46,456 nucleotides of DNA from Spirochaetaceae bacterium (GTDB lineage: Bacteria > Spirochaetota > Spirochaetia > Treponematales > Treponemataceae), in the NCBI GenBank assembly GCA_017936665.1, contig JAGBFB010000023.1, forward strand, positions 1-46,456. Direction: 5' to 3'. The notes beneath the pieces were generated by a model. That model was not told the DNA's origin. It searched no databases and worked only from the letters and a program-made list of their open reading frames with translations. Each line of letters begins with the position of its first letter. Position 1 is the stretch's first letter. This document shows positions 1-46,456 of the stretch, piece by piece. The translations under genes and the position numbers were made by a program.

Positions 1-23
1 CAACCCTTTCTTGTTTGTGTAAA

Positions 24-1691
24 ATGAGAAAAATATTATCAATTATGCTAAGCTTGTTGATGGTAACAAGTTTTATGTTTGTAGGCTGTAAGGATCCAGA
101 ACCAGAGCCAACACCACCTGCAGTAAACACACCTAATAATGATGATACAAATACAGATGAAGGTACAACAGGTGGAAATGAAAGTGAAGTAACTTACACA
201 GTTAAGTTTTATTACTCAGATGAAAGTAGTGCAGGTGAAGATGTAACAGGCAAAAAAGCAGGCGAAGTAGTAACTCTACCAACAATAAGTGAAAAAGCAA
301 ATAAAACCTTTTCAGGTTGGTATTTAACAAAAACAGCCACAGGGAATGCAGTATCCTCAAGTTTAAGTGGCGGAAAATACACAGTAAAAGCAACAGATGC
401 AAAAGAAGGAATTATAAAACTCTATGCAGTTTATATAGAAAATTCATCAGCAATAGAAGTTGTATCAATAAGTGTAAGTCCTTCTACAGTATCAAATTTA
501 CAAGTAGGCAGTACACAACAATTAACAGTAAGCTATAATCCAGTGGATGCAAATGTGGGCAATTCAGTAACATATGTATCAGATGCAACAAATGTAGCCA
601 CAGTAGATGCTAATGGATTAGTAAAAGCAATCACAGCAGGGAATGCTGTAATTACAGTAACATCAGGAAATGGAAAAACTGCAACTGTAAATGTAACAGT
701 AGTACCAAAGCCAAAAGTTCTAGTAGATGTAATTTTAGGAAAGACTGATGACACAACATTTACAGCAACAGCAAAATATGATGACAATACAACAGAAGAT
801 GTAACAAACGAAGCAGAATGGACATCAACAAATACAAGTGTAGCTACAGTAAATGCAGGAAATGTAGAAATAGTAGGAGCTGGAAGTACAAAAATTTCAG
901 CAAAATATACATATAATGGAGCCGAACAAACAAGTGGAGAGGCTACAATTGTAGTAGAAGAAATTCCTACAAGTAGTGGAGAAATTGATAAACTATATTT
1001 TATAACAACATCTCAATGGTCTGATGCTTCTCCAAGATATGCAGCTTATTTCTTTGGAAATGGTGAAAAATGGGTAGATATGACAGAATATTCTTCTGGT
1101 GTTTATGTATGTGATAAACAAGAAGGGTTCCCATCAGTAATTTTCTGTAGAATGAGTCCAAGTGCTTTAGACAATAACTGGAATAACAAATGGAATCAAA
1201 CATCAGACTTAACAATACCTTCTGATAAAGATACATATAAATATGATGAAGGACAATGGGATAAAGGACCTGGTCAATGGTTATCAACATTAACAGGAAA
1301 TTATGGTTCATCCGATGGAACATTTAATGTAACAGTTACAATGCCAGAATTTTCAGATGATAACAACGATGACAATAACGATGATCCTGTAATTCCAGAT
1401 GACCCAGTAATTCCAAGTGGAACTTATCGTGTTCACTTATACAATTGTTCTTGGGCAAATGCTAATATCTATTATTATGGTTCAGGAAAAACAAATGCAG
1501 CATGGCCAGGTGTTTCAATGATTTCTGAAAATAACGGATGGTACTATGATATGACTGAAACATGGGTTTCTGCAGGTAGTACTAGTTATGTTTTCAATAA
1601 TGGAAGTGATCAATATCCAGCAAATGGAAATGATGATGAAATTCCTTCTGGAACTAATGAAGCCTGGTTTGATTTTTCTTCAAAAACTTGA
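24..1691 (+). CDS. Secreted alpha-amylase lipoprotein, N-terminal part (Ig-like and starch-binding modules), ended by in-frame TGA
   Basis: This is the N-terminal part of a surface starch-degrading lipoprotein. The ATG at 24 gives a lipoprotein signal peptide with lipobox FVGC (Cys22) and a Pro/Glu/Asp-rich linker. The frame also has an upstream TTG at 15, which would spoil the signal peptide. Visible modules are one InlB/Listeria-Bacteroides-type repeat (about 56-138, FSGWY ... LYAVYI) and two Big_2 bacterial Ig domains (about 146-228 and 232-310). A starch-binding-like domain (about 322-420, with TSQWSDASPRYAAYFFG) is followed by an Asp/Asn linker and a CBM26-like domain (about 455-555, with YYYGSGKTNAAWPG). 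The frame stops at TGA 1689-1691 and stays open beyond it into the GH13 domain. It is therefore probably one interrupted 1146-residue protein. No SD is visible in the 23 bases upstream. Confidence 0.75.
   Translation: MRKILSIMLSLLMVTSFMFVGCKDPEPEPTPPAVNTPNNDDTNTDEGTTGGNESEVTYTVKFYYSDESSAGEDVTGKKAGEVVTLPTISEKANKTFSGWYLTKTATGNAVSSSLSGGKYTVKATDAKEGIIKLYAVYIENSSAIEVVSISVSPSTVSNLQVGSTQQLTVSYNPVDANVGNSVTYVSDATNVATVDANGLVKAITAGNAVITVTSGNGKTATVNVTVVPKPKVLVDVILGKTDDTTFTATAKYDDNTTEDVTNEAEWTSTNTSVATVNAGNVEIVGAGSTKISAKYTYNGAEQTSGEATIVVEEIPTSSGEIDKLYFITTSQWSDASPRYAAYFFGNGEKWVDMTEYSSGVYVCDKQEGFPSVIFCRMSPSALDNNWNNKWNQTSDLTIPSDKDTYKYDEGQWDKGPGQWLSTLTGNYGSSDGTFNVTVTMPEFSDDNNDDNNDDPVIPDDPVIPSGTYRVHLYNCSWANANIYYYGSGKTNAAWPGVSMISENNGWYYDMTETWVSAGSTSYVFNNGSDQYPANGNDDEIPSGTNEAWFDFSSKT
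1689..1691 (+). other. In-frame TGA interrupting the amylase gene
   Basis: The frame that enters from 24 continues without another stop to 3464, and 1692-1835 encodes plausible linker and Ig-like sequence. The TGA falls at the end of the CBM26-like module, where a Trp (TGG) would fit the residues around it (FDFSSKT-stop-HTTNP). A single TGG-to-TGA change, or a base-call error, explains it best. TGA ends other genes here (18384-18386 on the minus strand and 45791-45793), so it is not a sense codon in this organism. Confidence 0.85.
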
Positions 1692-1835
1692 CATACAACA
1701 AATCCACACAAACCAACTGCTCCTTCAATTTCAATTTCTCCAGATGATGGATATATCAGTACAAGTGGAAGTATAAGAGTTACAATTAATACAGGAAATT
1801 CTGCAATTACAGATGCAAGCGTAGAAGTTTCTGGT

Positions 1836-3464
1836 GTGAGTTCTGCAATTTATGATTATGATGATTTTACTAATAATTCCCTAACAATTAGTGTAAAAAA
1901 TCTTACATCTGAAGCAGATAAATCAATTTATGTTAGTGCTTCTGTAACAAATGCAATTGGTACTGATACAGATTCTGTAACTTACACAACAAAGGGAAGT
2001 GCAAATGTAGAACTTTCAGGAAACTGGAATGAACTTACAATTTATCAAGTTATGGTATCAAGTTTCCAAGATGGTGATCCTTCAAGAGGATATCAGAATG
2101 CATACGGACCAAGTTCTGCAATAAAAGGTGGAGATTTACAAGGTATTATAAATGCAGCTGATTACATTAAAGAATTAGGATGTAATGCAATCTGGATGAC
2201 ACCTATTTTCAATTCAAATGGGGAAGGACACTTAGATTCAACTGGATATTTTACTTATGATTACTTTAATATTGACCCTAAATTTGGAACAAATGAAAAA
2301 TTCCGTGAGCTTGTAGAAACTTATCATGAAAAAGGAATGTATGTAATTCTTGATGGTGTTTTTGGACACTGGGGTGCAAATGTTGCTCCTTCTCCAACTG
2401 GAAAAACTCCAACTCGTTCTAATGGACAAAATAAAGCATGTGATTATCCTGCAAGTTTAGAGTTCTTCAAAGAAGTTGCTACTTATTGGATTAAAGAATA
2501 CAAAATTGATGGATGGCGTTTAGACCAATGTTATCAAGTAGGTCTAGGTGAAAATGCTTTAGGTACTATGGCAGATAATTCTGGAACTAATGGTCATAAC
2601 TATTGGTATGAAATACGAACTGCTGTTGAACAAGCAGCTCAGGAAAACGCGAACAATGGAGAAGAGTGGGGAACCTTAGGTTACATGGTTGGAGAACACT
2701 GGAGAGGCGATGCTACAACTATTCAAAATGGTAGTGTTATTCCAGGTCCAAACGGAATTGGTTATGGCTTAAAATCTTGTTTTGACTTTCCTTCTCGATA
2801 TAAATTAGTTCAAAATATTGCTCGAGAAGAAGGAAACAATACGGGTAATGATTTTGGTGGTGCATTGTCTTACACTTACGGAACTTCAACAGATAAAGGC
2901 TATTATCACCCAGATGGTTATTGGCCAAACCTATTCTTTACTAACCATGATTTAGTGCGTTTAGGAAATCTTATTAATTGGAGATTCAGCGAAACTCCTT
3001 CTGATGCAAATTATTTCAAACGTCATAAAGTTGCTATGGCTGTTTTAGCTGCATACAGTGGTCCAATTACAATTTATTACGGTGATGAATGGGGTGCTTA
3101 TGTTGATGGTTATACAGGTCCTGGTGCTCTTGGGGCTTACAATGATAACTGTGCTCGTTCAACAGGTAAAATTTCAGGATTTACTAATGCAGAACAAGAC
3201 TGTTTGAATTATGCAAAATCTTTGATGAATATGCGCTCTGAAAATGAAGTTCTTTGGAATGGAGATTCTTCAACTTTAGTAAGTCAAACTAGTTACTATG
3301 TTGGAAAGAAAACTCTTGGTTCTGAAGAAGTGATTTTTATCATTAACAATGGTACTAATTCTGTATCCTATAATTGTTCTGGTACCGATATGCTAACTGG
3401 TCAAACAGTTTCAGGTTCAGTTACTTGTGATGGTTTATCAGCTCGTTTCATAAGAGTAAAATAA
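1836..3464 (+). CDS. Alpha-amylase catalytic part (GH13), downstream of the in-frame TGA
   Basis: This is a GH13 alpha-amylase domain that cleaves alpha-1,4-glucans. The open frame really begins at 1692, right after the TGA. The first possible start is GTG at 1836, which has no SD and no signal peptide, so it is unlikely to be a separate gene. Counting from 1836, an Ig-like linker (about 1-55) precedes the (beta/alpha)8 barrel. The four GH13 regions are visible: DGVFGHWG (region I), DGWRLDQ with nucleophile Asp230 (II), VGEHWRGD with acid/base Glu287 (III) and FFTNHD with His371-Asp372 (IV). The C-terminal beta domain ends in SARFIRVK. All catalytic residues are intact, which argues for a recent mutation or a sequence error rather than an old pseudogene. 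A hairpin follows the stop. Confidence 0.8.
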   Translation: MSSAIYDYDDFTNNSLTISVKNLTSEADKSIYVSASVTNAIGTDTDSVTYTTKGSANVELSGNWNELTIYQVMVSSFQDGDPSRGYQNAYGPSSAIKGGDLQGIINAADYIKELGCNAIWMTPIFNSNGEGHLDSTGYFTYDYFNIDPKFGTNEKFRELVETYHEKGMYVILDGVFGHWGANVAPSPTGKTPTRSNGQNKACDYPASLEFFKEVATYWIKEYKIDGWRLDQCYQVGLGENALGTMADNSGTNGHNYWYEIRTAVEQAAQENANNGEEWGTLGYMVGEHWRGDATTIQNGSVIPGPNGIGYGLKSCFDFPSRYKLVQNIAREEGNNTGNDFGGALSYTYGTSTDKGYYHPDGYWPNLFFTNHDLVRLGNLINWRFSETPSDANYFKRHKVAMAVLAAYSGPITIYYGDEWGAYVDGYTGPGALGAYNDNCARSTGKISGFTNAEQDCLNYAKSLMNMRSENEVLWNGDSSTLVSQTSYYVGKKTLGSEEVIFIINNGTNSVSYNCSGTDMLTGQTVSGSVTCDGLSARFIRVK

Positions 3465-3486
3465 TTTTTGCAAAAAGAAAATTAGT

Positions 3487-3510
3487 CCCATAAAAAAATG
3501 GGCTTTCTAC
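3487..3510 (+). terminator. Weak hairpin after the amylase gene
   Basis: CCCAT (3487-3491) can pair with ATGGG (3498-3502) across an A-rich loop, followed by a T-containing stretch. The stem is only 5 bp, so this is a weak terminator candidate 22 nt after the amylase stop. Confidence 0.35.
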
Positions 3511-3512
3511 TT

Positions 3513-3580
3513 AAAATGCCTCACACCTACTTAAGCGACATTGCACTCTGCAAGTCTCGAGTTGGTATTGGGGCATTTTT
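3513..3580. other. Long imperfect hairpin between convergent genes (possible bidirectional terminator or repeat remnant)
   Basis: The segment folds back on itself almost end to end. AAAATGCC at 3513-3520 pairs with GGCATTTT at 3572-3579, and the pairing continues with a few mismatches and G-T pairs down to an inner hairpin. That inner hairpin has TTGCA (3541-3545) and TGCAA (3549-3553) around the loop CTC. T-tracts lie outside both ends. It sits between the convergent amylase and cysteine desulfurase genes and is visibly richer in G+C than its surroundings. Confidence 0.55.
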
Positions 3581-3636
3581 CATCGAGAGCGTTGGCTAAT
3601 AATTCTGCATTTACAAAATTTATTCTTGCTTTATTT

Positions 3637-4806
3637 TTACCCAAATGTTTTCAAAATTTCTTCCACTTCATCCACAATTTTCATCATTTCATCTCTTGTG
3701 GTGCTGTGACCAAAGGAAAATCTAACTCCCCAAGTGGCAATATCTTTTGAAATTTTCATTGCATCTAAAATTGGTCTTGATAACTTTCTTGAAGAACAAG
3801 CAGAACCTGTAGAAATATAAATTTTTCGAGAACTTAATTCTCTAACTAAAACTTCCCCAGGTAAATCTTTGAAGGCAACTTGTACAACCCAAGGCGAAAA
3901 TCTCTCGTCTTGAGGCTTTCTTGTTTTGGGTAAAATTAAGGTTTTAGGATTTTCTTGTAATTTAGAAATAAATTCACTTGTATATTCAATTTGCTCTAAA
4001 TAACGCTTGTAAGAAGCAGTTTCAACATCATCTTTTTTGATAAAATATTTTTCTAAGCAAAGTGAAATCGCTTCAGCTCCAAAAAGGTTTTCAGTTCCGC
4101 TACGTAAACCGTTTTCTTGGCCGCCACCACGCAAAAAAGGCTCAAATTTATCTTTTGCGTACAAAATTCCTATTCCTCTAGGACCACCGATTTTGTGAGC
4201 GCTAATTGAAGCAAAATCTATCCCTTTATAAGATAAATCTAATGGAATTTTCCCCACTGCTTGAACTGCGTCTACATGAAATTTTGGACGTCTTTTTCCT
4301 GCACAATGATTTGTTAAAGCATCAGAAATTTCGTAAATTGGCATAATGCTTCCTGTTTCATTATTCACTGCCATAATGGAAACCAAAGCTGTATCATCTT
4401 TCATTGCTTTGATAACTGATTCTGCTGTAATTATTCCATTTTCATCACTTGGAATTTTGTAAACTTGCCATCCACATTTTTTCATCATTTCTGCTTGTTC
4501 TCTGATAGCTGGATGTTCAAGTGAACTTACTAAAATACTTCCCTTAACTGGACGATTTAACAATGATAAAATAGCAATGTGATTACTTTCTGTTCCTCCA
4601 GAAGTAAAAACTATGTTTTCTTCTTTTACTCCAAGGGAAGTTGCGCATCTTTTTCTAGCGTTTTGAAGAGTATATTTTGCATCAATTCCTTTTTGATGAA
4701 CACTAGATGGATTTCCTGCAAATTCTATCGAAGTTTTATATGCTTTTTCTAAAATTTCTGTATCAAAAAGGGCAGTTGCAGCCCAGTCGCAATAAATTTC
4801 ACTCAT
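3637..4806 (-). CDS. Cysteine desulfurase (NifS/IscS-like, class V aminotransferase)
   Basis: This is a PLP enzyme that takes sulfur from cysteine for Fe-S cluster or thiolation chemistry in the cytoplasm. The ATG at 4806 gives 389 residues beginning MSEIYCDWAAT, which matches the family N-terminus. A longer frame to TTG at 4842 is not credible because the promoter lies inside it. Family marks are GNPSSVH, the TSGGTESNH loop, FHVDAVQAVGK, the PLP lysine in SAHKIGGPRG (Lys205) and the catalytic cysteine in STGSACSSRK (Cys337). It stands alone on the minus strand, convergent to the amylase and divergent from the pullulanase, with no scaffold gene beside it. The start has no SD, and a TATAAT sits 6 nt upstream, suggesting a leaderless message. 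Whether it serves Fe-S assembly or tRNA thiolation cannot be told from sequence. Confidence 0.93.
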   Translation of the reverse strand: MSEIYCDWAATALFDTEILEKAYKTSIEFAGNPSSVHQKGIDAKYTLQNARKRCATSLGVKEENIVFTSGGTESNHIAILSLLNRPVKGSILVSSLEHPAIREQAEMMKKCGWQVYKIPSDENGIITAESVIKAMKDDTALVSIMAVNNETGSIMPIYEISDALTNHCAGKRRPKFHVDAVQAVGKIPLDLSYKGIDFASISAHKIGGPRGIGILYAKDKFEPFLRGGGQENGLRSGTENLFGAEAISLCLEKYFIKKDDVETASYKRYLEQIEYTSEFISKLQENPKTLILPKTRKPQDERFSPWVVQVAFKDLPGEVLVRELSSRKIYISTGSACSSRKLSRPILDAMKISKDIATWGVRFSFGHSTTRDEMMKIVDEVEEILKTFG

Positions 4807-4842
4807 ATTTTGATTATACAGTCTTTTATGTTTTTTGTTCAA
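4807..4842 (-). promoter_or_regulatory. Promoter of the cysteine desulfurase gene, leaderless type
   Basis: Read on the minus strand, TTGAAC (4842-4837) and TATAAT (4818-4813) are separated by 18 nt. The -10 ends 6 nt before the ATG, so transcription should start at or very near the start codon. Confidence 0.65.
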
Positions 4843-4867
4843 TCTAGCAAAATCCCAGAAAATTGTA

Positions 4868-4903
4868 TTGTATTTTTAGTAAAATTTGATATAATGGAGA
4901 TAT
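4868..4903 (+). promoter_or_regulatory. Promoter of the pullulanase gene
   Basis: TTGTAT (4868-4873), a 16-nt spacer and TATAAT (4890-4895) lie directly before the ATG at 4904. The 8 nt between the -10 and the ATG contain GGAG, which would lie at the very 5' end of the RNA, so the leader is very short at best. Confidence 0.5.
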
Positions 4904-6910
4904 ATGGCAAAACACAATATTTGGAAAAATCTTGAACAAAATCTTCCAAAAGAAGATTATTTTTTAGGTGCAAATTTTAATCCTTCTACACAAGAAGTAT
5001 CTTTTTCGTTATGGGCACCAAGTGCAACATCTGTTTCTGTATTAATTTTCTCTGATGGAAAAATTGCAGAACCTTCATTTCAATTTCAATTAAGTAAAAA
5101 TTCTGAATCTGGAGTTTGGGGACTTACTTGTGCTTTAGACGAGTCTTTAGATGGTTGGTTTTACGAATTTGAAGTTACAACAGAAAAAGGCAAGCGTCGT
5201 TGTCTTGATCCTTATGCAAAATCAATGGCAGCTTTCTTAAACGATGGAACTTCAGGACGAGCTGCAATTATAAATCCTGAAAATCCTAAATATTTACCTC
5301 AGAGTGGTTGGTCTTCAACTGATAAAAGTGAAGTTTGTTCAACTTTGCCAGAATTTTCTGATTATTCACAAGCTATTGTTTACGAAATTTCTGTTCGTGA
5401 TGCAACAATTTCTCCTGATTCACCAGAAAAAGATGAAATTAAAAAAGGAACTTACGCAGGTTTTATTTCTGCACTTCCTTATATCAAAGAGTTGGGAATT
5501 ACACATATTCAACTTTTGCCTGTAATGAATTTTTATAATAATAATGAAACTATAAAAACTTATGAAAATTCAGGTACAACCCACGGAAATAACTATAACT
5601 GGGGATATGACCCGCACAGTTATTTTTCTCCAGAAGGTTGGTATTCTACTGAACCAGAAAATCCTTATTCAAGAATTTCAGAATTAAAAACTTTGATAAA
5701 CGAAGCTCACAAACTTGGACTTCGTGTTATTTTGGATGTAGTTTATAATCACATGGCAAAAACTGATTTTCTTGATGATATTGTTCCTGGATATTATTTT
5801 AGACACAACAAAGATGGAAGTTTTACATCAAATTCAGGTTGTGGAAACGATGTTGCAACAGAACATGCCATGACAAGAAAACTTATTGTAGATTCTCTAG
5901 TTTATTGGACAAAAGAATATCATGTTGACGGTTTCCGTTTTGACTTAATGGGACTTTTGGATGCTCAAACTGTGATGTCTGGCTACGAAAAATGTGCTGA
6001 AATTAAAAAAGATGTGCTTTTTATCGGTGAGGGATGGAAAATGTACAATGGTGAAAAAGGCACTGTTGGAATGGACCAAAATTACATGACAAAAACCGAA
6101 AAAGTTGCTGTTTTTAACGATGAATTTAGAGATTTAGCAAAAGCAGGTGGAATGAGTGAAGCTGGTCAAGGTTTCTTAACAGGAAAGAAAGTTTCTATTC
6201 CAGATTTATTCTGTAACTGCTCTGGTAAGCCTGTTCACAATTACTCTGTTACAAAACCTTCTAGTAATGTTCAGTATTTTGCTTGTCACGATGGTCTTAC
6301 TTTACATGATAGTATCGTGAATAACATTCCTCTTGATGAATCAACTGAAGATGGCAAAATTGAGGCTGTTAATCGCTTAAAATTAGCAAATGCACTTTTG
6401 CTTACAAGTCAAGGAATTGCATTTTTACACGCAGGACAGGAAAGAGGACGCACAAAGACTGCTTTTACTACAGCTGGAACTGATGATTGCGAAACAATCG
6501 GCAATTTTGTTAAAAATAGTTATGATTCATCTGATAACATTAACAATTTTGTATGGAATATTTCTGATTTAAACAAAAATTTACTTGAATATACAAAAAA
6601 TCTAATTTCTTTAAGAAAAAATAACTCTGCATTTACAATTTCAACCCAAGATGAAGTTATGTCAAGAATTTCTCTTTTAGGTGAATATTGTGATGATTTT
6701 TTTATGGCATATAAAATTGCTGATAGTGAAGGGGATTGGTATTTGTTCTTCAATAGCAATAAAGAAGACAAAAAAATTGATTTTCCTATCGAAAATCATA
6801 CAAAATTGTATGCAGATAAAGAAAAAGTGTATCCTTTTGGTACTGAGTGTTGTTTACAAGACGTAGTAGTAAGGGGGAGTTCAGTTTTATTTTTACGAAA
6901 TGTAAAATAA
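4904..6910 (+). CDS. pulA: Type I pullulanase (GH13, debranching)
   Basis: This enzyme hydrolyses alpha-1,6 branch points in pullulan, limit dextrins or glycogen. The 668 residues carry an N-terminal CBM48/E-set domain (about 20-105, with FSLWAPSATSVSV). The GH13 barrel follows, with the type I pullulanase signature YNWGYDP (231-237). The conserved regions are DVVYNH (I, about 278-283), VDGFRFDLMG (II, nucleophile Asp347), IGEGW (III, acid/base Glu376) and FACHDG (IV, His462-Asp463). There is no signal peptide, so it should act in the cytoplasm on imported branched dextrins, together with the GH133 enzyme further along. It precedes the ABC importer on the same strand, but malE has its own promoter. 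Confidence 0.92.
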   Translation: MAKHNIWKNLEQNLPKEDYFLGANFNPSTQEVSFSLWAPSATSVSVLIFSDGKIAEPSFQFQLSKNSESGVWGLTCALDESLDGWFYEFEVTTEKGKRRCLDPYAKSMAAFLNDGTSGRAAIINPENPKYLPQSGWSSTDKSEVCSTLPEFSDYSQAIVYEISVRDATISPDSPEKDEIKKGTYAGFISALPYIKELGITHIQLLPVMNFYNNNETIKTYENSGTTHGNNYNWGYDPHSYFSPEGWYSTEPENPYSRISELKTLINEAHKLGLRVILDVVYNHMAKTDFLDDIVPGYYFRHNKDGSFTSNSGCGNDVATEHAMTRKLIVDSLVYWTKEYHVDGFRFDLMGLLDAQTVMSGYEKCAEIKKDVLFIGEGWKMYNGEKGTVGMDQNYMTKTEKVAVFNDEFRDLAKAGGMSEAGQGFLTGKKVSIPDLFCNCSGKPVHNYSVTKPSSNVQYFACHDGLTLHDSIVNNIPLDESTEDGKIEAVNRLKLANALLLTSQGIAFLHAGQERGRTKTAFTTAGTDDCETIGNFVKNSYDSSDNINNFVWNISDLNKNLLEYTKNLISLRKNNSAFTISTQDEVMSRISLLGEYCDDFFMAYKIADSEGDWYLFFNSNKEDKKIDFPIENHTKLYADKEKVYPFGTECCLQDVVVRGSSVLFLRNVK

Positions 6911-6935
6911 AATTGAAAATGAGTGAAGAAATAAT

Positions 6936-6963
6936 TTGACAATTCTATAATGTGTGATATTAT
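6936..6963 (+). promoter_or_regulatory. Promoter of the maltodextrin importer operon
   Basis: A consensus TTGACA (6936-6941), a 16-nt spacer and TATTAT (6958-6963) precede malE. They leave a leader of roughly 50 nt that ends in a strong SD (AGGAGG, about 7013-7018). No clear operator palindrome is seen in the leader. Confidence 0.65.
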
Positions 6964-7022
6964 AGTAATTGCAATTATTTGCTAAAAAACCGTTATTTTC
7001 ATAAATTAGTTTAGGAGGAAAC

Positions 7023-8354
7023 ATGAAAAAGGTTTTAGTTGTATTACTATCATTATTGATGGTGGTATCAGTATTTGCACAAAAAGGTGCAAGTGCTCCA
7101 AAAGGTCGTGTAGAAGCAGATGCAAAAATCCGCATTGGTGTTGATAACGACGAATGGGGAGCAGCAATCGTTGATCTTTGGAACAAAAAATATCCAAGAA
7201 ACAAGGGTGCTCTCGAATATGAATATGTAGGTGCTGCTGGTGCAACAGACTATGTAGGACAACTACAAGGTGATGCTGCAGACGTTGTTCTCTGTATTGA
7301 CGGAGAAGTTTCAAGACAAGCTCAATCATTGTTAGAAATGGACAAAACAATTGCAAAATTTGCAAAAACATTTGCTATTGAACCATTCTATTCAAACACA
7401 AACGAAACAAAAAATGTTTACGTTCCTGTTGCTTATGATGGACTTGTTTTCTCATGGAACAAAACAATGTGTGAAGCAATTGGTCTAGATATTACAGATG
7501 CAGATGGTGATGGACTTCCAGAAGCATTTGACACATGGGAAGAAATCTTCGCATGGTCAGCATCATTAACAGAAAGACCAGTTTACAAAGGAAAGAAAGT
7601 TAACGTTGTATACCCAATGTCACTTGCTAACCAATGGGGATGTTACTCAACACTCACAGCTGGTGGATGGCAAATTTATGCAGAAGGTGATACATCAAAA
7701 CCAGGTTTCGATAAACCAGAATTCAAAGCTGGATTAGACTTCCTCCGTGAAGCTGCTAAAGCAAAAATTTCTGTAGAAGCTAATGGACAATTAACACCAG
7801 GTTCATCAATGGCTGAAAGATGGCAAGAATATCTTGATGCTGAAATCTCACCATTCGCATTGGTAGGATCATGGATGGACGTTAAAGGTGCTGAAGCTGC
7901 ATCAGGAAGCGATTTCAAATTCTGTCGTATGCCTACTTGGAAAGGTAACCAACTTACACCTCTTGTAAAAACAAAAGGTTTCGTAATCAATGGATTTACA
8001 AAATATCCAAACGCTGCTAAAGAACTTGTTAAACTTCTTGTTTCAAAAGATGGTATGCAGACAATGGTAGATCACTCATCTTACATTCCTGCTCTTACAT
8101 CTAATGCTCCTACAATTCCTGACTACAGCAAAGAAGAAAACAAACGTGAAATGCAAGTTGGATTTGCAGCATGTTATGCAGAACCATCTGATCCACTTCC
8201 TATCAACAAACAAATGGCTTGTATGCAATGTTATTACAACATCGCTATTGAACAATCATACTATCCTGTATGGGATGGAACAACAAGTTCAGAAAAAGCA
8301 CAAGCTGAAATTGTAAAGAACGCAGCTAACTGGTTCAATACAAACAATAGATAA
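7023..8354 (+). CDS. malE: Extracellular solute-binding protein of a maltodextrin-type ABC importer
   Basis: This is a family 1 periplasmic binding protein that delivers oligosaccharide to the permease pair encoded next. The 443 residues begin with a classical signal peptide (hydrophobic 4-18, probable cleavage after VFA at 19). There is no lipobox cysteine, so it should be a soluble periplasmic protein. Features include YVGQLQGDAADVV, VAYDGLVFSWNK and the late AKELVKLLVSKDGM segment typical of the class. The substrate is inferred from context: amylase, pullulanase, DUF1189 and debranching genes flank it. Codons are strongly biased toward C-ending AAC, TTC and ATC compared with neighbours, as expected for a very abundant protein. 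A strong SD and consensus promoter agree with that. A stable hairpin follows the gene inside the operon. Confidence 0.88.
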   Translation: MKKVLVVLLSLLMVVSVFAQKGASAPKGRVEADAKIRIGVDNDEWGAAIVDLWNKKYPRNKGALEYEYVGAAGATDYVGQLQGDAADVVLCIDGEVSRQAQSLLEMDKTIAKFAKTFAIEPFYSNTNETKNVYVPVAYDGLVFSWNKTMCEAIGLDITDADGDGLPEAFDTWEEIFAWSASLTERPVYKGKKVNVVYPMSLANQWGCYSTLTAGGWQIYAEGDTSKPGFDKPEFKAGLDFLREAAKAKISVEANGQLTPGSSMAERWQEYLDAEISPFALVGSWMDVKGAEAASGSDFKFCRMPTWKGNQLTPLVKTKGFVINGFTKYPNAAKELVKLLVSKDGMQTMVDHSSYIPALTSNAPTIPDYSKEENKREMQVGFAACYAEPSDPLPINKQMACMQCYYNIAIEQSYYPVWDGTTSSEKAQAEIVKNAANWFNTNNR

Positions 8355-8370
8355 TATCTAAAAATATAAT

Positions 8371-8411
8371 ACGGCAGATTGTTTTACAGTCTGCCGTCAT
8401 ATCTTTTTTTT
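8371..8411 (+). terminator. Strong intra-operon hairpin with T-tract between malE and malF
   Basis: ACGGCAGATTGT (8371-8382) pairs with ACAGTCTGCCGT (8386-8397), a 12-bp stem with one G-T pair and a TTT loop. Eight T residues follow at 8404-8411. It lies 16 nt after the malE stop and 52 nt before the malF start. It should terminate a good share of transcripts and protect the malE message. Confidence 0.85.
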
Positions 8412-8462
8412 GGGTTAAAATTTAAGTAATTAAATTGCTGTACTAATACGAGGAGTGCTGTA

Positions 8463-10265
8463 ATGTCAGAAAATACAAAACCCATAAAGAGTTCAGCCAA
8501 GGCATCTGGAAAGTTGCATCCTGCGATTCCTGGTATTGGTTCTTTTTTGTTAATGGGTGTTGGACAGGCTATAAACAAAAACTGGATTAAAGCATTATGT
8601 TTTTTTCTTATACCTGTTCTTGTTTTAGTAGTAGAATTTTCATCATCAAACTGGGGAAAATATATTAAAATGCAGTCTGGTTCTATGGACGAATATATTT
8701 CTCAACAAGTTGTAGATTATGGTGAATATGCTACAATCGATGAAGAAGCTGATTATCTCGGAATTGAAGGCGAAGATGATTGGTCAGCTTTTTTTGGAGA
8801 TGAAGAATCTTCTGATGAAGAATACGCAGAAGAAGATTGGAGTGATTTCTTTGAAACTAGTGATGAAGAATATTACGAGGATGAATACTACGAAGAGGAA
8901 GTTCCTCAATATGAATATCCTCGATATGATTTATCTCCAAACGGCGAAAAATACGTAGTTCGTGACTTTGGTGGTTTCTTTACTAAAGGTCTATGGGGCT
9001 TAGTAACTCTTGGTCGTGTTGTTATTGATCAAGAATATGCCGGTAAAATCATGACTTTAAATAACTACACAACAAGATGGTTGACTGCTGATAACTCTAC
9101 AGTGTTGTTGGGTAACGGTCTTATTACTCTTGTTTTCGTTATTTTATATATAATGGCTTGGGTTCTTTGTATTGTTGATGCAGTAAAAGAAAGAAAATCA
9201 ATCAATGAAACTGGTGTTGCAGAATCATTCAAAGACTTTGTTAAGAGATTGTGGAGTAACGCATATGTTTATATTATGTTGATGCCTGCATTTATCTTAA
9301 TCTTGTTCTTCACATTGATTCCTTTCTTGTACACATTTATTATCGCATTTACAAACTATACATACCGAATCAAACTTGGTGCTGCTCTTGTTGAATGGGC
9401 TGGTTTCTCTGCTTTTGGTCAAGCAGTTACTGACCCTGAGTGGTTATCAATTTTTGCTAAGGTATTCTTGTGGACAGTATTCTGGGCATTTATGTCATCA
9501 TTTACTGTATACAGTCTTGGTTTTGTAAACGCACTTGTTATCGAATCACCAATGGTTAAAGGTAAAAAGATTTGGCGTACAATTCTTATCTTACCTTGGG
9601 CTATTCCAGGCTTGATTACATTGATGCTTTTCAAGAACGCTTTCAACAAAGATGGTCTTATTAACCAGATTTTGTGGGCAACTGGTTCTATGGAAAGTGT
9701 ATCTAATTTCTTATACAACATCGGATTGCAAGGAAAAGCCGACGTACCTATTTTCTGGTTTGACCCATGGTACAACGGAAATCTTTCTAAATTCTGTGTA
9801 ATTTTTGTTAACTTGTGGCTTGGTGCTCCATACCACATGATGATGATTATTGGTTGTCTTGCAACTATTCCAAAGGACTTATACGAAGCAGCAAATATCG
9901 ATGGTGCTACAGGATGGCAAAGATTTAAAGCTATTACATTACCGTCAGTATTGTCAGCTACTATACCTTCTTTGATTATGACATTCTCATTCAACTTTAA
10001 CAACTTCGGTGCTATTTACTTCTTGACTGGTGGTGGACCTGCATGGAATCCATCTCAAGTTCCAGATACAATGCGTGTTCTTGGTTCAAGTTTGCCAGGA
10101 CAAACAGATATTCTTATTTCATGGATTTATAAACTTTCATTTACTAAGAACTCTGAAATGTTCAACGTAGCTGCTGTATATTCTATCTTCATCTTCTTAA
10201 TTGTTGGTGGATTTGCTGTTTACAGTTTGCTTAGATCTAAATCTTTCTCTGAGGATGGTGAATAA
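8463..10265 (+). CDS. malF: Maltodextrin ABC permease, MalF-type, with acidic extracytoplasmic loop
   Basis: This is one of the two membrane subunits of the importer. The 600 residues hold a first hydrophobic segment (about 43-58), a long hydrophilic loop, a second segment (about 217-238), and then the canonical permease core. The core carries the EAA loop (YEAANIDGATGWQRF followed by ITLP) that contacts the ATPase. The loop at about 70-153 is extraordinary: around 30 Asp/Glu between 85 and 146, many Tyr/Trp/Phe and no Lys or Arg. It contains a doubled motif, DDWSAFF (105-111) and EDWSDFF (124-130). By the positive-inside rule it should face the periplasm, where the binding protein docks. The start is supported by GAGGAG 7 nt upstream. 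Confidence 0.9.
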   Translation: MSENTKPIKSSAKASGKLHPAIPGIGSFLLMGVGQAINKNWIKALCFFLIPVLVLVVEFSSSNWGKYIKMQSGSMDEYISQQVVDYGEYATIDEEADYLGIEGEDDWSAFFGDEESSDEEYAEEDWSDFFETSDEEYYEDEYYEEEVPQYEYPRYDLSPNGEKYVVRDFGGFFTKGLWGLVTLGRVVIDQEYAGKIMTLNNYTTRWLTADNSTVLLGNGLITLVFVILYIMAWVLCIVDAVKERKSINETGVAESFKDFVKRLWSNAYVYIMLMPAFILILFFTLIPFLYTFIIAFTNYTYRIKLGAALVEWAGFSAFGQAVTDPEWLSIFAKVFLWTVFWAFMSSFTVYSLGFVNALVIESPMVKGKKIWRTILILPWAIPGLITLMLFKNAFNKDGLINQILWATGSMESVSNFLYNIGLQGKADVPIFWFDPWYNGNLSKFCVIFVNLWLGAPYHMMMIIGCLATIPKDLYEAANIDGATGWQRFKAITLPSVLSATIPSLIMTFSFNFNNFGAIYFLTGGGPAWNPSQVPDTMRVLGSSLPGQTDILISWIYKLSFTKNSEMFNVAAVYSIFIFLIVGGFAVYSLLRSKSFSEDGE

Positions 10266-10266
10266 G

Positions 10267-11160
10267 ATGGCTAAGAATAAAACTGCAATTAGTTCTTACG
10301 TTGTTAAAGAACGACTTCAACAAATTTTCTTATATGTTTGGTTGTCATTAGCATGTATTATTGTTTTAGTGCCAATTTTGTGGATGGTTTCTGCATCATT
10401 TACTGAAGGTAGATTGCTTCAAAATGTTCCATTGTTGCCAGATCCAGAAAAGTTTTCATTAGAGCATTTTAAGTATTTGTTTACTTATAAGTCATCAACA
10501 GATGCTATTGCATCAGACTTTATTCTTTCTTTCTTGAGAACATTGTCTGTTGCTGTAATAACAACAGTTGGTATTGTAATTATTTCTGCTATGACAGGTT
10601 ACGTTTTCTCACGTTTCCGTTTTGCAGGAAAGAAACAGTTCCTTCTTATCATGATGCTTTTGCAAATGTTCCCATCGTTCATGGGTATGCTTGCATTGTT
10701 CATGATGTTTAGAAGTTTTGGTTGGTTAAATAATCCTTTATATTTGTCTTTGATTTATATTGCAGGAAGTATCCCAACTAACACTTATTTGTTACGTGGT
10801 TATTTACGTGGTATTCCAATGTCTATCGACGAAGCTGCTACAATTGACGGTGCTACACAAACACAAATCTTTATTAAATTGATTTTGCCTTTGTCAAAAC
10901 CAATGATTGGATTCGTTGCTGTAAGTGCTTTCATGTCTCCTTGGATGGACTATATGTTGCCTCAACAGTTATTGAACATGAAAAATCAAACAGTAGCTTT
11001 GTACTTGTTTAGATTGAATGACCCTTTAACACCTGTATATTATAACCCATTGAACTTCATGGCTGGAGCTCTTATTCTTGCTATTCCTATTACAATCGTA
11101 CAGATGGCAATGCAGAAGTACATTGTTTATGGTATGGCTGCTGGTGCAGAAAAAGGTTAA
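10267..11160 (+). CDS. malG: Maltodextrin ABC permease, MalG-type
   Basis: This is the second membrane subunit of the importer (297 residues). The ATG at 10267 begins 1 nt after the malF stop, so translation is probably coupled. A longer frame from 10201 overlaps malF and is not credible. The protein has six predicted membrane segments and the EAA loop DEAATIDGATQTQIF followed by LILPLSKP, the contact site for the MsmX-like ATPase. The length and the C-terminal hydrophobic end (YIVYGMAAGAEKG) match MalG/MdxG relatives. No ATPase gene follows. The only one in the window is 6 kb downstream and has its own promoter. Confidence 0.9.
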   Translation: MAKNKTAISSYVVKERLQQIFLYVWLSLACIIVLVPILWMVSASFTEGRLLQNVPLLPDPEKFSLEHFKYLFTYKSSTDAIASDFILSFLRTLSVAVITTVGIVIISAMTGYVFSRFRFAGKKQFLLIMMLLQMFPSFMGMLALFMMFRSFGWLNNPLYLSLIYIAGSIPTNTYLLRGYLRGIPMSIDEAATIDGATQTQIFIKLILPLSKPMIGFVAVSAFMSPWMDYMLPQQLLNMKNQTVALYLFRLNDPLTPVYYNPLNFMAGALILAIPITIVQMAMQKYIVYGMAAGAEKG

Positions 11161-11169
11161 AAAAAATTC

Positions 11170-12051
11170 ATGAACAAAAAAAGCACTAAGCTTTTAGAAG
11201 TTTTTAAGGCACAAGTTTCCAACAAATCGGCGGAGGCTTGTGCCGATATTTCTATATTGCTACTTATCTTTATTATTATTTCTTCAATTTTTATAATTTC
11301 TTACTCATTTATCAATCAGCGTGTAAAACAAAGTGTTACCATGGCAGATGCTCGTTTGTATCCTGGTTTAGGTGGAGTTTTACAAGATATTGGTAAGTTG
11401 GATGCTTCTTTTTCAATTAATGATGAAAAATTAATGTATTCATTTAATATGCCAGAACGATTTGAATCAAATGGGTGGATTGTTTATTTTACAAAAGACA
11501 ATCCAGAAGAAATTATTGAAAATGAACAAACTGCTTCATATCAACCGATAATTATTTTTTCCGAAGATACTTTATTTATTAGTCAACCTCATCATCAAAT
11601 ACGATTGTCTAGTAAGTATAATTCATTAGGATTTTTTACTTCAAATGAATTAAAAAAGGTTATTGGTAATAAAGCTGAAATGGTAAACTTTACAAAGGCT
11701 TTTCTTTTTTCAGCTTCTGTTGCAGAAACACCTATTGCAATAGTTCAAATGGTTGGATTAATGGCAATTCAGTATTTATTTTATATTGTTGTTGCTGCTC
11801 TGCTTTTAAGTATGTCAAGATTGAAAGCGATGAAAGGTACTAATCTGGAAAGAATTTCAAAATTCTTACCATCACTTAAAATTGTTACTTCAATTGGACT
11901 TTTACCTGCAATCATTGTTGCTTTAGTTTCATATTTCAATTCATCCTTTGGTATGTCATTTGGATGGGTTATTTTCTGTTTAATTGTTGGTGTTAGAACC
12001 ATGATTATTTACATGAAACGAGTTAGAAGTAAATCTGTTGCAGAATTATAA
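11170..12051 (+). CDS. DUF1189-like integral membrane protein of the maltodextrin operon
   Basis: The function is unknown. The 293 residues have one N-terminal membrane segment (about 27-49), an extracytoplasmic domain of roughly 130 residues, and then three C-terminal segments (about 188-212, 233-252 and 258-277). That layout, and the position directly after the MalG gene, resembles the DUF1189 protein YvdJ in the Bacillus subtilis maltodextrin operon (mdxEFG-yvdJ). The assignment rests on topology and context because no catalytic motif is visible. The gene starts 9 nt after the malG stop with only a poor SD, so coupling to malG is likely. A helper of importer assembly or regulation is possible, but this is inference. 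Confidence 0.65.
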   Translation: MNKKSTKLLEVFKAQVSNKSAEACADISILLLIFIIISSIFIISYSFINQRVKQSVTMADARLYPGLGGVLQDIGKLDASFSINDEKLMYSFNMPERFESNGWIVYFTKDNPEEIIENEQTASYQPIIIFSEDTLFISQPHHQIRLSSKYNSLGFFTSNELKKVIGNKAEMVNFTKAFLFSASVAETPIAIVQMVGLMAIQYLFYIVVAALLLSMSRLKAMKGTNLERISKFLPSLKIVTSIGLLPAIIVALVSYFNSSFGMSFGWVIFCLIVGVRTMIIYMKRVRSKSVAEL

Positions 12052-12066
12052 TTTTTAGGAATCTTT

Positions 12067-14280
12067 ATGTTTACTAATCTTTCTATTGATATAAATAAAA
12101 AATCAAATCTATGTTTTTCCTATACTGATAGGATTAATTCTTATTTGCATATTCATTGTTTAGATGATGATTTAACTGATGGTTTGCACTATGATAACAA
12201 ACAACTTTTAAAAAATATTTGTATCTATGATAAAAGTAAACATAAGATTCTTACTGCAAAAGATTGTGATAAAATAATTTATACACCTTATTGTACAGAT
12301 TTATGTTATGAAAATGTAAAATTAAAAATTTCTTTGTTGTTAAATACAAAGACAGAACTTCCTGTTTTAAGTGTTGCTTTTATAAATTCCGAAAATGTAA
12401 AAAATTTATATCCTGCAATTTTAATTGTTAAAGATGTTTCAAATCCTTATTTTTATGATGAATTAGGAAATCAAATAAATTCAGTAGAATCTGCTGAAAC
12501 TATTCAAGATTTATTTTTTATAGAAGATACAAATGTAAACAAATTTTATTGTGCATTTGAAAAAGATTTATCAGCAGAAAAAGTACAAAATTTTAATAAT
12601 GAACATGTAAAACAGATAAATGAATTTTTTTCTAAATTTTCTTTATCGTTAGATGATAAAATTACACAAGCTACTTATTGGGCTTTGTTTTCTGGATGGA
12701 TGTTAGTTACTGGAAAAACTCATCGTGGAATTTGGGCAGGACTTCCTTGGTTTAGAGATAATTGGGGCAGGGACACTTTTATATCATTAAGTGGGATTTT
12801 GCTTGTTTCTGGTCAATTTGCTGAAGCAAAAGCCGTAATTTCTTCTTTTGCAGAATTTCAAGATTGTAATCCAGATAGTCCAACTTATGGAAGAATTCCG
12901 AATAGATACGTGAACAAAGATGATGTGATTTACAACACAGCTGACGGAAATTTGTGGTTTATCCGAGAAGTTTGGGAATATATTCAATACACAGGTGATG
13001 TAGAGTTTTTAAATTCTATGTGGCCTGTAGTAAAATTGGCTGTAGAATCAGATATACAAAATAGAACAGATGAATATGGGTTTTTGCTTCATGGGGATGC
13101 TGATACTTGGATGGATGCAAGAATTGAAGGAAAGCAGCCTTTGTCTCCTCGTGGTTCTAGAGCAAACGACATTCAAATTTTATGGTATACAGCCTTGCAA
13201 ATTGCTTCAAAAATTGCAACTTATGTAAATAAAAAAGAAATTGGAGAAGTTTGGAAAGATAAGGCTATTAAGTTAAAAGAAAATTTTATTGAACAGTTTT
13301 TTGATGCTGATAACAATTTAATTGCAGATTGCTTAAAATCAGAAAATAAAAAAGATTTTTCTTTAAGGCCAAATTTATTTTTTACTTTTTCAGTTCCTTC
13401 TCTATTACAAAAAACTGATACGCAGTTTTTAACTGACGAACAAAAATATGCAGTAATTGAAAACGCCTTTTCAAAATTAGTTTTTGAGTATGGTGTTTTA
13501 TCTTTGAATCAAGAACACGAATATTTTCATCCATATCATGATAAGTGCGAAAAACATCACAAAGATTCAGCTTATCACAATGGAACAATCTGGCTTTGGA
13601 ATTCAGGACCTGTAATCGATTCATTGTGTTCAATTTATCATCAAGATGACGCATATAAATTAACTTGTTTTCATATAAAACAGATGTTGGATACAGATGA
13701 TACAGAAACTTTTGCAAGTAGATGTGTTGGTTCTTTAAGTGAAAATATCAATGCTTACAAAGTGAAAAATAAAATTTATCCTTCTGGAACTTGGTCTCAG
13801 GCATGGAGTGTTTCAGAGTTTTCAAGAAATGTTTTTCAATCCTATTGTGGACTTAGACCAGATTTATTAAATAAAAAAATATATTTTACACCTGCTTTTC
13901 CTTTTGATTGGAAGAATGGTGAAGTAAAATTTGCTATAGGGAATACTTTCTGTAATCTAAAATGGACAGAAAATAATTCTTATCAAAAAAAAGGCGTTAG
14001 TTACTATAATTTTAACTTTCAACTAGAAAATCCTTTGGAATTATCAATAGAAGTTTTTGCTTTTTTTAGTGATCAATTAATATCAAAGGATTTTACATTT
14101 AATGATGGCACTTTATCATTTATTGCGGGTGTTCCTCATAAAGAAGATAAATTTAAATTTAGTCAAGCAAAAAAATTAGGATTATTTAGTAAAAAACCAA
14201 AATCTGTTACTAAAAAAAATTACTTGAACGATATAATTCTTTCTAGTGAAGATTCTGGATATTTTACACCTGTTAAATAA
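12067..14280 (+). CDS. Amylo-alpha-1,6-glucosidase (GH133 glycogen debranching enzyme)
   Basis: This enzyme hydrolyses alpha-1,6 branches of glycogen or limit dextrins in the cytoplasm (no signal peptide). The 737 residues have an N-terminal beta-rich domain (about 1-180) and a C-terminal (alpha/alpha)6 barrel with the family marks. These are GLPWFRDNWGRDTFISLSG, YNTADGNLWF, HGDADTWMDA, the SPRGSRANDIQILWY segment, YHNGTIWLWNSGP and GTWSQAWSVSE. There is no GH13 transferase half, so this is the bacterial single-activity form. It starts 15 nt after the DUF1189-like gene, with TAGGA 6 nt before the ATG, so it belongs to the importer operon. Its last 61 bp overlap the 3' end of the convergent M16-like gene. 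No terminator is seen. Confidence 0.88.
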   Translation: MFTNLSIDINKKSNLCFSYTDRINSYLHIHCLDDDLTDGLHYDNKQLLKNICIYDKSKHKILTAKDCDKIIYTPYCTDLCYENVKLKISLLLNTKTELPVLSVAFINSENVKNLYPAILIVKDVSNPYFYDELGNQINSVESAETIQDLFFIEDTNVNKFYCAFEKDLSAEKVQNFNNEHVKQINEFFSKFSLSLDDKITQATYWALFSGWMLVTGKTHRGIWAGLPWFRDNWGRDTFISLSGILLVSGQFAEAKAVISSFAEFQDCNPDSPTYGRIPNRYVNKDDVIYNTADGNLWFIREVWEYIQYTGDVEFLNSMWPVVKLAVESDIQNRTDEYGFLLHGDADTWMDARIEGKQPLSPRGSRANDIQILWYTALQIASKIATYVNKKEIGEVWKDKAIKLKENFIEQFFDADNNLIADCLKSENKKDFSLRPNLFFTFSVPSLLQKTDTQFLTDEQKYAVIENAFSKLVFEYGVLSLNQEHEYFHPYHDKCEKHHKDSAYHNGTIWLWNSGPVIDSLCSIYHQDDAYKLTCFHIKQMLDTDDTETFASRCVGSLSENINAYKVKNKIYPSGTWSQAWSVSEFSRNVFQSYCGLRPDLLNKKIYFTPAFPFDWKNGEVKFAIGNTFCNLKWTENNSYQKKGVSYYNFNFQLENPLELSIEVFAFFSDQLISKDFTFNDGTLSFIAGVPHKEDKFKFSQAKKLGLFSKKPKSVTKKNYLNDIILSSEDSGYFTPVK

Positions 14281-15662
14281 TACCATTGTTCATTATTTGA
14301 CATCAAAATATCAATTGCCTCATACAAGGATTCTTTTGTAACTTGCTGAATTTTATTTTCAAGTTGAAACATAAAATCAGTTGAGTTGCTTAAAGTTAAT
14401 CCTTGTATCATTAAAAAAACTTTTTCTTTAGAAGTTGAAGTATTTGCATAAAGGGAATTTATAAGTTTGTTTTTATAGTTTTCTAATTTTTCTTCAACTG
14501 GAATTAAAATAAATTCATTATTATTTTCTGGAGCTTCTAATTTGCTAGAAATTGTATTTTTGCTTTTTAAAATTTCTTTGGCTTGTTTTATTCCTTCAAA
14601 AAATTTTTCTTTATTGCTAATTCTATATCCAAGAGTTGTAAAAAAAGGTTTGTTGCAAAGATTGATATTTGTACCTACAGAATAACAAGAACCATTTTGT
14701 TCGCGAACAATGTTGTGTAATAAATCTGAATACATTAAAATTGCTAAATATGAACTTACAAATGAATTGTCAGTTGCTTCTGGTAAATTGGAATAACTTA
14801 TTGCATAATCAATTAGTTTATTTTCGTTTTTATTAAATTCAACAAGTGATGAATCAAATTGATAAATAAATTTTTGATGATTTTTATTTTCTGTAAGTTT
14901 TATTTTTCCAAAAGATTTTTCTAATTCTTTTAAGAAAATTTTTGTTTCAAATTTTCCTGAACACAAAATGTATATTGAATTTTTGGTAAATAAACTTTGA
15001 TAAAAATTTTCTAAATCTTTTTTTGTAATTTTGTTTATGCTTTCTAATGTTAAATTATTCTTTCCTAAAAAATTTGTTTTGTTTCGTAAATCATTATTTG
15101 CAAGTTCTGTTAAAAGATTTAAATCTTTTTTTGAAATATTTTCTAATGAAAATTTTTTGCCTGAAATTTCATTTTCAAAATTAGAAAATTCAGGATTTAA
15201 GATTGCATCTTTAAAAACAGGAAAAACTACAGAAAAATATTTTGTTAAAGAAGTCATTGTAATAGAAGAAAAAACTGAACTTGCTGTGTAATCTAAAGTT
15301 GCTAATTTTGAATCAAGTAATTTTGTTTTATTTTCAAAGGAAAAATGTTTAGATTCACTTGTCATCATATCTAGAGTTAAATTTGAAAGTCCGCTTTTAT
15401 CATTTTCTAAAGTTGAGGCACCTGTTTCAAAATAAATACTGATTGTGTTCATTTTAGAATTGGGATTATTATTTATTACAACTTTTATTCCATTTGAAAG
15501 TTTTGTATTTATCGTATTTTTTTTGTAGTTCTGATAAAAAACACTTTCATTTATTTCATTGTTTTTACTTTTGGAATTTGATGTTGTTACACAACTAGAA
15601 AGTAAATTTAATATCATTATGAAAAATAAAATTTGCATTGAAAAAAATAATTTTGTTTTCAT
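14220..15662 (-). CDS. M16 peptidase-like lipoprotein lacking the zinc motif (non-catalytic partner)
   Basis: This 480-residue protein belongs to the M16 (pitrilysin/processing peptidase) fold, which works as pairs of a catalytic and a non-catalytic half. A lipoprotein signal is visible (hydrophobic 5-20, LLSSC). The N-terminal half aligns in pattern with its neighbour (GIKVVINNNPNSKMNTISIY, then GLSNLTLDMM). The HxxEH site is replaced, so it cannot bind the catalytic zinc. The C-terminal half has the usual M16 structure (NSIYILCSGKFE ... REQNGSCYSVGTNI). It starts 14 nt after the catalytic gene, with an AAAGGTG SD. Its 3' end overlaps the convergent GH133 gene by 61 bp. Confidence 0.8.
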   Translation of the reverse strand: MKTKLFFSMQILFFIMILNLLSSCVTTSNSKSKNNEINESVFYQNYKKNTINTKLSNGIKVVINNNPNSKMNTISIYFETGASTLENDKSGLSNLTLDMMTSESKHFSFENKTKLLDSKLATLDYTASSVFSSITMTSLTKYFSVVFPVFKDAILNPEFSNFENEISGKKFSLENISKKDLNLLTELANNDLRNKTNFLGKNNLTLESINKITKKDLENFYQSLFTKNSIYILCSGKFETKIFLKELEKSFGKIKLTENKNHQKFIYQFDSSLVEFNKNENKLIDYAISYSNLPEATDNSFVSSYLAILMYSDLLHNIVREQNGSCYSVGTNINLCNKPFFTTLGYRISNKEKFFEGIKQAKEILKSKNTISSKLEAPENNNEFILIPVEEKLENYKNKLINSLYANTSTSKEKVFLMIQGLTLSNSTDFMFQLENKIQQVTKESLYEAIDILMSNNEQWYYLTGVKYPESSLERIISFK

Positions 15663-15676
15663 CTATATCACCTTTG

Positions 15677-17098
15677 TTATTTTAATAAAATAAAACCTTG
15701 GTTTTGAAAATTTTTAGCTTCTTCTGAAAAAGCTGAATCATTAAGACAAACTGTTACTGTAAAATTTTTATTCAAAAAATATTTATTACAAAATTCTTTT
15801 ATATCATCATTTGAAATTTCGTTTACCTTTTCATAATAAGTTAAACCTACATCCATAGAAGCTACTGCCCAATAAAATCGTAAAAAAGAAATATATGAAT
15901 TAGGATTTTCGTCTTCGATAATTTTCATGTCAATCAATTTTTCTTTTGTTGTTTTGTATTGATATTCAGAAAAATATTTTTCATTTTTAGAAATTTCAGG
16001 AAATTCTTTTAAAGTAACATAATTGATAATTTTCAAAATTGTTTCATCTAATTTTTTATTTTGTGGATTCAAATTAAAATATAAATTGATTGTACCATTT
16101 TGAGTTGTTGTCAAATATTCAAATTGAAATTGATTAACTGCATTTTCATTATTATCAGCTTTTAAACTTTTTATACTTCTAAGAAATTTATTATTTGGAG
16201 TTTCTAGTAGTTTTGCCAAAAAATCAGCGTAATAAGTATCCTCAATTGAATTTATTGAATTTGGTCCTTGATAAGAAATTAATAAATTAGCAGAATATTG
16301 TGAATCTTTTACAAGAAAATAATTATCTTTTATTGTTGGTCTAACATTTTCTTGTTTTTGCAAAATTGATTTTTTATTTTTTGAAGGTTCCCATTGACCA
16401 AAATATTTTTCAACAGTTTCTAAAGCAAAATTTTTATCAACTGCTCCACTAATAAAAATTGCACAATTGTTTGGAACATAATATTCTTTTTGCATTTTGA
16501 TTAAATCTTCAACAGTTGCTGAATTTATTTTTTCTGGATTGCCACTAACAATTTTTTGTTCTGCATTGGGATAAAAACTTTTTTGTATCGATTTAAAAAT
16601 CAATAAATTTGTATTTGTTACATCATCTAAAATTTCTGAAATTACAACTTTTTTTTCTCTTTCAAGTTCTTCTTTATCAAACAAGGGCGATGTTACTGCA
16701 CTTGCCCAAAATTCAATCCCTTTTTCAAATGAAGTTGCTGGTATTTGAAAAAAATAATTTACATAATCAGATGCTGTTGTTCCATTATACCCTGAAACTC
16801 CAAGTTTACTCATTGCGTCATTTATCTGGGCAGAATTTTTATATAATGAATTGCCCTTAAAAAGCATATGTTCGTAAAGGTGAAAAAGCCCTTCATTTTC
16901 TGTAGTTTGATAATTTCCACCTGCTTTGAAAGCAAGTTCAATGTAGACTAGGGGAGTGTCGTAATTTTCTAAAATGATGATTTCAAGACCGTTTTTTGCC
17001 ACAGTATGAAAAATTTGATTTGTATATTCTTGAGCATAAATTGATGATAAAATACCTAAAAATATCAGCAAAAATGATAAAATTTTTCTATTAAACAT
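15677..17098 (-). CDS. M16 family zinc metallopeptidase (catalytic)
   Basis: This is a secreted or periplasmic zinc peptidase of 473 residues with a signal peptide (cleavage probably after IYA at about 22). The inverted zinc site HLYEH (73-77) is present, with the distal glutamate in EKKVVISEILDD (about 155), so the enzyme should be active. The second M16 domain follows. It is the first gene of a two-gene unit with the non-catalytic lipoprotein, and the two probably form a heterodimer that anchors the enzyme to a membrane. The start has no SD. TAAAAT lies 5 nt upstream with TTGTAA 17 nt further, so a leaderless transcript is likely. A link to starch use is not evident, and it may simply be an insertion between the operon and its ATPase. 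Confidence 0.87.
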   Translation of the reverse strand: MFNRKILSFLLIFLGILSSIYAQEYTNQIFHTVAKNGLEIIILENYDTPLVYIELAFKAGGNYQTTENEGLFHLYEHMLFKGNSLYKNSAQINDAMSKLGVSGYNGTTASDYVNYFFQIPATSFEKGIEFWASAVTSPLFDKEELEREKKVVISEILDDVTNTNLLIFKSIQKSFYPNAEQKIVSGNPEKINSATVEDLIKMQKEYYVPNNCAIFISGAVDKNFALETVEKYFGQWEPSKNKKSILQKQENVRPTIKDNYFLVKDSQYSANLLISYQGPNSINSIEDTYYADFLAKLLETPNNKFLRSIKSLKADNNENAVNQFQFEYLTTTQNGTINLYFNLNPQNKKLDETILKIINYVTLKEFPEISKNEKYFSEYQYKTTKEKLIDMKIIEDENPNSYISFLRFYWAVASMDVGLTYYEKVNEISNDDIKEFCNKYFLNKNFTVTVCLNDSAFSEEAKNFQNQGFILLK

Positions 17099-17132
17099 GA
17101 TTTATTTTATCATATTAATAGTGTTTTTACAA
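17099..17132 (-). promoter_or_regulatory. Promoter of the M16 peptidase pair, leaderless type
   Basis: On the minus strand TTGTAA (17132-17127), a 17-nt spacer and TAAAAT (17109-17104) end 5 nt before the ATG, with no SD between. Confidence 0.5.
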
Positions 17133-17141
17133 TAAAAAGGT

Positions 17142-17170
17142 TTGACAGATAACATTTTATGATTTACAAT
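17142..17170 (+). promoter_or_regulatory. Promoter of the msmX-type ATPase gene
   Basis: A consensus TTGACA (17142-17147), a 17-nt spacer and TACAAT (17165-17170) lie upstream. They leave a leader of about 30 nt with the strong SD AAGGAGG before the ATG at 17207. Confidence 0.7.
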
Positions 17171-17206
17171 ATTATTTATAAGATAAATTTAAGGAGGCCT
17201 TAACAA

Positions 17207-18319
17207 ATGGCTAAGGTTGAGCTAAAAGGCATTGGAAAAGTTTACGATGGTGGAGTACGCGCTGTTACAAACGCTAACATTATCGTAGAAGACAAAGAAT
17301 TTGTTGTTTTCGTAGGTCCATCAGGATGTGGAAAATCAACAACACTTCGTATGGTTGCCGGATTGGAAGATATTTCTGAAGGTGAACTTTATATTGATGG
17401 TAAATTGATGAACGATGTACCACCAAAAGACAGAGACATTGCAATGGTTTTCCAGAACTACGCATTGTACCCACACATGACTGTTTATGATAACATGGCT
17501 TTCGGTCTTAAAATTCGTAAGAAGGATAAAGCTGAAATTGATAGACGTGTTAAAGAAGCTGCAAATATCCTTGATATTGAAAAACTTCTTGATCGTAAAC
17601 CAAAAGCACTTTCTGGTGGACAAAGACAACGTGTTGCTGTAGGACGTGCTATTGTTCGTAATCCAAAAGTATTCTTGTTTGACGAACCTTTGTCAAACCT
17701 TGATGCTAAACTTCGTGTTCAAATGCGTGCTGAAATTTCAAACCTTCACCATCGCTTAGACGCAACAATGATTTACGTTACACACGACCAGATTGAAGCT
17801 ATGACTATGTCTGATAAAATCGTTGTAATGAAAGACGGTCTTGTACAACAAATTGGTTCACCATTGTATTTGTACAACCACCCATACAACAAATTCGTAG
17901 CAGGATTTATTGGAACACCTCCAATGAACTTCTTGTCAGTAAAAGTAATCGAAAAGGGTGGAAAACTTGTTGTTGATGAAGGTTCTTTCGATATCACACC
18001 TACAGATGAACAAGCTAAAAAACTTAAAGATTACATTGGTAAAGAAGTTTATTTTGGTATTCGTCCAGAAGATCTTATTTATCAAAAGAATGCAGCTCCA
18101 TCAAACAACTTACAGATGAAAGTTTCTGTAATTGAACCATTAGGAGCAGATACACATCTTCACTTGATGACTAAAACACAATCTGTTGTTGCTGTTACAG
18201 AACCAGAAAACAAATTCCAAATTGGAGATACAGCTAACTTCGTACCAGTTATGGAAAAAGCTAAGTTCTTTGACAAAGAAACAGAACTTAACATTTGTGA
18301 AGAAGTTAAACCAGAATAA
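17207..18319 (+). CDS. msmX: Sugar ABC importer ATPase (MsmX/UgpC/MalK type)
   Basis: This is the ATP-hydrolysing subunit that powers carbohydrate importers from the cytoplasmic face. The 370 residues have Walker A GPSGCGKST (37-45), the Q-loop VFQNYALYP, the signature LSGGQRQR (135-142), Walker B VFLFDEPLSNLD (about 155-166) and the switch His in YVTHDQIEAM. A C-terminal TOBE-type regulatory domain (about 240-370) contains the FGIRPEDL motif. It is transcribed alone, away from malEFG, and like MsmX may serve several importers. The maltodextrin system is the only one in view. Its C-ending codon bias resembles that of malE, implying high expression. A terminator lies 30 nt after the stop. Confidence 0.93.
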   Translation: MAKVELKGIGKVYDGGVRAVTNANIIVEDKEFVVFVGPSGCGKSTTLRMVAGLEDISEGELYIDGKLMNDVPPKDRDIAMVFQNYALYPHMTVYDNMAFGLKIRKKDKAEIDRRVKEAANILDIEKLLDRKPKALSGGQRQRVAVGRAIVRNPKVFLFDEPLSNLDAKLRVQMRAEISNLHHRLDATMIYVTHDQIEAMTMSDKIVVMKDGLVQQIGSPLYLYNHPYNKFVAGFIGTPPMNFLSVKVIEKGGKLVVDEGSFDITPTDEQAKKLKDYIGKEVYFGIRPEDLIYQKNAAPSNNLQMKVSVIEPLGADTHLHLMTKTQSVVAVTEPENKFQIGDTANFVPVMEKAKFFDKETELNICEEVKPE

Positions 18320-18439
18320 TCTGATAGCTTAAAAGCAAATAATAAAATAGCCCTAGAAATATTCTAGGGCTGTTTTTTTTAAATCACAAATATGAATTAA
18401 TAAGTGCTTCGATGTGGTGTAAATTTTCTTTTGATACTT
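18320..18439 (+). repeat. Direct repeat, left copy (terminator plus XRE 3' end)
   Basis: These 120 bp recur at 24861-24981 in the same orientation, with five substitutions and one inserted base. They begin right after the stop codon of the upstream plus-strand gene in both places and include the terminator hairpin. They run into the last 18 codons of the minus-strand XRE gene. Confidence 0.93.
18349..18380 (+). terminator. Terminator of msmX
   Basis: AGCCCTAGAA (18349-18358) pairs with TTCTAGGGCT (18362-18371), followed by G and eight T. The stem is symmetrical enough to work for the convergent XRE gene as well. Confidence 0.88.
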
Positions 18440-18704
18440 TATTGAGTTTTTTTACAATACGAACAACTTCACATGAAAGTTCTTCATTTTTAATAATTTT
18501 TGAGTTTTTTCCTGTAACAAGATATTCAACAGTAACGTTTAAGGCTTGGGCTATTTTTACTGCAACATCAGCTGAAGGTATAGAACTGTTTTCACGTAGA
18601 TAGTTACTTAATGAAGCCTGATTTATTCCAGTTTTTTCTGCTAAATCTTTAATCATAAAACCTTGAAAATTTAATTCTTCCCGTAAATTATCTTTAAAAC
18701 TCAT
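18384..18704 (-). CDS. XRE/Cro-CI family transcriptional regulator
   Basis: This is a 106-residue DNA-binding protein. An HTH_XRE domain covers about residues 8-63 (IKDLAEKTGINQASLSNYL, then ALNVTVEYLVTG). A short helical tail (about 85-106) may mediate dimer formation. It ends in TGA at 18384-18386. It is divergent from the large lipoprotein gene, and the 134-bp gap between them contains three matching palindromic elements, so it probably controls both genes. Its -10 (TATACT, 18716-18711) ends 6 nt before the ATG without an SD, and one operator arm overlaps that promoter, consistent with autoregulation. Its last 18 codons lie within the direct repeat and have a decayed second copy at 24926-24979. 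Confidence 0.88.
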   Translation of the reverse strand: MSFKDNLREELNFQGFMIKDLAEKTGINQASLSNYLRENSSIPSADVAVKIAQALNVTVEYLVTGKNSKIIKNEELSCEVVRIVKKLNKVSKENLHHIEALINSYL

Positions 18705-18717
18705 TTTTCAAGTATAT

Positions 18718-18787
18718 GTATATTTACAATTAAAAACTTGACTGTAAGTAAATATACTGATAGTATGATAATGTGTGTAAATTTACA
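18718..18787. promoter_or_regulatory. Divergent promoter region with three operator-like palindromic elements
   Basis: GTATATTTAC (18718-18727) and its exact inverse complement GTAAATATAC (18748-18757) form a spaced inverted repeat. The perfect palindrome TGTAAATTTACA lies at 18776-18787. All share the core GTAAAT. For the lipoprotein gene, TTGACT (18738-18743) with TAGTAT (18761-18766) or TATGAT (18764-18769) gives a promoter that encloses the second element. The first element overlaps the XRE gene's own -10 region. Confidence 0.75.
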
Positions 18788-18838
18788 TGTTTTTATAAAA
18801 ATTAGTAGATTTATAGTTTTGTTATAAAGGGGAATTTT

Positions 18839-21800
18839 ATGAAGAACTTTAGTATGTGGTTTGTTACAATTTTGTTAATTGTAAGTATGATTTTTGGAAT
18901 TGTTGGATGTAAGGAACCACCTGTTCAAATAGAGCCTCCAGTTCTTGATAATCCTAATGTTGATGTAAATCCTGATGATGATTTACCTCAAACAGGCAAT
19001 GCAGTAGAAGATACTATAGCTCCTAGTGATGTTAGTAATTTACGAGCCATAAATAAAGATTCAAGTGTATTGTTAACATGGACAGATGCTACTGATAATG
19101 ACATTTTAGGATATGAAGTAAGTTGGGATAAAGAAGCTCCTATAAATAGAGCAATTTCGTTACCAGAAAATTCTATGATGGTTGCTATCAAATCTCAAGG
19201 ATGTTACATAAGTAATTTAATAAATGGAATTGAATATGAGTTTACAGTAAAAACAGTTGATTTTTCTGGTAATAAAAGTTCAGGTTTAAAAGTAAAAATT
19301 ACTCCAACGATAATAGAAAAAACTCCTTTACAAATTGTATTAACACCTAATACTGTCGAAAAAACAAAAGAAAATGTAGAAATTACTGTACAAGTAACCA
19401 CGGATGTAAATAGTAGTGTAAAAAAAATCCTATATAAGGAAGGAGTTTTTACAAAAATAGATGAAGTTCTTAGAGGAATAGATATAACTGTAACACAAAA
19501 AATTATTGCAACAAAAAATACTACCTATACTATTGTTGCAACTGATACTGCTGGTCGCCGTGAAATTCAATGGATTACAGTTGATAATATTGATATTGTT
19601 CCTCCTGCACAAATTTCAAATTTTAAGGCTGAATATAATAGATCTAAAAAACTTATTTATGTAAATTGGGTAAATCCTACAGATGATGATTTTGTTGGAA
19701 CAATACTTACATACAAAAAAATCGGTTCAAAAGAGACGCGTATAGAATTAGATAAAAATACATCATCTTTTATAATAGAGAATATAAATTCTGATGAGAG
19801 TGGTTATTCAATAACCATATGTAGTATTGATGATTTTGGAAATACTAGTTCTATAAAAACTATATATTTAGTTGCTAATGATACCTTAAAATTGAATATA
19901 AATGCAGGTGAAGGTTGGATAGAAACTGAATCAGAGGAAAAAGTTAAATCTATTACTTTTGATTTTGAAGAAGGGGAATATATTTATAAAATACTTGAAA
20001 AATTCGATTTTGATGTATATGGTGAATTAAACGAAGAAAAAAACATATGGTATGCATATAAAGAAAATGATACATATTATGATTGGAACTATGAATTTAT
20101 CGACGCAGAAGGAAATATATTATTAGAAGAGGACTGGATATATAAAAAACTTAATGAAGATACAACATTAACGCTTTTTTATCGTAAATTAATACCTATA
20201 ACTTATAACTTAAATGGAGGAGTATCAAGAATTAATGGTTCTTCTGATGATATTATAGAATATCAATTAGAAGGTCTTGAATTAAATGAAAATTTAACTC
20301 CAGAAATTTCTGATATATACAAAGAAGGATTTTACTTACGAGGTTGGACAACTCTTCGTAATGGAGATGATTATCTTACAATATGTCCTAATTATCCAAC
20401 TACAGTTTATGCTAAATGGGAAGAACCTAAAACTTGTTCATTAATACTAAAATCTGGAGAATACTCAGGATTTTATAATTACGATACATTTTTAGGTGAT
20501 GAAATTATTTTACAATTTGAATCAGGAAAGTCTTTATCTGATGTTTTGTACGAAAATGATTTTTATTCATATATTCCTGTTAATGAAAATGAATTTTTAG
20601 GCAAGCGTTTTGGTGGTTTTATAGATTCTCAAGATAATATATATTATATGAGTTCTATGTTAACCGATTCTGTAGAACTTGAGGCCTTTACTCGAGATTT
20701 ATATCCAGAAGAATTATGTATAAATTTGAACTTTAATGGAGTAAATATTGAAGGATATGATGAATTTTGTTTCTATGAGTATGAACATTCCTACAAAGAA
20801 TTCTTAATTGAATTTGGAGAGATAATTTCTGAATATATAAAAGATGAAAATATGGAATATGTTTTTGGTGGATGGACATATACTAAAGATGGTGAAGATT
20901 TTGTTGATTCTCTTCCATGGGGAACAACTTCAACTATCTATGCAAAATGGTATTCTAAAGATTATCTATCACAGATTCTTCCTTATCAATACAGTGATGA
21001 TAATTCCAAAGTAACATTTATTTTTAGACCTAATGATTTTGGTTTAGATTGGTCAGTCAATGAAAATTATACTGTAAAATTATTATGTGAAATTACGGAT
21101 TGGAATATTTATAGCGATAAAAAAGACTTTGTTCTTTTAAAGAATCCCGATGGAACTTATTCTGTTACCTTTAATTATAATGAAATAGCTGATGGGCTTT
21201 TTTATTGGTCTGGTTTCCAGTTTGCTGTTGTAGAAAGTGGTAAGTGGTATGGTTTGCCAGAGTTTAAACCTTTTATACCTGACAGTATGACAATGAAAGA
21301 ACAAGGTGATGATGGAAGTTTTAAACTTGATCTTTTCCCTATGTCATTATCAATTGATTTAAATGGTGGAACAAGTTTTGATGGGGAAACTTCTCTAATG
21401 TCTTTTGAAATTTCTTGGGCAGAATATGATGAAAAACATTTCCATTTTATAGAATTTAATCATTGTCTTTGGGAATTAGGAGTACAAAATCCTACAAAAG
21501 AAAATCATATTTTTGCAGGATGGACTTTTACTAAGGACGGTACCGATTATGTAAGTTCAAAATATAATTATTTACCTTATGGAAATTATACTCTTTATGC
21601 TAAGTGGATAGAAGAAAAAGAATGTACTTTAACATTACAAGCTATAGAAAACTCTGAATTTGTAAATAAAGATGGAATTACATTTGATACAGATTTAATG
21701 TTTAACTTTCAAGCAGGTATGCGTTTGTATGAAGTTCTATCTTACAATGACATAAATCCTATTTATAATTCTTTAGATGATAGAGGTTATGTTTTATCTC

Positions 21801-22861
21801 ATTATGTAGATGAATATGACAATGAGTATCTTTTAGATACAATTTTAGAGAATGATGTAATGCTTTATCCTGTATTTAAACTTGTTCCAAGAGTAACTTA
21901 CAACTTTAATGGTGGTTATTTGGAAGATTATGTTGGTGATATTCTCGTTATAGATGCTTCTGATTTTGAAGTTGATATTAATGATGTTGTAAGAGATTCA
22001 TATATCTTTGCAGGTTGGACTTTAACACCAGATGGTAATGATTTTATATATGAAACAGCAGAAGATGTAACTGTTTATGCTAGATGGATTAGAGTTACAC
22101 CAGAATCTTCTACAAATGTTTACAGTTATACAGTTCCGATTTCTAAAATTTCTGAACAATGGGAAGGAAATTCTCTTAAAGCTGATTTTGCTGTAATGGT
22201 TATGACAGATAATGAAGTAAAATCTTTGACCCATGATAATATTTATAGATATAATTATGATCTTGATCATGACTTTTATAGTAAAAATTTAAATCTTAAT
22301 ACAACTAGACCTGGAAACTTCTCTATAATCGATGGTATAGCAGCAACAGTAACACAGACTGATGTAACAGTATTTGTTGATATGTCAAAATTTTATTGCG
22401 AAAATGGAACAGAAGGTAAAAAACCTTATGTAGTTGCTCTTGTAAGAGAAAATCATGCTCCAGAAGATTATTCTTATACACATTGGGGGGATACAATGAT
22501 TATGTATCCAGAGGCAGTATTTCCAACAAATTTACAACAACAAGGGGTTCCTTCTGATATGTTTACATTATCTTATGTTGCAGGAACTATGACTGATCCT
22601 GTATGGGAAGTTGCTGGTATTCCTTTAGTGGATAATTCTTTTTTACTAGAGAGTAATGAAGAAGAAATACAATTTAAATTTAATGATGGTACATGGAATT
22701 GTTCTTATGGAATTTTAGATGGTCCTGTGGAACAAGAAGGAATCTACACTTTAGGAGGAAGTGGTAATATCGTTTGTAATTTACCAGAAGGAACTTACTG
22801 TATTACTCTTGATGTTACAGAGGATTATGCTAGGGTAATAGTAGAAAAAATAGAAAATTAA
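18839..22861 (+). CDS. Large surface lipoprotein with FN3 domains and InlB-type repeats
   Basis: No enzymatic function is recognised. The 1340 residues start with a lipoprotein signal (lipobox GIVGC, Cys24) and an acidic/proline linker. FN3-like domains lie at about 60-155 and 255-345. At least four InlB/Listeria-Bacteroides repeats follow, at about 453-528, 627-705, 845-930 and 1025-1090. They are recognised by repeated F-x-GWT-x-T-x-(D/N)G-x-(D/N) and YAKW/YARW pairs. Between them, about 720-810 looks like an E-set carbohydrate-binding fold (EITDWNIYSD ... GLFYWSGFQF). The end (GGSGNIVCNLPEGTYCITLD) is also beta-sandwich-like. The start is supported by AAAGGGG. Surface adhesion or glycan binding is inferred. 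It is probably regulated by the divergent XRE gene. Confidence 0.85.
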   Translation: MKNFSMWFVTILLIVSMIFGIVGCKEPPVQIEPPVLDNPNVDVNPDDDLPQTGNAVEDTIAPSDVSNLRAINKDSSVLLTWTDATDNDILGYEVSWDKEAPINRAISLPENSMMVAIKSQGCYISNLINGIEYEFTVKTVDFSGNKSSGLKVKITPTIIEKTPLQIVLTPNTVEKTKENVEITVQVTTDVNSSVKKILYKEGVFTKIDEVLRGIDITVTQKIIATKNTTYTIVATDTAGRREIQWITVDNIDIVPPAQISNFKAEYNRSKKLIYVNWVNPTDDDFVGTILTYKKIGSKETRIELDKNTSSFIIENINSDESGYSITICSIDDFGNTSSIKTIYLVANDTLKLNINAGEGWIETESEEKVKSITFDFEEGEYIYKILEKFDFDVYGELNEEKNIWYAYKENDTYYDWNYEFIDAEGNILLEEDWIYKKLNEDTTLTLFYRKLIPITYNLNGGVSRINGSSDDIIEYQLEGLELNENLTPEISDIYKEGFYLRGWTTLRNGDDYLTICPNYPTTVYAKWEEPKTCSLILKSGEYSGFYNYDTFLGDEIILQFESGKSLSDVLYENDFYSYIPVNENEFLGKRFGGFIDSQDNIYYMSSMLTDSVELEAFTRDLYPEELCINLNFNGVNIEGYDEFCFYEYEHSYKEFLIEFGEIISEYIKDENMEYVFGGWTYTKDGEDFVDSLPWGTTSTIYAKWYSKDYLSQILPYQYSDDNSKVTFIFRPNDFGLDWSVNENYTVKLLCEITDWNIYSDKKDFVLLKNPDGTYSVTFNYNEIADGLFYWSGFQFAVVESGKWYGLPEFKPFIPDSMTMKEQGDDGSFKLDLFPMSLSIDLNGGTSFDGETSLMSFEISWAEYDEKHFHFIEFNHCLWELGVQNPTKENHIFAGWTFTKDGTDYVSSKYNYLPYGNYTLYAKWIEEKECTLTLQAIENSEFVNKDGITFDTDLMFNFQAGMRLYEVLSYNDINPIYNSLDDRGYVLSHYVDEYDNEYLLDTILENDVMLYPVFKLVPRVTYNFNGGYLEDYVGDILVIDASDFEVDINDVVRDSYIFAGWTLTPDGNDFIYETAEDVTVYARWIRVTPESSTNVYSYTVPISKISEQWEGNSLKADFAVMVMTDNEVKSLTHDNIYRYNYDLDHDFYSKNLNLNTTRPGNFSIIDGIAATVTQTDVTVFVDMSKFYCENGTEGKKPYVVALVRENHAPEDYSYTHWGDTMIMYPEAVFPTNLQQQGVPSDMFTLSYVAGTMTDPVWEVAGIPLVDNSFLLESNEEEIQFKFNDGTWNCSYGILDGPVEQEGIYTLGGSGNIVCNLPEGTYCITLDVTEDYARVIVEKIEN

Positions 22862-22869
22862 TATTTATA

Positions 22870-22909
22870 CCCGAAGCCTAGATAGAAATTTTCATGTCTA
22901 GGCTTTGGG
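22870..22909 (+). terminator. Hairpin between the two lipoprotein genes
   Basis: CCCGAAGCCTAGA (22870-22882) pairs with TCTAGGCTTTGGG (22897-22909) with one G-T pair and a 14-nt loop. The following T-tract is poor, so it may be a partial terminator or RNA stabiliser. Confidence 0.65.
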
Positions 22910-22939
22910 TTTATGTTATATGATGATGTAGGAGTTTTT

Positions 22940-24859
22940 ATGAAATCTTATTTGATAAATTCAAAATATTTTATTCTAATGATATTTTTACTTTTTATGG
23001 GGATTATATTTTTTATTGAAAGTTGTAGTAATAGTTCTTCTTTAACATCAATAAATATTAATTTAGATTTATCAAAAATATTAAAAACTTCAAGAAATCC
23101 AACAAGTCTAGAAACAAATGAATATATATTAAAAATTTATGCATATGATGCATCAAACTATAAAAAAAATGATGTAATAGAAAATCTTCCTGTATTGTCA
23201 CAAAGTCAAAGCAATGTTAATGTAAATGGTATAGTAAAATCTACTTTGGATGTTCCAATTGGATATAATGTTATCTTTATGGCTAAAATATTTTTATTTG
23301 TTGATAATTTTATAGATGACAAACCTCTTTATTCTGGAAGTAGTGAAATATTAAAAATTAAACCTATGGGAAATAAAATACATCTAAATTTGATAAAAAC
23401 GCATACTGATATAGATATTGATATAAATATTGAAGAAACACAATATTTCACTGTTACTTTTGATTCAAAAGGTGGTAATGATATAGAAAAACAAAGTGTT
23501 AAATATGGAACTAATGTTACAGAACCTTCATCTCCAACAAAACAAGGTTATGTGTTTTCAGGTTGGTATACATCAAAAGATGATGGAAAAACATTAGATA
23601 TTCTGTTTAATTTTGATACATTAATAACTAATGATATAACATTGTATGCATTGTGGATTGAAAATGAAAATACATCATACACAGTTGAGCATTATCAGCA
23701 AAATATTTTAGATAATAATTATTCTATTTTTGAAACTGAAAATAAAACAGGAATAACAGGTGAACAAACACTAGCTGAAGCAAAAAAATATGTAGGGTTT
23801 ACAGAAAAAACTTTTGAACAATTAATTATTTCACCTGATGAATCAACTGTAGTTAAGATTTATTATGATAGAAATATGTATACTGTTAGTTTTGATTCAA
23901 TGGGTAGTAATTCTATAGAAAGTCAAACTGTGAAATATGAAGGATGTGTAAAAATTCCTAATACATCACCTAATCGCGAAGAGTATGAGTTTTTAGGCTG
24001 GTATGCTAGTGATGACGATGGTAAAACTATCAGTGAAATCTCTTTTAATTTTAATACACCTATTGTTGAAAATTTAGTTTTATATGCTAAATATAAAGTT
24101 ATAGAAAAATTTATTTTCGTAGAAGGAACAACTATTAAAGATAATATAACAGCTACTGGATTTTTTGATAGTGATATATTTGTTTCAGGTACTGAAGTTA
24201 TTATACCTTCTTTTTACATAAGTGATCATGAAGTAACGCAAGGAGAATATAAAACTTATTGTAGTTATAAAAATTCATCTCCAACTTCTTCTTATGGTTT
24301 AGGTGATAATTATCCAGCTTATTATGTAAATATGTTTGATGCATTTGTGTATTGTAATAAAAGAAGTATTGCAGAGGGGCGTATGCCATGTTATACAATA
24401 AAAAATAGTACTGATCCAGAAAAATGGGGAGACCCTGTAGAAAATGAAACAGATTGGTTAAATGTTGTATGTGATTTTACTGTTAATGGTTATAGATTAC
24501 CTACCGAAGAAGAATGGGAATATGCAGCTCGAGGAGGTAACAATCTTTCTTCTTATCAATATAAATATTCAGGAAGTGATACAATTGATGAAGTTGCATT
24601 CTATTCATCAAATTCTAAAAATACAACTCATGAAGTGAAACTTAAAAAGCCAAATGAACTCGGAATATATGATATGTCAGGAAATTTATATGAATTTTGT
24701 TTTAGTATATATCCAGATATTCCTAATAATTACTGTATTCGAGGTGGAAGTATTACGAATAATGAATCATATTGTACTGTAAAGTCTAATAATTTTACTG
24801 CTCCCAATGGTACTGGTACTAGAAATTATGGATTCCGTATTGTTTATACAGCTGAATAA
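22940..24859 (+). CDS. Lipoprotein with InlB-type repeats and a C-terminal FGE-sulfatase (C-type-lectin-like) domain
   Basis: This 639-residue protein starts at the ATG at 22940, which has AGGAG 5 nt upstream. An earlier frame start at 22913 has none. The signal ends in a lipobox-like FIESC (Cys29). An N-terminal beta domain is followed by an InlB-type repeat (about 170-247) and a MucBP-like segment (about 248-315, YTVEHYQQN ... STVVKIYYDRN). A second repeat lies at about 315-388. The C-terminal 240 residues have the formylglycine-generating-enzyme fold: IPSFYISDHEVTQGEYKTYC, GYRLPTEEEWEYAARGG, GIYDMSGNLYEFC, CIRGGS and the closing NYGFRIV. In bacteria such domains are often binding modules rather than enzymes. 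In treponemes the fold is also used by DGR-diversified surface proteins. No reverse transcriptase or template repeat is in this window. Confidence 0.85.
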   Translation: MKSYLINSKYFILMIFLLFMGIIFFIESCSNSSSLTSININLDLSKILKTSRNPTSLETNEYILKIYAYDASNYKKNDVIENLPVLSQSQSNVNVNGIVKSTLDVPIGYNVIFMAKIFLFVDNFIDDKPLYSGSSEILKIKPMGNKIHLNLIKTHTDIDIDINIEETQYFTVTFDSKGGNDIEKQSVKYGTNVTEPSSPTKQGYVFSGWYTSKDDGKTLDILFNFDTLITNDITLYALWIENENTSYTVEHYQQNILDNNYSIFETENKTGITGEQTLAEAKKYVGFTEKTFEQLIISPDESTVVKIYYDRNMYTVSFDSMGSNSIESQTVKYEGCVKIPNTSPNREEYEFLGWYASDDDGKTISEISFNFNTPIVENLVLYAKYKVIEKFIFVEGTTIKDNITATGFFDSDIFVSGTEVIIPSFYISDHEVTQGEYKTYCSYKNSSPTSSYGLGDNYPAYYVNMFDAFVYCNKRSIAEGRMPCYTIKNSTDPEKWGDPVENETDWLNVVCDFTVNGYRLPTEEEWEYAARGGNNLSSYQYKYSGSDTIDEVAFYSSNSKNTTHEVKLKKPNELGIYDMSGNLYEFCFSIYPDIPNNYCIRGGSITNNESYCTVKSNNFTAPNGTGTRNYGFRIVYTAE

Positions 24860-24889
24860 ATCTGATTGCTTAAAAGCAAATAATAAAAT

Positions 24890-24921
24890 AGCCCTAGAAA
24901 TATTCTGGGGCTGTTTTGTTT
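24890..24921 (+). terminator. Terminator after the FGE-domain lipoprotein
   Basis: AGCCCTAGAA (24890-24899) pairs with TTCTGGGGCT (24903-24912), one A-T pair of the left copy being replaced by G-T. A G interrupts the T-tract that follows. Confidence 0.8.
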
Positions 24922-24925
24922 TAAA

Positions 24926-24979
24926 TCACAAATATGAATCAATAAGTGCTTCGATGTGGTGAAAATTTTCTTTTAATAC
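24926..24979 (-). pseudogene. Remnant of an XRE regulator gene (last 17 codons and stop)
   Basis: Read on the minus strand in the frame of the XRE gene this gives VLKENFHHIEALIDSYL and then TGA. The intact gene ends VSKENLHHIEALINSYL with TGA. The three amino-acid differences show it derives from a paralogous, diverged gene copy rather than a fresh duplicate. There is no start, and upstream sequence is replaced by the uridine kinase-like gene, whose TAA stop lies inside the remnant. Confidence 0.85.
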
Positions 24980-26619
24980 TTAAACTCACTTCCACCAACA
25001 AATTCACGAATAATTGATTGACCTGGAACATTTGTAACTGGAATAGGAGAAAAATTTTCTAAGAAACTAATTAATCTTGAAGCTTCTGCGTATTCTTTTT
25101 GTAAAGGTGTAACACATTGTAGTAAAGGCAATGCGTATACTTTTAATACGGCAAGTTCATAATCAAGGGCTGTGTTTAACATCACGTCTGCTTTACATTG
25201 AAATGGAAAAATATGTAATTTTTCGCCACGTTGTACGCTTGGCCACATACTTATTGTTTCGGCAGCTGTTTTTCCTCTAAATTGAGAATCTCTAACAATT
25301 CTACGAATCAATCTATTATCACTTGTTGGAATACGGTTATGGTCGTCTAAGTTAAGCTGTGTTAGGGCAGAAAGATAGATTTTAAATTTTTGTTCTTTTG
25401 GAATAAGTGGAGTTAATTTATCGTTTAATCCGTGGATTCCTTCCATAATTAAAATATCGTTTTCTTCTAGTTTTGTTACTTTACCAGAATAAAATCTTTT
25501 TCCTTCTGCAAAATTATACGAAGGTAATTTTACTTCTTTTCCTGCAAATAGATTTACTAAATCTTCGTTAAGTTGCTTAACATCTAATGCTTCTAAACAT
25601 TCGTAATCGTAGTCGCCATTTTCATCTTTTGGAGTTTCACCTCGGTTCAGATAATAAGTATCAAGTTCTATCACTTTTGGCTGATAACCTAGAACTTTTA
25701 ATTGCATAGAAAGTTTTTTTGATGTAGTAGTTTTTCCGGAACTAGAAGGTCCTGCAATTAAAACAACTTTTACAGACTTTCTTTCATGAATTTTATCTGC
25801 AATATCTGCAATTTGTTTTGCTTGCAAAGTTTCTGTTATATCAATAAATTCTTTTGTTTTGCGTTTGCTTACAATTTCATTTAATGAAGCAGTTGATGTA
25901 ACTCCTAATCTTTTTCCCCATTCTTTATATTTTTTGTAAACATTAAAAAGTTGAGGTACATCTTCAAATTCAGTTAATTTATCTGGATTTTTTGAAGAAG
26001 GAAATCTTAATAAAAATCCATCTTGGTATTTAATTAAATCAAAAGTTTTTAAAACTCCTGTTGTTAAAACCAATGGTCCAAAATATATATCAGAAAAATC
26101 ATCTAAATTATTTAATAAAATTTTAGATTTACATAAATAATTTAATTGTTTACGAGTTTCAATTAAACCAAGATTTTCTAAAAGTTCGGTAGCTTGTGAA
26201 TAAGAAACATATTTTTGTGTGATTTCAATATTTTTTTCAACTAAAGCAAACATTTGTGCTTTTAAATTTTCTATGTCATCGTTTGTAATTTTGATTTCTG
26301 AATCAATTGTGTAGTAATATCCATATCCAAGACTATGACCTACTAAAAGTCTTTTTCCTGGAAATAATTTATGAGCAGCAGTTGCCAATAATAAACACAA
26401 GGAGCGTCGATAAATTGCAGCACCTTCAGTGCTATTAAAAAATACAGGTTCTATGTTTGCATCAAATTCGATTTTTTGAGAAAGTGAACAAACTTCATTA
26501 TTTATCTTTATTCCTGCAAGAGTATTTACATCTAAATTAAATTTTTCAAGAATTTCTTTTGCAGAAATTTCATTATCAACAGTAATTTTATTTTCATTAC
26601 AATAAGTTATAGTTTTCAT
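24973..26619 (-). CDS. TGS-domain nucleoside (uridine kinase-like) kinase
   Basis: This is a P-loop kinase of the uridine kinase/phosphoribulokinase family fused to tRNA-synthetase-like N-terminal domains. From the ATG at 26619 it has 548 residues. An N-terminal TGS-like domain (about 1-60) is followed by a region with synthetase-editing-domain character (RRSLCLLLATAAHKLFPG, GHSLGYGYYYTI). The kinase domain has Walker A GPSSSGKTT (about 290), the Asp/Tyr substrate loop VIELDTYYLNRGETP and ILIMEGIHGLND. It most likely phosphorylates a nucleoside such as uridine, though the true substrate of this fused class is uncertain. Earlier in-frame ATGs at 26655 and 26637 lie upstream of the TATAAT, so they are rejected. 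Its final codons run into the right direct repeat, so the C-terminus (EFKY) may have been altered by the rearrangement. Confidence 0.85.
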   Translation of the reverse strand: MKTITYCNENKITVDNEISAKEILEKFNLDVNTLAGIKINNEVCSLSQKIEFDANIEPVFFNSTEGAAIYRRSLCLLLATAAHKLFPGKRLLVGHSLGYGYYYTIDSEIKITNDDIENLKAQMFALVEKNIEITQKYVSYSQATELLENLGLIETRKQLNYLCKSKILLNNLDDFSDIYFGPLVLTTGVLKTFDLIKYQDGFLLRFPSSKNPDKLTEFEDVPQLFNVYKKYKEWGKRLGVTSTASLNEIVSKRKTKEFIDITETLQAKQIADIADKIHERKSVKVVLIAGPSSSGKTTTSKKLSMQLKVLGYQPKVIELDTYYLNRGETPKDENGDYDYECLEALDVKQLNEDLVNLFAGKEVKLPSYNFAEGKRFYSGKVTKLEENDILIMEGIHGLNDKLTPLIPKEQKFKIYLSALTQLNLDDHNRIPTSDNRLIRRIVRDSQFRGKTAAETISMWPSVQRGEKLHIFPFQCKADVMLNTALDYELAVLKVYALPLLQCVTPLQKEYAEASRLISFLENFSPIPVTNVPGQSIIREFVGGSEFKY

Positions 26620-26691
26620 TATTTCATTATAACCCATGATTTTGAATTTGTACATTTTTTAATTGCAAATACATTCATTTAAAGGTATAAT
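26620..26691. promoter_or_regulatory. Divergent pair of leaderless-type promoters
   Basis: On the minus strand TATAAT (26631-26626) ends 6 nt before the kinase ATG, with TGTACA 17 nt upstream. On the plus strand TTGCAA (26663-26668), a 17-nt spacer and TATAAT (26686-26691) end 6 nt before the ATG of the FHA gene at 26698. Neither start has an SD. Confidence 0.65.
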
Positions 26692-26697
26692 TTATTT

Positions 26698-27042
26698 ATG
26701 CAAGATGATACAATTATTACTTCTAGTAAAGTAGGACAAAGATTAGATATTCTTTCAAATCCTGATAATGTTGCTTATTTGATGTTCAATAATAGCAAGG
26801 TAAAGTTGGTAGCAAAAATTACTATTGGACGTTCTAGTGATAATGACATTGTTATCGACAATAAATTGGCAAGTCGCCATCATGCTTCAATTCAGAAGAT
26901 AAAAAATGCATATTATCTTAAAGATGAAGGAAGTACAAATGGTACTTTATTAAATGGAAATCCTATTCCCAAAGATAAGTATGTAAAATTAAATGCAAAT
27001 GATAAAATAACTATAGGAACTGCAAATTTAGTTATTTCATAA
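26698..27042 (+). CDS. FHA domain protein (phosphothreonine-binding)
   Basis: This is a small cytoplasmic protein of 114 residues, nearly all one FHA domain. The phosphopeptide-binding marks are present: ITIGRSSDNDIVID (Gly-Arg strand), ASRHHASI (Ser-Arg-His) and DEGSTNGTLLNG (Asn loop). A short N-terminal tail contains Thr-Ile-Ile-Thr residues that could themselves be phosphorylated. It is the first gene of a set with a PPP-like phosphatase (3 nt downstream) and a Hanks-type kinase. It is therefore the likely reader of that kinase's phosphorylation. The start is taken at the ATG right after the promoter. Confidence 0.9.
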   Translation: MQDDTIITSSKVGQRLDILSNPDNVAYLMFNNSKVKLVAKITIGRSSDNDIVIDNKLASRHHASIQKIKNAYYLKDEGSTNGTLLNGNPIPKDKYVKLNANDKITIGTANLVIS

Positions 27043-27045
27043 AAT

Positions 27046-28026
27046 ATGAATTTTTTTAAATCATTTACATCAATTAAATTACCAGAAAAAAATATATTAA
27101 TTTCTCTTTTAGAAGAAGTTTTAACGGTGCTTTCATCCGAGAATGAAGTCTATCGACCTAAAACAAAAGATGGAAACCTCGGAGGAATGTTGATTTTTAA
27201 TGATGAACTTCCAACCATTCTAGTTCCAGATTTACACGCTAGATATAATTTTTTACAAAAACTTTTTAGTTACAAAAATTTATTTGACAAAAAAAAATCA
27301 GTTTATGAATTAATGCAAGAAAACAAAATTCGTGTAATTTGTGTAGGTGATGGTTTACATTCCGAAAAACGTGGTAAAGATAGATGGTTAAAAGCTTATG
27401 AAGAATATTTAAATGGAAATATTTTAAATAAATATATTAAAAAAGAAATGGCAGAAGGTTTAAGTTTAATGAGCCTTGTAATGAAAACTAAATGTCAATT
27501 ACCAAAGAATTTTCATTTTTTAAAAGGAAATCATGAGAATATTTTAAATGAAACTTCAAATGGTAATTTTTCTTTTTTTAAATTTGCTAGCGAAGGTGAA
27601 ATGGTTTTTGATTTTATGGTTAATTATTATGATATAAAAACTATAGAATTATATTCAGAGTTTGAATCATCTTTACCATTGTTTGTAAAAGGAAAAAACT
27701 TTCTTTCAAGTCACGCTGAACCTGCTTTTTTTATGACAGAAAATCAATTAATTAATTCAATGAAAGATGGAAACATAATTCAATCTTTAACTTGGACTAA
27801 AAACGGTGATGTAGAAGGTCTTCCTGCTGTTGAGATGTTAGAAAGTATGTTACCAAATTTTCCAAAGGCATTATATTTTGCAGGGCATCGACCAGTTTAT
27901 CAAAATTATGAATTGCGTGAAAATGGTCGGTTTGTACAATTTCATAATCCCAATAAAATGAATTTTGTATATATTGACAATAACAGAGATTTCAATTTTG
28001 AAACAGATATTATTAGTTTGGATTAA
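27046..28026 (+). CDS. PPP/calcineurin-like phosphoesterase (probable protein phosphatase)
   Basis: This 326-residue metallophosphoesterase probably removes phosphate from Ser/Thr in proteins. The metal-binding motifs are in order: VPDLHARYNFL (D-x-H, about 63-73), VGDGLHSEKRG (GD motif, about 103-113), LKGNHENI (GNHE, about 160-167), SSHAEPAF (late His) and AGHRPVY (GH). The spacing fits the PPP superfamily. There is no signal peptide or membrane segment. It starts 3 nt after the FHA stop with no SD, so its translation is probably coupled. The next gene is a Ser/Thr kinase, which makes the kinase or its substrates the obvious targets (inference). Confidence 0.82.
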   Translation: MNFFKSFTSIKLPEKNILISLLEEVLTVLSSENEVYRPKTKDGNLGGMLIFNDELPTILVPDLHARYNFLQKLFSYKNLFDKKKSVYELMQENKIRVICVGDGLHSEKRGKDRWLKAYEEYLNGNILNKYIKKEMAEGLSLMSLVMKTKCQLPKNFHFLKGNHENILNETSNGNFSFFKFASEGEMVFDFMVNYYDIKTIELYSEFESSLPLFVKGKNFLSSHAEPAFFMTENQLINSMKDGNIIQSLTWTKNGDVEGLPAVEMLESMLPNFPKALYFAGHRPVYQNYELRENGRFVQFHNPNKMNFVYIDNNRDFNFETDIISLD

Positions 28027-28040
28027 CAAAAAGGAGTGTA

Positions 28041-29633
28041 ATGACTATGGCAGATTTTCCAGAAATGATAGGTAAATACAAAGTAACTGCAATTATTGCT
28101 AAAGGTGGAATGGGAACTGTTTATAAAGCAATTCATCCTTCCTTAAAAAGATATGTTGTTATAAAAAAACTTTCTATTCGTGGTAATGCTTCTTTGCGTG
28201 AAAGATTTAAAAGGGAAGCTCAAATTTTATTGGAATTACATCATCCAAATGTAGTTCATATGTTTGATTTTTTTAAAGAAGGTTCTTTTTATTATATAGT
28301 TTTAGAATATGTAGATGGAATGGCATTGGATAAACTTCTAAAAAAACGGGAAAAATTATCTAGTCCAATAACAATGCTTATTCTTCGTGATACTTGTAAT
28401 GCTCTAAAATATGCACATGAAAAAGGCATTATTCATAGAGATATAAAACCTGGAAACATTTTAATTTCTCGCCATGGTGAAGTAAAACTTGCTGATTTTG
28501 GGATTGCATCTTCAGAAAAAGAAAGTGATAATGAATCTAATTTAACTCAACAAGGTTCTGCTTTAGGAACTCCTGCTTATATGAGTCCTGAACAATTTTC
28601 TGACAGTAAAACTGTTGACCAAAGAGCAGATATTTATTCTTTAGGTATCATGATTTATGAAATGATAATCGGTAAAAAGCCTTTTCCTGGGAATTTTTCA
28701 GCTGAAACTTTGGCTCAAATTCATAAAGGAAAATACGAAAATCCTAAAAAAATTGATAAAAATATCGATCCTACAATTCATAAATTAATTAAAAAGATGA
28801 TTCAGCCAAATCCTAAAAGAAGATTTCAAAATGTGGATAAAATCATAAAAATTTGTAATAGATATTTAGATAAATATGACTGTGATCAATTAAGAAATAT
28901 TTTAACTCAAGAACTTATAAAAGAAAAATCTTTTGAAGAACCAGAAATAAAAGTTAAAAAAGGTTTTACTTGGATATTTTTATCAGTTGCAGGAATTTTA
29001 GCTATTTGTGGATTATCAATTTTTTTATGGACTTCAGGTTTTATTCATAAAACAATTTTGCGACATTGGTTTTCACCTGTTACAATTTCTGTAATTTTAC
29101 CTGCAAGTGCTAGAGGAGATGCAGATTTACCAATTCGTGCCTTCTTTTTTGAAAATGAAAATGATATTCCTGAGGTAAACAACACACGAAGAACTTTTAT
29201 TATAGACAAAAATCAAGATACCTCAAAATCTCGTAGTAAATATCATACAAAGCCTGTATATCTAACTCATGGAAGTTATAGATTAAAAGTTGTAACTGGT
29301 TCTTATGTATGGTGGCAAACCTTTGATGTAGATTCAGCAGAAAAAAATATCAATTTAGATTTCTTAAAATATGCTCGTAGAAGTATTACTGTTCATACTA
29401 CAGCAATTGATTCTCGTACACATGCAGATATTACAGATATAACAGATTTTAAATTTTTGAATAATAACGGTAAATGGGTTTCTGCCTATGAATTATCACC
29501 TGTTGAATTTACAAACGGAAGAGTTTGGAGCATTAAAGCCAGTGCAAAAGGATATCAAACGGAAGAATTTGAACTTAGAATTGAATGGTATCAAGATGAA
29601 TTGTTTATTAGTACAAGCTTAGATCCAAAATAA
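28041..29633 (+). CDS. Hanks-type Ser/Thr protein kinase, membrane-anchored
   Basis: This is a eukaryotic-like kinase of 530 residues. The catalytic domain (about 10-275) has the Gly loop IAKGGMGTVYKA, the ATP lysine in VVIKKL, HRDIKPGNIL, the DFG motif in LADFGIASS, GTPAYMSPEQ and DQRADIYSLG. One membrane segment (about 308-332) is followed by about 190 residues outside the membrane. These have a beta-rich appearance and no PASTA repeats, so the sensed ligand is unknown. AAGGAG lies 4 nt before the ATG at 28041, and a second ATG at 28047 is also possible. It is the third gene of the FHA-phosphatase-kinase set. Confidence 0.92.
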   Translation: MTMADFPEMIGKYKVTAIIAKGGMGTVYKAIHPSLKRYVVIKKLSIRGNASLRERFKREAQILLELHHPNVVHMFDFFKEGSFYYIVLEYVDGMALDKLLKKREKLSSPITMLILRDTCNALKYAHEKGIIHRDIKPGNILISRHGEVKLADFGIASSEKESDNESNLTQQGSALGTPAYMSPEQFSDSKTVDQRADIYSLGIMIYEMIIGKKPFPGNFSAETLAQIHKGKYENPKKIDKNIDPTIHKLIKKMIQPNPKRRFQNVDKIIKICNRYLDKYDCDQLRNILTQELIKEKSFEEPEIKVKKGFTWIFLSVAGILAICGLSIFLWTSGFIHKTILRHWFSPVTISVILPASARGDADLPIRAFFFENENDIPEVNNTRRTFIIDKNQDTSKSRSKYHTKPVYLTHGSYRLKVVTGSYVWWQTFDVDSAEKNINLDFLKYARRSITVHTTAIDSRTHADITDITDFKFLNNNGKWVSAYELSPVEFTNGRVWSIKASAKGYQTEEFELRIEWYQDELFISTSLDPK

Positions 29634-29662
29634 TTTTTAGTTTCTGAAACTGTTTATTTAAC

Positions 29663-29691
29663 TTGACTTATTCAAAATTTTTTATGATATT
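29663..29691 (+). promoter_or_regulatory. Candidate promoter of lon
   Basis: TTGACT (29663-29668) and GATATT (29686-29691) are 17 nt apart, just upstream of the lon SD. No heat-shock operator such as a CIRCE-like inverted repeat was seen. Confidence 0.45.
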
Positions 29692-29719
29692 TTAATTAGT
29701 AAATTAGATGGGAGAATTT

Positions 29720-32086
29720 ATGGCTAAACCTGAAATTGTACCAGTTGAACAAACTTTATCAAATAAATTGATTCTTATTCCATTGCTCGGACATCCTGTT
29801 TATCCTGGAGTTTTTACTCCGTTGATGATAAATGATCCAGAAGACACAAAAGCCATCGAAGAAGCATATGCTGGAGATGGATTAATTGGTGTTGTAATGC
29901 TTAAAAATGAAGTGGAGTCTCCAAGTTTAAAAGATGTGTATTCTGTTGGAACCGTTGCTAGAATTATCAAAAAAATTAATTTGCCAGATGGTGGGGTAAA
30001 TGTTTTTGTTTCAACAATAAAGCGTTTTAAAATAAAAAAAGTTTTAAATCAAAAAGAACCTATGGTTGCCATTGTTGAATATTTAGATGATGACGAATCT
30101 GGTTCTAGAACTGAAATTAGAGCCCTTACTAGAGCAATTATCAGTGAAATGAAGGAAGTATCAGAAAATAATCCACTTTTCTCTGAAGAAATGCGTTTAA
30201 ATATGGTCAATATTGATCATCCTGGAAAAATTGCAGATTTTATTGCATCAATTCTTAATGTTGAAAAAAAAGATCAACAAAGAATTCTTGAAATGTTAAA
30301 TGTTCGTCAACGTATGGAAACTGTTTTGGTTTTCATTAAGAAAGAACAAGAATTATTACGTATTCAAAAAAGAATCCAAACAGAATTAAACGATAAAATA
30401 GAAAAAAATCAAAGAGAATATTTCTTGAAAGAAGAATTAAAATCAATAAAAGAAGAACTCGGTATGATAACTGATGCAAAAACATCAGATTATCAAAAAT
30501 TTGCAGATAAAATTGCTTCTTTTAATTTTACAGGTGAAATTAAAGAAACTGTAGAAAGTGAGTTAGAAAAATTTTCATTGATGGATCCTAATTCAAGTGA
30601 ATTTATTGTTTCAAGAAATTATTTAGAAACAATAACTATGCTTCCTTGGAATACTGAAACTAAAAGTACTTTTACTATTGATACTGCAAAAAAAAGTTTA
30701 GATTCAGAACACTATGGGCTTGATGATGTAAAAAAACGCATTATAGAATATTTATCTGTGCGAAAACTAAAAGGCGATAATAAGGGTTCTGTAATTCTTT
30801 TAGTTGGACCTCCGGGGGTAGGAAAAACCAGTATCGGAAAATCTATTGCTACTGCAATGAATAAGGCTTTTTTTAGGTTTTCAGTAGGTGGCTTGCGTGA
30901 TGAAGCAGAAATAAAAGGTCATAGAAGAACCTATATTGGAGCAATGCCTGGAAAAATTATTCAAGGATTAAAAATTGTAAAAACTAATGATCCTGTTTTT
31001 TTAATTGACGAAGTAGATAAAATGGAATCTTCTTATCGTGGTGATCCTACTAGTGCTTTATTAGAAGTTTTAGATCCTGAACAAAACATAAATTTTAGAG
31101 ATCAATACTTAGATTTACCTTTTGATATTTCTAACATTTTGTTTATTTTAACAGCAAATTCATTAGATACTGTTCCTGAACCTTTATTAGATAGGGCAGA
31201 GGTAATTCGACTTTCAGGTTATATTGATCAAGAAAAAATTGAAATTGCTAAAAAATATATTATTCCAAAAAATCTCGAAAAAAACGGTTTAAAGAAAAAT
31301 CAAGTAAAATATGATAAAAGTGCTTTGAATTTTCTTGTTACAAGTTATGCTAGAGATTCTGGTGTAAGAAATTTAGAAAAATGTTTTGATAAAATACATA
31401 GAAAATATGTTACAGAATTACTTGTAGAATCTGAAACTAAAAATAACAAAGAAATTCTAAACAATAACATTTTAATTACTCCAGAATTAGTATTAAAGTA
31501 TCTTTCAAAGCCAATATTTAATGAGGATGAAATTCTTAAAGCAGATAAAGTTGGTACTGCATTGGGTTTAGCCTGGACAAGTATGGGAGGAGATGTTTTG
31601 TTAATTGAATCTGTGGCAATTTTGGGCAGAGAAGGGCTGCAACTTACTGGTAAACTTGGGGATGTTATGAAAGAATCAGCCAATATTGCTTTGAGTTGGG
31701 TAAAACATTATGTTCTAGAAAATAATATTGCACCTTTATCTTGGTTCAAAAAAAATACAATTCATTTACATTTTCCAGAGGGTGCAACCCCAAAAGACGG
31801 TCCTTCTGCTGGTATTACAATTACAACTGCACTTTTATCATTGATAAAAAATAAACCAATGAAAAAATCCTTTGCTATGACTGGCGAATTGTCTTTGACA
31901 GGTAATGTACTACCAATTGGTGGTTTAAGGGAAAAAGTTGTTGCAGCAAAACGAAACAAAGTAACAAATATCATTATCCCAAAAGCCAATGAAAGAGATT
32001 TAGAAAAAATACCTGAAATTATAAAAAAGGGTATAAAATTTTATCCAGTTTCTTCTATGGAAGAAGTAATTAATTTAGTTTTCTAA
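29720..32086 (+). CDS. lon: ATP-dependent protease Lon
   Basis: This cytoplasmic AAA+ serine protease degrades misfolded and regulatory proteins. From the ATG at 29720, which has GGGAG 6 nt upstream, it has 788 residues. An in-frame ATG at 29708 lies before that SD and is rejected. The N-terminal substrate-binding domain (about 15-205) begins LILIPLLGHPVYPGV and is followed by a coiled-coil linker. The AAA+ module has Walker A GPPGVGKTS (about 355) and Walker B FLIDEVDKM. The C-terminal protease domain carries the catalytic Ser in PKDGPSAGITI and the Lys in GLREKVVAAKR. Length and order are normal for LonA. It is a single-gene unit ended by a strong terminator. Confidence 0.96.
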   Translation: MAKPEIVPVEQTLSNKLILIPLLGHPVYPGVFTPLMINDPEDTKAIEEAYAGDGLIGVVMLKNEVESPSLKDVYSVGTVARIIKKINLPDGGVNVFVSTIKRFKIKKVLNQKEPMVAIVEYLDDDESGSRTEIRALTRAIISEMKEVSENNPLFSEEMRLNMVNIDHPGKIADFIASILNVEKKDQQRILEMLNVRQRMETVLVFIKKEQELLRIQKRIQTELNDKIEKNQREYFLKEELKSIKEELGMITDAKTSDYQKFADKIASFNFTGEIKETVESELEKFSLMDPNSSEFIVSRNYLETITMLPWNTETKSTFTIDTAKKSLDSEHYGLDDVKKRIIEYLSVRKLKGDNKGSVILLVGPPGVGKTSIGKSIATAMNKAFFRFSVGGLRDEAEIKGHRRTYIGAMPGKIIQGLKIVKTNDPVFLIDEVDKMESSYRGDPTSALLEVLDPEQNINFRDQYLDLPFDISNILFILTANSLDTVPEPLLDRAEVIRLSGYIDQEKIEIAKKYIIPKNLEKNGLKKNQVKYDKSALNFLVTSYARDSGVRNLEKCFDKIHRKYVTELLVESETKNNKEILNNNILITPELVLKYLSKPIFNEDEILKADKVGTALGLAWTSMGGDVLLIESVAILGREGLQLTGKLGDVMKESANIALSWVKHYVLENNIAPLSWFKKNTIHLHFPEGATPKDGPSAGITITTALLSLIKNKPMKKSFAMTGELSLTGNVLPIGGLREKVVAAKRNKVTNIIIPKANERDLEKIPEIIKKGIKFYPVSSMEEVINLVF

Positions 32087-32105
32087 ATTAGTATTTTAAA
32101 AAATA

Positions 32106-32150
32106 AAAGGGAATGTTCCAATAATAATTTGGTAAACATTCCCTTTGTTT
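32106..32150. terminator. Bidirectional terminator after lon
   Basis: AAAGGGAATGTT (32106-32117) pairs with AACATTCCCTTT (32135-32146), with an inner CCAA/TTGG stem. A and T tracts flank it, so it should serve both lon and the convergent HATPase gene. Confidence 0.85.
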
Positions 32151-32167
32151 GTATCTAAGTAGTTGGC

Positions 32168-32719
32168 TTATTCACCGTCTACTGTAACACCCTTTCTTTT
32201 TTGTTGGAATTTTTTAAGCATTGCTACACCGTTTCTCTTTCCGTTGTAGACAAATCCTCCATTCCAGTACTCAAGAGCAGCAAATAATGCGTTTCCTCCA
32301 TCTTGGTCATCACTCTTGTGTGTTTTGAATGATACATAGCCTGAAAGTTCTTCAAAGTTTTGATTATGCAAACAATCAAGACGTTTTCTGTTGAATTCAT
32401 TCCATTTTTCCAAATCTTTGAATCCTTCACCTTCGTCTTGTACGATGATGTGTGCATGTGTAGGACTGAATGAATACCAAACTTTTACTTTTTTGTTGAT
32501 ATCACATTCATTTCCATGTTTAACAGCATTTTTGATAACTTCAGAAATCTGTTGTTCTAGAAGGTTAATTTCTTTGATTTCTAGCGGTGCAGATTGTACA
32601 ATCAAAAGTGTAAAGTATCTAATCTGTCTGAAATCTGAAGGAAATTCCTTATATAACATATTAGTTTTATCAAATAATGGGTCATTTTCATCTGAGCGTA
32701 ATTCTTTTAATTGTTCCAT
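32168..32719 (-). CDS. RsbW/SpoIIAB-like ATP-binding protein (HATPase_c)
   Basis: This 183-residue protein has the GHKL ATPase fold of serine-protein kinases and anti-sigma factors. The N box is EVIKNAVKHGN (about 70-80), the G1 box is DEGEGF, and a G2-like GGNALFAALEYWNGG segment follows. It is the third gene of a minus-strand set after the SpoIIE phosphatase and STAS genes, so it probably phosphorylates or binds the STAS protein in a partner switch. No sigma factor gene is adjacent, so its target is unknown. It starts 20 nt after the STAS stop with an AAGGA-type SD. The G2 region lacks an obvious canonical GxGL, so kinase activity cannot be taken for granted. Confidence 0.82.
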   Translation of the reverse strand: MEQLKELRSDENDPLFDKTNMLYKEFPSDFRQIRYFTLLIVQSAPLEIKEINLLEQQISEVIKNAVKHGNECDINKKVKVWYSFSPTHAHIIVQDEGEGFKDLEKWNEFNRKRLDCLHNQNFEELSGYVSFKTHKSDDQDGGNALFAALEYWNGGFVYNGKRNGVAMLKKFQQKRKGVTVDGE

Positions 32720-32739
32720 GTAAAATTCCTTAATAAAAA

Positions 32740-33078
32740 TTATTCTGCAATCATTAATAATGCTTCTTCTACACTATTTGCGATAGGGAAGTAGCCCATA
32801 AGCTTTGTTAATTCGATAACCTTCTTAACAGATCCGTGAATGTTTGAAATTGCCAATTTCAAGTTCATTTTTTTGATTGTAGAACAAATGTAAATTAACG
32901 CACCAATTCCAGATGAGTCAATGTAATCAACTTGTTCTAGGTTGATAATGAAACTTTTTACGCTTTTTTCAAGCATTTTCATAACAAGTTCTTTTAACTT
33001 GTAAGAATTGTACAAGTCCATTTCCCCGTTAACGTCGATGATGTAGATTTCACCATTTTTACGTATTTTTAGTTCCAT
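32740..33078 (-). CDS. STAS-domain anti-anti-sigma factor (RsbV/SpoIIAA-like)
   Basis: This 112-residue single STAS domain switches partners according to its phosphorylation. The regulatory serine is in VDYIDSSGIGALIYI (about residues 50-64), the classical DSSG site. The fold starts GEIYIIDVNGEMDLYNSYKL. It lies 14 nt after the SpoIIE-type phosphatase gene, with GGGAG before its ATG, and precedes the HATPase gene. The three form a complete phosphatase-switch-kinase circuit. The phosphatase would dephosphorylate this protein and free it to bind the HATPase. Confidence 0.93.
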   Translation of the reverse strand: MELKIRKNGEIYIIDVNGEMDLYNSYKLKELVMKMLEKSVKSFIINLEQVDYIDSSGIGALIYICSTIKKMNLKLAISNIHGSVKKVIELTKLMGYFPIANSVEEALLMIAE

Positions 33079-33092
33079 AGTTTGCTCCCTTA

Positions 33093-34763
33093 CTATTGAA
33101 TTTTAATAACAAGAAGTGTTTGATCATCATGTTGATGTGCTGATCCACTGAATTTCTTGATATCAGATTTTACAAGATTTGCAATTTCTTTACCAGATAA
33201 ATTGCTATTCTGTGCAATAAGTTGAGTTAATTTTCCGGCGGTATATGGAACACCGCTTTCGTTTACAGTCTCAACGAGACCGTCTGTATACATAACTATT
33301 ATGTCACCAGATTTAACATCTGCTTCATTATCGACATATTGAGTCGTTTTCTCAACACCTATTGGCTCACTTGGTGAAGAAACTTTCTTTATTTCTTTTG
33401 TTTCTGCACTGTAAATGTAAACAGGTGTTGTTCCAGCAGTTGCAAACTGAATTTTGCCAGTTGTACTATCATAATTGATAAGTGCAAGACTTGCAAAGTG
33501 ATCTATTGTACTTTCATTTGAAATACCTCTATTTGCCCAACTTAAAATTGTTGCAGCTGATTGAGTTGTATTAACAACGAGACGTAAAATAGCTCGTAAC
33601 ATAATCATAATCATCAAAGAATTCATTCCCTTTCCAGCAACGTCAGCTAAAACGAATGAAATTCTATCTTTTCTTGAAGGAATAACATCGTAATAGTCAC
33701 CACAAACACCTTCTGCTGTATTGAAGTAATTTCCAATAGTAACTGAAGGAATTGCAGGTAATAATTTTGGATGTAAATTCTTTTGTAGTTTACATGCAAG
33801 TTCTGCTTCTCTTGTAAGTTCTGAATGTTCTACAATTTCATGGAAAGCATAAACACTGTTAACAGCCGAACTTGCAAAAGATGTAAGTACTTTAGCTGCT
33901 TTAAATTCTGCTTCTGTAAATGGTTCAGAGCCAAATTTTCTTGCTAAAGAAACTACACCAATAACTGTATCTTTTAATTTTAATGGTACAAAAATGTAAG
34001 TTCCTAACCTTAAGAATTCTTCTGGTTCGTTTTGATACATTCTACTATCATTTAATGGATCTGTAATAAGCTCTGCTTTTCCAGATTTTGCTACTATACC
34101 AAAAATATTGTCTGATAAACCAAATTGTGCAAATCTAAAGTTTGTTTCTACACGCACAATTTTGTGTGGAATATCGGCTGGAATACAGTATGGTGGTGGA
34201 AATTCACCCTTAAAGGATTTTACTGCAATAATATCATCAAAATCATCTAAGAGAAGGATAGCACCTCCGTCTGCTTTTGTTTCTTCAATGATAGAGGCAT
34301 TGATATATTCAAGTAGTTTATCCAAGCCTGAATCTTCAGAGAAAGCTTTTGCAGCATGAATCAAGAAATCACGGCTGACATCCAATAAAGAATCATCTGT
34401 TTCAAGAAGTTCTTCGTTTGTAGCCTCTGATAAATCAGCTGATATTTCTGTTTCAGTTGAATTTTCATCATTTGCAAATGAAAAATTATCATCTTCTTCT
34501 TTTGAAGAACCATAGGCTGATAATGTGATAAAATGCTGAAACAAAACCATTACAAGAGAAATTGGTGTAAATATCAGCAATAAATCTAATTTCTTAAAAA
34601 CGATACTTAGAGCGACACCTAACACATAGATAACCAACCCTACTAGAGCAGATGCACAATTTACCCCAGTTCGTTTAGAAATTAAGATTTTGAGAATAAA
34701 AATCACTAAAATCACCAAAACGGTAAAAATTAGTGATACAAAGGAAAATGTATTAAGTGTCAA
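33093..34763 (-). CDS. SpoIIE/PP2C-type Ser phosphatase with membrane and GAF domains (RsbU-like)
   Basis: This is a signal-receiving phosphatase of the partner-switch set. The protein has three N-terminal membrane segments (about the first 90 residues), an acidic linker and a GAF domain (about 140-300). The SpoIIE catalytic domain (about 325-555) carries GVCGDYYDV, FVLADVAGKGM and IVMYTDGLVE metal-binding motifs. The frame opens at GTG 34784, but the better start is TTG at 34763, because GAAGGAG (34778-34772) stands 8 nt before it. The promoter TTGACG-17-TAAAAT would leave almost no leader for the GTG. The GAF ligand is unknown. Confidence 0.88.
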   Translation of the reverse strand: MTLNTFSFVSLIFTVLVILVIFILKILISKRTGVNCASALVGLVIYVLGVALSIVFKKLDLLLIFTPISLVMVLFQHFITLSAYGSSKEEDDNFSFANDENSTETEISADLSEATNEELLETDDSLLDVSRDFLIHAAKAFSEDSGLDKLLEYINASIIEETKADGGAILLLDDFDDIIAVKSFKGEFPPPYCIPADIPHKIVRVETNFRFAQFGLSDNIFGIVAKSGKAELITDPLNDSRMYQNEPEEFLRLGTYIFVPLKLKDTVIGVVSLARKFGSEPFTEAEFKAAKVLTSFASSAVNSVYAFHEIVEHSELTREAELACKLQKNLHPKLLPAIPSVTIGNYFNTAEGVCGDYYDVIPSRKDRISFVLADVAGKGMNSLMIMIMLRAILRLVVNTTQSAATILSWANRGISNESTIDHFASLALINYDSTTGKIQFATAGTTPVYIYSAETKEIKKVSSPSEPIGVEKTTQYVDNEADVKSGDIIVMYTDGLVETVNESGVPYTAGKLTQLIAQNSNLSGKEIANLVKSDIKKFSGSAHQHDDQTLLVIKIQ

Positions 34764-34795
34764 CTTGCGAACTCCTTCAATCACGTATCAGTTTC

Positions 34796-34824
34796 ATTTT
34801 ATCACTGAAAATTCTAGCCGTCAA
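34796..34824 (-). promoter_or_regulatory. Promoter of the partner-switch operon, inside the end of the upstream gene
   Basis: On the minus strand TTGACG (34824-34819), a 17-nt spacer and TAAAAT (34801-34796) match the consensus well. The -35 overlaps the last codons of the ParB-like gene, so the set has its own start while sitting downstream of another gene on the same strand. Confidence 0.65.
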
Positions 34825-35725
34825 GTTTTAAAAGTATTTTTATTTTATTAAGTAGTTTTTTTATGGTTCCAGAGCCAAATTTTTCACTAAAATCTGATGC
34901 CGCAATGTCTAAAGAATACTCATTTCCAAATTTTGTTTTTAAATCATCCCAATATTTAATAATCCAAACATACATATCACTTGTTGTGCGACCTTTAAAT
35001 TTTTTCATTATCTTTTGTTTTTTGATTGTATTTATAACGGGAAGATAAACTTGTTCATACCAAGATATAATTGCATCTGGCATTGAAATTTCTTCAGTTT
35101 GATCTTGGTTTATATAATATTTGTGAATCAAAATATGCTGATAAATTACGTCATATTGTCCCAAAGATGTAAAATTTAAATTCCAGTCATCTGTTATGTC
35201 ACCAAAACTTGTTTCTGAATAAAATTCTCGTTTTTCATATTCAATTACAGTTTTTATAATTTTTTCTTTTGACATTCCCGCTTTTAATTTAATTTCACTT
35301 TGTAAAGAAATTACTTCTGCGTCAATCATTTCGCAACCACGAGATTTTGCAACTGAAACTCTATGATTTCCATCTCGTACAAAATATAATCCTCCAATTT
35401 CGTATACTCTGATAGGTGGAAGTATTACGTCTGTTAGATGAGCTTGGTCAATTTTTTCCCAGCGATGTCGTAAGTGAGTACTTTTGGGAAAAAAGTGATT
35501 ATCAAAGTCTTTGTATCTGCCTTCACTTCCTGCAATTAAATCGATGGGAACAACTTGCATTCCTTTGTAAATTTCATTTTGAGGCTTTAACATTTTTTTG
35601 ATTTCAGAAAAAGACAGTAATTTTGATTCATCAGGATTTAGAAAATGTTGAATTTCATTAACTAAGGCTTTATTTCTTGCTTTATTAAAATCTTCTTCTG
35701 ATATTTTTTGTATATAATCTTGCAT
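34814..35725 (-). CDS. ParB/Srx-fold protein of unknown function
   Basis: This 303-residue cytoplasmic protein has a ParB-like N-terminal domain. VVPIDLIAGSEGRYKDF, then ILPPIRVYEIGGLYFVRDGNHRVSVAKSRG (about 57-135) corresponds to the nucleotide-binding GxxRR-like region of the fold. No HTH typical of partition ParB follows. The rest (about 150-303) is helical with a conserved-looking MYVWIIKYWDDLK segment. It is thus not a chromosome partition protein but one of the stand-alone ParB-like proteins whose role is unknown. Its ATG overlaps the stop of the metallophosphoesterase gene (TAATG), so the two are translationally coupled. Confidence 0.7.
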   Translation of the reverse strand: MQDYIQKISEEDFNKARNKALVNEIQHFLNPDESKLLSFSEIKKMLKPQNEIYKGMQVVPIDLIAGSEGRYKDFDNHFFPKSTHLRHRWEKIDQAHLTDVILPPIRVYEIGGLYFVRDGNHRVSVAKSRGCEMIDAEVISLQSEIKLKAGMSKEKIIKTVIEYEKREFYSETSFGDITDDWNLNFTSLGQYDVIYQHILIHKYYINQDQTEEISMPDAIISWYEQVYLPVINTIKKQKIMKKFKGRTTSDMYVWIIKYWDDLKTKFGNEYSLDIAASDFSEKFGSGTIKKLLNKIKILLKLDG

Positions 35726-36399
35726 TAATTCTCCTGTTTATCATCTAAGTGAACAATATAGTGTTCAAAAGCATTGATAATTGTTGTTTTGTGATAATTT
35801 GCAATTCTTTTTTCTTGTAAGTCATAAAGATGAATATGACCATGAATCATATATTTAGGTTTGAACCAACGTAAAAACCAAAGATAACATTTGAATCCTT
35901 TATGGCAGGGATCAGGTTTATCATTTATTCCTAAAGGTGGAGCATGTGTTAAAAAAATATCTAAGTATCTGCCATAAAAAATTTTATTAAATAATAGTTT
36001 TGGTACAAGTTTTAGCAACATAAAAAACATTTGTGAGTTGGAAAATTGACTTTTTCCGTAATTATAAAGCATAGAGCCTGAAGCTCCTGCAATAATAAAT
36101 TTTTTACTAGAAAAAACTTTGAACCCTACGTATGCTGCTCCATGGGAATGTGTACTTAATGGTGTTGTAGGCTTTCCGTATTCAGGATTTGGATTATGAT
36201 GAAATAAATCATATTCTTTAAGGTTGTGATTACCAAAAACAAAGTAGGCTGGCTTATTTAGACTTGAAACAACAAAGTCTATATATTCCATGGGTAAGTC
36301 CCCTGCTGATAATATATAGTCAACATCTCCAAAGCGTTCTTTTATTTCGCTGTTGTAAACAACTGGGTCTATTTGATCACAGATACATAATATTTTCAT
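35725..36399 (-). CDS. Calcineurin-like metallophosphoesterase
   Basis: This 224-residue phosphoesterase has the motifs of the superfamily. They are an N-terminal CDQID in place of D-x-H, SAGDLP (GD), FGNHN (GNH), a THAPP motif and the closing HGHIHLY (GHxH). The substrate cannot be told. A conserved-looking insert, DPCHKGFKCYLWFLRWF, precedes the last motif. It lies 8 nt after the TPR gene and overlaps the ParB-like gene by 1 nt, so all three are one unit. The first metal ligand motif is degenerate, which could mean altered metal use. Confidence 0.83.
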   Translation of the reverse strand: MKILCICDQIDPVVYNSEIKERFGDVDYILSAGDLPMEYIDFVVSSLNKPAYFVFGNHNLKEYDLFHHNPNPEYGKPTTPLSTHSHGAAYVGFKVFSSKKFIIAGASGSMLYNYGKSQFSNSQMFFMLLKLVPKLLFNKIFYGRYLDIFLTHAPPLGINDKPDPCHKGFKCYLWFLRWFKPKYMIHGHIHLYDLQEKRIANYHKTTIINAFEHYIVHLDDKQEN

Positions 36400-36407
36400 A
36401 TATTTAT

Positions 36408-37769
36408 CTAAATATTTGCGTTTTCTAATAGTTTTTCAAGTTTTTCTTTTGGGATTAACTCAAAAGGTCTGTTTTCTGCAAAAGAATAAGCTGTTCTTGT
36501 GAATCCAGAACTTGTACAAACTATACACTTGAAATAGTTTTGAGATTTCATTTCTTCTAAAGATTTTCTTAGAATTGTATCTTCAATTAAATCTGATTCT
36601 CTAAAAAATAGCATTAAAAAAACTTGTTGTCTTACATTCATCCAACTGTCTTGTTTTGCTATTGTAGCAACCATTTTACAACCAAATTTTGTTGGAGTTA
36701 TATTTCTTGCTCCTAGATTATAAGCAGTTAATGCAACTTTTTTACAAATTTCCATAAATTGTTCGTTGCTTGAAGTTAGGTATTCTTTCATGTGGTCGTT
36801 TGTTTGGATATCTTTATATTCTGCAAGTTTTGCTCCAACATCCTTAAATGAACGATTTACAGAATAAATTTTTTCCCATTGCTCAATGGCCTGGTCAATT
36901 TTTCGTGATTTTTCGTAACATGAAGCTAAAAAATATCTAGCGTATAATGTTTCTTGTGATGATTCATTTTTTGATGCTCTAACGGCTCTGTCATATTCAT
37001 TAATTGCTTTTTCTAAATTATTTGCTTCTAAATAACAAGAACCTCTTTCAATAAGAGATCGCTGTTTAAATTCTGGGTCTCTTAAAGATTTTTCAAAAGC
37101 ATTTACAGCACCTGCAAAATCTTTGCTTTCTTTAAGAATTTTACCTAAGTAGTAGTAAGACGAAAAAGTTTCTGGACTAAGTCTTATGGCATAATCAATT
37201 TCCTTTTTTGCTTCTCCATATTGTTTTCCTTTGAAAAGTAGAAGTCCTAGTGCGGCATGAGCTTTTACGTGTCTTTTATTTAATTGAATTGTTTTTTGAT
37301 ATGCAGATAATGCCTGATCTGATTTGTTTCTTTGTTCAAAAATTTTTCCTGCATTGTAAAAATTTTCTGCATTATTTGGTTCTAGCTTAGTAAGTAGCAA
37401 ATATTCTTTCAAAGCTTCTTCAGGTTGATTAAACTTAAAGTATAACTGAGCGATTTGTTTTCTAAATTCAATTTCGCTAAAAAATTGGTCAAAGATTGCA
37501 GTTTGGTTTACGGTTTTAAATTCCATAAGGGCAAGTTCGGGTTTATTGTCAGCAAGATATGCTTTCCCTAAATAATAATGAGCCTTGAAGTCTCTAGGAT
37601 CTTTTGTTATCATTGCTTTTGCCTGTTTTATGGCAGAGGAATATTTTCCTTGTTTTATGAGTTTTTGTATTCCTTCAATCTTTCTTGGAGCAGCAAAATT
37701 TTTTACTATAAAGAATAATAAAAAACCTATGAGAACAACTAAAACTAGTATAAAAAATACTTGAACCAT
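36408..37769 (-). CDS. Membrane-anchored TPR protein with Mrr-like C-terminal domain
   Basis: This 453-residue protein has one N-terminal membrane segment (about 2-23). TPR repeats follow at about 35-310 (KAHYYLGKAYLADNKPELAL, then further helix pairs with the G-Y-A-P pattern). The C-terminal 100 residues look like the restriction-endonuclease fold of the Mrr type: ITPTKFGCKMVATIA ... YFKCIVCTSSGFTRTAYSFAENRPFELIPKEKLEKLL. The usual catalytic Asp and Q/E-x-K are not clearly present, so it may bind rather than cut. The start is backed by GGAGG. It heads the minus-strand unit with the metallophosphoesterase and ParB-like genes. Confidence 0.8.
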   Translation of the reverse strand: MVQVFFILVLVVLIGFLLFFIVKNFAAPRKIEGIQKLIKQGKYSSAIKQAKAMITKDPRDFKAHYYLGKAYLADNKPELALMEFKTVNQTAIFDQFFSEIEFRKQIAQLYFKFNQPEEALKEYLLLTKLEPNNAENFYNAGKIFEQRNKSDQALSAYQKTIQLNKRHVKAHAALGLLLFKGKQYGEAKKEIDYAIRLSPETFSSYYYLGKILKESKDFAGAVNAFEKSLRDPEFKQRSLIERGSCYLEANNLEKAINEYDRAVRASKNESSQETLYARYFLASCYEKSRKIDQAIEQWEKIYSVNRSFKDVGAKLAEYKDIQTNDHMKEYLTSSNEQFMEICKKVALTAYNLGARNITPTKFGCKMVATIAKQDSWMNVRQQVFLMLFFRESDLIEDTILRKSLEEMKSQNYFKCIVCTSSGFTRTAYSFAENRPFELIPKEKLEKLLENANI

Positions 37770-37785
37770 CTAGGAAAATCCTCCG

Positions 37786-37830
37786 ATAATATTTTTAACC
37801 AATTGGTATTTTATTTGTTTATATTATGAC
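37786..37830. promoter_or_regulatory. Divergent promoter region with palindrome ACCAATTGGT
   Basis: A perfect 10-bp palindrome sits at 37798-37807 between the divergent TPR genes. TATTAT (37791-37786, minus strand) precedes the leftward gene. On the rightward side TTGGTA (37803-37808) with TATGAC (37825-37830) is the best, still weak, promoter match. Confidence 0.35.
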
Positions 37831-37854
37831 ATATTTTTTAGGGAGAATCAAAGG

Positions 37855-38637
37855 GTGAAAAAACTAAACAGACATAAGAAACAATATTTTATTCTGATTT
37901 TATTTCTTTTTGTCATATTCTATGCATTTCCAGACGCATTTTCAGAAGGTGAAAAACTTTTTAAGGCAAATAAACCAGAACAAGCTATACCTTTTTTTGA
38001 ACAAGCTATTCTTTCTGAAACTGTTTCTCCTAGTGTATACAATTTTTTAGGTCTATCCTATTATCAAGTAGGTAAGTATCAGCAATCTTTAGATTCTTTT
38101 ATAAAAGGAACTTCTAAGGACGGAACTAATAAACGTATTCTCTATTATAACGCAGGTAACACTGCATTTGCAATGGGTAATTATTCATTAGCAGATCAAT
38201 ATTTTTCAATAGCTTATGCTGCGGATAATAATTTTTCTTCAGCTTTGTTAAATCGAGCCAATACAAAGATGAAATTGGATAAACTTCAAGAAGCAAGTGA
38301 TGATTACACTCAGTATCTTGTTATTGAGCCAAATTCTGAACAACGTCCATCAATCGAAAAAATGATTGCTTTAATTGCAGGTGAATTAAAACTTAGAGAA
38401 GAAGAAAAAATTGCAAGAGAGCAAGAAGAACTTCGTTTAAAAGAAGAACAAGCAAGAATTGCTGCTGAAATGGAAAAATTACGAATCGAACAAGAAAAAC
38501 AAGCTGCTATTGAAGCTGAACGCCGAAAAAAATTACTGGAAGATATTGCAGCCTCTCTACAGAGTGCTGATTCTACAAATATGTCTGCTGGAACAGACGG
38601 AGTTATGGAGTACGAATATGAGTCTGAATTGGATTAA
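37855..38637 (+). CDS. TPR protein with signal/anchor and coiled-coil tail
   Basis: This is a 260-residue exported or inner-membrane-anchored protein starting with GTG, with AGGGAG 9 nt upstream. A hydrophobic segment (about 11-27) is followed by three or four TPR units (about 30-165: GEKLFKANKPEQAIPFFEQA, then NFLGLSYYQVGKYQQSLDSF). A charged coiled coil (about 180-235) is made of Glu/Lys/Arg/Ala heptads. The C-terminal tail is Ser/Thr- and Glu-rich. The next gene, also TPR plus coiled coil, starts inside this one (20-nt overlap), so the two products may assemble through their coiled coils. No further function is recognised. Confidence 0.82.
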   Translation: MKKLNRHKKQYFILILFLFVIFYAFPDAFSEGEKLFKANKPEQAIPFFEQAILSETVSPSVYNFLGLSYYQVGKYQQSLDSFIKGTSKDGTNKRILYYNAGNTAFAMGNYSLADQYFSIAYAADNNFSSALLNRANTKMKLDKLQEASDDYTQYLVIEPNSEQRPSIEKMIALIAGELKLREEEKIAREQEELRLKEEQARIAAEMEKLRIEQEKQAAIEAERRKKLLEDIAASLQSADSTNMSAGTDGVMEYEYESELD

Positions 38638-40669
38638 CCGAAGAAATTTATTAATTGCAGGAGGTGTGATTCTTGCAGTTATAGTTATTTTGTTAATTAT
38701 TTTGCTTCCAAAAAGTTGTGGAGGTTCCTCTTCTACAGAAAGAGATAATACTTTAAAACTTGTTCAACGCTACATTGAAAAAGGTGAGTATGACAGAGCA
38801 ATGGATTTGTTAGATGGATTATTGATAAAAAATGCAGATGATCCAGTTGCTCTTGCTATGATGGACGAAATTATTGCTTTAAAAGCTGGTGCAAAACTTT
38901 CTGATTTTCCACGATATTCTCAATCTATTTCGGTTGATACAGAAGAATTAGAACGTGCCTTAGGTAGAATGAACGAAGAACTTGCTAAAAATTCTGCTGC
39001 TGTAGAACAAGCGTTAAAAAATCAAAATGCACAAGCTCAGCAAATTGCAAACGCTGCTCGGCAACAAGAAGAGGCTGCTCGTCAACAGGCTGAAATTGCC
39101 CGACAACAAGCAGAAAAAGCAAAACGAGATGCCGAAGCTCAAGAAGAAGCTAAACGCCAAAAAGAACTACAAGCACAAGAAGAAGCAAAACGAAAAGCTC
39201 GAGAAGAAGAACTTGCTAGAAAAAATAAGGAACTACAAGAACTTCTTTCTAAAATAAATGATGAAATTTCTATCGGAAAAGCAAAACTTGGAATGGGGCA
39301 AATTGATGATGCCTTAGCACATTTTGAAAAAGCTAGTTCAATGTTGCCTTCCGAAGAAAAAAAACTTAGTGCAGATAAATTATCCGAAGTTGCATCTGCT
39401 TTATACGATGCCTCTGTAAATCAAACTTCACCTGACGTGAAAAAAGATTTACGCACACAAGCAATTTCTTACGCTGATAGAGCAATTTCTCGAGATTCAG
39501 AGCAGGCACCATCACATTACATTCTCGGAAAAACTTTCTCTGAAGACAGAAATTACGAAAAAGCAATAAATGAACTTACAAAAGCTGCTCAAATTGATGG
39601 ATTAAACTATTTGTATTTTTACGAACTAGGAAAAGTTCAATATTCTTTGAAAAAATTCAGCGAGGCTCGTTCTTCTTTTGAAACTGCTTGTAAATTAAAT
39701 CCACAATTTTCTCAAGGATTTTTTAATTTAGGTTTAACATTAAAAACTCTTGGTCGCCAAGATGAAGCTTTAAACGCTTTCAAAAAAGCAACCAATGTAA
39801 ATTCATCTTATGACAGAGCTTATCTTGAAATTGCTCGTCTTTTATCAAGAAAAAATGATGTAACAGGTGCTATCAATGCTTATGAGAATGTTTTAAAAAT
39901 CGATGGTGCAAATATCATGGCATTGCGAGAAGTTGCTAATCTTTATGCTTTACAGGGAAGTTATTCTATAGCAGAAAGCACTTTCAAAAAAGCACTTTCT
40001 TTTAGACCAGAAGATCCAATTACAAACTACAATCTTTCTACTGTTCTTTACAGTCAAGAAAAATATGATGACGCTTTAACCTACGGAAAAAAAGCTTGGG
40101 ATTTAGATACTTCAAATGTAACTTTCAAATACAATTATGCTTTGATTTTAGAAAGTTCAGGAAATTTAGATTCTGCTATTCAACTTTATTCTGAAATTTT
40201 GAATCAAGACCCAACTCACGTAAAAACAAATATCAATCTTGGAAAAATTTTCTTAGATATGGGAGATTCAGATTCTGCCCTTGCTTGTTTAAAACGAGCT
40301 GCCGAAAAAGACCCAACTAGTTTTGAAGCTGTAAACAATCTTGCTGGAGCATATCTTGCAAAAAATGATTTTGATAATGCAGTTGTATATTTTACAAAAG
40401 CTGTAACTATCGAACCAAAAAATTTAACTGCAAAATTGAATCTTGCAAAAGCTTATGCAAGTGCGGGGCAATATGATTCTGCTAAAACTTCTTTTATAGA
40501 AATTTTGCAAAAAGATAAAGAAAATTGGGAATCCTATCTTGAACTTGCAAAAGTTTGCATTGCTCTTAAAGAAACTGAAAAAGCCGAAGGTTATCTTGTA
40601 ACTTTACAAGAAAAAAATCCAACCTATAGAGCAAGTGAAGTTGCTAGTTTACTTCAAAGTATAAAATAA
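38618..40669 (+). CDS. Membrane-anchored coiled-coil TPR protein
   Basis: This protein has 683 residues from the ATG at 38618. A longer frame opening at 38459 merely overlaps the upstream gene in another frame. One membrane segment lies at about 11-30 (LLIAGGVILAVIVILLIILL). A helical domain is followed by a long Ala/Gln/Glu/Arg coiled coil (about 125-215, repeated RQQAEIARQQAEKAKRDAE), and then about twelve TPR units to the end. They follow the pattern of SQGFFNLGLTLKTLGRQDEA and INLGKIFLDMGDSDSALACL. The scaffold nature is clear but the partners are unknown. It overlaps the preceding TPR gene by 20 nt and ends 2 nt before a strong bidirectional terminator. Confidence 0.88.
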   Translation: MSLNWINRRNLLIAGGVILAVIVILLIILLPKSCGGSSSTERDNTLKLVQRYIEKGEYDRAMDLLDGLLIKNADDPVALAMMDEIIALKAGAKLSDFPRYSQSISVDTEELERALGRMNEELAKNSAAVEQALKNQNAQAQQIANAARQQEEAARQQAEIARQQAEKAKRDAEAQEEAKRQKELQAQEEAKRKAREEELARKNKELQELLSKINDEISIGKAKLGMGQIDDALAHFEKASSMLPSEEKKLSADKLSEVASALYDASVNQTSPDVKKDLRTQAISYADRAISRDSEQAPSHYILGKTFSEDRNYEKAINELTKAAQIDGLNYLYFYELGKVQYSLKKFSEARSSFETACKLNPQFSQGFFNLGLTLKTLGRQDEALNAFKKATNVNSSYDRAYLEIARLLSRKNDVTGAINAYENVLKIDGANIMALREVANLYALQGSYSIAESTFKKALSFRPEDPITNYNLSTVLYSQEKYDDALTYGKKAWDLDTSNVTFKYNYALILESSGNLDSAIQLYSEILNQDPTHVKTNINLGKIFLDMGDSDSALACLKRAAEKDPTSFEAVNNLAGAYLAKNDFDNAVVYFTKAVTIEPKNLTAKLNLAKAYASAGQYDSAKTSFIEILQKDKENWESYLELAKVCIALKETEKAEGYLVTLQEKNPTYRASEVASLLQSIK

Positions 40670-40670
40670 A

Positions 40671-40710
40671 AAAAAGCGTTGGCGTAGAAAATTCTAAGTC
40701 AACGCTTTTT
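40671..40710. terminator. Bidirectional terminator between the TPR gene and mutL
   Basis: AAAAAGCGTTG (40671-40681) pairs with CAACGCTTTTT (40700-40710) across an 18-nt loop, with A- and T-tracts on the outer sides. It serves both convergent genes. Confidence 0.88.
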
Positions 40711-40712
40711 TT

Positions 40713-42602
40713 TTAAGTTCTACGGACTCTTTGGTAAAGTTCTTCTTGTGTAAGAATAAACCAAATTGGTCGTCCGTGAGGGCAGTGTGGATCTTCTAGT
40801 GCAAAAGTTTTTTGTATTATATCTTTTGCTGTAAATTCATCTATGTAAGTTCCTTCCTTGATGGCAGCCTTACAAGCACAAGTTGCTAAGAAATTTCGCA
40901 TAAAATCCTTTGGAGATTGTTGCTTTTCAAAAATTGATTCCCAAAGAGTTTCTTTTGTCCCTTGCCACTTTATAGGAATTGTTGTTATTTTCCATTTATT
41001 TGAATTTTCAGTTTTTTCTAATGTAAATCCTGCTTTTATCAATTCATCTTGAATTCCTTGTAAATATTTACTTTGACTTTCTGATTCAACTTCAAATTCG
41101 TATGGAAAAAGAAGTTGTTGTTTTTCGCCAGAAGTTTTTAAAAATTCTTCAAATAAGATTCTTTCGTGGGCGGCGTGTTGGTCAATTACATAAATTTTTT
41201 CATCTTTTTCAACAAAAAGAAAAACATTAAATGCACTTCCTAAATATTTAAATTCGGGAGAATTTTGTTTTTCGTATGAAGAAGTTTTATTTTCATTTAT
41301 AAATGAAGAAATTTCATTTTCTGTAAAAGATTCTTCTTCCGAATAAATTGAATTTTTTGCTTCTTGATAAATTTTATTTGCAAATTCTAGATTTTCTTTT
41401 GAAGTTGAATTTTTGGTTGTAAACGAAGAATATCCAGAAAAGTCAGGATAGTTTTTTTGTGAACTATAATTTTTTGTTTGTGAAGAAGAAGGTTCTTGGG
41501 TGATTTTTGTAAAATGTGATTTTGATTCAAAATTGTCGTATTCAAAAGATGGTTGAAATTCATTTGTTTCAAACATTGCTTTTTTGTTGCTTTGTAAAAA
41601 AATGTTTTTTAATGAACTACTTACAGAATGATGAATCTGAGATAAATCTTTGAATTTTGCTTCTTTTTTTGCAGGATGGATGTTAAAATCCACAAGTTTT
41701 GAATCAATATTTAAAAATAAACATGCTATAGGATGAGTTCCGTTTGGAAAACTTCCTTCAACACCGTATTCTATGGCTTGTACAAGTGAATATTCTGTAA
41801 TTTTTCTGCCATTTACAAAAATGTGAATATTTTTTTTGTCGCTTCGGTAGATTGAAGAATCTCCCACAATAAGTTTGTAGTTCCATTCGTTATTTACATT
41901 ATCTTTGCCTTCAATTTCAAAAAATAATTTTTCACTTACTTTTAATTCTAAGGCTTGAATACATCGCTGAATATAACTTGAAGTTGCACTTAAATCTAAT
42001 TTTAAATTTCCATCACTTATAAATTTAAAACTTATCTGCGGATTTGGAAGTGATTTTTCAATAAATGTTTGCTTACATAAATTCCCTTCGGAACTAGGGC
42101 GTTTTAAAAATATTCTTCTTGCTGGAATGTTTTCAAATAAAGATTGAGTTTGAACAATCGTACCTTTTTCTAAAACAGCAGGATTTATAATATGCTCGTC
42201 TGTTAATTGTGCTTCTAAATGGTAGGCAGGATTATTTTCTCTGCGAGTTGTTATTTCAAGACGGCTAACAGCAGCGATAGAAGCTAAGGCTTCACCTCTA
42301 AAACCAAGTGTGTTAAGTGAAAGTAAATCACTTTCAGAAGTAATTTTACTTGTGGCATGTGGTTTTGCACAGGCAATTAAGTCCTCTTTTGTCATTCCAA
42401 AGCCGTCATCAGTAATTCTGATTTTATCAATTCCACCACCTGAAATTTCTACTGTAATTGATTTTGCTCCAGAGTCGATTGCGTTATCTAAAAGTTCTCT
42501 TACGATAGCGTTAGGTCTATCGATAACTTCTCCTGCTGCAATTTTTCTTGCAACTTCAGCACTTAATTGTTTTACTGGCCGATATGTTTTTTTTTCTTCC
42601 AT
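40713..42602 (-). CDS. mutL: DNA mismatch repair protein MutL (with endonuclease motif)
   Basis: This is the mismatch repair mediator that couples MutS recognition to strand removal. The 629 residues have the GHKL ATPase domain with KIAAGEVIDRP, ELLDNAIDSGA, DDGFGMTKEDL and TLGFRGEALASI. A transducer domain and a Ser/Glu-rich linker (about 345-450) follow, and then the C-terminal dimerisation domain. The nicking motif DQHA(x)2E(x)4E is present as DQHAAHERILFEE, together with ACKAAIKEG and CPHGRP. It is therefore the endonuclease-type MutL found in bacteria without MutH. It lies 42 nt downstream of xseB, in the same direction as the exonuclease VII genes. No clear SD is seen. Confidence 0.96.
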   Translation of the reverse strand: MEEKKTYRPVKQLSAEVARKIAAGEVIDRPNAIVRELLDNAIDSGAKSITVEISGGGIDKIRITDDGFGMTKEDLIACAKPHATSKITSESDLLSLNTLGFRGEALASIAAVSRLEITTRRENNPAYHLEAQLTDEHIINPAVLEKGTIVQTQSLFENIPARRIFLKRPSSEGNLCKQTFIEKSLPNPQISFKFISDGNLKLDLSATSSYIQRCIQALELKVSEKLFFEIEGKDNVNNEWNYKLIVGDSSIYRSDKKNIHIFVNGRKITEYSLVQAIEYGVEGSFPNGTHPIACLFLNIDSKLVDFNIHPAKKEAKFKDLSQIHHSVSSSLKNIFLQSNKKAMFETNEFQPSFEYDNFESKSHFTKITQEPSSSQTKNYSSQKNYPDFSGYSSFTTKNSTSKENLEFANKIYQEAKNSIYSEEESFTENEISSFINENKTSSYEKQNSPEFKYLGSAFNVFLFVEKDEKIYVIDQHAAHERILFEEFLKTSGEKQQLLFPYEFEVESESQSKYLQGIQDELIKAGFTLEKTENSNKWKITTIPIKWQGTKETLWESIFEKQQSPKDFMRNFLATCACKAAIKEGTYIDEFTAKDIIQKTFALEDPHCPHGRPIWFILTQEELYQRVRRT

Positions 42603-42644
42603 AACTGAGATTTGCTACCTAAAAATAAAGTTTAATTATTTAAA

Positions 42645-42881
42645 TTAATCTTCTAAATCTGAAAATAAATCTAGTTCAGGTTTAGTTTTTGTTTCTGTAC
42701 TTGGTTGATTCATTAAAATTTGTATTTTGCTTTCAATTTTTGAAAGTTCTTTTTCCATTCCTTTGGCAAGTTTTATTCCTTGCTCAAAAATATTTAAAGC
42801 TTCTTCTAAAGGTAAATTATTATTTTTAATTTGTTCACTTAAATTTTCTAGTGTTTCAAGTTTTTTTTCAAAATTATCCAT
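42645..42881 (-). CDS. xseB: Exonuclease VII small subunit
   Basis: This 78-residue helical protein is the XseB partner of XseA. The family core LENLSEQIKNNNLPLEEALNIFEQGIKLAKG is visible at about 10-40, followed by a short acidic tail (ELDLFSDLED). Its ATG lies within the last codons of xseA (8-nt overlap), a typical arrangement that ensures balanced synthesis. Together they degrade single-stranded DNA, which fits the neighbouring mismatch repair gene. Confidence 0.94.
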   Translation of the reverse strand: MDNFEKKLETLENLSEQIKNNNLPLEEALNIFEQGIKLAKGMEKELSKIESKIQILMNQPSTETKTKPELDLFSDLED

Positions 42882-44064
42882 TTTGTTCCTCCAAAGATTC
42901 TACATTTGCAAAAATTTTACCTTTTGCTGGATTTATTATTATTTTACTATCAGGTTTTACTTGATTTGCATTTTTTACGATATTTCCTTTTTCATCAAAA
43001 ACAAGGGAATAACCTCTTTCTAAAATAGTTTTTGGGCTTATTTGTTCCAAAGTATTTGTTGCAATTTTTAGTTGTTGTTTTCTTTGTGTTAATAAGTCAT
43101 TCATTGACAAAATTAAACTATCTTTTGCATCTTCAAAGCGTTGAAGTAATGGTTGTTCGATGCTTCTAAATCTAAGTTCTAAGTTTTCTGGTGAAAAACT
43201 TTTTACTAGAATTTTGTAATTATCAATTTTTGTAGAAATTCCTCTAATTAACTCATTGGAACTTCTTTCAATTGTTTCTTTTACTTCAGAAAGTAATGGA
43301 ACTGCTAATTCTGCGGCGGCTGAAGGAGTAGGAGCTCTTACATCTGCTGCAAAATCTGACAAGGCCCAGTCTATTTCGTGTCCAACTGCCGAAATTACAG
43401 GTATTTCTGAGGCAGCAACTGCTCTAACAACTTCTTCCTCCGAAAAGGGAAGTAAATCTTCTAAAGAACCACCACCGCGACCAACTATTAACACATCTGC
43501 TAGGTTAAATTCATTTGCAGTTTTAATTTGTTGTGCAATAAAAGGTGCTGCGTCATTTCCTTGTACAGGACAAGGTAAAACAATTACAGAAACTAATTTA
43601 TTTCTTCTTTTGACTATTTGTAAAATATCTCTTAAAGCAGCTCCGGTTGGACTTGTTACAACTCCAATTTTAAGAGGGAAAAAAGGCAAAGATTTTTTGT
43701 TTTCACTATCAAAAAGTCCTTCCATTGCAAGCCGTTTTTTTCGTTCTTCAAGAAGTTGTAAAATATTTCCTGTTCCAAGTTCTTCCATGGAATTTACGAT
43801 TATTTGATAAGAACCTCTTTGAGCATAAACTGACAAACTTCCTGTAACTTTTACTTTCATTCCATCTTGTGGTGTAAAAGTTAAACTTTTTGAGCGAGTT
43901 TTAAACATTACAGCGGAAATTGCAGCTTTATCATCTTTTAGCGTAAAGTATATATGACCAGTACTTGAAGGTCTGTAGTTAGAAATTTCCCCTTCGATTG
44001 TTAAATCAGGAAAGGAGGATTCTAAAAATTCTTTTATCAAATCAGTTAACTGAGAAACTGTCAT
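42874..44064 (-). CDS. xseA: Exonuclease VII large subunit
   Basis: This is the catalytic subunit of exonuclease VII, which cuts single-stranded DNA from both ends. The 396 residues have an N-terminal OB fold (VSQLTDLIKEFLESSFPDL, GEISNYRPSSTGHIYFTLKD). The conserved core follows with GVVTSPTGAALRDI, VIVLPCPVQG, ADVLIVGRGGGSLEDLLPF and ISAVGHEIDWALSDFAADVRAPTPSAAAEL. The C-terminal half is a coiled coil and ends in the ERGYSLVFD segment. It overlaps xseB by 8 nt. The ATG has no SD, and TATAAT (44077-44072, minus strand) ends 7 nt upstream, so the message is probably leaderless. Confidence 0.96.
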   Translation of the reverse strand: MTVSQLTDLIKEFLESSFPDLTIEGEISNYRPSSTGHIYFTLKDDKAAISAVMFKTRSKSLTFTPQDGMKVKVTGSLSVYAQRGSYQIIVNSMEELGTGNILQLLEERKKRLAMEGLFDSENKKSLPFFPLKIGVVTSPTGAALRDILQIVKRRNKLVSVIVLPCPVQGNDAAPFIAQQIKTANEFNLADVLIVGRGGGSLEDLLPFSEEEVVRAVAASEIPVISAVGHEIDWALSDFAADVRAPTPSAAAELAVPLLSEVKETIERSSNELIRGISTKIDNYKILVKSFSPENLELRFRSIEQPLLQRFEDAKDSLILSMNDLLTQRKQQLKIATNTLEQISPKTILERGYSLVFDEKGNIVKNANQVKPDSKIIINPAKGKIFANVESLEEQNG

Positions 44065-44146
44065 GTTTAGAATTATATCACATTAAGAATTTAAAATGTA
44101 GTATCATTGTTGTTTAGTGTTAAATTTTTTTTCCGATAATTAGATT
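44065..44146. promoter_or_regulatory. Divergent leaderless-type promoters of xseA and the spiro-SPASM gene
   Basis: On the minus strand TATAAT (44077-44072) ends 7 nt before the xseA ATG. On the plus strand GATAAT (44135-44140) ends 6 nt before the ATG at 44147. The -35 regions are poor, and neither start has an SD. Confidence 0.5.
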
Positions 44147-45793
44147 ATGAAGAATTTAGTCGTTTTATTTTCAGATTCAAAACTAGAATATTCTGATAAA
44201 GAATTATTTAGAAACACTTCTTGTAAAGAATTTGTGTTACAGTGGGCTTTTTCTGTAAAAGATTTTGCTTTTTTATCAATTTATGTTTCTTCGGAAGAAG
44301 ATAAAAAAACATTTTTAGATTTGATAGAAAAAATTGATTGTCATAAAAAAAATTCTGTAAATATCATTGTTAAAGATGAATGGAAAGTTGCAGATTTAAT
44401 GAATCAAATAAAAATCGATTCAGCTAATTTTGATAATATAGTTTTTGGTTGGGCAGATTCTCCATTTTACAACACTGAACTTACAAATAAACTTTTAGAT
44501 TTACATTCAGAAAGCATGGCTGAATATTGTTTTGCAGATGGATATCCTGCTGGTCTTGGCCCTGAAATTTTACATCCTGGAACAGTTAATATTTTAGATT
44601 CTCTTTGCAATTTAGAAAATTCTTCTGATAATTCAGTTTTAAAATCTGTAATTGTAGGAAAACAACCTGTAAAAAAAGATTCAATTTTTGAATTAATTAA
44701 AACCGATATAAATTCTTTTGAAATTGAAACAATTTTATCTGATGAAGATTTTAGAGAAAATCGTTTTGAATTTTATTGTAATTCAAAAAATAATTTTACA
44801 TTGTGTAAGAATTTTGCAAAATTGTTTTTTGAAGATAAAACTTACTTTTACGATTACGATATCGAAACAATTTGTTCAGAATCTCAAAATAATGTGGAAT
44901 TATTACAAGTTTTACCTACTTTCTATAACATTCAAATTGCAAGTAAATGTAAATCAACTTGTAGTTATTGTCCTTATCCAAAATGTTATAGTCAAAAATA
45001 TTCAGTTTTACCTTGCGAATCTTCTGATTTTATGAGTTATGAAAATTTTTCAACTTTGATAGATAAAATTGCAGAATTTTCTGGGGAAGCAGTAATCAGT
45101 TTATCTTTGTGGGGTGAATCAACTTTACATCCTCAGTTAGATTTATTTATTGAAAAAATTTTGTCTTATTCTGGACTTTCAGTTTTAATTGAATTATCAG
45201 AATTAAATATGTCTGATGAAAAACTTAATAAAATTTCACAAATTGTAAAAAATTCAGAAGCAAGAACAAATGGAAAAGAAAAAATCTATTGGATTGTTTC
45301 AGTGGATGCTGCAAATCAAGAAGTTTATGAAAAAATTCATGGAAAAAATTCTAGTTTTGAACAATCTTGTTCGGCTGTTCTAAAATTATCTTCTTTGTTT
45401 GAAAATTGCGTTTATCCTCAATTTATGCGATTAAAAGAAAATGAAGAATCTCTTGAAACTTTTTATCGTTTTTGGAAAGAAGAAAATGATGAAAAACTAA
45501 TTATTCAAAAATACGATTGGTTTGCTGGTTTCTTAGAAGATAAAAAAACAGCAGATTTAACTCCAATTACAAGAAATCCTTGCTGGCATTTAAGACGTGA
45601 TTTTGTAATTTTGTTAAATGGCGATGTTACCATCTGTCGAGAAGAATTGTTAAATTCAAGTCAAGGAAATGTTTTTTTTGAAAGTTTAGAAAATATTTGG
45701 CAAAAAAGAAAAACCTTTTTAGAAGATTTTGTAAAAGGAAACTATAATCAACTTTGTGAGAAATGTGATGAATTCTATACCTTTAACTTTTGA
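44147..45793 (+). CDS. Spiro-SPASM radical SAM protein
   Basis: This 548-residue protein resembles the spirochaete-restricted spiro-SPASM family, whose reaction is not known. The N-terminal 200 residues look like a nucleotidyltransferase/GT-A-type fold (MKNLVVLFSDSKL, FGWADSPFYNTEL). The radical SAM domain (about 255-460) has the [4Fe-4S] motif CKSTCSYC, with two further nearby cysteines (CPYPKCY), and the glycine-containing LSLWGESTLHPQ strand. The SPASM region at the end carries CW, GDVTICREE, and GNYNQLCEKCDEF cysteines for an extra cluster. It starts right after a -10 without an SD, divergent from xseA. It ends in TGA at 45791-45793, overlapping the next gene by 26 nt, so the two probably act together on a surface sugar or peptide. 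Confidence 0.85.
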   Translation: MKNLVVLFSDSKLEYSDKELFRNTSCKEFVLQWAFSVKDFAFLSIYVSSEEDKKTFLDLIEKIDCHKKNSVNIIVKDEWKVADLMNQIKIDSANFDNIVFGWADSPFYNTELTNKLLDLHSESMAEYCFADGYPAGLGPEILHPGTVNILDSLCNLENSSDNSVLKSVIVGKQPVKKDSIFELIKTDINSFEIETILSDEDFRENRFEFYCNSKNNFTLCKNFAKLFFEDKTYFYDYDIETICSESQNNVELLQVLPTFYNIQIASKCKSTCSYCPYPKCYSQKYSVLPCESSDFMSYENFSTLIDKIAEFSGEAVISLSLWGESTLHPQLDLFIEKILSYSGLSVLIELSELNMSDEKLNKISQIVKNSEARTNGKEKIYWIVSVDAANQEVYEKIHGKNSSFEQSCSAVLKLSSLFENCVYPQFMRLKENEESLETFYRFWKEENDEKLIIQKYDWFAGFLEDKKTADLTPITRNPCWHLRRDFVILLNGDVTICREELLNSSQGNVFFESLENIWQKRKTFLEDFVKGNYNQLCEKCDEFYTFNF

Positions 45794-46456
45794 TGAACAA
45801 TTAACAAATTGTACAATTCTCGGTGGAACTGAACAACCAAAGAATATAAAATATCCAATTTCTGTTTTGTTATTGGGAAGAAATTCAGGAAATTTCAAAG
45901 AACAGAGTTTGAATGTTTTAGTAAATTCGGGTTTTGAAAATATAATTACTATCGAAAATCCAAAAGATAATTTTAGGCTAGAAAGCATTGTAAAAAAATT
46001 TCCTCAAGTAAAATTTGTTGTTCCTAGCGAAAAACTTTCTATCGGTGGCATGATAAATTTGGGAATGTCCGAATGTAGAAGTGAATTTCTTTTAGTCATT
46101 TGGGACGATTTAATAATAAAAAATCAAATTTTTAATGATTTGCTTTTTAATAAAATTTTAGCAACTAATTGTGCTTGTTTTTGTCCTGTATTTACAAATT
46201 CAATTTTACAAAATATACCTGTCCAAATGAAACCAAAAATTGAAAAAGGAATTTTTGAAATTGAACCTTCTCAAGTTTTGTATGACAATACTCCCACTTT
46301 ATTTCCTTACGATTTTGTTGGTGTGTATAATAAGCAAAAATTTGTAAATCTAGGTGGATTTGATATTAGCATAAAATCTACTTACTGGCAAAATTTGGAT
46401 TTTTCAATTAGAACTTGGCTTTGGGGTGAAAAAATAATAACTTCTCCAATTTTTAG
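45768..46456 (+). CDS. Glycosyltransferase-like protein, partial (runs off the window)
   Basis: An open frame from the ATG at 45768 continues to the window end (229 codons and two bases) without a stop. It reads like a GT-A glycosyltransferase. There is a beta-strand start (ISVLLLGRNSGN), ENIITIENP, and LLVIWDDLIIKN with acidic residues at the DxD position. The acceptor-side pattern VNLGGFDISIKSTYWQNLDFSIRTWLWG follows, with its GGFD and W-x-x-LD-x-S-x-R elements, as in family 2-type enzymes. It overlaps the end of the spiro-SPASM gene by 26 nt in another frame, so the two are translationally coupled. The donor and acceptor are unknown. The minus-strand frame over this stretch is a shadow. 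Confidence 0.75.
   Translation, partial: MNSIPLTFDEQLTNCTILGGTEQPKNIKYPISVLLLGRNSGNFKEQSLNVLVNSGFENIITIENPKDNFRLESIVKKFPQVKFVVPSEKLSIGGMINLGMSECRSEFLLVIWDDLIIKNQIFNDLLFNKILATNCACFCPVFTNSILQNIPVQMKPKIEKGIFEIEPSQVLYDNTPTLFPYDFVGVYNKQKFVNLGGFDISIKSTYWQNLDFSIRTWLWGEKIITSPIF

Follow-up and report, generated by a model that had tools for sequence, protein, structure and literature searches.

A putative private repressor module at a divergent lipoprotein promoter of a Treponema-like genome: a small XRE-family gene with three regularly spaced candidate operators

In the OR region of phage lambda, CI and Cro act on three operators that are common to two divergent promoters and spaced by 23-24 bp. The repressor promoter is weak and leaderless, the divergent promoter is strong, and the distal site is the most symmetric. 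The rstR/rstA region of phage CTX is likewise a divergent promoter with operators for a small repressor, RstR, which controls a filamentous phage replication gene, and RstR alleles differ in specificity. At the rstA promoter, RstR is reported to bind as a dimer of dimers (PMC8402870, citing Kimsey and Waldor 2004). For the repressor region of Staphylococcus phage phi11, an XRE-type HTH has been reported, and two divergent genes with three homologous operators between them (PMC3991615). In restriction-modification systems, leaderless C genes have been described, with a C-box of two operators upstream of the C gene (PMC4824078).

We have analysed a stretch of 46,456 nucleotides (the window), which is contig C12 of a 2.58-Mb, Treponema-like genome. 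A small XRE gene, whose product has its nearest named relatives in Treponema, and a lipoprotein gene diverge from a 134-bp intergenic region with divergent promoters. The features of the locus are as follows.

18349..18371, minus strand: terminator-like intrinsic hairpin 3' of the XRE gene, common to a convergent ABC-transporter gene
18384..18704, minus strand: XRE-family repressor gene, 106 aa, HTH_3 plus C-terminal helical hairpin
18711..18716, minus strand: probable -10 of the XRE promoter, TATACT, at -12..-7 from the ATG
18717..18728, no strand: candidate operator site 3 (XRE side), TGTATATTTACA, centre 18722.5, -18.5 from the XRE start
18738..18743, plus strand: -35 of the lipoprotein promoter, TTGACT
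18747..18758, no strand: candidate operator site 2 (middle), AGTAAATATACT, centre 18752.5, -48.5 from the XRE start
18761..18766, plus strand: -10 of the lipoprotein promoter, TAGTAT, with an N17 spacer and TG in front
18776..18787, no strand: candidate operator site 1 (lipoprotein side), TGTAAATTTACA, perfect palindrome, centre 18781.5, -77.5 from the XRE start
18839..22861, plus strand: divergent lipoprotein gene, 1340 aa, lipobox IVGC, fn3 and Listeria-Bacteroides repeat domains
22913..24859, plus strand: second lipoprotein-like gene, 648 aa, Listeria-Bacteroides repeats and FGE-sulfatase domain

The match of the 106-residue protein to PF01381 (HTH_3; E=2.7e-11, 43.8 bits, cut-off 23) places it in the XRE/Cro-CI HTH superfamily. 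Beyond the HTH, an AF2 model (pLDDT 85) has helices at residues 78-87 and 92-105. The predicted C-terminal part would thus be a helical hairpin only, in contrast to the cleavable C-terminal domain of the lambda repressor. The only sequence match in the PDB is ICEBs1 ImmR (7t8i), and it is confined to the HTH. ImmR is likewise an immunity-type XRE repressor, but the XRE gene described here has no partner gene between itself and its terminator. It is probably monocistronic. The RstR model NF041951 (NCBIfam) aligns over its full length (1-102) with 48.8 bits, below the curated cut-off of 80, and each of the 57 aligned family members is matched at E<=1e-5, the best E being 7.3e-15; PHROG repressor families match as well. 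The RstR locus and the locus in the window share multiple operators at a divergent promoter, whereas the gene on the other side is a lipoprotein gene here. The XRE family also differs from RstR in being chromosomal and multi-copy, and in its apparent control of surface and methyltransferase genes.

The 1340-aa lipoprotein gene is the probable target of the XRE protein. Only 51 nt separate it from the 648-aa lipoprotein-like gene, which is possibly part of the same operon. These are the genes on the divergent transcript, and a second, opposing repressor of the Cro type is not found among them; the phi11 region, in contrast, has two divergent repressors. The protein encoded at 22913-24859 ends in an FGE-sulfatase domain, a class used by TvpA, the target of a Treponema diversity-generating retroelement. 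Two reverse transcriptase genes (C4, C40) are present in the genome, but their flanks and the window were found to share no template/variable repeat, and a retroelement link was therefore rejected.

The preliminary description of this DNA, made from the letters alone, had pointed out an inverted pair of elements 20 nt apart and a perfect palindrome 18 nt further on. All three were recovered: GTATATTTAC (18718-18727) is the exact reverse complement of GTAAATATAC (18748-18757), with 20 nt between them, and TGTAAATTTACA (18776-18787) begins 18 nt beyond the latter. A reading as 12-bp sites is better than the 10-mer reading, and gives centre-to-centre spacings of 30 and 29 bp. The window contains three GTAWATWTAC-type 10-mers, all in this intergenic region, whereas a first-order Markov model predicts 0.38. 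For the spaced triple, the expectation is only about 2e-9 per window. Single sites are another matter: sites like TGTAAATTTACA, with two mismatches allowed, occur 16 times in the window against 12.6 expected, and are thus not above chance. The signal is therefore the spaced array, and not the motif alone.

In the whole 2.58-Mb genome, a pair of GTAWATWTAC sites 16-23 nt apart is found at this locus only. The 12-mer TGTAWATTTACA occurs in three further places. Two are in coding sequences, one of them a giant Ig-like coding sequence, and the third is intergenic, ahead of a gene that reads as a tryptophan-tRNA-ligase. None of them lies in a promoter of the type seen here. There is therefore no sign of a regulon beyond the locus, and a genome-wide regulon was rejected. 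Another perfect TGTAAATTTACA is present in an intergenic region at about 1501-1780 of locus L001 (G000:C1:23521), amid repeat-like segments (GGCGTAACCCAAAATCGAC...), and resembles a small repeat element.

The sites lie at the regulator's -10 and within and just downstream of the lipoprotein promoter, as originally noted. Site 3 (18717-18728) adjoins the XRE -10, site 2 is located within the -35/-10 spacer of the lipoprotein promoter, and site 1 covers the lipoprotein transcription start. The DNA upstream of the XRE gene has neither a good -35 nor a Shine-Dalgarno sequence. In view of the position of TATACT at -12..-7, and of the missing Shine-Dalgarno sequence, the XRE mRNA is probably leaderless, with the A of the AUG as +1.

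The architecture is not peculiar to this locus. We collected about 200 homologous loci from Treponemataceae and relatives in batches of 76, then 80, then 55 more, and scored each for three similar palindromes in fixed position ranges against shuffles of the same sequence. The ranges were chosen on the first batch; the second and third batches consist of other, though related, loci. The score exceeds z=2 in 142 of 209 loci (56/75, 51/79 and 35/55 by batch), compared with 6 of 79 for control DNA inside the same genes (median z -0.05). A separate, looser array test gave p<=0.05 in 43 of 76 loci. About one third of the homologous loci have z<2, and the layout at some of these clearly differs. The modal operator centres are at about -80/-81, -49 and -18 from the XRE start, with a spacing mode of 31/31 bp; of 107 good loci, 59 have sites 2 and 3 at a distance of 31 bp, and 93 at 30-32 bp. 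Promoter signals are similarly fixed. In 58 of these 107 loci, TAnnnT begins at precisely -12 relative to the XRE start, and a Shine-Dalgarno match of at least four is present in only two. WGTCAA, the complement of the divergent -35 in the XRE orientation, is found 54 times among 154 loci at -38..-42, in 27 cases starting exactly at -40, the commonest position. Across the family, palindromic symmetry is highest at site 1 (5.9 of 8 pairs, versus 4.4 and 4.7 for the other two; p ~1e-14). Small XRE genes of this family thus tend to carry three putative operators 31 bp apart. Family members number 8 in the genome of the window and up to 13 in others, and are present (E<=1e-15) in 39 of 296 genomes sampled from the phylum, most of them in the same family or order.

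An architecture confined to Treponema is made less plausible by viral contigs with related XRE proteins, 13 of 32 of which have z>2; in the clean ones, the sites are located 10-12 bp further from the start codon. In L242, L243, L249, L276, L277 and L278, phage repressor genes are accompanied by three operators with a period of about 31 bp, sites 2 and 3 flank a GTCAA, and all these arrays are displaced by 10-12 bp away from the start codon. Several viral contigs thus share the 31-bp triple, including a TTGTCAA that separates its second site from its third, and the module probably descends from phage immunity regions. This origin, and the resemblance to phage repressors (the RstR model and PHROG repressor families), could also mean that the locus is a decaying prophage immunity remnant that lies beside the lipoprotein gene by chance. 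We regard this as very improbable, since the eight copies in the genome each have their own matched operators and divergent cargo, and the operators are maintained.

Palindromes by themselves do not name their binder. With single sites not being rare when two mismatches are allowed, the sites might serve some other regulator, such as a global one, with the XRE gene as a bystander. We therefore compared operators with recognition helices at 106 loci. Mean operator similarity rises from 0.18 for pairs with unlike contacts to 0.80 for pairs with alike contacts at seven recognition-helix positions, whereas the similarity of the linker DNA increases only from 0.17 to 0.30 over the same range. The covariation is significant in a Mantel test (p=0.001), and likewise in a partial test on the identity of the remaining HTH, for which the few pairs with the same helix at low overall identity set a limit. 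In absolute terms it is modest (Spearman 0.26), because most pairs have unrelated helices. When all positions are ranked by partial correlation, 33, 30, 19, 29 and 31 come out on top; these match the helix-3 and helix-2 contacts of 434-type HTH proteins. Individual pairings include helix SKNTIDNYL with sites like ACACTTAATTAAGTGT at five loci, ITKRALDSYV with AACAGTATACTGT, IKKRALDMYL with TATCGTAATTACGATA and SYNTLQSW with AATCCAATTGGATT. Near-identical helices (SKNTIDNYL, SKNTLDKYL) can carry different operators. That the operators track the recognition helix while the linker DNA does not is strong, if indirect, evidence that each XRE protein would read its own three sites. The bystander reading is thereby made extremely improbable, as the operators follow the helix of the adjacent XRE protein across species, operators differ among the paralogues of a genome, and the array does not recur elsewhere in the genome of the window. 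The proposal that the elements are operators, with the XRE protein as their binder, has thus become very probable on the strength of this covariation.

Paralogues within a genome have dissimilar operators: for 109 same-genome pairs from eight multi-module genomes, operator similarity never exceeds 0.65. Between genomes it reaches 0.95, and the best pairs have the same helix. Pairs with the same operator type have homologous divergent genes (the cargo) in 19 of 170 cases; conversely, pairs with homologous divergent genes have the same operator in 19 of 114 cases and unlike operators in 78 of 114, counts for which some cargo sequences were incomplete, being ended by the fetched flank. Repressor and cargo are thus freely combined.

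By simple heuristics, the divergent genes at 142 loci comprise 32 with a lipobox, 27 that look exported and 72 without a signal. A lipoprotein-specific control is ruled out by these figures. The layout at our locus fits autoregulation and control of the giant surface lipoprotein as first proposed, but the latter description is too narrow, since the same module is found at many other genes in relatives. Pfam matches of the cargo include surface proteins (BspA-type LRR, Listeria-Bacteroides repeat, fn3), EcoRI-type and further DNA methyltransferases, NusG-like factors, and polysaccharide and acyltransferase proteins. Among the cargos in the genome of the window are a lipoprotein or surface protein on each of C12, C36 and C42, and a DNA methyltransferase on each of C39, C2 and C7. 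NusG-like (antiterminator-like) proteins are a recurrent cargo of the IKKRALDMYL repressor group (L104, L141, L142, L165, L166); factors of this type usually head long polysaccharide operons. Another recurrent cargo protein, with a start like MKxYAILCGSAP (L091, L099, L157, L148, L223, L031), is associated with several different operator types, and had no Pfam match in those tested. At L009 (G000:C42), upstream of a lipoprotein gene, about 150 bp with inverted repeats inside lie between two near-identical leader copies like TTTTTTTGGAGGATGTATGAAAA. The stretch resembles a small insertion or duplication that separates the gene from the promoter.

The methyltransferases among the cargo bring to mind the controller (C) proteins, which activate their own gene at low level and repress it at high level. 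C proteins are also small XRE regulators, encoded by leaderless genes and sometimes located beside methyltransferases, as are some homologues of the XRE gene. It is nevertheless unlikely that the locus works in this way. A C-box has two operators, whereas three at about 31 bp are found here, shared with the divergent promoter; the XRE gene of the window has no restriction-modification gene beside it, and the cargo of the family is mostly of other kinds.

The computations show where the sites are, how they are spaced and conserved, that they are linked to the recognition helix, and that the XRE promoter has a leaderless geometry. On this basis, we consider it highly likely that the locus is a self-contained, private repressor module, in which the XRE protein acts on three operators, shuts off the lipoprotein gene and represses its own weak, leaderless promoter. 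The 106-aa protein would bind to the three operators, presumably as a dimer. With about three helical turns between operators (31-bp period), the dimers would be on one face of the DNA and could cooperate, and the predicted C-terminal hairpin is a plausible dimer or tetramer surface. Protein bound at sites 1 and 2 would lie over the strong lipoprotein promoter, on its start and on its -35/-10 spacer, and thus turn the gene off. Binding to site 3 would cover the XRE -10 region, and limit the synthesis of the repressor, which would be made from a leaderless mRNA under a weak promoter. Since the palindrome at site 1 is the most perfect one across the family, the cargo promoter may be occupied first, and autorepression may set in last, at a higher repressor level. 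It is the geometry that points to repression rather than activation by the XRE protein.

The preliminary description had likened the region to lambda-like Cro/CI or immunity-type switches. The resemblance to a phage-immunity-type promoter region holds up, but Cro/CI logic is not supported, as there is one regulator and no second repressor gene. A bistable switch, also suggested there, in which a cooperative repressor with a weak, leaderless promoter similar to lambda PRM would create ON and OFF cells and phase-varied surface or restriction-modification genes, seems a possible but doubtful reading. The topology is that of lambda OR, with three ordered operators of which site 1 is the most symmetric, and with a repressor promoter that lacks a clear -35 opposite a strong divergent promoter; moreover, the cargo includes classes (lipoproteins, DNA methyltransferases, NusG-like factors, polysaccharide genes) that are phase-varying in other bacteria. 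However, a single regulator without Cro that only represses itself would not be bistable. Site 2 is centred at -49 from the presumed +1, instead of -42 as in activating lambda OR2, and positive feedback is nowhere visible in the sequence. More speculatively still, and with somewhat less confidence, one may imagine that treponemes use up to 13 modules per genome, mutually orthogonal phage-type sets of a repressor and three operators, to turn surface lipoproteins, polysaccharide-operon regulators and DNA methyltransferases ON and OFF epigenetically. Such modules, reshuffled among cargo, would take the role that invertible promoters or repeat slippage play elsewhere.

The control of the numerous surface lipoproteins of treponemes is, to our knowledge, poorly understood, and in the library searched we found no paper on Treponema XRE/lipoprotein operators or on this module family. 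The result that reaches beyond the single locus is a family of plug-in repressor modules with a fixed architecture and a changeable specificity. The family comprises considerably more than a hundred naturally occurring repressor/operator pairs that have a common scaffold and a common spacing. These form a natural data set in which to study the XRE recognition code, and synthetic circuits could draw on them for orthogonal repressors. Should the modules function in the predicted way, surface genes would each have their own dedicated and insulated repressor, and the regulation of surface variation would become testable gene by gene.
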